Assembly (NCBI GenBank): GCA_024640825.1
Contig: JAHEEG010000023.1
Span: 1 to 35,687 of the forward strand
DNA length: 35,687 bases
Source: Gammaproteobacteria bacterium
GTDB taxonomy: Bacteria > Pseudomonadota > Gammaproteobacteria > Pseudomonadales > Azotimanducaceae
Direction: 5' to 3'
Shown piece by piece: positions 1 through 35,687 of this stretch; positions within the stretch are counted from its first letter, which is position 1; every line of letters starts with the position of its first letter. The notes under the pieces were generated by a model. It was not told the DNA's origin. It did not search any database and saw nothing but the letters and a program-made list of their open reading frames with translations. Position numbers and translations under genes: made by a program.

Positions 1-60
1 GATGGCCGCCTGGCGGGCAATCGCCGGAAGCTGGACGACCACGGTTTTTTTCTCGCTCAT
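1..60 (-). CDS. N-terminal fragment of a gene cut by the window edge
   Basis: Only the first 20 codons are visible, reading MSEKKTVVVQLPAIARQAAI, so the product cannot be named. The ATG at 58-60 overlaps the TGA of the upstream ligase gene in an ATGA arrangement, which is typical of translational coupling. It is therefore very likely a real gene in the same transcription unit as the acyl-CoA synthetase-like gene. No signal peptide or domain motif is recognisable in so short a piece. Confidence 0.55.
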   Translation of the reverse strand, partial: MSEKKTVVVQLPAIARQAAI

Positions 61-1865
61 GTATCCTCCGACGGTGGCAGGGGTTGAGCGCCCGGTTGAG
101 ATTTCTGCCGGCCAATGGCGGCCTCCCGCAGGCCCCGCTTGTAGATCTTGCCGGAAGCGATCCGTGGCAGCTGCTCATCCTGAATCCAGACCCGTTCCGG
201 GACTTTGAACCGGGCAAGCAGGCTTGCCACGTGGGCCTTGATCTCCTCGGCCTGCAGGCTCGCTCCTGGTTTGCGCATCACGACGGCTGCGAGGGTTTCT
301 CCCCAATGCTCGTCCGGCAGGCCGAATACCGCACATTCGGATACCGCCGGATGTTCGTAAATGGCCGCCTCGACTTCCTGACAGCCGATATTCTCGCCGC
401 CGCGGATGACCATGTCCTTCGCTCGGTCTGTAATGAACACATAGTCCTCGAGGTCCATGTGGCCTAAGTCGCCAGTGTGTACCCAACCGTCGGAAAGAGT
501 GGATGCGGTCGCTTCCGACTTGTTCCAGTAGCCGCGAAAGTTCATGGGACCGCGGATCCATATCTCGCCGGTCTCTCCGCGAGGCAGTTCGATACCTGCC
601 TCGTCGACGATTTTTACCTGCACCAGAGGCGGCGTAGGCCGGCCGCAGCTGCGCGGTCGTTCCAGCAGCGCTGCTCCGGAAATTGTTGTGCCCAGGCCGT
701 TGGTTTCGGTCATTCCGTAGCCGGTGCCAGCGGCACCCGCGGGCATTTTCGCGTCGATCTGCCGGGCATGCTCCGGCGCCATCGCGGACCCGCCACCACC
801 CATGGAAATCAACGACGAGGTGTCCGTGTTGTTGAAGTTCGGCGACTGAATGAGTTCCCAGGACATGGTTGGCACGCCATTGAATGCGGTGATCCTTTCC
901 TGCTCGATCAGGCGTAGCGCTGCGTCCGGGTTCCATTTGTACATGCCCACCAGCTTGCGTCCCTGGCGGAAGGAGCTCAGCAGCTGCACGTTCAGCCCGG
1001 CCACGTGGAAAAGAGGCACAGAGAGCAGCATGGCCGGTACGACGTCGGCGGCTGCCGGAGCGGGAAACAGTTCTGCGGCTATGGCCGCCGCACATTCCCA
1101 GCCCAGCAGAGCGTGGATAATGGCCCGATGCGACGACAGCACCCCTTTGGGGTGCGAAGTCGAGCCTGAGGTATAGAGGATCAGCGCGTTAGCATCTGCG
1201 CTCACCGGCAGATCCGGCATTACCGGATCGGTTGCGTCCAGGAAGGCATCCCAGTGAGGCCAGTCATCGCTGTCACAGCGTACGGTAACCAGCTCGAGAG
1301 ACAGTTCTCGAGCGAAAGGGGATACCCGTTCCAGCCGCTCACGGTCGACAAACAACCGGTTCAGACCGCTGTCCTCGATACCGTAGCGCAGCTCCTCTGC
1401 AGACCACCAGGCGTTCATCGCCACGGCCACGGCGCCAATGCTGGTGATGCCCATGAAGGCAAAAATCCACTCGGGGTAGTTACGCAGGGCGATTCCGACC
1501 CGGTCGCCGGATTGGACGCCTTCGCGGCGCAGCGCATTGGCTACCCGTCCCGCATGTTCCCATGCCTGCCGGTAGCTGTAACGTTCTTCCTGAAACACGT
1601 AGCAGTCGCGATCGGCATGTTGCAGGCCGCAGGCATAAAGCTCACGCAGGTTGCTCGGGGCATTCTTGAACACGCGAAAGCGAACGCCGTCGATGGAAGT
1701 CTCTACCAGCTCGTAGGGCATGCCGGGTCCAGTAATACGCCTGGTCAGCGCAAGGATATCCGCCGCTGGAATCTGCTCAGCCAATCCGTCCCCCGGTTTG
1801 CTTCCAAGAAGGATTCTCGCATGCGGTTTCCTAACTGTCAGCACGGGGCTACCATCCAGTTTCAT
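57..1865 (-). CDS. Acyl-CoA synthetase / AMP-dependent ligase (class I adenylate-forming)
   Basis: Activates a carboxylic acid, probably a fatty or aromatic acid, with ATP to an acyl-AMP and then an acyl-CoA; cytoplasmic. All core motifs of the superfamily are visible in order: the P-loop LYTSGSTSHPKG, the YGMTE motif, the WVHTGD motif, the hinge stretch DRAKDMVIRGGENI, and the C-terminal LPRIASGK with the catalytic lysine. Length, about 600 residues, is normal. The substrate cannot be told from sequence. The start is uncertain. ATG at 1865 leaves only 23 bases to the divergent aldolase gene. TTG at 1784, preceded by GGGGGA, or ATG at 1721 would leave room for promoters. The block ADILALTRRITGPG, upstream of the 1721 ATG, looks like a normal family N-terminus and argues against 1721. 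The stop overlaps the next gene by four bases. Confidence 0.9.
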   Translation of the reverse strand: MKLDGSPVLTVRKPHARILLGSKPGDGLAEQIPAADILALTRRITGPGMPYELVETSIDGVRFRVFKNAPSNLRELYACGLQHADRDCYVFQEERYSYRQAWEHAGRVANALRREGVQSGDRVGIALRNYPEWIFAFMGITSIGAVAVAMNAWWSAEELRYGIEDSGLNRLFVDRERLERVSPFARELSLELVTVRCDSDDWPHWDAFLDATDPVMPDLPVSADANALILYTSGSTSHPKGVLSSHRAIIHALLGWECAAAIAAELFPAPAAADVVPAMLLSVPLFHVAGLNVQLLSSFRQGRKLVGMYKWNPDAALRLIEQERITAFNGVPTMSWELIQSPNFNNTDTSSLISMGGGGSAMAPEHARQIDAKMPAGAAGTGYGMTETNGLGTTISGAALLERPRSCGRPTPPLVQVKIVDEAGIELPRGETGEIWIRGPMNFRGYWNKSEATASTLSDGWVHTGDLGHMDLEDYVFITDRAKDMVIRGGENIGCQEVEAAIYEHPAVSECAVFGLPDEHWGETLAAVVMRKPGASLQAEEIKAHVASLLARFKVPERVWIQDEQLPRIASGKIYKRGLREAAIGRQKSQPGAQPLPPSEDT

Positions 1866-1888
1866 CAACCGGTTAGGGAGACTGGGGC

Positions 1889-2680
1889 ATGCGGGAAAAC
1901 AGCGCGCTGCGGATCTGGCGTGAGGGCGGGCAAACCGTTGGCTGTTGGCTTTCGCTCGGAAACGCCTATACGGCGGAATCGCTGGCGCAACTGGGGTTCG
2001 ACTGGGTCTGCGTCGACCTCCAGCACGGCCTGGTGGACTATCAGGATCTGACCTACATGCTACCGGCTATCTCTCGCAGCAGTGCCACGCCGCTGGTGCG
2101 GGTACCCTGGAACGAACCCTACGAGATCATGAAAGCCCTCGATGCCGGCGCTTACGGCGTCATCGTGCCAATGGTGAATAGCCGGGCCGAGGCTGCCAGC
2201 GCCGTAGCCGCCTGCCGCTATCCGCCGGAAGGCAATCGCTCTTTCGGGCCTATCCGGGCTGCCTTGTACGGTGGACGCGGGTACGCTGCCGAGGCCAACG
2301 GACAGATCGCCTGTATTGCCATGATCGAAACCCGCGAAGGTATCGACAACCTGCAGGACATCGTCACCACGCCGGGGCTGGACGGGGTTTACATCGGGCC
2401 GTCGGACCTGGGCCTGGCATTGGGTTTGCCACCCGCAGGCGACACGGATGACCCGAAGCACGCGGCCGTGGTGCAGCAGATCGTGGATGCCTGCCGCAGT
2501 GCAGGGGTCGCGGTAGGCATTCACACGTCCAGCTTAGCGTACACCCAGCGTTATCTTTCTCAGGGTTTCAATATCGTCACCCTGGGCAGCGATGCGGGAT
2601 TCATGGCGCGCGCGGCTGCTAGAGATCTGGCGGCCGCACGCGGCGGCGTTGAGAAGCAGCCGGAAAAAACCGGCTACTGA
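1889..2680 (+). CDS. HpcH/HpaI family aldolase/citrate lyase-type enzyme
   Basis: A class II, metal-dependent (beta/alpha)8 aldolase of the HpcH/HpaI family, which reversibly cleaves 4-hydroxy-2-oxo acids to pyruvate or a related oxoacid plus an aldehyde; cytoplasmic. Family landmarks are present: VDLQHG with the catalytic His46, LVRVPW with Arg71 that binds the oxoacid, PPEGNRSFG, and the two metal ligands Glu147 (MIETREG) and Asp173 (YIGPSDL). The 263-residue length is typical. The ATG at 1889 follows GGGAG at 1876-1880 with good spacing. It is divergent from the ligase gene, so the two may share control. The exact substrate (2,4-dihydroxyhept-2-enedioate, 2-keto-3-deoxy sugar acid or another) cannot be decided. 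A perfect six-base stem with an A6 loop (2658-2675) lies just before the stop codon. Confidence 0.9.
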   Translation: MRENSALRIWREGGQTVGCWLSLGNAYTAESLAQLGFDWVCVDLQHGLVDYQDLTYMLPAISRSSATPLVRVPWNEPYEIMKALDAGAYGVIVPMVNSRAEAASAVAACRYPPEGNRSFGPIRAALYGGRGYAAEANGQIACIAMIETREGIDNLQDIVTTPGLDGVYIGPSDLGLALGLPPAGDTDDPKHAAVVQQIVDACRSAGVAVGIHTSSLAYTQRYLSQGFNIVTLGSDAGFMARAAARDLAAARGGVEKQPEKTGY

Positions 2681-2761
2681 GCGCACGCTGCCGGCTTCGG
2701 TCGGGATACTACCGACGACGCGGCACGGGTCTCCTCTCTTGGGCCTGATTTCTTGGGGGTG

Positions 2762-5128
2762 TCAGTCCGTCAGCTCGCGGTGGGAGCTGGCAGCCACCCC
2801 TGGTCCCGCAGTTAACAGCTTCCGTACGGCGTCGACCAGTTCGTCGATACGAAACGGCTTCTTCAGGACCTGGTTGATTCCCAGCGCCCGCAGTTTCTGC
2901 AGATCCTCGTCCCGGGTGTAACCAGTTATCAAGGCGATGGGAAGCTCCGGCAGCAGCTGCCGGGCCCGTTCCGTCAGCTCGGCACCCGTTAGCGTGGGCA
3001 TTGCCTGATCGGTCAGCAGCGCGGCAATCTGGTCCCCCCGTTCTTCAAGGTAACGCAGCGCGGCTGGGCTCTCATTGAACACGATCACATCGAACCCGTT
3101 GTCGCGGAGTACTTCGCCCATGTAATTGCCCACGGAAACTTCGTCGTCCACTATGACCACCCGACCGCTAGCGGCCTCGTCAGCAGCCGGCGCCGCCGAT
3201 CCAGTCGTGGCGGCGGACCGAACCAACGGCAGATGAACTTCGAAGGTGGTGCCTTTCCCCGGCGCCGAGTTGACCGTAACGTGTCCGTTGTATTCGTGGA
3301 TCAGGTTGTTTATCAGCCACAGGCCGATGCCCGTGCCTTTCCCCGGCTCGCGTGTGGTGAAGTACATCTCGAAGATTCTGCCGCGTACCGCTTCCGATAT
3401 ACCGTGTCCCGTGTCGCTCACTGCCAGCACGATATGCGGCTCGGTGAGGTATTTGCCGCAAGCTGCGCACGGATCTTTCTGTTCGTTCTGGTGTGCATGA
3501 ACCAGAATCAGGCCCTCACCCTCAATCGCATCCCGGGCATTGACCAGCAGATTGATGATGATCTGTTGCAGCTGCACTGGGTCGGCGTAAACCATGGGCA
3601 GACCTTCGGCAAATTCGGTCTGGACATCGATGTTGCTGGGAATTGCGGCCCGCAGCATGCGTGATACATCGCTGATGGCCTCACTCAGATCCACAGGCTG
3701 AGGGTCGCCGCGATTGGCTCGGGTGAATGTCAGCATCTGAGAGATTAGATCTCGGGCTCGGTGTCCGGCCGTGACGACTTCTCCGAGATAGCTGTCTACC
3801 ATTTCCTCTGAGATGCGCTTCCGCGAGCTTTGAACCAGCTCTGTGTAGCCGATGATGCTGGCAAGAATGTTGTTGAAATCATGGGCGATACCACCCGCAA
3901 GCTGGCCGATTGCTTCCATCTTGCTGGCCTGCTGCAGTTGGTTCTGCAGGTTCAGACGGTCTCGCTCCGCACGCCGTTCGTCGGTCCGGTCTCGCAGGGT
4001 CGCGAGTACGCACGGCTCTTCATCCAGGCTCAACGCCCGGGCGTTGAGTTCGAAATATCGCGGGCCGTCGGGCGCTTCTTTGAGCACCGTCATCGTGAAC
4101 TGATCCGGGGAGCCCTGCAGACCTGCGATGAATTCGGATCTTTCCTCCGCATTTGCAAAGACGAAAGCGTCCGTTTCAGCTTCCGCCGCTTCCAGTTGCT
4201 GCTGCATGTCTCGCAAGCGGGCATTGGCTTCCATCAGTCGGCCATCTCGCATGCGAGCGATATAGACGGCGTCCGGGCTGTTCATGAACAGCCCCTGAAA
4301 TTTCCGGCGGTTCTGTTCCAACTCCCGGGCGATGCGCCTGGACTCGGTCACGTCTCGCAGCACTCCGTAGGTGCCGGTAAAGCGGCCGGAGCTGTCCCCT
4401 TTGAAATTTTCATACAGACCGGTTGCGGAAACTTCGAGGATTCGAGGCTGTTCGCCGGACCGTTGATAATCGAACTCATGGTTGCGCGTGGCCCGCTCGC
4501 CGGTACGACGCTCGTTGAATCGATAGCGCAACTCTCGACTCAGTTTGTCACCCAGCAACTCATGCCAGGGCCGTCCGCTCATATCTTCAGGGGAGCGGGA
4601 AAAGAAGTCCCATAACCGATGATTGGCGAAGCTGAAGCGTCCATGTTGGTCCAGCATGTAGATCAGGTCGGGGGAAGCGTCCACCAGAAACGAGTGCAGC
4701 TTGTGGTCTGCCTCCGCTTGAGCCGCCATCGCCCGGTTCTCGTCTTCCAGCTTGCAGCGGGCGGCGGCGTTGGCGACGCTGGTGAGCAGTTGCTGAGGAT
4801 TGTAGGGTTTGGGCACAAAGTCATAGGCACCAAGACGCAGTATGGGCGTGACCGTGCTTACCGAGGATTCTCCCGAAACGACGATGGTCTTGACGTCCAT
4901 TTTCTGGTTTGCCAGAAATTCGAGGACGTCGAGCCCGCTGATTCCTGGCATGTTCAGATCGAGGATGAGCAGTCGGTAGCGGCCCGTTCGGAGCTGCTGA
5001 AAAGCTGCGGCCGGGCTCGACAGAGTGTCCGCATCGTAGCCGTTCGCTTTGAGCAGAACGCTGACGCTGGCGGCATGTCCCGCATCGTCGTCGAGGATGA
5101 GAATCCTTGGGTCGGCCTGCTCGATCAT
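2762..5128 (-). CDS. Hybrid sensor histidine kinase with N- and C-terminal receiver domains
   Basis: Soluble two-component signalling protein of 788 residues. Domains in order: receiver (about 8-120) with phosphoacceptor Asp57 in LILDLNMPG and Lys107 in VPKPYN; PAS-like region (about 145-265); second PAS-like region (about 275-385); HisKA dimerisation domain with His416 in IAHDFNN; HATPase domain with N-box INLLVNARDAI, SDTGHG and GKGTGIGL; C-terminal receiver (about 655-775) with Asp707 in LLTDQAMP. A CAAC cysteine pair at 554-557 precedes the SDTGHG box, an insertion I recall from related hybrid kinases. No membrane segment is visible, so the signal is probably cytoplasmic or arrives by phosphotransfer to the first receiver. 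No stand-alone output regulator is adjacent. The ATG at 5126-5128 is divergent from the enoyl-CoA hydratase-like gene. Confidence 0.92.
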   Translation of the reverse strand: MIEQADPRILILDDDAGHAASVSVLLKANGYDADTLSSPAAAFQQLRTGRYRLLILDLNMPGISGLDVLEFLANQKMDVKTIVVSGESSVSTVTPILRLGAYDFVPKPYNPQQLLTSVANAAARCKLEDENRAMAAQAEADHKLHSFLVDASPDLIYMLDQHGRFSFANHRLWDFFSRSPEDMSGRPWHELLGDKLSRELRYRFNERRTGERATRNHEFDYQRSGEQPRILEVSATGLYENFKGDSSGRFTGTYGVLRDVTESRRIARELEQNRRKFQGLFMNSPDAVYIARMRDGRLMEANARLRDMQQQLEAAEAETDAFVFANAEERSEFIAGLQGSPDQFTMTVLKEAPDGPRYFELNARALSLDEEPCVLATLRDRTDERRAERDRLNLQNQLQQASKMEAIGQLAGGIAHDFNNILASIIGYTELVQSSRKRISEEMVDSYLGEVVTAGHRARDLISQMLTFTRANRGDPQPVDLSEAISDVSRMLRAAIPSNIDVQTEFAEGLPMVYADPVQLQQIIINLLVNARDAIEGEGLILVHAHQNEQKDPCAACGKYLTEPHIVLAVSDTGHGISEAVRGRIFEMYFTTREPGKGTGIGLWLINNLIHEYNGHVTVNSAPGKGTTFEVHLPLVRSAATTGSAAPAADEAASGRVVIVDDEVSVGNYMGEVLRDNGFDVIVFNESPAALRYLEERGDQIAALLTDQAMPTLTGAELTERARQLLPELPIALITGYTRDEDLQKLRALGINQVLKKPFRIDELVDAVRKLLTAGPGVAASSHRELTD

Positions 5129-5220
5129 GCTGGCGCGGTCATCCTGGCGAGTGTGGCATCCGTGGCGATTTGCCGCATACTAACATAAGCGTTTGTTGCT
5201 ATTAGAAAGTGGGAGGTGAC

Positions 5221-6030
5221 GTGAAATTCGAGCAGATCTTATTCGACATCAGGGACGGCGTCGGTGTCCTGACACTGAATCGTCCGAGCCGGCTGAACGC
5301 CTGGACATACCAGATGAGTGCCGAGCTGACGCAAGCCATCGAAAGCTGCAACGATGATGACGAAGTGGGTGCGATGGTCATTACCGGTGCCGGCCGTGGA
5401 TTCTGCGCTGGCGCGGACATCGGCGATACTTTCCAGGCGCGTCTGGACGGTGCTGGCCCGGAGCGGACCCGGCGGGACCCGACCGATTGGGTGGGCCTGC
5501 TTCGACAATCGAAACCCATCATAGCCGCGGTGAACGGTGCGAGTGTCGGTGTAGGCGCAACTATGATATTGCCCTGCGATGTGATCATGGCATCGGAGGA
5601 AGCCAAGTTTGCCATGGGATTCATCAAGATGGGCCTGGTGCCGGAGCTCGCCAGCTCGCATTTTCTGGCACAGCGAATGGGCTTCGGGCGGGCCAGCGAA
5701 ATGTGCCTGACCGGAAAGATGTACGCCGCACGTGAAGCGCATGAGATGGGTCTGGTAGACCACCTGATTCCGCACGAAGGGCTCATGGAAGAGGCGCTTA
5801 AGCTGGCGGGAATCATCGCCGCCAATCCTTCGCCGCAGCTGCGCTGGATCAAGCAACTGCTTAACGAAAACGCCTGTGAAACCGATCTGGCAGCCGTTCA
5901 GAAGCGCGAGATGGCGCTGCTTCACGAAGCCTATGGGACGCCAGAACACAAAGAGGCCGTTGCCGCGTTTCTCGACAAGCGAACACCCGACTATCGGGCG
6001 GCGCGCGTCAAGGCAGCAGACGAGGGCTGA
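5221..6030 (+). CDS. Enoyl-CoA hydratase/isomerase family protein
   Basis: Crotonase-fold enzyme of 269 residues acting on acyl-CoA thioesters, probably in fatty acid or related degradation. The oxyanion-hole segments are clear: GRGFCAGADIGD and the VNGASVGVG stretch. The two catalytic glutamates of classical hydratases appear to be missing: the position in the GGGCEL-type motif reads GVGATM, and the QPE-type position reads MGF. A glutamate is instead present in GLVPELASS, the position used by delta3,delta2-enoyl-CoA isomerases. I therefore favour an isomerase-like or divergent activity. A GTG at 5209 is possible, but GTG at 5221 gives the usual family N-terminus (KFEQILFDI); it sits behind GGAGGTGA at 5212-5219, an unusually close Shine-Dalgarno sequence. 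The TGA overlaps the rmuC ATG by one base. Confidence 0.88.
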   Translation: MKFEQILFDIRDGVGVLTLNRPSRLNAWTYQMSAELTQAIESCNDDDEVGAMVITGAGRGFCAGADIGDTFQARLDGAGPERTRRDPTDWVGLLRQSKPIIAAVNGASVGVGATMILPCDVIMASEEAKFAMGFIKMGLVPELASSHFLAQRMGFGRASEMCLTGKMYAAREAHEMGLVDHLIPHEGLMEEALKLAGIIAANPSPQLRWIKQLLNENACETDLAAVQKREMALLHEAYGTPEHKEAVAAFLDKRTPDYRAARVKAADEG

Positions 6031-7475
6031 TGAGCGAAGGCCAGATAAGGGAACTGATTGCCTTCATCGACTGGCCACTGATCGTCGCCTTCGGCGTCGG
6101 ACTGCTGCTCGCGAGCCTGACCTGGGCCTGGCGTCACAAAGTGCTGGTTGCAAAGGCGGTTACAGAAGCAAGAGCGTTGACGGCTGCCGCAGCTGGCGAG
6201 CAGCACCAGCTGGAGCGACAGCTTCTCGAACAGCGGCTCGTCGACGCCGAACGGCGTCATGGCGAGAAAGTTGACGCCCTGAACCGCCTGGAGGGCCGGG
6301 TTCAGCAGCTGACGCAGCAGCTGGCTCAGCAGCAGGATGCTCTAGCCGCAGGTGCGGCAACGCTTGGCGAGCACCAGGCCGCGGAAGCAGCACTCAGCGT
6401 CCGCTTGGAAGAAACGCATAAGGCCTTCGCCGAAAAAGAGGCAATGTTTCTGAAGAACAGTGAGTTGCTCCAGCGTGAGTTCGAACTGTTGGCCAACCGG
6501 ATTTTCGAGCGCCAGGGCGAGCAACATCAGGCGCGGCTGGCGACCGTGCTTACCCCGTTCAAAGACCAGTTGAGCGACTTTCGCACGCGCGTGGAAACGG
6601 TTTACACAACCGAGACCAGAGATCGCGCATCGCTGCTTACCGAGGTTCGCAACCTGCAGAAGGCCAGCGACCGAATCAATCGGGAGGCGGAAAACCTGAC
6701 CAGGGCTTTGAAAGGTGACGTCAAAGCCCAGGGCAACTGGGGCGAGCTCGTCCTGGAGAGGGTGCTCGAAGCATCCGGATTGCGGCTGGACCACGAATAC
6801 TTTCTCCAGCAGTCCCGCCGCGATGGGGAAGGCAGCCTCAAGCGCCCGGACGTGCTCATACGCCTGCCAGACGAGAAGGACGTGGTGGTGGATGCAAAGC
6901 TGTCGTTGCTGGCGTACGAGCAGGCGCTGGCGGCAGAGCAAGAAAATGTCAGGGTTGGGGCCATGCGACAGCACGTTGCCAGCGTCAGGGCTCACGTGAA
7001 GCGGCTCGCAGAACAGGATTACGACCAGCTTGACGAGCTTCGCTCGCTTGATTTCGTACTGTTGTTCGTGCCGATTGAATCGGCATTCTCCATGGCCATG
7101 GAGCAGGATTCGAAGCTGTTTACTGAAGCCTTTGATAGACGTATCGTTATCGTCAGTCCTACCACCCTGATGATGACCCTGCGCATCATCCACAACGTCT
7201 GGCGTTACGAAAAGCAGAATCGCAATGCTCAGGAGATTGCGCGTCGCGCCGGCGCGCTATACGACAAGCTCCGAGGGTTCGTGGACGACATGGAGAGTCT
7301 CGGCCGGCAGCTGCAGACGGCGGAGAAGAGCTACAACGCGGCGTTTGCCAAGTTATCGGCCGGCAAGGGCAATCTTATCCGTCAGGTGGAGCAATTCCGC
7401 GAGTTGGGCGCGCCCGTGAAAAAGCCGATGCCGCGAACCCTTGTAGAAGAAGCTGCCGCCCAAGACGATCGATAG
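6030..7475 (+). CDS. rmuC: DNA recombination protein RmuC
   Basis: RmuC limits inversions at short inverted repeats in E. coli and is predicted to carry a PD-(D/E)XK-type nuclease fold. Here a membrane segment lies at residues about 14-33, followed by a long Gln/Glu/Ala-rich coiled coil (about 40-225) and the conserved RmuC domain beginning at GNWGELVLERVLEASGL (about 236). The candidate nuclease residues are Asp274 in KRPDVLIRLP and Asp288/Lys290 in VVVDAKLSL. Length (481) is normal. The start overlaps the stop of the enoyl-CoA hydratase-like gene (TGATG), so both are probably translated from one mRNA, although no functional link is obvious. A seven-base-pair hairpin follows the stop. Confidence 0.95.
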   Translation: MSEGQIRELIAFIDWPLIVAFGVGLLLASLTWAWRHKVLVAKAVTEARALTAAAAGEQHQLERQLLEQRLVDAERRHGEKVDALNRLEGRVQQLTQQLAQQQDALAAGAATLGEHQAAEAALSVRLEETHKAFAEKEAMFLKNSELLQREFELLANRIFERQGEQHQARLATVLTPFKDQLSDFRTRVETVYTTETRDRASLLTEVRNLQKASDRINREAENLTRALKGDVKAQGNWGELVLERVLEASGLRLDHEYFLQQSRRDGEGSLKRPDVLIRLPDEKDVVVDAKLSLLAYEQALAAEQENVRVGAMRQHVASVRAHVKRLAEQDYDQLDELRSLDFVLLFVPIESAFSMAMEQDSKLFTEAFDRRIVIVSPTTLMMTLRIIHNVWRYEKQNRNAQEIARRAGALYDKLRGFVDDMESLGRQLQTAEKSYNAAFAKLSAGKGNLIRQVEQFRELGAPVKKPMPRTLVEEAAAQDDR

Positions 7476-7488
7476 TCGGACCGCCGAT

Positions 7489-7516
7489 ATCCGCACGGCT
7501 TTGCCCATCTGCGGAT
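7489..7516 (+). terminator. Hairpin downstream of rmuC, weak terminator candidate
   Basis: ATCCGCA at 7489-7495 pairs with TGCGGAT at 7510-7516 around a 14-base loop, 14 bases after the rmuC stop. No T-run follows, so it is not a classical intrinsic terminator. It could stabilise the 3' end or separate rmuC from csrA. Confidence 0.3.
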
Positions 7517-7638
7517 TGACTAGGAGCAAAAGGAGATTCAGTTCCCGCCTTCAGATGCCAACGGCGTCTCGCTTGGCCAACGCCTCCGTCAAGGCAACGA
7601 GCAGAATCGGCATCGACTTCACAGAAAGCTTCAGCTCC

Positions 7639-7676
7639 GGAGATTACATTAGCTCGGCAGAAAAGGATTGCGAGGA
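7639..7676 (+). promoter_or_regulatory. csrA leader with three GGA motifs (possible CsrA autoregulation)
   Basis: The 44 bases before csrA contain GGA at 7639-7641 (in CTCCGGAGATT), 7665-7667 (AAAAGGATT) and 7674-7676. The last lies in the Shine-Dalgarno sequence GAGGAAA. CsrA binds GGA-containing sites, and in E. coli represses its own mRNA by covering the ribosome binding site. The arrangement seen here would allow the same, which is an inference. The wider gap 7476-7682 holds no gene or tRNA that I can recognise. Confidence 0.45.
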
Positions 7677-7682
7677 AATCTA

Positions 7683-7871
7683 ATGCTGGTTTTAACCCGG
7701 CGCGCTGGCGAGTCGATCATGATCGACAACGAGATCGAGCTGAAGGTCCTGAAGATTCGCGGTAGCCAAGTGCATCTAGGGATCGATGCACCCAAAAAAT
7801 CAGCCGTGCACCGAAAGGAGGTGTGGCTGCGTATTCACGGGGAACCTAAAGCGGCTGGTCAAGCGGACTAG
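7683..7871 (+). CDS. csrA: Carbon storage regulator CsrA
   Basis: Global post-transcriptional regulator, an RNA-binding homodimer that controls translation and stability of target mRNAs. The 62-residue product starts MLVLTRRAGESIMI, the hallmark CsrA N-terminus. It keeps the RNA-binding residues Leu4, Arg6 and Arg7 on the first strand and Val42 and Arg44 in AVHRKEV. The start ATG follows GAGGAAA with good spacing. Its leader has several GGA motifs. It is followed by a short GC-rich stem and a convergent gene. Identity is clear from sequence; its targets are not knowable here. Confidence 0.97.
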   Translation: MLVLTRRAGESIMIDNEIELKVLKIRGSQVHLGIDAPKKSAVHRKEVWLRIHGEPKAAGQAD

Positions 7872-7880
7872 CCGTCGTCC

Positions 7881-7898
7881 GCGGCGGCCTTGCGCCGC
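7881..7898. terminator. GC-rich hairpin between convergent csrA and the 150-residue gene
   Basis: GCGGCG (7881-7886) pairs perfectly with CGCCGC (7893-7898) around a six-base loop in the 39-base gap between two convergent genes. The position fits a shared transcription stop, but no T-run follows on either side. Confidence 0.35.
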
Positions 7899-7910
7899 CG
7901 GGGTCGGTGA

Positions 7911-8363
7911 TCAGGACTCGTTCAGGATGAACGGGGGGGTTTCACAAATCGCATAAGGATGCAGTTCGGCGTTGGTCAGCGGATAGCGGTGCTGGCGGAT
8001 ACCTTCGAGGCGCTCGCGCTTCAACTGCTCTTCCCCCGGTTTCAGAAAAACACTGTCCAGGCTCGTCCAGATGGGATTGACCGGGTGCAGGGCGGCAAAT
8101 CCGCACGCGGTTTCCCAGGTTGCCCGATGCAGCTCTACCACCGCCAGGGTTTCTATGTATCCCCAATGAGACAGCGTGGCAGGCATGCCCACCGCGAAAA
8201 GCACCGGCAGTTGCTGGCCTAGACTTTCGGCGTGCCGATGCAGGTCCTGAGCCACCAGCCAGGGGTGATCATCGCGGAAGCTGCCTTTACCACCGACTTC
8301 TAGCAACGCCTTCAGCGCTTTGTCGCTGACACTGGTGCAGATGCAGTAGGGATATGCGGTCAT
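7911..8363 (-). CDS. Hypothetical protein, 150 residues, no recognised family
   Basis: I do not recognise this protein. It looks cytoplasmic: no signal peptide or membrane helix is visible, and it is rich in Leu, His, Trp and Pro. Segments that look conserved in character are SHWGYIETLAVVELHR and the C-terminal YAICETPPFI. It is very likely expressed, because the ATG at 8361-8363 is preceded by GAGGAAC at good spacing. It is divergent from the FAN1/helicase operon, and its start lies about 70 bases from the LexA-box-like palindrome. It could therefore share damage-responsive control. Whether it works with the repair proteins is unknown. Confidence 0.75.
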   Translation of the reverse strand: MTAYPYCICTSVSDKALKALLEVGGKGSFRDDHPWLVAQDLHRHAESLGQQLPVLFAVGMPATLSHWGYIETLAVVELHRATWETACGFAALHPVNPIWTSLDSVFLKPGEEQLKRERLEGIRQHRYPLTNAELHPYAICETPPFILNES

Positions 8364-8434
8364 GAGTGTTCCTCGGCCTCCCGATTTACACCACGCACCT
8401 GCTTTCGGTCAGCGGGTGCAACGGATTCTCCGGA

Positions 8435-8465
8435 TACTGTACATGTATACATGATTTCTTATAAT
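8435..8465 (+). promoter_or_regulatory. Promoter overlapped by a LexA (SOS) box-like palindrome
   Basis: TACTGTACATGTATACATGA at 8435-8454 matches 16 of 20 positions of the E. coli-type LexA box. It is CTGT-N8-ACAT, one base off the CTGT-N8-ACAG core. It contains the perfect palindrome CATGTATACATG (8442-8453). A consensus TATAAT -10 lies at 8460-8465, and a -35-like TGTACA at 8438-8443 gives a 16-base spacer, so the palindrome covers the -35 and spacer region as a repressor site would. The operon encodes DNA repair enzymes, which fits SOS control. Inference from sequence only. Confidence 0.6.
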
Positions 8466-8494
8466 CGCATTTCTGCTCAGTCTGCAAGTGTGCC

Positions 8495-10126
8495 GTGCCT
8501 CATCTCGTCAGTCAGCAACCGCCGCCGGCAGATTACTATGCAGCCAATCTGCGCCTCCTGCTGACAGAGGTCAGCGACCGCTACCATGATCTGCTGGACG
8601 CCAATGATCGAAGGTTTGTTTCTGCCTGCCTCGCCGCGTCAATTCCAGCGCAGCGGCTTTTCGCCAGGTTACTGTCTCGCCGTGGGCCCTGGATACGCGT
8701 GGATTCCCTTGACTACCCGGAGGTCGGCGATAATGGGCATGCGCTTGAGGAGCTGAAGCGTGCTGGTCTGGTGGCCGTCGATCCGGTCGCACCGGCGGAC
8801 GCCCTCCTGAACCTGTTGACGCGTCCCGAACTGAATAGTCTGTACCCCAGCGTTCGTGAGCGGACCAAGGCGGAATTCATCAACCGCTGCGTGGTTCGAT
8901 ATACGGATTCCGGTATCCGGCGTCGCCTGCAAGACCGGATTCACTGGGTTTGCGTCAATGCTTTCGGGTCTTTCAACGTCTGCCGGCTGCTGTACTTTGG
9001 CGACGAACAGCAGGATCTGAGCGCCTTCGTCGTGCAGGATCTCGGTATTCTCCGCTACGAGCCCTACGAAATTGGTACCAGCACCCGACCTTTTGACGTT
9101 CGAGCCCACCTGGATGGATATTTGCGCCTGCGCAGCCTGTCTCTGCTCAGCCGTCGGGTAGACACAGTCCCGGGGTTAGCTTCGCAACTTTTGCTCGGGC
9201 TCTGGCCGGAGCCGGGAACCCGCGCCGAACAGCGCCAGCGGAACAAGATTCTGCTGCGCCTCGCTCGCTGGCATGAACGGCGCGGCGAGCTTGATGAAGC
9301 GCTGCAATGCTATGGTCGGGCCACGGCTCATCCCGCGCGGGTGCGTCGGGTACGAATCCTCAAACGCCTGGGAGATGACTGCGGCGCAAATCAGTTGGTC
9401 AGTCACATTGCGGCTGCGCCGTGGGGTGCTGAAGAGGAGGATCTCGCTCGCCGTCATGATCGGAAGCGGTTCGGCCAGAAACGGCTCGGTCAGAAGCAAG
9501 ATCGCAATGCACCGCTGACGACTCTGTGCCAGCTGGGCGGTGCCGCTCCTGCGGGCATCGAAAATCACGCGCGGCGTCTCCTGGCATCCAACGTTGGCAC
9601 CGGGTGGCATCTGGAGAATCGTTTCCCGCTGGGCCTCGCCGGCCTCCTCTACTGGGACGAAATCTATGCGCCGATAAAGGGAGCCTTCACTCATCGATTC
9701 CAGCTTGGTCCCCGGGATCTGTTCTGGCCGGATTTTGCACCCGCCCGTCAGAAGCTGCTGCAGGCTCGGACTGAAATGCTGTCCAGCCCCGAGGCTGTTG
9801 CCCGGCGATTAAGGCAGGTATGGGCAGCCAAGACCGGCACGGTAAACCTGCTGGTGAACTGGCAGGCGTTCAGCCCGCAACTCGTGGCAACCCTGGCGCA
9901 ACAGGTTCCGGCGGCGGCGCTGCTGCGTCTGGCAGCCCGGACCATAGACAACCTGTATCGGCTGCGTACCGGCTTTCCGGATCTGCTGATGGTCTATGGC
10001 CCTGGTGCCTACGAGTTTGTTGAGGTCAAAGGACCTGGCGACAAACTGCAGCCAGCGCAGCGGGTCTGGCTGCGGGAACTGGATGAGCTGGGGTTGCCGA
10101 ATCGCGTTCTTAGTTTCCTCCGATGA
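8495..10126 (+). CDS. FAN1-type VRR-NUC structure-specific nuclease
   Basis: Bacterial homologue of FAN1, a 5'-flap endonuclease/exonuclease that unhooks DNA interstrand crosslinks. The VRR-NUC domain is at the C-terminus (about 485-543): GFPDLLMV with Asp496, then EFVEVKGPGDKLQPAQ with Glu510 and Lys512. Upstream, Glu389 in YWDEIYAPIKGAF matches the extra catalytic glutamate of the family. The N-terminal part resembles the DNA-binding SAP/winged-helix region of bacterial FAN1 proteins, and residues about 250-300 look TPR-like (WHERRGELDEALQCYGRA). Length (543) fits the bacterial family. It starts at GTG 8495 (in-frame GTG 8489 is possible), about 30 bases after the -10 box; no strong Shine-Dalgarno is seen. 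The stop overlaps the helicase ATG (ATGA), indicating a coupled operon. Confidence 0.9.
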   Translation: MPHLVSQQPPPADYYAANLRLLLTEVSDRYHDLLDANDRRFVSACLAASIPAQRLFARLLSRRGPWIRVDSLDYPEVGDNGHALEELKRAGLVAVDPVAPADALLNLLTRPELNSLYPSVRERTKAEFINRCVVRYTDSGIRRRLQDRIHWVCVNAFGSFNVCRLLYFGDEQQDLSAFVVQDLGILRYEPYEIGTSTRPFDVRAHLDGYLRLRSLSLLSRRVDTVPGLASQLLLGLWPEPGTRAEQRQRNKILLRLARWHERRGELDEALQCYGRATAHPARVRRVRILKRLGDDCGANQLVSHIAAAPWGAEEEDLARRHDRKRFGQKRLGQKQDRNAPLTTLCQLGGAAPAGIENHARRLLASNVGTGWHLENRFPLGLAGLLYWDEIYAPIKGAFTHRFQLGPRDLFWPDFAPARQKLLQARTEMLSSPEAVARRLRQVWAAKTGTVNLLVNWQAFSPQLVATLAQQVPAAALLRLAARTIDNLYRLRTGFPDLLMVYGPGAYEFVEVKGPGDKLQPAQRVWLRELDELGLPNRVLSFLR

Positions 10127-12504
10127 CTGCACGCACAGCACAGATCAGCGTTCGTGCCCTGGCCGACTTCGTGCATCGGCGTGGTGATCTGCACGCCCGT
10201 CTGGATGGCCGAGCGCGAGCGGAGGAAGGTATCGCCGTGCAGCGACACCTCCAGAGGAATCAACCCGCATCATACGAGCGGGAAAGGACGGTTGCGCTGG
10301 ACGTCGAGCCTGCCATCAGCCCACTGCGGGTGATCGGTCGCCTGGACGGGTGTGATATCAGCGGCGAACCCTGGTTGATCGAGGAGTTCAAGACAACCCG
10401 AGCCAGCCCGGCGCTGGCGCATCGACATCACGAATCTTCACACTGGGCGCAGGCCATGCTTTACGGCGCGCTGCTCGCAAGAGAGCGGGCATTTGCCGGA
10501 GAAGTCCGCCTTCGCCTGCTTTACTGCCACCCGGATACCCTTGCAGTCGAGGTTTTTGAGCGCCTGGAAAACGCAACCTCATTGGCGGAATTTCTCGGCC
10601 AGACACTGGAGATCTACAGCCAGTGGCTGGCTCGACAGGCAGCACACGTGACAGCGAGAGACCTAAGGCTGTCGTCCATGTCGTTTCCCTTTGCCAGCTA
10701 TCGCCCCTACCAGCGGGCCATGGCACGGCGTGCGTACCGGGCGCTCCGTGATCGTCAGCACCTGCTGCTGGAAGCGCCGACAGGCAGCGGCAAGACGGCG
10801 GCTGTCCTGTTTCCCGCCGTGCGCGTACTTGAGTCAGCGGAATACCGAAGGGTGATTTATGTCACCAGCCGCGGACCCGGCGCGCTGGCAGCCCGGGATG
10901 CCCTGAGCCGCATGGATCCGGAGCGCACGTTTCTGCGTCACGTATCCATTACCGCTCGGGACAAAGCCTGCTTTGTGCCTGGCGCGGCCTGCGAACCGGA
11001 CGCCTGTCCTTATGCCAGAGGCTATTGGGATAAGGTTCGGGGCGCTCTGTCAGTACTGCTTGATCGTCGCATCGGCGACCCGGCGACCATTTCCGCTGTA
11101 GCTCGCCAGCACGAGGTGTGCCCGTTCGAGCTTTCCCTGGATGCTGCCCCATGGAGCGATGTGATCATCGGCGATTACAACTATCTGTTCGATCCCGTAG
11201 TTCGTCTGCAGCGCCTTGCTGACGACCCAGCTACCGCCGTGCTAGTGGACGAGAGCCATCAGCTTTCTCCCAGGGTTCGAGACATGCTGTCACTCTCCCT
11301 GCGGCGCAACGCAGTGAAACAGGCGCTGGCGGAAGCGCCGCCGGACGCGGTTGTCCGGCGCTTGCGAGGCATTGACAGACAGCTGCTGAAGCTGAGACGG
11401 GAAGCTTCGGGAGACGCTGAGCTGATCATCGCGCAGCCGGATCCGCTACTGAGGGCGTTGCAAAAGTTCGTCGATGAGTTTGCTACCGGGGAGCTGGATC
11501 TGCGGAACTGGCCTGCCTGTCAGGAACTGCTGTTCACGTGCAGCCGCTGGCTGCGGTCGGAGTCCTGGTACAGTCCGGCACGCTTCATGTACACCTTGAC
11601 GCTGAAAGACGAAAAGGGAGACACAGAGATCGCCGTTGGCATGACCTGCCTTGATGCCGGTCCCTGGGTACAAGCACGACTGGCCGAATTCGGCGGACAT
11701 GTACGGTTTTCAGGAACCGTGTCGCCGCTCCAGCTATATCAGAAACTCCATGGTATTGAAGACGGCGCAGCGGATAGGGCAGGTAACCCGTTTTCGCCGG
11801 ACCAGCTCGGCGTGCTGGTGGTACCCGACGTGCCAACCTACTTTCGGTCCAGGCAGCGCAGCCTGCCGCAGCTGGTGGAACTGGTGGCCTCCATCATGCA
11901 GAGCGCTGCGGGGCATCACCTGGTAGCCTTCCCGTCGTTTGATTATCTCGACACCTTTGCAATCGCCTTCAAGGCTGCTCACACCCGCGTACGGGTGCAC
12001 GTTCAGGCTCCGGCCATGACGGAGGAGGAACGGGGGCGCTTTCTAGATGAGTTTCAGCAGGACCAGATGCCTCTGCTCGGTCTTGTGGTGCTGGGCGGCG
12101 TATTCGGAGAATCGGTGGATTTCGCCGGTGCCCGGCTGTCGGGGATCGTCTGCGTTGGCGTAGGGTTGCCACCACCATCGCTGACCCGCACGGCTCTGCA
12201 AGCGCATTTCGACGCCCGAGGTCTGGACGGCGCCGCGGTGGCCTTCCACCAGCCGGCTATGGTCAAGGTGCTGCAGATGGCCGGACGGCTGTTGCGGAGC
12301 CCGGAAGATCGCGGCGTGCTCTGCCTGGTTGATGATCGTTTCACCCAGCCGGAATATGGCAGGTTCTTTCCGGAGCACTGGCGTCCTGAGGTCATCAGAG
12401 CTCGGGATGTTCACGCCCGGCTGAAGGCTTTCTGGGAACCGGAGACCGCGTTTGCTGTCAGATCCGCAGCGAGTTGTCGGGACATTCAAGCCGAGTTTCC
12501 CTAG
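10123..12504 (+). CDS. PD-(D/E)XK nuclease fused to an Fe-S XPD/DinG-type DNA helicase
   Basis: 793-residue fusion acting on DNA. The N-terminal part has a Cas4/RecB-like PD-(D/E)XK nuclease pattern: RALADFVHRRGDL near the start, Asp75 in IGRLDGCD, Glu88-x-Lys90 in LIEEFKTTR, and the Gln110/Tyr114 motif in HWAQAMLYG. The rest is a superfamily 2 XPD/Rad3/DinG-like helicase: Walker A EAPTGSGKT (217-225), four cysteines (283, 290, 295, 333) placed as a 4Fe-4S cluster between Walker A and B, the DESH box at 376-379, and a C-terminal helicase half ending with MAGRLLRSPEDRG. It is translationally coupled to the FAN1-like gene, so joint action on crosslinked or flapped DNA is a reasonable inference. 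The nuclease motifs are complete as far as can be seen. Confidence 0.88.
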   Translation: MTARTAQISVRALADFVHRRGDLHARLDGRARAEEGIAVQRHLQRNQPASYERERTVALDVEPAISPLRVIGRLDGCDISGEPWLIEEFKTTRASPALAHRHHESSHWAQAMLYGALLARERAFAGEVRLRLLYCHPDTLAVEVFERLENATSLAEFLGQTLEIYSQWLARQAAHVTARDLRLSSMSFPFASYRPYQRAMARRAYRALRDRQHLLLEAPTGSGKTAAVLFPAVRVLESAEYRRVIYVTSRGPGALAARDALSRMDPERTFLRHVSITARDKACFVPGAACEPDACPYARGYWDKVRGALSVLLDRRIGDPATISAVARQHEVCPFELSLDAAPWSDVIIGDYNYLFDPVVRLQRLADDPATAVLVDESHQLSPRVRDMLSLSLRRNAVKQALAEAPPDAVVRRLRGIDRQLLKLRREASGDAELIIAQPDPLLRALQKFVDEFATGELDLRNWPACQELLFTCSRWLRSESWYSPARFMYTLTLKDEKGDTEIAVGMTCLDAGPWVQARLAEFGGHVRFSGTVSPLQLYQKLHGIEDGAADRAGNPFSPDQLGVLVVPDVPTYFRSRQRSLPQLVELVASIMQSAAGHHLVAFPSFDYLDTFAIAFKAAHTRVRVHVQAPAMTEEERGRFLDEFQQDQMPLLGLVVLGGVFGESVDFAGARLSGIVCVGVGLPPPSLTRTALQAHFDARGLDGAAVAFHQPAMVKVLQMAGRLLRSPEDRGVLCLVDDRFTQPEYGRFFPEHWRPEVIRARDVHARLKAFWEPETAFAVRSAASCRDIQAEFP

Positions 12505-12534
12505 ACTTTGCCGCAACATGACACGGAACCCCAC

Positions 12535-13935
12535 ATGAGCGTTCGGCGCACCAAAATCATCTGCACTGTCGGCCCGGCCACCAACAGCTATGACATGCTC
12601 GAATCCCTTTACCACGCCGGCATGAACGTGGTACGGCTGAACATGTCCCATGCCAATCACGATGATTCCGCCAGAACCATCAACTGGATCAAGACGCTCA
12701 ATCGCAAGATTCGCTATCCGGTTCCGATCCTGCTGGACACTCAGGGCCCCGAGATCCGCACAGGTGAGATCAACGAGCCCATGAACCTGGAGACTGGCCA
12801 GGTGGTTACAATCAGCGTGCGTGACGAAAACGTGGAAACGACCTCCATCCATGTGAACTATCGTGAGCTGGTTGACGTGCTTCAGGTTGGCAACCGCCTG
12901 ACGGTCGACAATGGCCTGATCAATTTTGAAGTGCTTGAAAAGATTGGCAACCAGCTGGTTTGCAAGGTGATAGACGGCGGCATGCTGGGCAGCAAGAAAC
13001 ACGTGAACCTGCCTGGAATACGGGTCAACCTGCCAGCCATTACCGCCAAAGACCGCGTCGATATCGAATTCGGTCTCGAACATGACGTGGATTTCATTGC
13101 GCTGTCTTTCGTGCGTTCGGAAGATGACGTTCACGAGCTCCGGGAGCTTTTGGGTTCCAAGGCGAACAACGTCAAAATCATCGCGAAGATTGAAGACCAG
13201 GAGGGGGTCAGCAACATTCATGACATCGTCAGCGCTGCCGACGGCGTCATGGTAGCGCGGGGAGACCTCGGCATCGAAACGGACATCGCCAACCTGCCTA
13301 ACGTCCAGCGGCGGATCGTGCATTCCGCGATGAAGCGGGGCAAGCGCTCCATCGTTGCGACGCACATGCTGGAGTCCATGATTGAGAATCCCATACCCAC
13401 CAGAGCCGAAGTCACTGACGTCGCCAATGCTATTTATGAAGGCGTGGACGGTATCATGCTCTCCGGTGAAACCAGCATTGGAAAGCATCCGATCCGCTGC
13501 GTCGCGCAGCTGCACGAGATCGCCGAAAAAGCAGAGCGCTGGCCGGGACTGGGCTATGAGAAGGAATTGATCGCCGATACGGACAAGCAGCATATCGCCA
13601 TAAACGCCGTGGCGCTGGCGGAGGATATCGAGGCGGCTGGAATCGTCGTTATCACCCGGCGCGGGATAACCGCGGATCTGGTAACCAACGCTCGTCCTCA
13701 GACCGTGCCGGTTTACGCTTTTACGAATCACAGCCAAACCCGCCGCAGGCTGTCCCTGAACCGCGCGGTCTACAGCCACCGTATCGAGTTCAGCCAGGAC
13801 CCTGAAAAGACCCTGCAACGGGCGATCAACATCCTGCGCGAACGGGAGAATTTCTCTACCAACGACAAGGTAGTGGTGATATCCGACGTGCTGGCCGAAA
13901 GGAATTCCGACGCGATTCAGCTTCGTCACCTTTAG
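12535..13935 (+). CDS. pyk: Pyruvate kinase
   Basis: Last step of glycolysis: phosphoenolpyruvate plus ADP to pyruvate plus ATP; cytoplasmic tetramer. The 466-residue product begins MSVRRTKIICTVGPATNSYD. It carries VVRLNMSH (Arg34, Asn36, His39), LLDTQGPEIRTG, the catalytic Lys218/Glu220 in IIAKIEDQEG, the metal-binding Asp244 in ARGDLGIE and ATHMLESMI (His in place of the common Gln). The C-terminal allosteric-type domain (about 345-466) is complete. I chose ATG 12535 over an upstream in-frame TTG at 12508 because it gives the family N-terminus; no clear Shine-Dalgarno is present. The gene follows the helicase stop by only 30 bases, so some read-through from the repair operon is possible. 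An intrinsic terminator follows. Confidence 0.96.
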   Translation: MSVRRTKIICTVGPATNSYDMLESLYHAGMNVVRLNMSHANHDDSARTINWIKTLNRKIRYPVPILLDTQGPEIRTGEINEPMNLETGQVVTISVRDENVETTSIHVNYRELVDVLQVGNRLTVDNGLINFEVLEKIGNQLVCKVIDGGMLGSKKHVNLPGIRVNLPAITAKDRVDIEFGLEHDVDFIALSFVRSEDDVHELRELLGSKANNVKIIAKIEDQEGVSNIHDIVSAADGVMVARGDLGIETDIANLPNVQRRIVHSAMKRGKRSIVATHMLESMIENPIPTRAEVTDVANAIYEGVDGIMLSGETSIGKHPIRCVAQLHEIAEKAERWPGLGYEKELIADTDKQHIAINAVALAEDIEAAGIVVITRRGITADLVTNARPQTVPVYAFTNHSQTRRRLSLNRAVYSHRIEFSQDPEKTLQRAINILRERENFSTNDKVVVISDVLAERNSDAIQLRHL

Positions 13936-13947
13936 CTGAATTCGGCC

Positions 13948-13972
13948 TCCGGCGAAGCAGACCGGGTTTTTT
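13948..13972 (+). terminator. Intrinsic terminator of pyruvate kinase
   Basis: TCCGG (13948-13952) pairs with CCGGG (13962-13966, one G-T pair) around a nine-base loop, directly followed by TTTTTT (13967-13972), 13 bases after the stop codon. This is the only stem-plus-T-run in the window that looks like a classical Rho-independent terminator. Confidence 0.6.
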
Positions 13973-14064
13973 CTGCCCAATAGAGCTTAGGCCGGTTGCT
14001 TTACGGTCTGGCAAATGTAAACTGGTTGTATGTGAGGACCGTTTAATCGTGATAACCCGGCGAA

Positions 14065-14391
14065 ATGTTTAAGAAGTCAGTCAAAAAGACAGTGAATAGA
14101 AGCAGACCTTATCTGAGGTCTGTTACCCAGCTGTTCCATGGTATCGAAGTAGTCCCAGGTGATGATGCCTGCGAAGCAGCCCAAGCAATTGCTGGTCATC
14201 GCTACTTGTCTGACGAAGCCCCGAGGCTGCCGCTGGAAGGCTGCACCAACCTACGGGGTTGCCAATGCGTGTACAGGCATTACCGCGATCGCCGTACTGA
14301 CATACGTCGCGAATCAGACGTAGGGTTGCCTGTTCGCGATGTCCCGCAGGAGCTTCGTATTCGGGCCGGAGGACGGCGAATCACGGACTGA
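14065..14391 (+). CDS. Small conserved Cys-containing protein, 108 residues, function unknown
   Basis: From memory this matches a widespread small gammaproteobacterial hypothetical family: FHGIEVVPGDDACEAA, then FLSDEAPRLPL-like YLSDEAPRLPLEGC, then GCQCVYRHYRDRRTDIRR. Cysteines 36, 60, 66 and 68 with His72 could bind a metal, but no known zinc-finger spacing is obvious. The N-terminus is basic (MFKKSVKKTVNRSRPYLRS), and the protein is probably cytoplasmic. The start is ATG 14065 without a clear Shine-Dalgarno. Its last 11 bases overlap the end of the convergent TauE/SafE gene. The 129 bases upstream hold the pyruvate kinase terminator and nothing else that I recognise. Confidence 0.7.
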   Translation: MFKKSVKKTVNRSRPYLRSVTQLFHGIEVVPGDDACEAAQAIAGHRYLSDEAPRLPLEGCTNLRGCQCVYRHYRDRRTDIRRESDVGLPVRDVPQELRIRAGGRRITD

Positions 14392-15196
14392 CGGACGTCG
14401 CCGTGTACAGCATCCGTGTCGAGACCAGCACCAGCAAAATTCCGAATATCCGCCTCAGCGGCTGAGCCTTGACGCGGTGAGCCACCCAAACGCCAAAGGG
14501 CGCCAGGGCAACGGCCGCAGCCATGATTGTCAGGAATCCGGGCAGGTAGATATAACCAATCATTCCACTTCCCAGGTCTTTGCCATAACCCACAGAGACG
14601 TAGCCCAGACAGCCAGCAAGGGCTATAGGAACGCCCAGGGTGCTGGAGGTGGCGGTAGCCCGATGCACAGGCGTATTAAAGTAGATCAGGGTCGGTACGA
14701 CCACGTTGCCACCGCCAATACCCGCGATTCCGGAAACCACCCCACCGCCGACACCCAGCAGCGCGCTGGATAGGCGTCCCGGGCCCCGGTGATGCGGCCC
14801 AGGCTTCCAGCTCGTGAGCATGACAAAGGCCACGAACAGCAGAAACAGACCAATGAAGCCGCGGAAGGCGACCAAGGGCAGGGCAGTGGCTATCCAGCCA
14901 GCAAGATAGCTGCCAACAATCAGAAAGGGTGCCCAGCGCTGAACGATGACCCAGTCCACCATCCCGGCGCGCATCTGTGTCACGGCCGCCGAAAGTGAGG
15001 TAAACAGCACGCAGGACAGTGAGGTAGCAACCGCAACGGCGGTTACCTCCTCCGCTGGCAGAAAGGCCATCACATCGAGCAGAATAATCAGCGCGGGAAC
15101 GATGACAACGCCGCCACCAATGCCCAGCAGGCCGCCCAGGAAACCGCTCGCCGCACCGATGCCAAGACAGAAACTGATGAAGAAAAAGTGATTCAA
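14381..15196 (-). CDS. TauE/SafE family membrane permease (sulfite exporter family)
   Basis: Inner-membrane protein of the TauE/SafE family (DUF81), proposed to export sulfite, sulfoacetate or other organic anions. It shows the internal repeat typical of the family: FLGGLLGIGGGVVIVP near the N-terminus and SGIAGIGGGNVVVPTL in the second half, with about eight hydrophobic segments in 271 residues. The start is unusual: the frame opens with TTG at 15196, and the ATG six bases upstream is immediately followed by TAA. No good Shine-Dalgarno is visible, so translation may be weak or start elsewhere. It is divergent from the MORN gene. The transported substrate is unknown. Confidence 0.88.
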   Translation of the reverse strand: MNHFFFISFCLGIGAASGFLGGLLGIGGGVVIVPALIILLDVMAFLPAEEVTAVAVATSLSCVLFTSLSAAVTQMRAGMVDWVIVQRWAPFLIVGSYLAGWIATALPLVAFRGFIGLFLLFVAFVMLTSWKPGPHHRGPGRLSSALLGVGGGVVSGIAGIGGGNVVVPTLIYFNTPVHRATATSSTLGVPIALAGCLGYVSVGYGKDLGSGMIGYIYLPGFLTIMAAAVALAPFGVWVAHRVKAQPLRRIFGILLVLVSTRMLYTATSVSP

Positions 15197-15216
15197 TTAC
15201 ATTAGGGTAAGGGAAG

Positions 15217-16245
15217 ATGTTGCGGAGTCTACTTAAGTTGCAGCGAGCTGGCCAAATGGATCTGCAGGCGCGTTTGTCGCGTGTCTTTCGTGCGCTGCTG
15301 GCAGGCCTGGTGGCGAGCCTGCTGTTGATGTCGACAACTGCGGAAGCTCGGCGAATCGCGTTGCCTAACGGCGACGTCTATGACGGCGAGATTGAAGGTG
15401 GGGCGCGCACGGGGCAGGGCACCTATATCTGGGCCGATGGGCATCGTTACACCGGCGCGTTTCTGAACAACCGGATGCACGGAGACGGCGTCTACACATG
15501 GCCGGACGGAAGAACCTATACCGGCAGCTTCATGGCCGACCGGCGCGAAGGCCAGGGCGTCCTTCGTTGGCCGAACGGGGACACCTACGAAGGTGAATTC
15601 CTGGACAACGAGATGCACGGCCAGGGCACCTTCTACTGGAATAACAAAGACAGCTATGCCGGGGACTTCGTCCGCGGACGCCGAACTGGAAGGGGTGAAT
15701 TCGTCTGGCGGACGGGTGAACGTTATGTGGGTGGGTTTGAAGACGGCAATCTGCAGGGCGAAGGGGTTTTCACCTGGCCCGATGGCCGCACATTTGAAGG
15801 CACGTTCGTGCAGGGCGTCAAAACCGGGGTGGGGGTGCTGCAATGGCCGAATGGCAACCGCTACGTCGGGCAGTTCGCGCTGGATGATCGGCAGGGGTTG
15901 GGTCTGTTCTACTGGCGGGACGGTACGCTTTTCCGGGGGCAGTTTGCGGCCAACCGCATGCACGGCTATGGCGTGAAGCAGCTACCGGATGGCCAGATGG
16001 AACTTCAGCATTGGCGAGACGGTGAGCTCATCCTGAGCCAGCCTCTGGCGGCGGTGCCAAACTGTTCTTTGCGCATCGACGATCAACCCTGGATGTTTGA
16101 GAGCGACGTTTGCGTCAACGGCCTGGCTCATGGTACCGGGCTTGCTGCCAGCCTCGATGGGGAGCGCATTGTCCCGGGGGGGCGGTTCGTTCTGGGGACG
16201 CTGGTTGAAGGGGAAATAGTTTCCCTCAAGCTGGGCGACTCGTGA
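15217..16245 (+). CDS. Exported MORN-repeat protein
   Basis: Carries nine tandem 23-residue MORN repeats (about residues 51-258) of the form Y-x-G-x-F-x-x-x-x-x-x-G-x-G-x-x-x-W-P-x-G, for example RTYTGSFMADRREGQGVLRW. MORN repeats form beta-hairpin solenoids that often bind lipids or other proteins. A hydrophobic stretch (ALLAGLVASLLLMSTTAEA) forms a signal peptide, so the repeats should lie in the periplasm. The 80-residue C-terminal part contains two Cys (NCSLRIDDQPW and SDVCVNG) that could form a disulfide. The ATG at 15217 has GGGA just upstream; ATG 15256 is an alternative that gives a shorter signal peptide. The stop overlaps the kinase start (GTGA), so this is the first gene of the MORN-kinase-FHA operon. 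Confidence 0.88.
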   Translation: MLRSLLKLQRAGQMDLQARLSRVFRALLAGLVASLLLMSTTAEARRIALPNGDVYDGEIEGGARTGQGTYIWADGHRYTGAFLNNRMHGDGVYTWPDGRTYTGSFMADRREGQGVLRWPNGDTYEGEFLDNEMHGQGTFYWNNKDSYAGDFVRGRRTGRGEFVWRTGERYVGGFEDGNLQGEGVFTWPDGRTFEGTFVQGVKTGVGVLQWPNGNRYVGQFALDDRQGLGLFYWRDGTLFRGQFAANRMHGYGVKQLPDGQMELQHWRDGELILSQPLAAVPNCSLRIDDQPWMFESDVCVNGLAHGTGLAASLDGERIVPGGRFVLGTLVEGEIVSLKLGDS

Positions 16246-18503
16246 TCGAGTTAAAGGGCTTCGAAATTCAGAGAGAGTTGGGGCGAGGTGGCATGGCCCA
16301 GGTTTATCTGGCCGTGCAACGCAAATTCGGTCGGCTGGTTGCGCTCAAGGTAGTCACCAGCGATATCGCCAGAGATCCGGGGTTCCGCAACCGGTTCCTG
16401 CAGGAGAGCCGAATCAATGCCCAACTCAGCCATCCCAACATAGTGCAGGTCTATGACGTAGGCGTCGAAGGTGATGCGCTGTACCTGGTCATGGAATACA
16501 TCAAGGGCGGAGACCTGATCCGTCGGCTCGAGACTGGGATCCATGTTCAGGAACTTATCCGGGTGGTAACAGATGTTGGTCGGGCGTTGGACTATGCCCA
16601 CAACCTTGGATTCATCCACCGCGACATCAAACCGGAAAACATTCTCTTCCGCGAAGACGGCAGCGCCGTGCTTTCCGATTTTGGAATTGCGCGGGTGGTT
16701 GACGATAACCCGACGATTACCCGAGTGGGAACCGTGGTTGGTACGCCTCAATATATGAGTCCGGAACAGGCTTCCGGAAAAAAGCTGGACGGTCGTTCCG
16801 ACCTCTACAGCCTCGGAGTGGTTTTCTACCGCATGCTTACCGGCGATGTCCCGTACAGAGCAGATTCCGCGGTTACCATTGGCGTCAAACACCTTCAAGA
16901 ACCGATTCCCCGGCTACCCAGCTACCTGTCTGCGTTTCAGACCGTGATAGACCGTTGCCTGGCGAAAAGACCCGAACAGCGATATCAGACTGCTGCGGAG
17001 CTGTCTTCCGCGCTGGAAAAGATAAAGACCGATGCGCCTCTTCCCAACGCCACAATCAGAACCCAGGCAGTTTCGACCCGGGAGATTCGTGCCGTTGGCA
17101 GCAGCGCCTTTACCGCCATGCGCGACCCGATACGCGCGAAACGAGGCGGCCGGCGTCGCCTCCGGCGGCAGCGAACCCGACAGGCGGTCATCTTCGCCCT
17201 GCTGGTCATCGCGGTCGCCGGAGCCTCGCTGATATCGGTTCAGCAGCCTCAATGGGTAACCCGCCTGTTGTCAGTTGCCGGTATCCTCAAAGACCCGGTG
17301 GTCCGGGAAGCCTGGAATAACGCGCGTTCTCTGCGCCAGGACCCAAATCAAAGCCTCGCTACAATTGTTTCCGCGCATCGTCGCGTGCTCAGCCTCGAGC
17401 CTTATCATCCGGGGGCCACAGAGGCGCTGGCGGGTCTTGCCAACCAGTGGAAGCACGACATCAACGAGGCCCTGGCTCAGGGTAATTTTTCGCTTGCGGA
17501 GACTAAGCTGGCGGAATCCTCTCAGGCTTTTCCCGATGATCCCGAGCTTGCGGATTTGGCCGTCGAAACGACCAATCTTCGGCACGCCGACAGCTTGCTC
17601 ACCAGTACGCAGGCTCTGATGCGCAGTCATGGACTTTCCGATGCGCCGTCGGTAACCGCCGCCATACAGGCTTATCAGGAGGTGTTGCGATTGGCACCCG
17701 GTCATCCCGTGGCCCGTAGCGAACTCGATACGCTGGCCCAGCATTACGCCACCCTGGCGAACGAGGCGGCAGATTCGGGGCAGATCGATGACGCAATCAA
17801 TTATCTTGAGCGGGCATCCGCGGCAAACAGTAGCCTGCCGCTGCTGAATCTGGTTCGGGAGAAGATTCGCCAGGCAACTACGGTGAACACGGCCATTGCA
17901 GACATTCTTCAACAGGCCCGGGAATATCGAGCGGCGGGCGCTCTGATCGACCCACCCGGGGAGAATGCGGCAGAGCTGTACCATCGTGCTCTGGCGACGG
18001 ATCCGGACAACGTCATTGCCAAGCAGGGTTTGAATGAAGTGGTATCGCAACTCAATAACAATGCGGCGCGCTTGCTCGCCCAGGGTGACCTGGATGCAAC
18101 ACGCGCGCTGGTGGATCGAGCGAGTGCCGTAGGACTGGATTCGGAGTCCGTCAAGCAGATCAAAATGCGACTGGAGGTTGAACTGGACCGCCGTGACACG
18201 GTGACCCGATATCTGGAGCAGGCACAAGCTCTGCTCAGTCAAGGGTACGTCACCGAACCGCCGGAGGGTAATGCGGTCTCGCTGTTGCGTGAGGTAGAGC
18301 GGGTTGACCCCGGTAACACCCAGGCTCGCATGCTGCTTGCCCAGTCGGCTGCCCGTCTGGCGGGTGTGGCACAGGAAGCATTCGAGGCGGGAATGGCCGA
18401 GCAGGCCAAACATTACCTTGAGCTTGCTTTGGCCGTAACCCCGGATGTTCCAGAGTGGCGACAGCTTCGACTAGAGTGGGAGAAAGCTGCCTCAGGTGTC
18501 TGA
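16242..18503 (+). CDS. Membrane Ser/Thr protein kinase (PknB-type) with periplasmic helical repeat domain
   Basis: Hanks-type kinase. The cytoplasmic kinase domain (about 7-262) has the Gly-rich loop LGRGGMAQVY, ATP-binding Lys36 in VALKVV, Glu55, the catalytic loop HRDIKPEN (Asp128), DFG (Asp146) and a SPE in place of APE (YMSPEQ). Activation-loop threonines (TITRVGTVVGTPQ) are present, as in autophosphorylating PknB kinases. A basic stretch (RGGRRRLRRQRTRQ) precedes one membrane helix at about 314-332. The remaining 420 residues look like TPR-type helical repeats (SLEPYHPGATEALAGLANQW) outside the membrane. GTG 16242 overlaps the MORN stop by four bases, and the end overlaps the FHA gene by eight. 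It is probably a sensor that phosphorylates Ser/Thr proteins and is read by the FHA protein; the ligand is unknown. Confidence 0.93.
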   Translation: MIELKGFEIQRELGRGGMAQVYLAVQRKFGRLVALKVVTSDIARDPGFRNRFLQESRINAQLSHPNIVQVYDVGVEGDALYLVMEYIKGGDLIRRLETGIHVQELIRVVTDVGRALDYAHNLGFIHRDIKPENILFREDGSAVLSDFGIARVVDDNPTITRVGTVVGTPQYMSPEQASGKKLDGRSDLYSLGVVFYRMLTGDVPYRADSAVTIGVKHLQEPIPRLPSYLSAFQTVIDRCLAKRPEQRYQTAAELSSALEKIKTDAPLPNATIRTQAVSTREIRAVGSSAFTAMRDPIRAKRGGRRRLRRQRTRQAVIFALLVIAVAGASLISVQQPQWVTRLLSVAGILKDPVVREAWNNARSLRQDPNQSLATIVSAHRRVLSLEPYHPGATEALAGLANQWKHDINEALAQGNFSLAETKLAESSQAFPDDPELADLAVETTNLRHADSLLTSTQALMRSHGLSDAPSVTAAIQAYQEVLRLAPGHPVARSELDTLAQHYATLANEAADSGQIDDAINYLERASAANSSLPLLNLVREKIRQATTVNTAIADILQQAREYRAAGALIDPPGENAAELYHRALATDPDNVIAKQGLNEVVSQLNNNAARLLAQGDLDATRALVDRASAVGLDSESVKQIKMRLEVELDRRDTVTRYLEQAQALLSQGYVTEPPEGNAVSLLREVERVDPGNTQARMLLAQSAARLAGVAQEAFEAGMAEQAKHYLELALAVTPDVPEWRQLRLEWEKAASGV

Positions 18504-19629
18504 TTTACAATATATTCTTGTGCTCGAAGACGAGCGGGTTCCCCTGGAAGGCAGCGCCACTCTCGGGCGGCATCTGGACAACGACCTGGTGCTTGCCGGG
18601 GAAGACGTACTGGATTACCACCTGCGAATCGAAGTGGGCGCCAGAGGCCCCAAAGCCCTTCCCCTAGGTGCAGCAAGCCTGCGGCTCAACGGTGTGGATC
18701 TCACCGAAGCGGTAGGTCTCGTCCCGGGTGATCGACTAGAGATAGGCCAGGTGACCCTGGTAATCGAAGTTGAGCGTAACGCTGATCCAGAGGCGGACGA
18801 ATGGCGTCTGCACGGCGCGTCTGGAGGGTCCGCTTATCCTGTGCATGGAGAACTCAGCGTCGGCCGCGCTGAAACGAGCGGGCTGCAGCTTCGAGATGAC
18901 CACATTTCCCGGAACCATGCGCGGCTGGTTGAAAGGTCGGGTGTGATATTCGTTCAGGATTTCGGATCCTCCAACGGTACCTACGTCAATGGCATTCGCG
19001 TGGCCGGCGGCTGCCGTTTGTTTCACGGCGACGAAATCTGCTTCGATACGCTGCGCTATCAGCTGATCGGTCAGGGAGGGGATCTCACGCCTGTAAATTT
19101 TCACAGTGGCGAGCAGGGACGGTCTCCCCTGGTCACGCCCATCAAGGACAGCGCCGAACGCGCTACCGACGCCACCGAGATAGCGACCGTAACGTCCCTG
19201 CCAGAGCCGTTGCCTGCGGTCGACACAACAGGGGAAACCGGAGCCTTTCTCCTGGGCGCCAGCGAACCCGTCAGCGGGCTTACATTTCGTACCGGTATGG
19301 GTCGCACGCTGATCGGTCGCAGCGACGATTGTGATGTAATCGTCCGCGACCGCACCGTTTCGGCACGACACGCAGAACTCGTCGTTCGTCCCGAAGGGGT
19401 TACTGTCACTAACCTCATGTCCACCAATGGTATTAGGGTCAACGGTGACGAGGTGCAGAGCGCGCAGCTGCACGATGGCGACGTCCTGCGAGTCGGGCGG
19501 GTCAGCCTGGTATTCAAGGATGTTCCGGCAGAAGCGGGTGATCAGCGCTGGCTGAAAAATCTCCAGTGGTCGCTGCTTGCGGCTGCCGTCGCGCTGGTGG
19601 TGTCACTGGTGATGGTTCTGCTGTTCTGA
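18496..19629 (+). CDS. Tail-anchored protein with three FHA domains
   Basis: FHA domains bind phosphothreonine peptides. Domain 2 (about 103-192) is canonical: SVGR (Arg124), SRNHA (Ser138-His141) and SSNGTYVNG. Domain 3 (about 261-342) is canonical too: LIGR (Arg275), SARHA and STNGIRVNG. Domain 1 (about 5-95) keeps TLGRHLDNDLVL but lacks the S-x-x-H motif (reads DYHLRI) and may not bind phosphopeptides. A single C-terminal helix (about 358-376, LLAAAVALVVSLVMVLLF) would anchor the protein with the FHA domains in the cytoplasm. GTG 18496 overlaps the kinase by eight bases. The obvious inference is that it reads phosphothreonines made by the kinase in the same operon. Confidence 0.9.
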   Translation: MSDLQYILVLEDERVPLEGSATLGRHLDNDLVLAGEDVLDYHLRIEVGARGPKALPLGAASLRLNGVDLTEAVGLVPGDRLEIGQVTLVIEVERNADPEADEWRLHGASGGSAYPVHGELSVGRAETSGLQLRDDHISRNHARLVERSGVIFVQDFGSSNGTYVNGIRVAGGCRLFHGDEICFDTLRYQLIGQGGDLTPVNFHSGEQGRSPLVTPIKDSAERATDATEIATVTSLPEPLPAVDTTGETGAFLLGASEPVSGLTFRTGMGRTLIGRSDDCDVIVRDRTVSARHAELVVRPEGVTVTNLMSTNGIRVNGDEVQSAQLHDGDVLRVGRVSLVFKDVPAEAGDQRWLKNLQWSLLAAAVALVVSLVMVLLF

Positions 19630-19650
19630 GGGTTTTCCCTGCCTTAATGG

Positions 19651-19659
19651 TGCTATGCT
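19651..19659 (+). promoter_or_regulatory. Extended -10 element upstream of the metallo-hydrolase gene
   Basis: TGCTATGCT at 19651-19659 reads as an extended -10 (TGn followed by TATGCT), 35 bases before the ATG. No convincing -35 is seen. It would give the metallo-hydrolase its own promoter, separate from the MORN-kinase-FHA operon. Confidence 0.35.
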
Positions 19660-19694
19660 TCCGGGCCTTTGCAGTCAGCACTCGGGGATAGATC

Positions 19695-20597
19695 ATGGGG
19701 GTACAGATACCGTTTCGTCGCGATCTCGACTTCAACTATGGCGAGGCCGCCCGCATCGGGCCGCGCATTCGCAGGGTGATCGCAGAGAATCCCAGCCCAT
19801 TTACCCTCTACGGTACGGGTACCTACATCCTCGGCAACGGGCGGGTTGCCGTCATCGACCCGGGTCCCGCTGACCCGGCGCACATCGACGCCATACTGGA
19901 AGCGACACGCGGAGAGACCATCAGCCACGTTCTCGTCACCCACACCCACATGGACCACTCGCCAGGCTGTGCGCTGCTAAGAGAGCACAGCGATGCGCCC
20001 ACCTATGCCTACGGCCCCCATGGGGCTGGAAAGTTGGAGGAAGGGGTACCGGTAGAGGAGGGGGGCGACATGGCGTTCTTGCCGGATCAACGGGTCAGCC
20101 ATGGTGACATCATCAAGGGCGACGACTGGTCCGTCGAATGTGTCTACACCCCAGGGCACACATCTAATCACATGTGCTACCAGCTGCGAGAAGACAGCGC
20201 TCTGTTTACCGGCGATCACATCATGGGGTGGTCCACCAGCATCATCTCACCCCCCGATGGTGACATGTCGGCGTATATGAAAAGTCTTGATCTGATGCTT
20301 GAGCGCGACGATCGCGTTTACTGGCCCACTCACGGGCCCTGCATCGACGATACCAAGGGCCTCGTGAGGGCTTTCATCGAGCACCGGCGGGAGCGTGAGA
20401 CCCAGATTCTCGAATGCGTGCGTAAAGGCGTCGGCACAATAAAGGATATGGTTCCCCTGATGTACACGGCTACGCCGGAATTCATGTATCCGGCTGCTGC
20501 TCGCAGCGTGTTCGCTGCAGTAGAGTATCTGGTTTCCAAGGGTGAACTGGCGAGCGATAGCGACGTCAGCCTCGATAGCGTTTTCCGTCTGGCCTGA
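19695..20597 (+). CDS. Metallo-beta-lactamase fold hydrolase (LACTB2-like)
   Basis: Binuclear metal hydrolase of 300 residues. The metal motif is THTHMDHSPG (His83, His85, Asp87, His88). Further ligands are likely in VYTPGHTSNH, LFTGDHIMGW and WPTHGPCIDD. The C-terminal 70 residues (RERETQILECV to EYLVSKGEL) look like the small helical domain of the LACTB2/RNase Z-related group, which acts on RNA or thioesters; the real substrate is unknown. No signal peptide, so cytoplasmic. The ATG 19695 follows GGGGA at 19683-19687. It lies 65 bases after the FHA gene and convergent to the histidine kinase gene. Confidence 0.88.
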   Translation: MGVQIPFRRDLDFNYGEAARIGPRIRRVIAENPSPFTLYGTGTYILGNGRVAVIDPGPADPAHIDAILEATRGETISHVLVTHTHMDHSPGCALLREHSDAPTYAYGPHGAGKLEEGVPVEEGGDMAFLPDQRVSHGDIIKGDDWSVECVYTPGHTSNHMCYQLREDSALFTGDHIMGWSTSIISPPDGDMSAYMKSLDLMLERDDRVYWPTHGPCIDDTKGLVRAFIEHRRERETQILECVRKGVGTIKDMVPLMYTATPEFMYPAAARSVFAAVEYLVSKGELASDSDVSLDSVFRLA

Positions 20598-20651
20598 AAC
20601 AACCCCTGCGGCAGAGTGATTTAGGAGCGGTCCGCAGCTCGCTGATCGACA

Positions 20652-22904
20652 TCAGCCTGTGGCTGCTTTGGGTACGATCTGCTCGTGCAATTCACTGGAT
20701 TCGTCTTCCGTCGCCACCCGGGGTAGCTGAACCATGATGGCCACCCCAGAGGCATCCGCGAGATTCATTGCCCGTACGATGCCGCCGTGTCGCTCGGCAA
20801 TGATCCGCACAACATAGAGCCCCAGACCGAAATGAAGCCGATTCTGCCGGCCCCGGTGACTGACCATGGAATCGAACAGAGATTTCTCCGCATTAGCCGG
20901 GAGCAGTGGGCCCCGATTCGCTACGGTAATCTGCAGGTGGTCGCGGTATGAATCGAGCTGCACACGGATGGGCGTGTTGTTGCGGTGAAAATCGATGGCG
21001 TTATCGATGATTTTGTCCAGCAGCTGTTCGATGCGATAGTCGGATACGTTGGCGTATACGGGTCGTCCGGCTCCGCGGTAAATGAACTCGCAGTCTTTAT
21101 GGGTGATCCGGCAGTTGGCGACGTAGCTCTGCAGGAGCAACTCTATGTCTATGTCCTCTCGCTCTTCAGCTTCCAGTGATTCTTCCAGATTGGCCGCGTC
21201 GGCCAGGTTCTGTACGATTGCGCCGATGCGCATCACGCCACGCTTAGCACTCTCCAGGTATTTGCTGTCGCGAACCTCGGGGTTCTCTTCCGCCAGGTTC
21301 TGCAGGGACGTCGAGAGGGTATTGAGCGGGTTGTTGATTTCGTGTCGCAGGGTACGCGGCATGCTCTCCAGAAAGTTGTTGTGCTGCTGAAGTTTCGAAA
21401 GCATGTTGGAAACGCTGCGGGCTAGCTCGCCGATCTCATCTCCAGCATACATCTCCCGCTGTAGCTCGCCGATGCGCAATCGCCCATATTCGTCGATGGC
21501 ATTGCTGGCTTCACGCCTCAAACTGCGGATTCGCCAGGCCAGCCGCGCGGAAAATGCCAGCAACGCGATAAATACTGCAAACAGGCTGACAATTGATACC
21601 AGAATCACCTGTTCCAGCGCCGACCGCTGAAAGGTCAGTATCTCGTCGATATTCTGCTCCACCACCACCGCGCCGATCACTTTGTTGCGACTGACGATCG
21701 GATGCGCAGCCATGATCACCTCCTGGGTTTCGGAGAGGCTGCGCCGCAGGGCAATCGGGTCGCCTTCCAGCGAGCTGCCTATGACGATTTCCGTTGTCGC
21801 GGCGGCATCCTCGGTGAGGCTGCGAGCCGGTGTCCACTGCTCGCCCGTAATGATCCAGTGCACCCAGGGACGCAAACTCTTGAACCAGCGTTGGACGTTT
21901 TCCAGCAGGTTGTCTTTTCTGACCGGTTCGTTCCGGGATACGTTGGTCCCCGTTTCCGCCCGAACGCGCTTCTGCGGATCGATGACCAGGATACGCGCGC
22001 CCGAATACCCCAAGCCTTGAATGATGTTCAATACTTCCGGAGAGCGCAGCACTACGAGATTGAAACTCTCTTTGCCCGCCGTTGGCAGTGTCTGCACGAT
22101 GCGGCGGATCTCGCCGGTCTCGGGATCGTCAACGTCCACCAGCGCAAGACCGAAGTAGCGGCTGGATCCGAGCAGAGACAGGGGCATCCGGAATTCGACC
22201 CGGTAGCCCTGTTCGGTTTCTTGCATGAACCCCTGGACGCTGTTGCTTGGGGGACCTGCCGAGGCGAACCGCCAGTCCGGCTGCATTTCGTAGGCAGTGG
22301 TCACCCCGGGCTTGCTGAAAACGATGGAAACGCGGCCGTCATCCCCGTCGGCGCGGATGAAGCTCAACCTGATGTGATCCGCGTTATCCAGCCGCAGGTA
22401 TTCCGTGTTGCGGTAGACGTGCTCCGGATCAATGACGTCCATGTGAACATACAGCTGGCCACCACGCTCGCCGAGCAGCAGTTGAAAATCCCCATCGGCT
22501 TTGCCTGTTTCGCTGCCGAATCGCAGGGCCTTGTCGTCAACGCCCTCGCCCCAGTCTTCCAGGCTGCCATCCAGCCGTATCGCGTTTTGCAGCGGGTTGG
22601 CGTAGAGGCTCTCGAAGTCTTCAATCGTTACCGGTAGATCGTTGAAGAGATCTTCCCGGCCGTTGAACAGAGTCGAGATGCCCTCTGCCGTCAGCAACTG
22701 AGCATTGGATTGGCCCTGAATCAGCAGGTGCTCCATCTCCACCAGCTGCCGGTAGCTGAACCATGGCACCACCAGCAGGGTGAGACCCAGCAGCATGATC
22801 TTGGTGCCTAGGCGCGGACCCCGTATGCGGTGAAGCAACTTCACTGGCCAGACCTGAGAAGGGCGGGCGTCAGCTTTCGTTCGACCATCGGTAGCCGTAG
22901 CCAT
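20652..22904 (-). CDS. Sensor histidine kinase, PdsS-like (proteobacterial dedicated sortase system type)
   Basis: Inner-membrane sensor kinase of 750 residues. Membrane helices lie at about 34-50 and 432-456, and between them a large periplasmic part. Its first half (about 105-265, starting NAIRLDGSLEDWGEG) looks like a CBM9/DOMON-type beta domain. After helix 2 come a HAMP-like linker, the phosphoacceptor His521 in TLRHEINNPL, an N-box (LLDKIIDNAIDF), and FGLGLYVV. The first glycine box reads NRGPLLP instead of DxGxG, which fits my memory of the dedicated-sortase kinases. Its start overlaps the end of the response regulator gene by 35 bases, confirming the pair. The stimulus may be a glycan or cell-surface compound (inference). 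Confidence 0.88.
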   Translation of the reverse strand: MATATDGRTKADARPSQVWPVKLLHRIRGPRLGTKIMLLGLTLLVVPWFSYRQLVEMEHLLIQGQSNAQLLTAEGISTLFNGREDLFNDLPVTIEDFESLYANPLQNAIRLDGSLEDWGEGVDDKALRFGSETGKADGDFQLLLGERGGQLYVHMDVIDPEHVYRNTEYLRLDNADHIRLSFIRADGDDGRVSIVFSKPGVTTAYEMQPDWRFASAGPPSNSVQGFMQETEQGYRVEFRMPLSLLGSSRYFGLALVDVDDPETGEIRRIVQTLPTAGKESFNLVVLRSPEVLNIIQGLGYSGARILVIDPQKRVRAETGTNVSRNEPVRKDNLLENVQRWFKSLRPWVHWIITGEQWTPARSLTEDAAATTEIVIGSSLEGDPIALRRSLSETQEVIMAAHPIVSRNKVIGAVVVEQNIDEILTFQRSALEQVILVSIVSLFAVFIALLAFSARLAWRIRSLRREASNAIDEYGRLRIGELQREMYAGDEIGELARSVSNMLSKLQQHNNFLESMPRTLRHEINNPLNTLSTSLQNLAEENPEVRDSKYLESAKRGVMRIGAIVQNLADAANLEESLEAEEREDIDIELLLQSYVANCRITHKDCEFIYRGAGRPVYANVSDYRIEQLLDKIIDNAIDFHRNNTPIRVQLDSYRDHLQITVANRGPLLPANAEKSLFDSMVSHRGRQNRLHFGLGLYVVRIIAERHGGIVRAMNLADASGVAIMVQLPRVATEDESSELHEQIVPKAATG

Positions 22905-23574
22905 ATTCGCTTTTGATGCATGCGAACTCTTTGTCCACTTTTTCGAATTTTTTGCGGATGTTGCGCATGTGCGTATTGATCGTATTGTTGGTCACAAGGC
23001 TCTGCATGGTGGCGTTCATGAGCGACTCGTAACTCACCGCATGTCCGGGCGCACGGACCAGCTTGGCCAGCATGCGAAACTCTGTGCCAGAAAGGTCTAT
23101 GCGTTCGCCCTTCCAGGAAACCAGAAGCGCGTCCTGATCCAGCATGAGATCACCAATGCGCCGGGCTGTAGGGCTTTCCGTTTCGGCCTGCTCGGCTCGG
23201 ACCTCGTTGATTCTCAACAGCGAAGAGATTCTTTCCGCCAGATAGTCGAGGCTGATCGGTTTCGGCAGGTAGTCCCAGGCTCCCAGCCGCAACCCCGAAA
23301 TCTTGTCAATTTCGTTGATACGCTCGGTCAGAAAAATGACTGGCAGGGTTGGCGCGCGGGCCAGCAGATCCCGGCACAGCTGAAATCCTGCGTCCACTTC
23401 CTCGCCCAGGATGATGTCCAGGATCACCAGATCGGGCAGTTGTTGATCAAAACCCGCCAGAGCCTCCTCCCGGCTGCCGTAGGATCTGACGACATATCCC
23501 TTCTTCGTGATGGCGTCGGCGTAATTGGCCCTCTGATCAGGATCGTCTTCGACGATGGCGATGCTTTTGGCCAT
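22870..23574 (-). CDS. Response regulator, PdsR-like, OmpR-type output
   Basis: Partner of the adjacent sensor kinase. The receiver domain has acidic residues Glu9/Asp10/Asp11, the phosphoacceptor Asp53 in LVILDIILGEE, Thr83 in FLTE and Lys105 in DYLPKPISL. The C-terminal winged helix (about 140-232) is OmpR/PhoB type: DLSGTEFRMLAKLV, then NTINTHMRNIRKKFE and SEYGYGYRW. The N-terminal pattern KSIAIVEDDPDQRANYADA is very close to the regulators of the proteobacterial dedicated sortase system as I remember them. The ATG at 23572-23574 is divergent from pnuC. It should bind DNA; the 12-base palindrome at 23711-23722 lies in the intergenic region upstream. Confidence 0.9.
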   Translation of the reverse strand: MAKSIAIVEDDPDQRANYADAITKKGYVVRSYGSREEALAGFDQQLPDLVILDIILGEEVDAGFQLCRDLLARAPTLPVIFLTERINEIDKISGLRLGAWDYLPKPISLDYLAERISSLLRINEVRAEQAETESPTARRIGDLMLDQDALLVSWKGERIDLSGTEFRMLAKLVRAPGHAVSYESLMNATMQSLVTNNTINTHMRNIRKKFEKVDKEFACIKSEYGYGYRWSNES

Positions 23575-23710
23575 GTTTCTGCATCCTTGAACGCGTGGAC
23601 AACATTCTATCCTCGAATGCGCGGGTGGAGTAGGCGCTCTGACCCGGAGCGATTCGGGCCTCGCTGCGCCTGATTGCCGCCTTGCTGCCCGATTGCGGTT
23701 CGAGCCCTTG

Positions 23711-23722
23711 AACCTTAAGGTT
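23711..23722. promoter_or_regulatory. Perfect 12-base palindrome AACCTTAAGGTT, operator candidate
   Basis: AACCTTAAGGTT is self-complementary and lies in the roughly 210-base gap between the divergent response regulator and pnuC genes. The rest of the gap contains no gene, riboswitch or tRNA that I recognise. Either the response regulator or an NAD-metabolism repressor could use it; that is speculation from position. Confidence 0.3.
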
Positions 23723-23782
23723 AGGCCAATTCTTTTTGGGTCGGCAGGCGTCTGGTCGGTGTGACCAGCCTTCCGCAGCTTA

Positions 23783-24415
23783 TTGTCCGAGTTGCTACCA
23801 TCTCTGGTCGTCTCCCTTCAGGTCTACCTGCAGAACATGGCCTGGCTGGAACTCAGCGGTCTGATTTCCGGCCTGCTGTGTGTCTGGCTGCTGATCCGTC
23901 AGAACATCTGGACGTTTCCAATCGGGCTTTTTTACTCCGTTGTTTCGGTGGTGGTGTTTACCCAGGAACGGCTCTATGCGGATGTGCTGCTGAACGGCTA
24001 CTACGTGGTCATGAACGGCTACGGCTGGTACTACTGGCTGTATGGTGGCAAGCAGCGCTCGCCGGACACGCTGCCGGTTTCCTTCACGCCCGCGCGAACC
24101 CGCTGGCTGCTGATTGCGCTGGTCGCTGCAAGCACGCTTGTCATGGGCTTGTTTCTAGACAACCGCACCGATGCCGACCTGCCTTACTGGGACAGCGCTA
24201 CCACGACCATGAGCTTTGCAGCCATGTGGATGACGGCCCGCAAATACATAGACAACTGGATCGTCTGGCTGGTAGTGGACATCATTGCTACCGGCATGTA
24301 CATCGTCAAAGGTATCGACTTTTACGCCGTGCTTTACGGCGTTTATCTGTTCATGGCGATAGCGGGGTGGCGCGTGTGGAAGCGGAGCATGAATCTGGCC
24401 TCATCATCTGCCTGA
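23783..24415 (+). CDS. pnuC: PnuC family nicotinamide riboside transporter
   Basis: Inner-membrane transporter that takes up nicotinamide riboside for NAD synthesis. Family features: seven hydrophobic segments in about 200 residues, the N-terminal block LLCVWLLIRQNIWTFPIGL, the tyrosine/tryptophan-rich NGYGWYYWLYGG and the C-terminal WLVVDIIATGMYIVKG. The start is uncertain: TTG 23783 or ATG 23837 (MAWLELSGLISG), neither with a clear Shine-Dalgarno; the ATG gives a more usual PnuC N-terminus. The end overlaps the NadR-type kinase gene by about 40 bases, which supports NAD precursor salvage as the substrate class rather than thiamine or riboflavin (related transporters). Confidence 0.92.
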   Translation: MSELLPSLVVSLQVYLQNMAWLELSGLISGLLCVWLLIRQNIWTFPIGLFYSVVSVVVFTQERLYADVLLNGYYVVMNGYGWYYWLYGGKQRSPDTLPVSFTPARTRWLLIALVAASTLVMGLFLDNRTDADLPYWDSATTTMSFAAMWMTARKYIDNWIVWLVVDIIATGMYIVKGIDFYAVLYGVYLFMAIAGWRVWKRSMNLASSSA

Positions 24416-24915
24416 CGGGTCCCGAGTCTACGGGCAAGACGACGCTCGCCGCTGCCCTGGCAGCGGAGTTCGACCTGCCCCTGATTCCGGAAACGGCGCG
24501 TGACTACCTGCGCGGCAGGGCCGCTTACGAGCGGGAAGATCTGTTAGCAATCGCTGATGCCCAGCTGGCCGCAGAGGCCACAGTGCTGGCATCCGGCGCA
24601 CCGGTGGTGCTGGCGGATACGGATCTGGTGGTCATTCAGGTCTGGTGGGAAGAGAAGTACGGCGGGCTGGATATCCGGATCTCGCAGGCGCTTCAGGCCC
24701 GCTCCGCGCGCCGCTACCTGCTGATGCAACCCGATATTCCCTGGGCGCCTGACCCTCAGCGTGAGTCACCCTTTGATCGACAGCGTTTGTATCATCGCTA
24801 CCAGGAGCTTCTGGCAGCGTCCGAATTTCCCTTTGCGGAGATCAGTGGCCATGGCGAGGCCCGGCTGGCTGCAGCTCGGCTGCATGTGTTGCGCTGGCTC
24901 AGGGAGGTCGGCTGA
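24376..24915 (+). CDS. NadR-type ribosylnicotinamide kinase / P-loop ATPase
   Basis: Matches the C-terminal kinase domain of NadR, which phosphorylates nicotinamide riboside to NMN, trapping it after PnuC uptake. Visible motifs: P-loop TGPESTGKTT near the N-terminus, IPETARDYL, the acidic ADTDLVVIQVW, and the PW-containing LLMQPDIPWAPDPQRES. At 179 residues it is the kinase alone, without the DNA-binding or adenylyltransferase domains of full NadR. The frame is open far upstream, but GTG 24376 (alternatively 24367) gives a start just before the P-loop with a GGGGTGG stretch in front. It overlaps pnuC by 40 bases in another frame, strongly suggesting co-expression. Confidence 0.88.
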   Translation: MEAEHESGLIICLTGPESTGKTTLAAALAAEFDLPLIPETARDYLRGRAAYEREDLLAIADAQLAAEATVLASGAPVVLADTDLVVIQVWWEEKYGGLDIRISQALQARSARRYLLMQPDIPWAPDPQRESPFDRQRLYHRYQELLAASEFPFAEISGHGEARLAAARLHVLRWLREVG

Positions 24916-24948
24916 GCCGACGCGCGCAGAACAAAGAGCAGGTTCGGG

Positions 24949-25788
24949 TCAAACGAGCCCCTGCAGTCGTTCTTCGCCTCGCGACCGCTGTTCAAGGATT
25001 TCGGGGCGCGTATCCCCTGCCGCGATTTCAGCCGCCGCCCAAGCAAATTCCCTCAGCCAGAAAGCAGTCAGGCAAGCCCGCGTTCGAGCCTCGCTCACGT
25101 CGGTCTGCAGCAGCGCTTCGGCGAGCTCGCCCAGCAATGTGTCGTCGAATGCCAGAGACTGATGCAGAGTAATCAGGTCAAACAGAGGATCGTTTCTGCC
25201 GAACCATTCCCAGTCCAGGGTAACCCAGCGTCCGTCCGGCCCTTGGATGACGTTCCACGGGTTCAGATCGTTGTGGCAACTCACGGTTGTCGCCTGCGGC
25301 CAGACGGCCCGGTGAGCGAGCCGAAGAATCCAATCCGGCACGGCGACGCTCTGCAGATACAGCCTGGCCTGGGCGACCGGATCGAAAGTACGGCGGGTTT
25401 CCGGCAGGTCAGCGTGCAGCCGTCGGAGGTAGCGGACGACCTGGTCCGGATCCGGGGACAGATCTGCCAGAAGATGGCCCTGCACCCAGCGGCTGATCAT
25501 CCGCCCGCTGAATGGGTCGAAAGCCACTATGTCCGGCGTTGCGGGCACCTGCCGGGCCAGCAGTAACTCGCGCTCCAGATGCCTGTCGACGAATGGCCGT
25601 TCCCGATGCGGGGCGCGCAGAACGTAGATGGAGCCCCGATGGGTGAAGCGGTAATTGCGGTTGCTGTAGCCGCCGTCGAGATAGCGAAAGCTGCCAATGT
25701 CCTCCGCCGTCCAGGACGGCACAAGATCGCAGATCCAGCCCAGCAGCTGCTGGGAAAGGGCGAGCCCGTTGTCCTGATTTACCAGCAT
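24949..25788 (-). CDS. Choline/thiamine kinase-like phosphotransferase (APH fold)
   Basis: Aminoglycoside-phosphotransferase-fold small-molecule kinase, 279 residues, cytoplasmic. The N-lobe reads YLDGGYSNRNYRF, with YVLRAP carrying a possible ATP-side basic residue. The catalytic loop is CHNDLNPWNVI (Brenner H-x-D-x-x-x-x-N), followed by the metal-binding Asp in VTLDWEWFGRNDPLFDL. This pattern fits LicA-type choline kinases and thiamine kinase ThiK better than antibiotic kinases; which substrate is used cannot be told. It is convergent with the NadR-type kinase gene (33-base gap). Upstream lies the hairpin-element region. Confidence 0.82.
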   Translation of the reverse strand: MLVNQDNGLALSQQLLGWICDLVPSWTAEDIGSFRYLDGGYSNRNYRFTHRGSIYVLRAPHRERPFVDRHLERELLLARQVPATPDIVAFDPFSGRMISRWVQGHLLADLSPDPDQVVRYLRRLHADLPETRRTFDPVAQARLYLQSVAVPDWILRLAHRAVWPQATTVSCHNDLNPWNVIQGPDGRWVTLDWEWFGRNDPLFDLITLHQSLAFDDTLLGELAEALLQTDVSEARTRACLTAFWLREFAWAAAEIAAGDTRPEILEQRSRGEERLQGLV

Positions 25789-25848
25789 TGCGAGACACTA
25801 CCTGTGATGGGCTTTTCCGGCAATATGCTGGCTGGTCTATGTAGGTGA

Positions 25849-25991
25849 GTCACCGGGAGAATCGACGTTCGCTGACCTGGCGACGGCGCTCCGCGCTGCC
25901 CTCAGGCGGTGACGTTGCCCCGCTAAGGGGCGGGTCAAGTCACCTTCTTCGGCGTCGCCACATCGTCAGCGAACGTCGGTTCTCCCGCCGT
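25849..25991 (+). repeat. Hairpin element copy A (inverted repeat family, about 143 bases)
   Basis: The left arm 25854-25876 and right arm 25965-25987 are inverted repeats matching at 22 of 23 positions. Inside are nested stems: TGGCGACG (25878-25885) with CGTCGCCA (25953-25960), GGTGAC (25908-25913) with GTCACC (25939-25944), and GCCCC (25917-25921) with GGGGC (25927-25931). The whole can fold into one long hairpin. It shares GTCACCGGG, a 34/35 match from 25872 to 25906, and 18/19 of GCGTCGCCACATyGTCAGC with copy B in reverse orientation. No coding sequence fits. It may be a MITE-like or REP-like element. Confidence 0.8.
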
Positions 25992-26063
25992 CTCTCAGCT
26001 TGGCCGCCGGCTCGCTCGAACCGAACGACCGTCTGCATCAGTCGTGCTGGGAACATGTCAGAC

Positions 26064-26223
26064 GTGTCACCGGGAAAGAGGTTATGCTGACAATGTGGCG
26101 ACGCGGAAGGAGGGCAATTGACCCGGCCGAGCGCGCTTGCGCGACTCGGTGGGGCAACTTGCCAGACTGAGGGTAGCGCGGAGCGCCGTCGCCAGGTCAG
26201 CAGAACCTCTTACCCGGTGACAC
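26064..26223 (-). repeat. Hairpin element copy B (reverse orientation to copy A, about 160 bases)
   Basis: GTGTCACCGGG (26064-26074) pairs perfectly with CCCGGTGACAC (26213-26223). The stem continues with AAGAGGTT (26076-26083)/AACCTCTT (26204-26211), TGCTGAC (26085-26091)/GTCAGCA (26196-26202) and TGGCGACG (26096-26103)/CGTCGCCA (26187-26194). The centre adds GGCAA/TTGCC and a CCGAG-CGCGC hairpin (26127-26149). Read on the minus strand it aligns with copy A in the conserved blocks but differs in part of both arms, where complementarity is nevertheless kept. Together the two copies fill most of the 478-base gap between the phosphotransferase and Sir2 genes; the 72 bases between them show nothing recognisable. 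Confidence 0.8.
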
Positions 26224-26266
26224 CAGCCGATCAATTTCCCTGGAACGAATGCCGCATCCTGAACTT

Positions 26267-27034
26267 TCAATTGATCCCGACAACGTAACTCAAAGTCGGC
26301 CCGATCTCCTCGTGAACCACGACGTCGGCTATGGCATCCAACGGCGTTTCTTCACGATTGACAATAGCCAAACCTGCGCCCAGGCGCTTCGCGTATTCAG
26401 GAAAACCCGCAGCGGGATAAACGGCCAGCGATGAACCGACGACGAGGCATAGATCACTGGCTTCCACCGCCTCCTGAGCGCGCTCCATCTCCCGCTCAGG
26501 CATGGCCTGGCCGAAGGAGATGGTGGCAGATTTTATGATGCCTCCGCAGCGTGAGCAGGGGCTGATTGTCTGGTGTTCCAGAAACTGCTGCTCGAGGTCT
26601 GCCAATTCGTAGCGAGTCTGACAGGAAAGGCAGGTTGCGTAACTGGCGTTGCCGTGCAACTCGATAACCTTGTTCTCCGGAATGCCGGAATCCTGATGCA
26701 GGTTGTCCACGTTCTGGGTAATGACAGCCAGGCCCTTGCCGACTCCCATCAGTCGGGCAATCGCTTCGTGGCCTTTGTTGGGCTTTGCATTTTCCATGCT
26801 TCGCTCGCCGGTAAAGCGGCGTCGCCAAGACTCCTGGCGCATTTCTTCGCTGGAGAGGAAATCCTGGAACTGAATGGGTTGCATTTTGGTCCACAGCCCG
26901 GTGCCTGGGCTGCGGAAATCGGGGATGCCGGATTCTGTACTGATGCCTGCGCCGGTGAAGAAAACAATGCGCCTGGCCCGGTCGATGAGGGCCTGCAGGC
27001 GTTCAATGGGCTCGGAGTTGCGGGTATTGCTCAT
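26267..27034 (-). CDS. cobB: Sir2-type NAD-dependent protein deacylase
   Basis: Sirtuin that removes acyl groups from protein lysines, using NAD and releasing nicotinamide and O-acyl-ADP-ribose. Motifs: NAD-binding FFTGAGISTESGIPDFRS, TQNVDNLHQDSG, catalytic His in IELHGNASYATC, the zinc-binding pairs CLSC and CSRC, and LVVGSSLAVYPAAGF. 255 residues, normal for bacterial class sirtuins; the Tyr/Arg pair that marks CobB desuccinylases was not obvious, so the acyl preference is open. The start is ATG 27032-27034. It lies near the PnuC/NadR-type salvage genes, which would supply its cosubstrate, though it is not in one operon with them. Confidence 0.92.
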   Translation of the reverse strand: MSNTRNSEPIERLQALIDRARRIVFFTGAGISTESGIPDFRSPGTGLWTKMQPIQFQDFLSSEEMRQESWRRRFTGERSMENAKPNKGHEAIARLMGVGKGLAVITQNVDNLHQDSGIPENKVIELHGNASYATCLSCQTRYELADLEQQFLEHQTISPCSRCGGIIKSATISFGQAMPEREMERAQEAVEASDLCLVVGSSLAVYPAAGFPEYAKRLGAGLAIVNREETPLDAIADVVVHEEIGPTLSYVVGIN

Positions 27035-27088
27035 ATCTGAATCAGGTACATGTGCGCCTTACGTCGGAAGCCCCATCCCCGGGGTTCA

Positions 27089-27100
27089 CATGGGCCCATG
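27089..27100. promoter_or_regulatory. Perfect palindrome CATGGGCCCATG in a divergent intergenic region
   Basis: A 12-base self-complementary site midway between the divergent sirtuin and HCCA isomerase genes, with CCCCGGGG just upstream at 27077-27084. The position suits an operator for either gene. No regulator can be named. Confidence 0.25.
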
Positions 27101-27168
27101 GAACGTGCTTCGCCGCGCACTGTCAACTATGCTCAGCGCTCTGATGAAGGCGCAGGATCCAGCGAGAC

Positions 27169-27792
27169 ATGCACAGCTTAGAGTTCTATTTCGATTGCTC
27201 CAGCCCGTGGACTTACCTCGCCTTTGAGAGCATCCAACCCATCGCGGCCAGAGATGATGTTGAAATGATCTGGAAACCTATTCTTGTGGGCGGCATCTTC
27301 AACACCGTCAATCCCAGCGTCTACGAGAACCGCGCGAAGCCCGTGCCGGTGAAAGCCCGCTACTACCAGAAGGATCTGCAGGACTGGGCCGCCTATGTAG
27401 GGGTCCGGATCGGCCAGCCGCCGGTGTTTCCAGTGAACAGCGTCAAGGTGATGCGTGGTGCGTTCGTTGCCATCGAGGAGGGCGTGCTCGTGCCCTATGC
27501 CCGGGCGGCGTTCCAGCGCTACTGGGGGGAGCTGTCTGATATTTCCCAGGAAGATGAAGTGCGGGCCATAGCCGTGGCAGCCGGTCTCGACGTGGAGAAA
27601 TTCATGACGAAGATCACCGATCCGCTCTACAAGAACCGGTTGCGCGAGACCACGGACGAATTGATGAAGCGAGGCGGATTCGGCTCGCCGACGATGTTTC
27701 TGGATGGCGACGACATGTATTTCGGCAATGATCGGATTCCGCTCATTGAGGCGAATCTCGGACGGCCGGGACGGCCGGGGCTTCCAGGATAG
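27169..27792 (+). CDS. DsbA-fold / kappa-GST, 2-hydroxychromene-2-carboxylate isomerase family
   Basis: Thioredoxin-fold, glutathione-dependent enzyme family that includes HCCA isomerase of naphthalene degradation and mitochondrial kappa-GST. The N-terminus LEFYFDCSSPWTYLAFE contains the Ser that activates glutathione in place of the Dsb cysteine pair. The cis-Pro region is GFGSPTMFLDGDDMYFGNDR. Length of 207 residues is usual. The C-terminus ends in a repetitive Gly-Arg-Pro tail (GRPGRPGLPG). No naphthalene genes are nearby, so a general detoxification or lipid-related role is more likely. It is convergent with the YfcG-type GST; TTCGG/CCGAA at 27793-27807 forms a small hairpin just after its stop. 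Confidence 0.88.
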   Translation: MHSLEFYFDCSSPWTYLAFESIQPIAARDDVEMIWKPILVGGIFNTVNPSVYENRAKPVPVKARYYQKDLQDWAAYVGVRIGQPPVFPVNSVKVMRGAFVAIEEGVLVPYARAAFQRYWGELSDISQEDEVRAIAVAAGLDVEKFMTKITDPLYKNRLRETTDELMKRGGFGSPTMFLDGDDMYFGNDRIPLIEANLGRPGRPGLPG

Positions 27793-27821
27793 TTCGGACA
27801 GCCCGAATCGTGACACCCGGC

Positions 27822-28523
27822 CTATGGGTTTTTCAGTACCGACGCCCCGGTCTGGCCGAACATCATCTTGCGTTGCTCTTCACTCATCTCGCCCGGCGGC
27901 CGGCGCAGCGCCTTACCCACGTCCATCGCTTTACGTACGGCCGGCCGGTTCTTGATGGCATCGAACCAGCGCCGCACGTCCGGATAAGCGTCCATGTCCT
28001 GTTCAAATCGCTTGTAAGGGACGATCCAGGGCCATGCGGCCATATCGGCAATGGAGTACTCGCCAGCCAGGTATGCGTTGTTGGACAGAGAGCGCTGCAT
28101 CACGGCAAACAGGCGGTCATACTCGTTTTTGTAGCGGGTGTGGGAATACTCGTGATCCTCCTTGCCGCCCGGCGCGTAGTTGACGAAATGAGAAACCTGA
28201 CCTGCCATCGGTCCGAGCCCGCCTACCTGCCAGTACAGCCACTGCCTGACCCGGTACTTTCCATCGAGATCGGCCGGCATGAATCGGCCCGTTGTTTCTG
28301 CCAGATACTCCAGGATGGCACCTGATTCGAACACCGAGATGTCGGTCTCGTGATCCACCAGCGCAGGCATCCGGTTGTTCGGGCTGATCTTCAGAAAGTC
28401 TGGCTTGAACTGGTCGCCAGCGCCCAGGTTAACGGGTATCAGGTTGTAGGGTAGCTCACACTCTTCGAGCATGATGGTGATCTTCCAGCCATTGGGCGTC
28501 GGTGCGAAGTACAGGTCGAGCAT
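27822..28523 (-). CDS. yfcG: Glutathione transferase-like disulfide reductase, YfcG type
   Basis: Closely resembles E. coli YfcG, a Nu-class GST with glutathione-dependent disulfide-bond reductase activity. The N-terminus YFAPTPNGWKITIMLEE has the TPNG motif that contacts bound glutathione. Further family blocks are FLKISPNNRMPALVD, FESGAILEYLAE, QWLYWQVGGLGPM, and YSIADMAAWPW in the helical domain. Length 233 residues. The ATG at 28521-28523 has GAGGA seven bases upstream. It follows the CPT-like kinase gene by 38 bases on the same strand, so they may be co-transcribed. Confidence 0.9.
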   Translation of the reverse strand: MLDLYFAPTPNGWKITIMLEECELPYNLIPVNLGAGDQFKPDFLKISPNNRMPALVDHETDISVFESGAILEYLAETTGRFMPADLDGKYRVRQWLYWQVGGLGPMAGQVSHFVNYAPGGKEDHEYSHTRYKNEYDRLFAVMQRSLSNNAYLAGEYSIADMAAWPWIVPYKRFEQDMDAYPDVRRWFDAIKNRPAVRKAMDVGKALRRPPGEMSEEQRKMMFGQTGASVLKNP

Positions 28524-28561
28524 CGGCGTATCCTCGGAGAATGATCGATGATCAGAGGCAC

Positions 28562-29200
28562 CTAACGGGCCTCTTGAGCACTAGCGCGACGCCGTAGCTG
28601 CTGGAGCACCTCTGGTGGCTGCGCGAGTCTGGCAATAATTCGCTCCGCGCATTCTCTGGGCGTCGTGTTGCTCGTGTCCACCTCCAGATCGTAGCTGGCG
28701 CCATGGGCATGTACCTCATGGAAGTGCGAGGTGGCCGTGCCAGGAAAGCGCCCAGGCCTACGCCGCTCCCGGTCGTTTACAACGTCCAGGCTGCAGCGCA
28801 CGCCGATCAACCAGGCATCCAGGTCGTACAACGCTTCGGCATAGTCCACGAGGTACTCGGGCTTGAAAATAAGGTCATCGATAATGATGTTGTTGCCCTC
28901 ACGAGCGAACGCGGCGATGGCCCGTCGCATGCCTCTGAGAACCTTTTCGCCGTGCTCGCCGAAGCGGATGCGGGTGATCAGTTCGCCATTTTCCCGGGTT
29001 GGCACGACGTTCAGCCCCAGATCTCCCGGGGTTCCTGCTGGGGAGTTGAGGCCCCGGTAGCGGCCCGGCATGCCGTCGCGAAACTGATCCAGCGCTATGT
29101 GCTGGTAGGGCTCATCCAACAGCTGCTGCAGCATGACGGCCAGAGTCGTCTTCCCGGCGCTGGAGGAACCATTCAGGAATATGATTTTACCTGTCCCCAT
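28562..29200 (-). CDS. Chloramphenicol phosphotransferase-like P-loop kinase
   Basis: Small P-loop kinase of 212 residues in the CPT family, whose founding member phosphorylates chloramphenicol in its Streptomyces producer. The P-loop IFLNGSSSAGKTTL, the catalytic Asp38 in HIALDQFRDGMP, GNNIIIDDLIF, LIGVRCSLDVVNDRE, and the late YDLEVDTSNTTPRECA are all as in CPT. In a gammaproteobacterium the natural substrate is probably not chloramphenicol. The frame is open 72 codons further upstream, but ATG 29198-29200 starts right at the P-loop strand and leaves a 43-base divergent gap to the phosphopantetheinyl transferase. Confidence 0.85.
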   Translation of the reverse strand: MGTGKIIFLNGSSSAGKTTLAVMLQQLLDEPYQHIALDQFRDGMPGRYRGLNSPAGTPGDLGLNVVPTRENGELITRIRFGEHGEKVLRGMRRAIAAFAREGNNIIIDDLIFKPEYLVDYAEALYDLDAWLIGVRCSLDVVNDRERRRPGRFPGTATSHFHEVHAHGASYDLEVDTSNTTPRECAERIIARLAQPPEVLQQLRRRASAQEAR

Positions 29201-29243
29201 CCTGGCGATGGTATCCGGAAGCGTCGTGGACCACAATTGGGCA

Positions 29244-29915
29244 ATGAGCTGGACTGAATTGCCTCCACTAGATTCGAATATCAGGACACAACTACCTGAT
29301 ATTGAAGGTCTTGAGATGGTTGCTGCCTGGGTTGGCGACCATCGCGACGAGCTCTTTCCGACGGAGCGGCCGGCAGTCGCGCGGGCTGTGGAAAAGCGGA
29401 TTCGGGAGTTCGCCACGGGCCGCCATCTGGCCAGGCGGGCATTTGATATGCTGGGCCTGCCACGAGCCGCAATTCCCTCGGGTCAGGCGCGGGAGCCGCT
29501 CTGGCCCAAGGGCTGCATTGGCAGCATCACCCACAGCGAGGCGCTGGCGATAGCGGCGGTAGCCGCCTCTGGTACCCTGCGCGGCATAGGCATCGATCTC
29601 GAGGTGGTCGAGCGCGTGACGCCGGCGCTTTATACGCGGCTGATGACGCCGCGGGAGTGCGGCCTGCTGCAGGATGCCGATTCCAGAATGCCAGGCCTTC
29701 TTTTCAGTGCTAAAGAAGCCGGCTACAAGGCCGTGAATCCGTTGGTGGGAACGTTCATAGGGTTTCAGGAAGCGGAAGTGTACGTCGACTGGCCAGGCAG
29801 TCGTTTCACGCTGCGCTATACCGGTGAACACGAACCTAACCAGATAATGCAGCAGGGCGAGGGTTTCTTCTGCTTTTTCGAGCGTTACGTCTTCACGCTG
29901 TTTATCATCCGCTGA
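29244..29915 (+). CDS. 4'-phosphopantetheinyl transferase, EntD type
   Basis: Transfers phosphopantetheine from CoA to a carrier-protein serine. Motifs: GSITHSEALAIAAVA, the metal-binding GIGIDLEVVE (Asp118, Glu120) and LLFSAKEAGYKAV (Lys157, Glu158, Lys162). The layout matches EntD/PptA of siderophore and polyketide systems. No NRPS, polyketide or siderophore gene is in the window, so the target carrier protein is elsewhere. ATG 29244 gives a 223-residue protein, normal for the group; a longer open frame begins at 29133 but would overlap the divergent kinase gene. Confidence 0.9.
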   Translation: MSWTELPPLDSNIRTQLPDIEGLEMVAAWVGDHRDELFPTERPAVARAVEKRIREFATGRHLARRAFDMLGLPRAAIPSGQAREPLWPKGCIGSITHSEALAIAAVAASGTLRGIGIDLEVVERVTPALYTRLMTPRECGLLQDADSRMPGLLFSAKEAGYKAVNPLVGTFIGFQEAEVYVDWPGSRFTLRYTGEHEPNQIMQQGEGFFCFFERYVFTLFIIR

Positions 29916-29937
29916 GGCAGATCAGCACGGCTTTTTA

Positions 29938-31185
29938 ATGCAGGCGGTTCTCGGCATCGGCTTTTTCATGGCACTGGCGTGGATTCTCAGCGAGTCCCGG
30001 ACTGAAGTGCGCTGGCGGGGTGTTGGTATTGGGCTCGCCATTCAGCTGCTGCTGGCCCTGCTGCTGTTGCGCGTTCCCGTTATCTCCCAGAGTCTGCTTC
30101 TGTTGAACGAGGTGGTCTATGCGGTGGAAGCAGCCACTTCCGCCGGGGCTGGATTCGTTTTTGGCTACCTGGGCGGCGGCGATGCGCCGTTCGAAGTGGA
30201 TCGCCAGGGAGCGTTGTATATATTTGCGTTCCGGGTCCTACCGCAGATCCTCTTGTTCAGCGTGCTCGTGGCCATTCTCTGGTACTGGCGCGTGCTGCCG
30301 CTGCTCGTCAGAGGCCTTGGCAGCGTGCTGAGGCGAGCCATGGGGGTGGGCGGGGCGGTAGGTATTGCCGCTGCCGCCAGCGTGTTTCTTGGCATGGTAG
30401 AGGCTCCCCTGGTCATACGCGGCTACTTGCAGCGTTTGTCGCGCTCGGAACTATTCACCGTCATGACCTGTGGCATGTCTACGGTGGCGGGGTCCATCAT
30501 GGTGCTGTACGCCAATGTCCTCATGGACGTTATCCCAGGTGCTTTGGGACACATCCTGGCGGCGTCTCTCATCAACGCCGTGGGCGCTGTTTTCATCTCG
30601 CGACTGATGATTCCCGCGAGCGCAGTCGGCGCCGCCGCCGCCAGCGAAGAGGCGGCCGATGGTCTCCGGTATTCCAGCTTCATGGACGCCGTTACCAGAG
30701 GTACCTATGACGGCCTGCGGCTGGCGGTCAACGTAGGGGCAATGCTGGTGGTGCTGGTGAGCCTGGTAGCTCTGGTCAACCACCTCATCAGCGCGCTGTT
30801 TGTCAGCGGGGACCCTCTGACGCTGGAACGCGTGATGGGCTGGGCGTTCTCACCGGTGGCCTGGCTGATGGGTATTCCGTGGCTGGAAGCTCAGGCTGCA
30901 GGCGCGCTTCTCGGAACCAAGCTCATTCTCAACGAGCTGGTAGCTTATCTGCTGATGGCCGGCCTGCCCGAAGGCACGCTCAGCAGCGCCAGCGTACTGG
31001 TAATGACCTACGCGCTGTGCGGGTTTGCCAACTTCGGCAGCCTGGGCATCCTTCTTGGCGGCCTCGCAACTCTGGTGCCGGAACGTCGAGAAGAAATTTT
31101 GAAAATAGGCCCTAAGACGTTGATATCTGGAACAATTGTGACCTGCAATACCGGCGCGGTGGTGGCGCTGGTCAGCCTGATTTAA
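29938..31185 (+). CDS. Concentrative nucleoside transporter, NupC/CNT family
   Basis: Inner-membrane H+ or Na+/nucleoside symporter, 415 residues with about ten hydrophobic segments. CNT signature blocks are visible: FLGMVEAPLVIRGYL, TVMTCGMSTVAGSIM, GTKLILNELVAYLLM, and YALCGFANFGSLGI. Both substrate-binding re-entrant motifs are thus intact. The start ATG 29938 has no near Shine-Dalgarno. The last 14 bases overlap the convergent threonine aldolase gene. Substrate preference (purine or pyrimidine nucleosides) cannot be decided; uptake of nicotinamide riboside has been shown for some CNTs, but nothing here points to it. Confidence 0.92.
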   Translation: MQAVLGIGFFMALAWILSESRTEVRWRGVGIGLAIQLLLALLLLRVPVISQSLLLLNEVVYAVEAATSAGAGFVFGYLGGGDAPFEVDRQGALYIFAFRVLPQILLFSVLVAILWYWRVLPLLVRGLGSVLRRAMGVGGAVGIAAAASVFLGMVEAPLVIRGYLQRLSRSELFTVMTCGMSTVAGSIMVLYANVLMDVIPGALGHILAASLINAVGAVFISRLMIPASAVGAAAASEEAADGLRYSSFMDAVTRGTYDGLRLAVNVGAMLVVLVSLVALVNHLISALFVSGDPLTLERVMGWAFSPVAWLMGIPWLEAQAAGALLGTKLILNELVAYLLMAGLPEGTLSSASVLVMTYALCGFANFGSLGILLGGLATLVPERREEILKIGPKTLISGTIVTCNTGAVVALVSLI

Positions 31186-32164
31186 GCGCATCACCAACCG
31201 CCTCAATGTCTTCGGCGGTGACGTCCAGGTGTACCACCCAGCGAGGCCCGCGAATCAGGATCCCTCGAGATTTAAGCCGCCCGGCGAGCGCCGCTATTTC
31301 CGAGTCCGGGAGATCTACAAAAACCATGTTCGTGTGAGAGCCCGCCGCGCCCGGGTAACGCTGATTCACCAGTTCTTCCAGTTGTGACGCGTTCCGGTGA
31401 TCTTCGGCGAGGCGTTCCACATGATGCTGCAACGCGTATATACCGGCTGCGGCCAGTATTCCCGCCTGGCGCATACCGCCCCCCACCATCTTGCGCCAGC
31501 GCCGAGCCTCGTCGATGAAATCCCTGGGCCCCGCCAGCACTGAGCCGACAGGCGCGCCGAGACCTTTGGAGAGGCAGATGGAGATGGAGTCGCAATGTCG
31601 GGCCATTTCGGCGACGGTGCAGCCCTGCGCCTCGGCGGCGTTGAAAAGCCGCGCGCCGTCCAGGTGCAGGGCCAGTCCCAGTCGATCGCAGAGAGTGCGG
31701 GCTGCCGCAAAGTAGGCGGGGCCGAATGCCTTGCCTGCCTGGGTATTCTCCAGGCACAGCAGTCGGCTTCTGGCGAAATGAGGGTCCCGGGGTTTCACCA
31801 GTCGTGCCACCTGTTCCAGGTCAAGAGAGCCGTCGGCCTGGAAAGGCAGGGTTTGGGGCTGGATGCCGCCGAGGGCTGCGGCACCGCCGCCTTCGTATTG
31901 ATAAGTATGAGCCGTGGCGCCGGCGATATACTCGTCGCCACGCCCACAGTGAGTCAACAGGGCGACCAGGTTGGACTGTGTCCCGCTGGCTACGAACAGT
32001 CCCGCTTCCTGGCCGAGCCGTTCGGCCACCATGGCCTGCAGGATGTTCACGCTGGGGTCTTCCCCATAAACGTCATCGCCGACCTCGGCCTGACGCATGG
32101 CCTCTCGCATGCCGGCTGTGGGGCGGGTGACGGTGTCGCTGCGCAGGTCGATCTGGCGGTTCAT
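31172..32164 (-). CDS. ltaE: Low-specificity L-threonine aldolase
   Basis: PLP enzyme that cleaves L-threonine and L-allo-threonine to glycine and acetaldehyde. Family marks: IDLRSDTVTRPT at the N-terminus, His86 in TAHTYQYEGGG that stacks on PLP, HLDGARLFNA (Asp169, Arg172), and the Schiff-base Lys200 in SISICLSKGLGAP. Length 330 residues is typical. I chose ATG 32162-32164 (MNRQIDLRSD) over an in-frame TTG five codons upstream because the family starts here. It lies 34 bases after exbD on the same strand and overlaps the convergent nucleoside transporter end by 14 bases. Confidence 0.95.
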   Translation of the reverse strand: MNRQIDLRSDTVTRPTAGMREAMRQAEVGDDVYGEDPSVNILQAMVAERLGQEAGLFVASGTQSNLVALLTHCGRGDEYIAGATAHTYQYEGGGAAALGGIQPQTLPFQADGSLDLEQVARLVKPRDPHFARSRLLCLENTQAGKAFGPAYFAAARTLCDRLGLALHLDGARLFNAAEAQGCTVAEMARHCDSISICLSKGLGAPVGSVLAGPRDFIDEARRWRKMVGGGMRQAGILAAAGIYALQHHVERLAEDHRNASQLEELVNQRYPGAAGSHTNMVFVDLPDSEIAALAGRLKSRGILIRGPRWVVHLDVTAEDIEAVGDALKSG

Positions 32165-32198
32165 GAGCGCGCCCGCCAAGCCGCGCGCTGAACGGAAA

Positions 32199-32609
32199 CT
32201 AATTCGTTGCCAGCGAGACGTTGTAGACGCCGGCCAGGCGCGCGGAATCCATGATGTGGATCATGGCCTCCGTGGTAGATTCCGGATGAGGCTGAATGAT
32301 CACCGGGGCTTCAGGGTTTTCGGCGTGCAGGCGTTCGATGTTCGCCCTGACCGCGCGCCAGTCGACGTCGCGCTGGGCAATGATGATGCGATCACGGTTC
32401 GTAATTCTTACGACGATGCTCTTCTTGTCGGGGTCGACCGTCTTTGGCTTGTCGTCGTCTGGCTGATTCACGTCCAGACCGACTTCCTTGATAAAGGTTG
32501 CCGTGACGATGAAGAAGATCAACATGATGAAGACGACGTCCAGCATGGGCGTCAGATTGATCTGTTCGTCTTCCTCGTGATCGCTGCTGCTACCGAATGG
32601 TCTGCGCAC
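32199..32609 (-). CDS. exbD: ExbD/TolR family biopolymer transport protein
   Basis: Small inner-membrane protein of a proton-driven ExbB-ExbD or TolQ-TolR type motor. It has one N-terminal helix, INLTPMLDVVFIMLIFFIVT, with the conserved ion-path Asp (MLDVV), and a periplasmic domain ending TEAMIHIMDSARLAGVYNVSLA. At 136 residues it is full length. The start is GTG 32607-32609 behind GAGGGG/TAGGA. No exbB/tolQ, tonB or receptor gene is adjacent, which is unusual because exbD normally follows exbB. The 64-base gap upstream contains GTGAGACGTGTCAC (minus strand), a short inverted repeat. Confidence 0.92.
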   Translation of the reverse strand: MRRPFGSSSDHEEDEQINLTPMLDVVFIMLIFFIVTATFIKEVGLDVNQPDDDKPKTVDPDKKSIVVRITNRDRIIIAQRDVDWRAVRANIERLHAENPEAPVIIQPHPESTTEAMIHIMDSARLAGVYNVSLATN

Positions 32610-32673
32610 GTCCTACCCCTCGCCCTTTAGATGTGACACGTCTCACTATCTTACCCATGGTCCGATGGCTTGC

Positions 32674-33528
32674 CTAGCCCGGGTTTGGGCCGGTGTTTGC
32701 CGCCAGGGATACGCCTCGTGCTGCGCTCGTCGTGTTGCGTTTTTTGGCACTGGTCGTGCTGGTGGTGACCACAGGATCGAGTTCGCCCAGAAACTGCCGC
32801 ACAGCGCTGTTGAACGCCCGTGGCTGTTCTATGTTGGGCATATGTCCGGCGGCTGGCAGAAAGATCTTTCGCGCGCCGGGAATCTTTGTCGCCAGGTACT
32901 CCATGCCTCGCCGAAAATCCACATCTTCCGTGCCCGCGATAACCAGCGTGGGTACGCGTATTTTTGACACGCTGTCGATCACCCGACTGTCGTGCTGGGT
33001 CAGAATGCCGCGGGCCGCCAGGGCGAGACCTCTGGCGCTGCGGTTTTCTCCGCCATGACCCTCAAACTCCCCCATTTTTTCGATGCCGTGCCGTTCGAAG
33101 TACCGGGCCCGCCCTTCGGCATTGCGGTTCCAGCCTTCCCGTGCTTTCGCGTTGCGATAGCCCGGACCGGTGCCGATCAGAACCAGCGCTCGGACCCGTT
33201 CCGGATGCTCCACGTGGAACGCGAGTGACAAGTAGCCACCCATCGAGTGTCCCGCGATAATCGCATCCTTGACGCCTTCGGCATCGAGAACTGCCGACAT
33301 GTCTTCCAAAGTGAGGGTCTGGCTGTAGGCGTCGGGGTCAGCCGGGCTGTCGGATCGCCCGTGGCCGCGCACGTCCCAGGTAATGACCCGGTAGCGATCG
33401 CTGAGCGCTTCCACCAGGCCACGCCACATGTAGCTGGTCAGGTTGTACCCGTTGGTCAGCAGAATCGCAGGCCCCTCGCCAATCCCGTTGTAGTAGATGC
33501 GCACGCTGTCGCGGTTGAGATAGGGCAT
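32674..33528 (-). CDS. Alpha/beta-fold hydrolase
   Basis: Cytoplasmic hydrolase of the 3-oxoadipate enol-lactonase/haloperoxidase-like group. Features: the oxyanion region LTNGYNLTSYMW, WDVRGHGRSD, the nucleophile elbow AGHSMGGYLSLAF, the acid Asp in VIAGTEDVDF and the catalytic His in AAGHMPNIEQPRAF. 284 residues; the last about 30 (TTSTTSAKKRNTTSAARG and beyond) are low-complexity and extra to the fold. The ATG at 33526-33528 has a strong GGAGG seven bases upstream. It begins 17 bases after tctA, so it is probably the fourth gene of the tct operon and may process the imported carboxylate or an ester of it. Confidence 0.88.
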   Translation of the reverse strand: MPYLNRDSVRIYYNGIGEGPAILLTNGYNLTSYMWRGLVEALSDRYRVITWDVRGHGRSDSPADPDAYSQTLTLEDMSAVLDAEGVKDAIIAGHSMGGYLSLAFHVEHPERVRALVLIGTGPGYRNAKAREGWNRNAEGRARYFERHGIEKMGEFEGHGGENRSARGLALAARGILTQHDSRVIDSVSKIRVPTLVIAGTEDVDFRRGMEYLATKIPGARKIFLPAAGHMPNIEQPRAFNSAVRQFLGELDPVVTTSTTSAKKRNTTSAARGVSLAANTGPNPG

Positions 33529-33545
33529 GTGAGGACCTCCAAATA

Positions 33546-35027
33546 TCAGCCGTCGGCGCCACCCCGCACCCGCAAGCGCTGCCAGAGCGGCAACATCCAG
33601 ACTACTAGAGTGATGGCCCCGATGGCTACGACCGCGGGACGTTCGAGGAGAAAAAAAGCGCGCCCGTCGTAGAGCAACAGGGTACGGCGGAGATTTTCCT
33701 CCAGCAGGCCGCTCAGAATGAAACCCAGCAGCAGCGGGGCCAGGGGGAAGCCGAACCAGCGCAGGGCCAGTGCGATTAGCGCCAGCCCCAGCATCACGAT
33801 CAGATCAAAGGGGTTCAGCGTGGTCAGATAAACGCCTAACGTGGCGAACCCCAGAATGAGCGGGATCAATACCTTGGGCGGCAGGTTGATCAGCCGTGCC
33901 AGATAGGGAATGAGCGGCAGATTCAATCCCAGCAGGAAAATATTGCCCAGATACATGCTGACGATGACGCCCCAGAAGACCTCCGGCTGCTCTGTGAGCA
34001 GGCGCGGCCCGGGCTGTAGTCCGTAACTCAGCATAACGCCCAGCAACACCGCGGTGGTTCCCGAACCCGGTATCCCAAGGGTCAGCAGCGGCACGAAAGA
34101 CCCTGTGGAAGCGGCATTGTTGGCCGCCTCTGGGGCCGCAACGCCCGCTTCCCGCGAGCCGTTGCCAATGCGTTTTTCGAGGTCGTAGGCAAAAAAGCTC
34201 GCCAGCGTCGCACCGGCCCCTGGCAGTACGCCCACCAGAAAGCCAAGCAGCGAGCTGCGCCCTACCACCCGTGCGAGGGGTCTGGCCTGTGCAAGTGGTA
34301 TGCGCAGCTCGGCAGCACGCAGCGCTTGCCCCTGGGGCGCGCTGATCTGCTCGTCTGAAATCACCATCCGGAATGCCTCCGCAAGCGCGAATGTAGACAT
34401 GACGATAATGACAAATGGAATACCGTCGGCGAGATCCAGTCGCCCCAGAGTGAAGCGCTGCACGCCTGCAAGCTGATCCGTGCCGACGGTGCCCAGTATC
34501 AACCCCAACAGCAGGGTGGCCAGACCAGGCAGCCGCTGACCGGGTGGCGCGAACACCACTACGCTGGAAAGCGCCAGTATCAGCAACAGGGCATACTCCG
34601 GGCTCTGAAATGCCAGCGCCAGGGCTGCCAGATAACCGGCAAACAGCATCAGCGCCACTGCGCCCAGCGTGCCGCCGGCAAAGGAAGCGTAAGCGGCGAT
34701 AGCCAGCGCGCGCCCGGCCCGCCCTTCCCGGGCCATGGGGTAACCGTCGAAGGACGTGGCAACGGTGCTGGCTACCCCCGGGGCGTTGATCAGTATGGCG
34801 GATGTGGAGCCGCCGAATACAGCGCCGTAATAAACGCCCGCCATCATGATCAGACCGCCCGCTGGATCCAGCTTGTAGCTTATGGGGATCATCAGCGCGA
34901 TCGCGGTGATGGGACCAAGTCCGGGCAGCATGCCGACTACCGTTCCAGCGGCGCAGCCCACCAGCACCCAGAGCAGGTTGGTAAGGGTCAGGGCGGTTTC
35001 CAGCCCCGTGGTGATGCCGTCCCACAT
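33546..35027 (-). CDS. tctA: Tripartite tricarboxylate transporter, large membrane subunit TctA
   Basis: Large permease of the TctCBA (TTT) transporters, which import carboxylates with a periplasmic binding protein. 493 residues, about a dozen hydrophobic segments. The family motif GTVVGMLPGLGPITAIAL is near the N-terminus, with YYGAVFGGSTSAILINAPG and FVPLLTLGIPGSGTTAVLLG further on. The start ATG 35025-35027 lies seven bases after the tctB stop; an open frame extends upstream but would overlap tctB. The substrate could be citrate, tartrate, glutarate or many others; it cannot be read from the sequence. Confidence 0.94.
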   Translation of the reverse strand: MWDGITTGLETALTLTNLLWVLVGCAAGTVVGMLPGLGPITAIALMIPISYKLDPAGGLIMMAGVYYGAVFGGSTSAILINAPGVASTVATSFDGYPMAREGRAGRALAIAAYASFAGGTLGAVALMLFAGYLAALALAFQSPEYALLLILALSSVVVFAPPGQRLPGLATLLLGLILGTVGTDQLAGVQRFTLGRLDLADGIPFVIIVMSTFALAEAFRMVISDEQISAPQGQALRAAELRIPLAQARPLARVVGRSSLLGFLVGVLPGAGATLASFFAYDLEKRIGNGSREAGVAAPEAANNAASTGSFVPLLTLGIPGSGTTAVLLGVMLSYGLQPGPRLLTEQPEVFWGVIVSMYLGNIFLLGLNLPLIPYLARLINLPPKVLIPLILGFATLGVYLTTLNPFDLIVMLGLALIALALRWFGFPLAPLLLGFILSGLLEENLRRTLLLYDGRAFFLLERPAVVAIGAITLVVWMLPLWQRLRVRGGADG

Positions 35028-35034
35028 GGCCGAC

Positions 35035-35484
35035 TCAGGCACCCGTCCCGAACAAAATGCCGGGTACATACACACCAAGCCAACGTTCCACCAGCAACCA
35101 GCCGCCGAAGGGAATTCCTACGGAAAGCGCTACCAGCCAGGGGAGCCGGCGCTCGCCCATGATCAGCAGGGCGGCCAGCAGCAGGGCAGTCATTGCCAGC
35201 CAGATTCCCGCGTACTGCAGAAGGGCAATGAACGATCCCAACAAGGCTACCAACGCGAAAAGCCTGATCCCCTGCGGCCTGCTCCCGAAGCGGAGAGCAC
35301 CAGGTGGCTGGGTGAACAGCAGTCCCAGCAGTACCAGCGTGAGGAGGCTGCCGAATAGCGTCGGCAGCGTCCGGCTGTTGACGAGCTCCTCTGCGCTCCA
35401 GGGGTCCAGGGGTATCCGCCTCGCCAGCGTCAGGTACCCGACGGTTACCGCCAGCAGCAGGCCGATAAGCAACCGGTAGCCCAT
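35035..35484 (-). CDS. tctB: Tripartite tricarboxylate transporter, small membrane subunit TctB
   Basis: Small membrane subunit of the same transporter, 149 residues with four hydrophobic segments (for example YRLLIGLLLAVTVGYL, TLFGSLLTLVLLGLLF and MTALLLAALLIMG). TctB proteins are poorly conserved; the identity rests on the gene order tctC-tctB-tctA and membrane pattern. Start ATG 35482-35484 (MGYRLLIG), four bases after the tctC stop. Confidence 0.9.
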   Translation of the reverse strand: MGYRLLIGLLLAVTVGYLTLARRIPLDPWSAEELVNSRTLPTLFGSLLTLVLLGLLFTQPPGALRFGSRPQGIRLFALVALLGSFIALLQYAGIWLAMTALLLAALLIMGERRLPWLVALSVGIPFGGWLLVERWLGVYVPGILFGTGA

Positions 35485-35488
35485 GGGA

Positions 35489-35687
35489 TCAGTTGAGGAA
35501 TCCCAAGTCGCGCATGATGGAAGCCAGCTGGGTTTCCTGCGCATTCAGATACTGTCGGAAGTCCTCTCCGAACAGCAGCTGAGGTTGCCAGCCGTAGCGA
35601 CCGAGCGCCACGATCCATGCCTCGCTCGCGGTGGCCGACCGCACCAGCGCGCTCAGCCGATCCCGGTTAGCGTCGGAGATTCCCGGG
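35489..35687 (-). CDS. tctC: TctC/Bug family solute-binding protein, C-terminal part (cut by window edge)
   Basis: Only the last 65 codons are present, ending LASIMRDLGFLN before TGA at 35489-35491. The segment RDRLSALVRSATASEAW and the acidic FGEDFRQYLNAQE match the end of Bug-type periplasmic receptors, where a helix after the conserved P-A-E-F region closes the fold. The position just upstream of tctB supports it. The signal peptide and ligand pocket are outside the window. Confidence 0.85.
   Translation of the reverse strand, partial: PGISDANRDRLSALVRSATASEAWIVALGRYGWQPQLLFGEDFRQYLNAQETQLASIMRDLGFLN

Follow-up and report, generated by a model that had tools for sequence, protein, structure and literature searches.

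The gap between the phosphotransferase gene (24949-25788, minus strand; Pfam APH) and the Sir2 gene (26267-27034, minus strand; Pfam SIR2) of the window, by which the whole analyzed stretch of 35,687 nucleotides is meant, contains two large hairpins that face each other. Judged from sequence, this feature apparently represents a new REP/REPIN-like family of the Pseudomonadales that is apparently undescribed. The reading favored here is that the pair is a unit of a non-autonomous interspersed palindromic family, REPIN/BIME-like and made of two facing hairpins; a probability of roughly two in three is assigned to this reading, with the three steps of the mechanism proposed below included. The initial annotation had placed two elements in this gap, in opposite orientation and each able to form one long multi-stem hairpin, and the present analysis bears out all of these points. 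Beyond that annotation, the arms are specific to each copy, the facing pair recurs, and the units favor the 3' ends of genes.

Copy 1 occupies 25849-25987 on the plus strand and copy 2 occupies 26064-26223 on the minus strand, with a spacer (25988-26063) separating them. The opposite orientation is evident from two stretches of similarity, 25871-25932 against 26140-26201 (82%) and 25928-25970 against 26086-26128 (84%), and the common blocks described initially (GTCACCGGG, GTTGCCCC and the CGGCGCTCCGCGCT block) are all found. In copy 1, the left arm (25854-25876) is complementary at 22 of 23 positions to the right arm (25965-25987), and the conserved core between them (25877-25964) contains a closing stem (25878-25884/25954-25960), a hairpin 1 with a TCC loop (25886-25896) and a hairpin 2 (25908-25923/25930-25944), all on the plus strand. 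In copy 2, which is read on the minus strand, the left arm (26196-26223) pairs with the right arm (26064-26091) at 26 of 28 positions, and the core (26092-26195) contains hairpin 1 (26176-26186) and a hairpin 2 with an extra loop stem (26147-26158/26118-26125). The outer end of copy 1 is formed by GTCACCGGG (25849-25857, plus strand), and copy 2 carries this motif, inverted, at its own outer end (26213-26221); the same motif is present inside both arms of copy 2 (in 26064-26091 and, inverted, in 26196-26223). Folded as RNA, copy 1 reaches -99.7 kcal/mol (z -8.95) and copy 2 reaches -96.8 kcal/mol (z -8.88), and none of 200 shuffles matches the fold of either copy. When both strands of both copies are folded as DNA, the z values lie between -5.4 and -8.7.

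The unit of the window sits between tandem rather than convergent genes, and the model match of copy 2 lies approximately 60 bp from the Sir2 stop. In the surrounding region (23783-27034), genes for an NMN transporter (PnuC family), an AAA_28 protein, which we take to be NadR-like, the APH-type phosphotransferase and Sir2 are grouped together, and this group may serve NAD salvage and use. Elsewhere in the window, the listed open reading frames 28562-29416 (minus strand, chloramphenicol-phosphotransferase-like) and 29133-29915 (plus strand, 4'-phosphopantetheinyl transferase) overlap; the GTG start of the former is probably too far upstream because its Pfam match begins at residue 76.

A lack of further copies would have counted against the initial annotation, but dispersed copies are found by both BLAST and a covariance model built from an alignment of 25 cores. 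A BLAST search of the same genome (G000) with the 375-bp stretch yields 13 match rows on 7 contigs, which take in the window itself and both-strand matches of single hairpins, and the covariance model yields 21 matches, which together indicate that the pair of the window is not a local duplication. With 150 candidates scored per genome and E<=0.01, the counts for the genus members are 21 in G000, 32 in G004, 5 in G001 and 2 in G003. Among 117 genomes, 16 (G000 included) match at E<=0.01, some of them from other genera; one of the 16, G056, is a weak match from another family, and the genus mate G002 (68% complete) has no match in this search. Within the family as a whole, at least 16 of 206 genomes (G000 included) match at E<=0.001, a lower bound obtained with 17 candidates scored per genome; across the order, with 9 candidates scored each, at least 2 of 390 genomes match, namely G000 and G251, which belongs to another family of the order and carries diverged members of the element family. 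The BLAST search of 58 related genomes returns matches in G000 and the genus mate G004 only, and an exact core pattern searched in GTDB species contigs matches a single genome, a Pseudomonadales MAG corresponding to G004, with no match among viral contigs. As a control, 29 loci taken for their Sir2, GltD-like or Y1_Tnp genes give four matches at E<=0.01, all of which are known element sites of G004, and the next best value is E 0.18. Rfam 15 gives no match up to E 1 in 25700-26350 and, with gathering scores as the threshold, none anywhere in the window; the plasmid and phage collections contain no element match, and searches of the open-access PMC literature brought up no description of the family. 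The initial view of an unrecognized, REP-like and lineage-specific feature is supported by the empty Rfam, plasmid and phage searches and by dispersed copies in relatives, and of its suggestions the REP-like one fits best.

The element is an approximately 100-nt conserved core atop a long arm, and the whole hairpin measures about 130-200 nt. The core comprises the closing stem, hairpin 1 (a 4-bp stem capped by a loop of three bases, TCC) and hairpin 2 (conserved TTGCCC/GGGTCAA), in addition to conserved unpaired positions. Stem covariation is observed directly in A2, an alignment of 105 sequences, with a structure composed of the core-adjacent arm foot, hairpin 1 and hairpin 2: 88.2% of cells are paired compared with 67.6% in shuffles, cells changed on both sides number 463 compared with 145, and the covariation score is 0.443 compared with 0.131 in shuffles and at most 0.058 when the structure is slid. 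A2 was fitted to the model R1, which holds hairpin 2, part of the arms and a core pairing that was later rejected, so the counts for these three lean upward; hairpin 1 is absent from R1, and its covariation, in which two of the four pairs alternate between G-C and C-G, is therefore independent of the model that made the alignment. The rejected pairing, CGGCGCT with GGCGTCG, is preferred by RNAalifold, and it loses to the structure with hairpin 1 (76% paired and a score of 0.167 against 88% and 0.443; the two structures differ in extent). The conservation of the core could instead reflect a host function.

The arms, which lie mostly outside the covariance model, pair within each copy and are mostly unrelated between copies. 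Where clearly paired, they are mostly 21-51 bp in length. Among the 94 matches with enough flank, complementary arms score at least 12 in 84 and at least 15 in 83, compared with a mean of 6.1, a 95th percentile of 9 and a maximum of 26 for left and right arms taken from different elements; the maximum is this high because some elements are related. The ten matches that score below 12 include truncated or decayed copies, such as L105 in comparison with its intact orthologue L104. Past the first 18 nt next to the core, no arm position holds more than 0.24 bits (66 elements). In 14 orthologous pairs between G000 and G004, identity is 84% in the core, 70-74% in the arms and 62% in the flanks, and unrelated sequence gives 52% by the same measure. 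In the loci L032, L036, L043 and L044, nested palindromes are observed: a second, outer pair of inverted repeats of approximately 24-30 bp lies past the arms, from which it is separated by sequence that matches poorly.

Arm changes were counted over 24 arm positions in each of 12 orthologous comparisons (the row L097 2514/L107 2431 was left out), among which L043/L034 possibly do not represent the same element and three rows look replaced rather than drifted. In these comparisons, 193 pairs are unchanged, 65 are changed on both sides with pairing kept (39 transversions and 26 transitions), 27 are mismatched in one element and 3 in both. In five related arms of G251, 10 double changes, 4 of them transversions, stand beside 5 mismatches. 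A G-U pair offers no intermediate for a double transversion, which makes selection and templated repair separable hypotheses, and such changes fit arm-to-arm copying no less well than slow compensation. When the rows with arms at least 55% unchanged are taken by themselves, the counts are 163 unchanged, 30 double (16 transversions), 20 mismatched in one element and 3 in both, and the smaller proportion of double to single changes there slightly lowers the weight given to templated arm copying.

The facing orientation of the window pair recurs throughout the family. Neighboring matches within a locus face each other in 24 of 26 cases, the remaining two being back-to-back and tandem, and 22 of the 24 facing pairs are spaced by 82-265 nt (the others by 376 and 1157). 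Two core types, A and B, are present in G251, and the facing orientation holds for all six A/B pairs that lie close together, one of them with a truncated A copy; this count leaves out L221, L225 and the second B copy in L218. Alternating arrays are sometimes found, for example in L039, and at the G091 loci L114, L121, L124, L137 and L144 long linkers past the hairpins recur both ways, as if in arrays.

Gene settings were obtained with a purpose-made, simple codon-usage gene caller, by which 104 of 105 matches are intergenic. Units with both flanking genes called lie in 30 convergent, 23 tandem and 6 divergent gaps, and when the G004 orthologues of G000 loci are removed, the 48 remaining units, a set that still holds a few other orthologues, lie in 25 convergent, 17 tandem and 6 divergent gaps. 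Control pairs of adjacent genes from the same loci (n = 202) are 31 convergent, 117 tandem and 54 divergent, which gives a clear preference for convergent gaps (25/48 against 31/202, Fisher p 3.4e-7) and a depletion of divergent ones (p 0.04). Single elements between tandem genes are sense in seven cases and antisense in seven, and 12 of these 14 lie nearer the 3' end. A sense-strand element of 3' untranslated regions was first hinted at by 71 of the 97 matches with a called upstream gene, which share the direction of that gene; this excess arises largely because any orientation in a convergent gap is the same as that of one gene, and the candidate was rejected on the even split between tandem genes.

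Presence and absence of elements at orthologous gaps and stretches common to copies at different places bear on how the units spread. In G091, copies at different places have arms, core and spacer in common, examples being a stretch of 161 nt at 96% identity and one of 106 nt at 97%. One convergent gap, between genes with Pfam matches Pyr_redox_2/Fer4_20 and AAA_22/SPOR, presumably gltD and damX, measures 472 bp in G000 and approximately 500 bp in G004, both with elements; read by eye, the orthologous gap is approximately 4 bp in G068, 19 bp in G015 and 70 bp in G003, with no model match at E<=0.1 in these three. The G091 stretches and the element-free gaps suggest spread as units, and for a single gap, loss in the relatives may account for the difference instead. 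After a GltD-like gene of G004 (contig C57, L182), the spacer between two elements consists of about ten tandem copies of the 8-base CAGGTAGC, and in L184 (G068) a 36-bp perfect palindrome lies approximately 320-360 bases past the GltD-like stop, apparently inside the convergent neighbor gene. Orthologous element loci are present in G004 for 14 of the 18 G000 loci examined, which indicates that most copies in this genome are old; no orthologous element locus was matched for four loci from G001 and G003. Two loci are common across genera (L088/L128 and L126/L143), which points either to old copies or to repeated use of the same sites.

Under the favored reading, and by analogy with REPINs/BIMEs, the unit would spread while folded as single-stranded DNA, recognized through its core by a putative enzyme supplied in trans; copies would persist mainly near gene 3' ends, where they may do the least harm; and the arm sequence would drift while the pairing is kept, either through selection for hairpin formation or through template-switch (quasipalindrome) correction, by which one arm would be copied onto its partner. 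A RAYT is not supported as the mobilizing enzyme, as Y1_Tnp genes do not track the elements: they occur in 6 of the 13 element-bearing genomes searched, several of which are incomplete, and in 4 of 6 others. In eleven Y1_Tnp loci that were scanned (L148-L158, of 20), no element match falls below E 0.6, and no transposase or autonomous element copy was found. L099 and L225 each have a gene enclosed by two elements (without a Pfam match in L099, for a dienelactone-hydrolase-type protein in L225); these look like host genes and were rejected as autonomous copies. In a more far-reaching form of the template-switch option, each arm change would be transferred to the partner arm during replication, which would yield near-perfect palindromes together with sequence turnover, and the elements would form a class of mobile DNA with a three-stem core, folded as single-stranded DNA and recognized by a putative enzyme, whose arms are rewritten by DNA-level copying. 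This proposal is speculative and considered unlikely; if it holds, natural genomes would record quasipalindrome correction on an evolutionary scale.

Three other explanations of the same data differ in what the hairpin would be selected for or moved by. A structured regulatory RNA in 3' untranslated regions, acting in stability, processing or attenuation and selected as RNA, would account for the strong covariation, the conserved unpaired positions and the location near gene 3' ends, but it is considered unlikely. On the model strand, G-T mismatches are rarer than A-C ones, with 22 against 51 cases for the arms and 30 against 62 for the core stems, which is the opposite of the RNA wobble signature. 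The arm counts derive from isolated mismatches in 98 elements, which also include 53 pyrimidine-pyrimidine and 18 purine-purine cases, and the bootstrap interval of the G-T share is 0.20-0.43. Since an A-C excess equals G-U on the opposite strand, this argument covers model-strand RNA only and leaves room for selection as an RNA of the other strand or as DNA, and it is used with limited weight because the G091 copies have mismatches in common by descent and the trend is reversed in G000 (10 G-T against 4 A-C), G020 (4 against 0) and G071 (1 against 0). The even sense-antisense split between tandem genes also speaks against a regulatory RNA, as do the facing pairs, which place one member antisense to a gene whatever its direction, and the window gap, in which no terminator-like or promoter-like site was found.

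A classical MITE, with terminal inverted repeats on which a DDE transposase acts and with an interior that is palindromic by chance, appears less probable still. The GTCACCGGG ends in the window and the G251 units, seven aligned stretches of which have common inverted ends (GGTGCCACTAGC...) of approximately 17 bp outside the hairpins, agree with it. Outside G251, matching outer regions exceed the 95% level of the null in 3 of 22 pairs, where about 1 would do so by chance; these 3 pairs count in its favor, but terminal inverted repeats are not supported as a general feature, the other 19 pairs staying below that level. No target-site duplication was seen by eye at the ends of the G251 units, no empty/filled pair could be aligned at base resolution, and the conserved part is the core and not the ends. 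The preference for convergent gaps would also be expected of transcription terminators that act in both directions and had evolved in situ where two genes converge. Such an origin is highly improbable, as dispersed copies with a common core, and in G091 and G251 with common arms and spacers too, argue for spread, and no intrinsic terminator (a GC-rich stem followed by a T run) occurs in 25600-26400. Of the alternatives raised by the initial annotation, a MITE may apply in view of the G251 ends, and a structured RNA of the model strand is disfavored by the mismatches and the 7:7 split.

ERIC elements are non-autonomous, roughly 100-400 bp in length and intergenic, as are the elements described here. 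The same likeness holds for bacterial MITEs as characterized in PMC10969869. The elements differ from both in that terminal repeats are not their conserved part, no target duplication was seen and no Rfam match exists. An integron attC site has conserved end boxes and is served by an integron integrase, whereas the conserved part here is central and not terminal. According to PMC3116915, REPINs are REP doublets that form hairpins, with conserved blocks as short ends and a variable pairing part between; the present units resemble them in having two inverted conserved blocks, a variable pairing stretch with common compensatory changes, and an extragenic, dispersed distribution. They differ in that the blocks are folded cores of approximately 100 nt, each flanked by its own variable complementary arms, and, from the REPIN/RAYT system, in which the genome has a RAYT (Y1_Tnp) gene with the elements on its flanks, in that no tracking of Y1_Tnp genes is seen among the genomes searched. 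GTAG/CGTC REPs, according to PMC3733652, are 20-40 bp in length and end on one side in an unpaired tetranucleotide that is conserved, and they share with the present elements opposite-orientation dimers, heterodimers and a location in convergent gene gaps or downstream of a gene. The 24 facing pairs among 26, the preference for convergent gaps and the 3' proximity agree with this arrangement. However, the hairpins here measure about 130-200 nt instead of 20-40 bp, their outer arm is almost without conserved bases, and CGTC sits inside the core (GGCGTCGC) and not at the foot, so that membership in the GTAG/CGTC REPs fails because of size and tag. BIMEs, which are alternating REP arrays, are similar in their palindromic units of alternating orientation that sometimes form arrays and differ in unit size and sequence (PMC2817692). 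Intergenic stem-loops of 40 genomes, some of which are repeat families, are concentrated on the 3' side of genes according to PMC1590033; its newly named families belong to Yersiniae, Bordetellae and Enterococci and are set apart here by description and not by sequence.

Eight of the G091 matches lie within approximately 30 bases of a contig end, so the elements may break draft assemblies. Interspersed palindromes of bacteria are old and common, and how they spread and why their pairing persists are unsettled questions. Within one order, and in two of its families, the elements described here invert the usual design by having a conserved tip and arms free of sequence constraint, and thus pairing can be studied apart from sequence.
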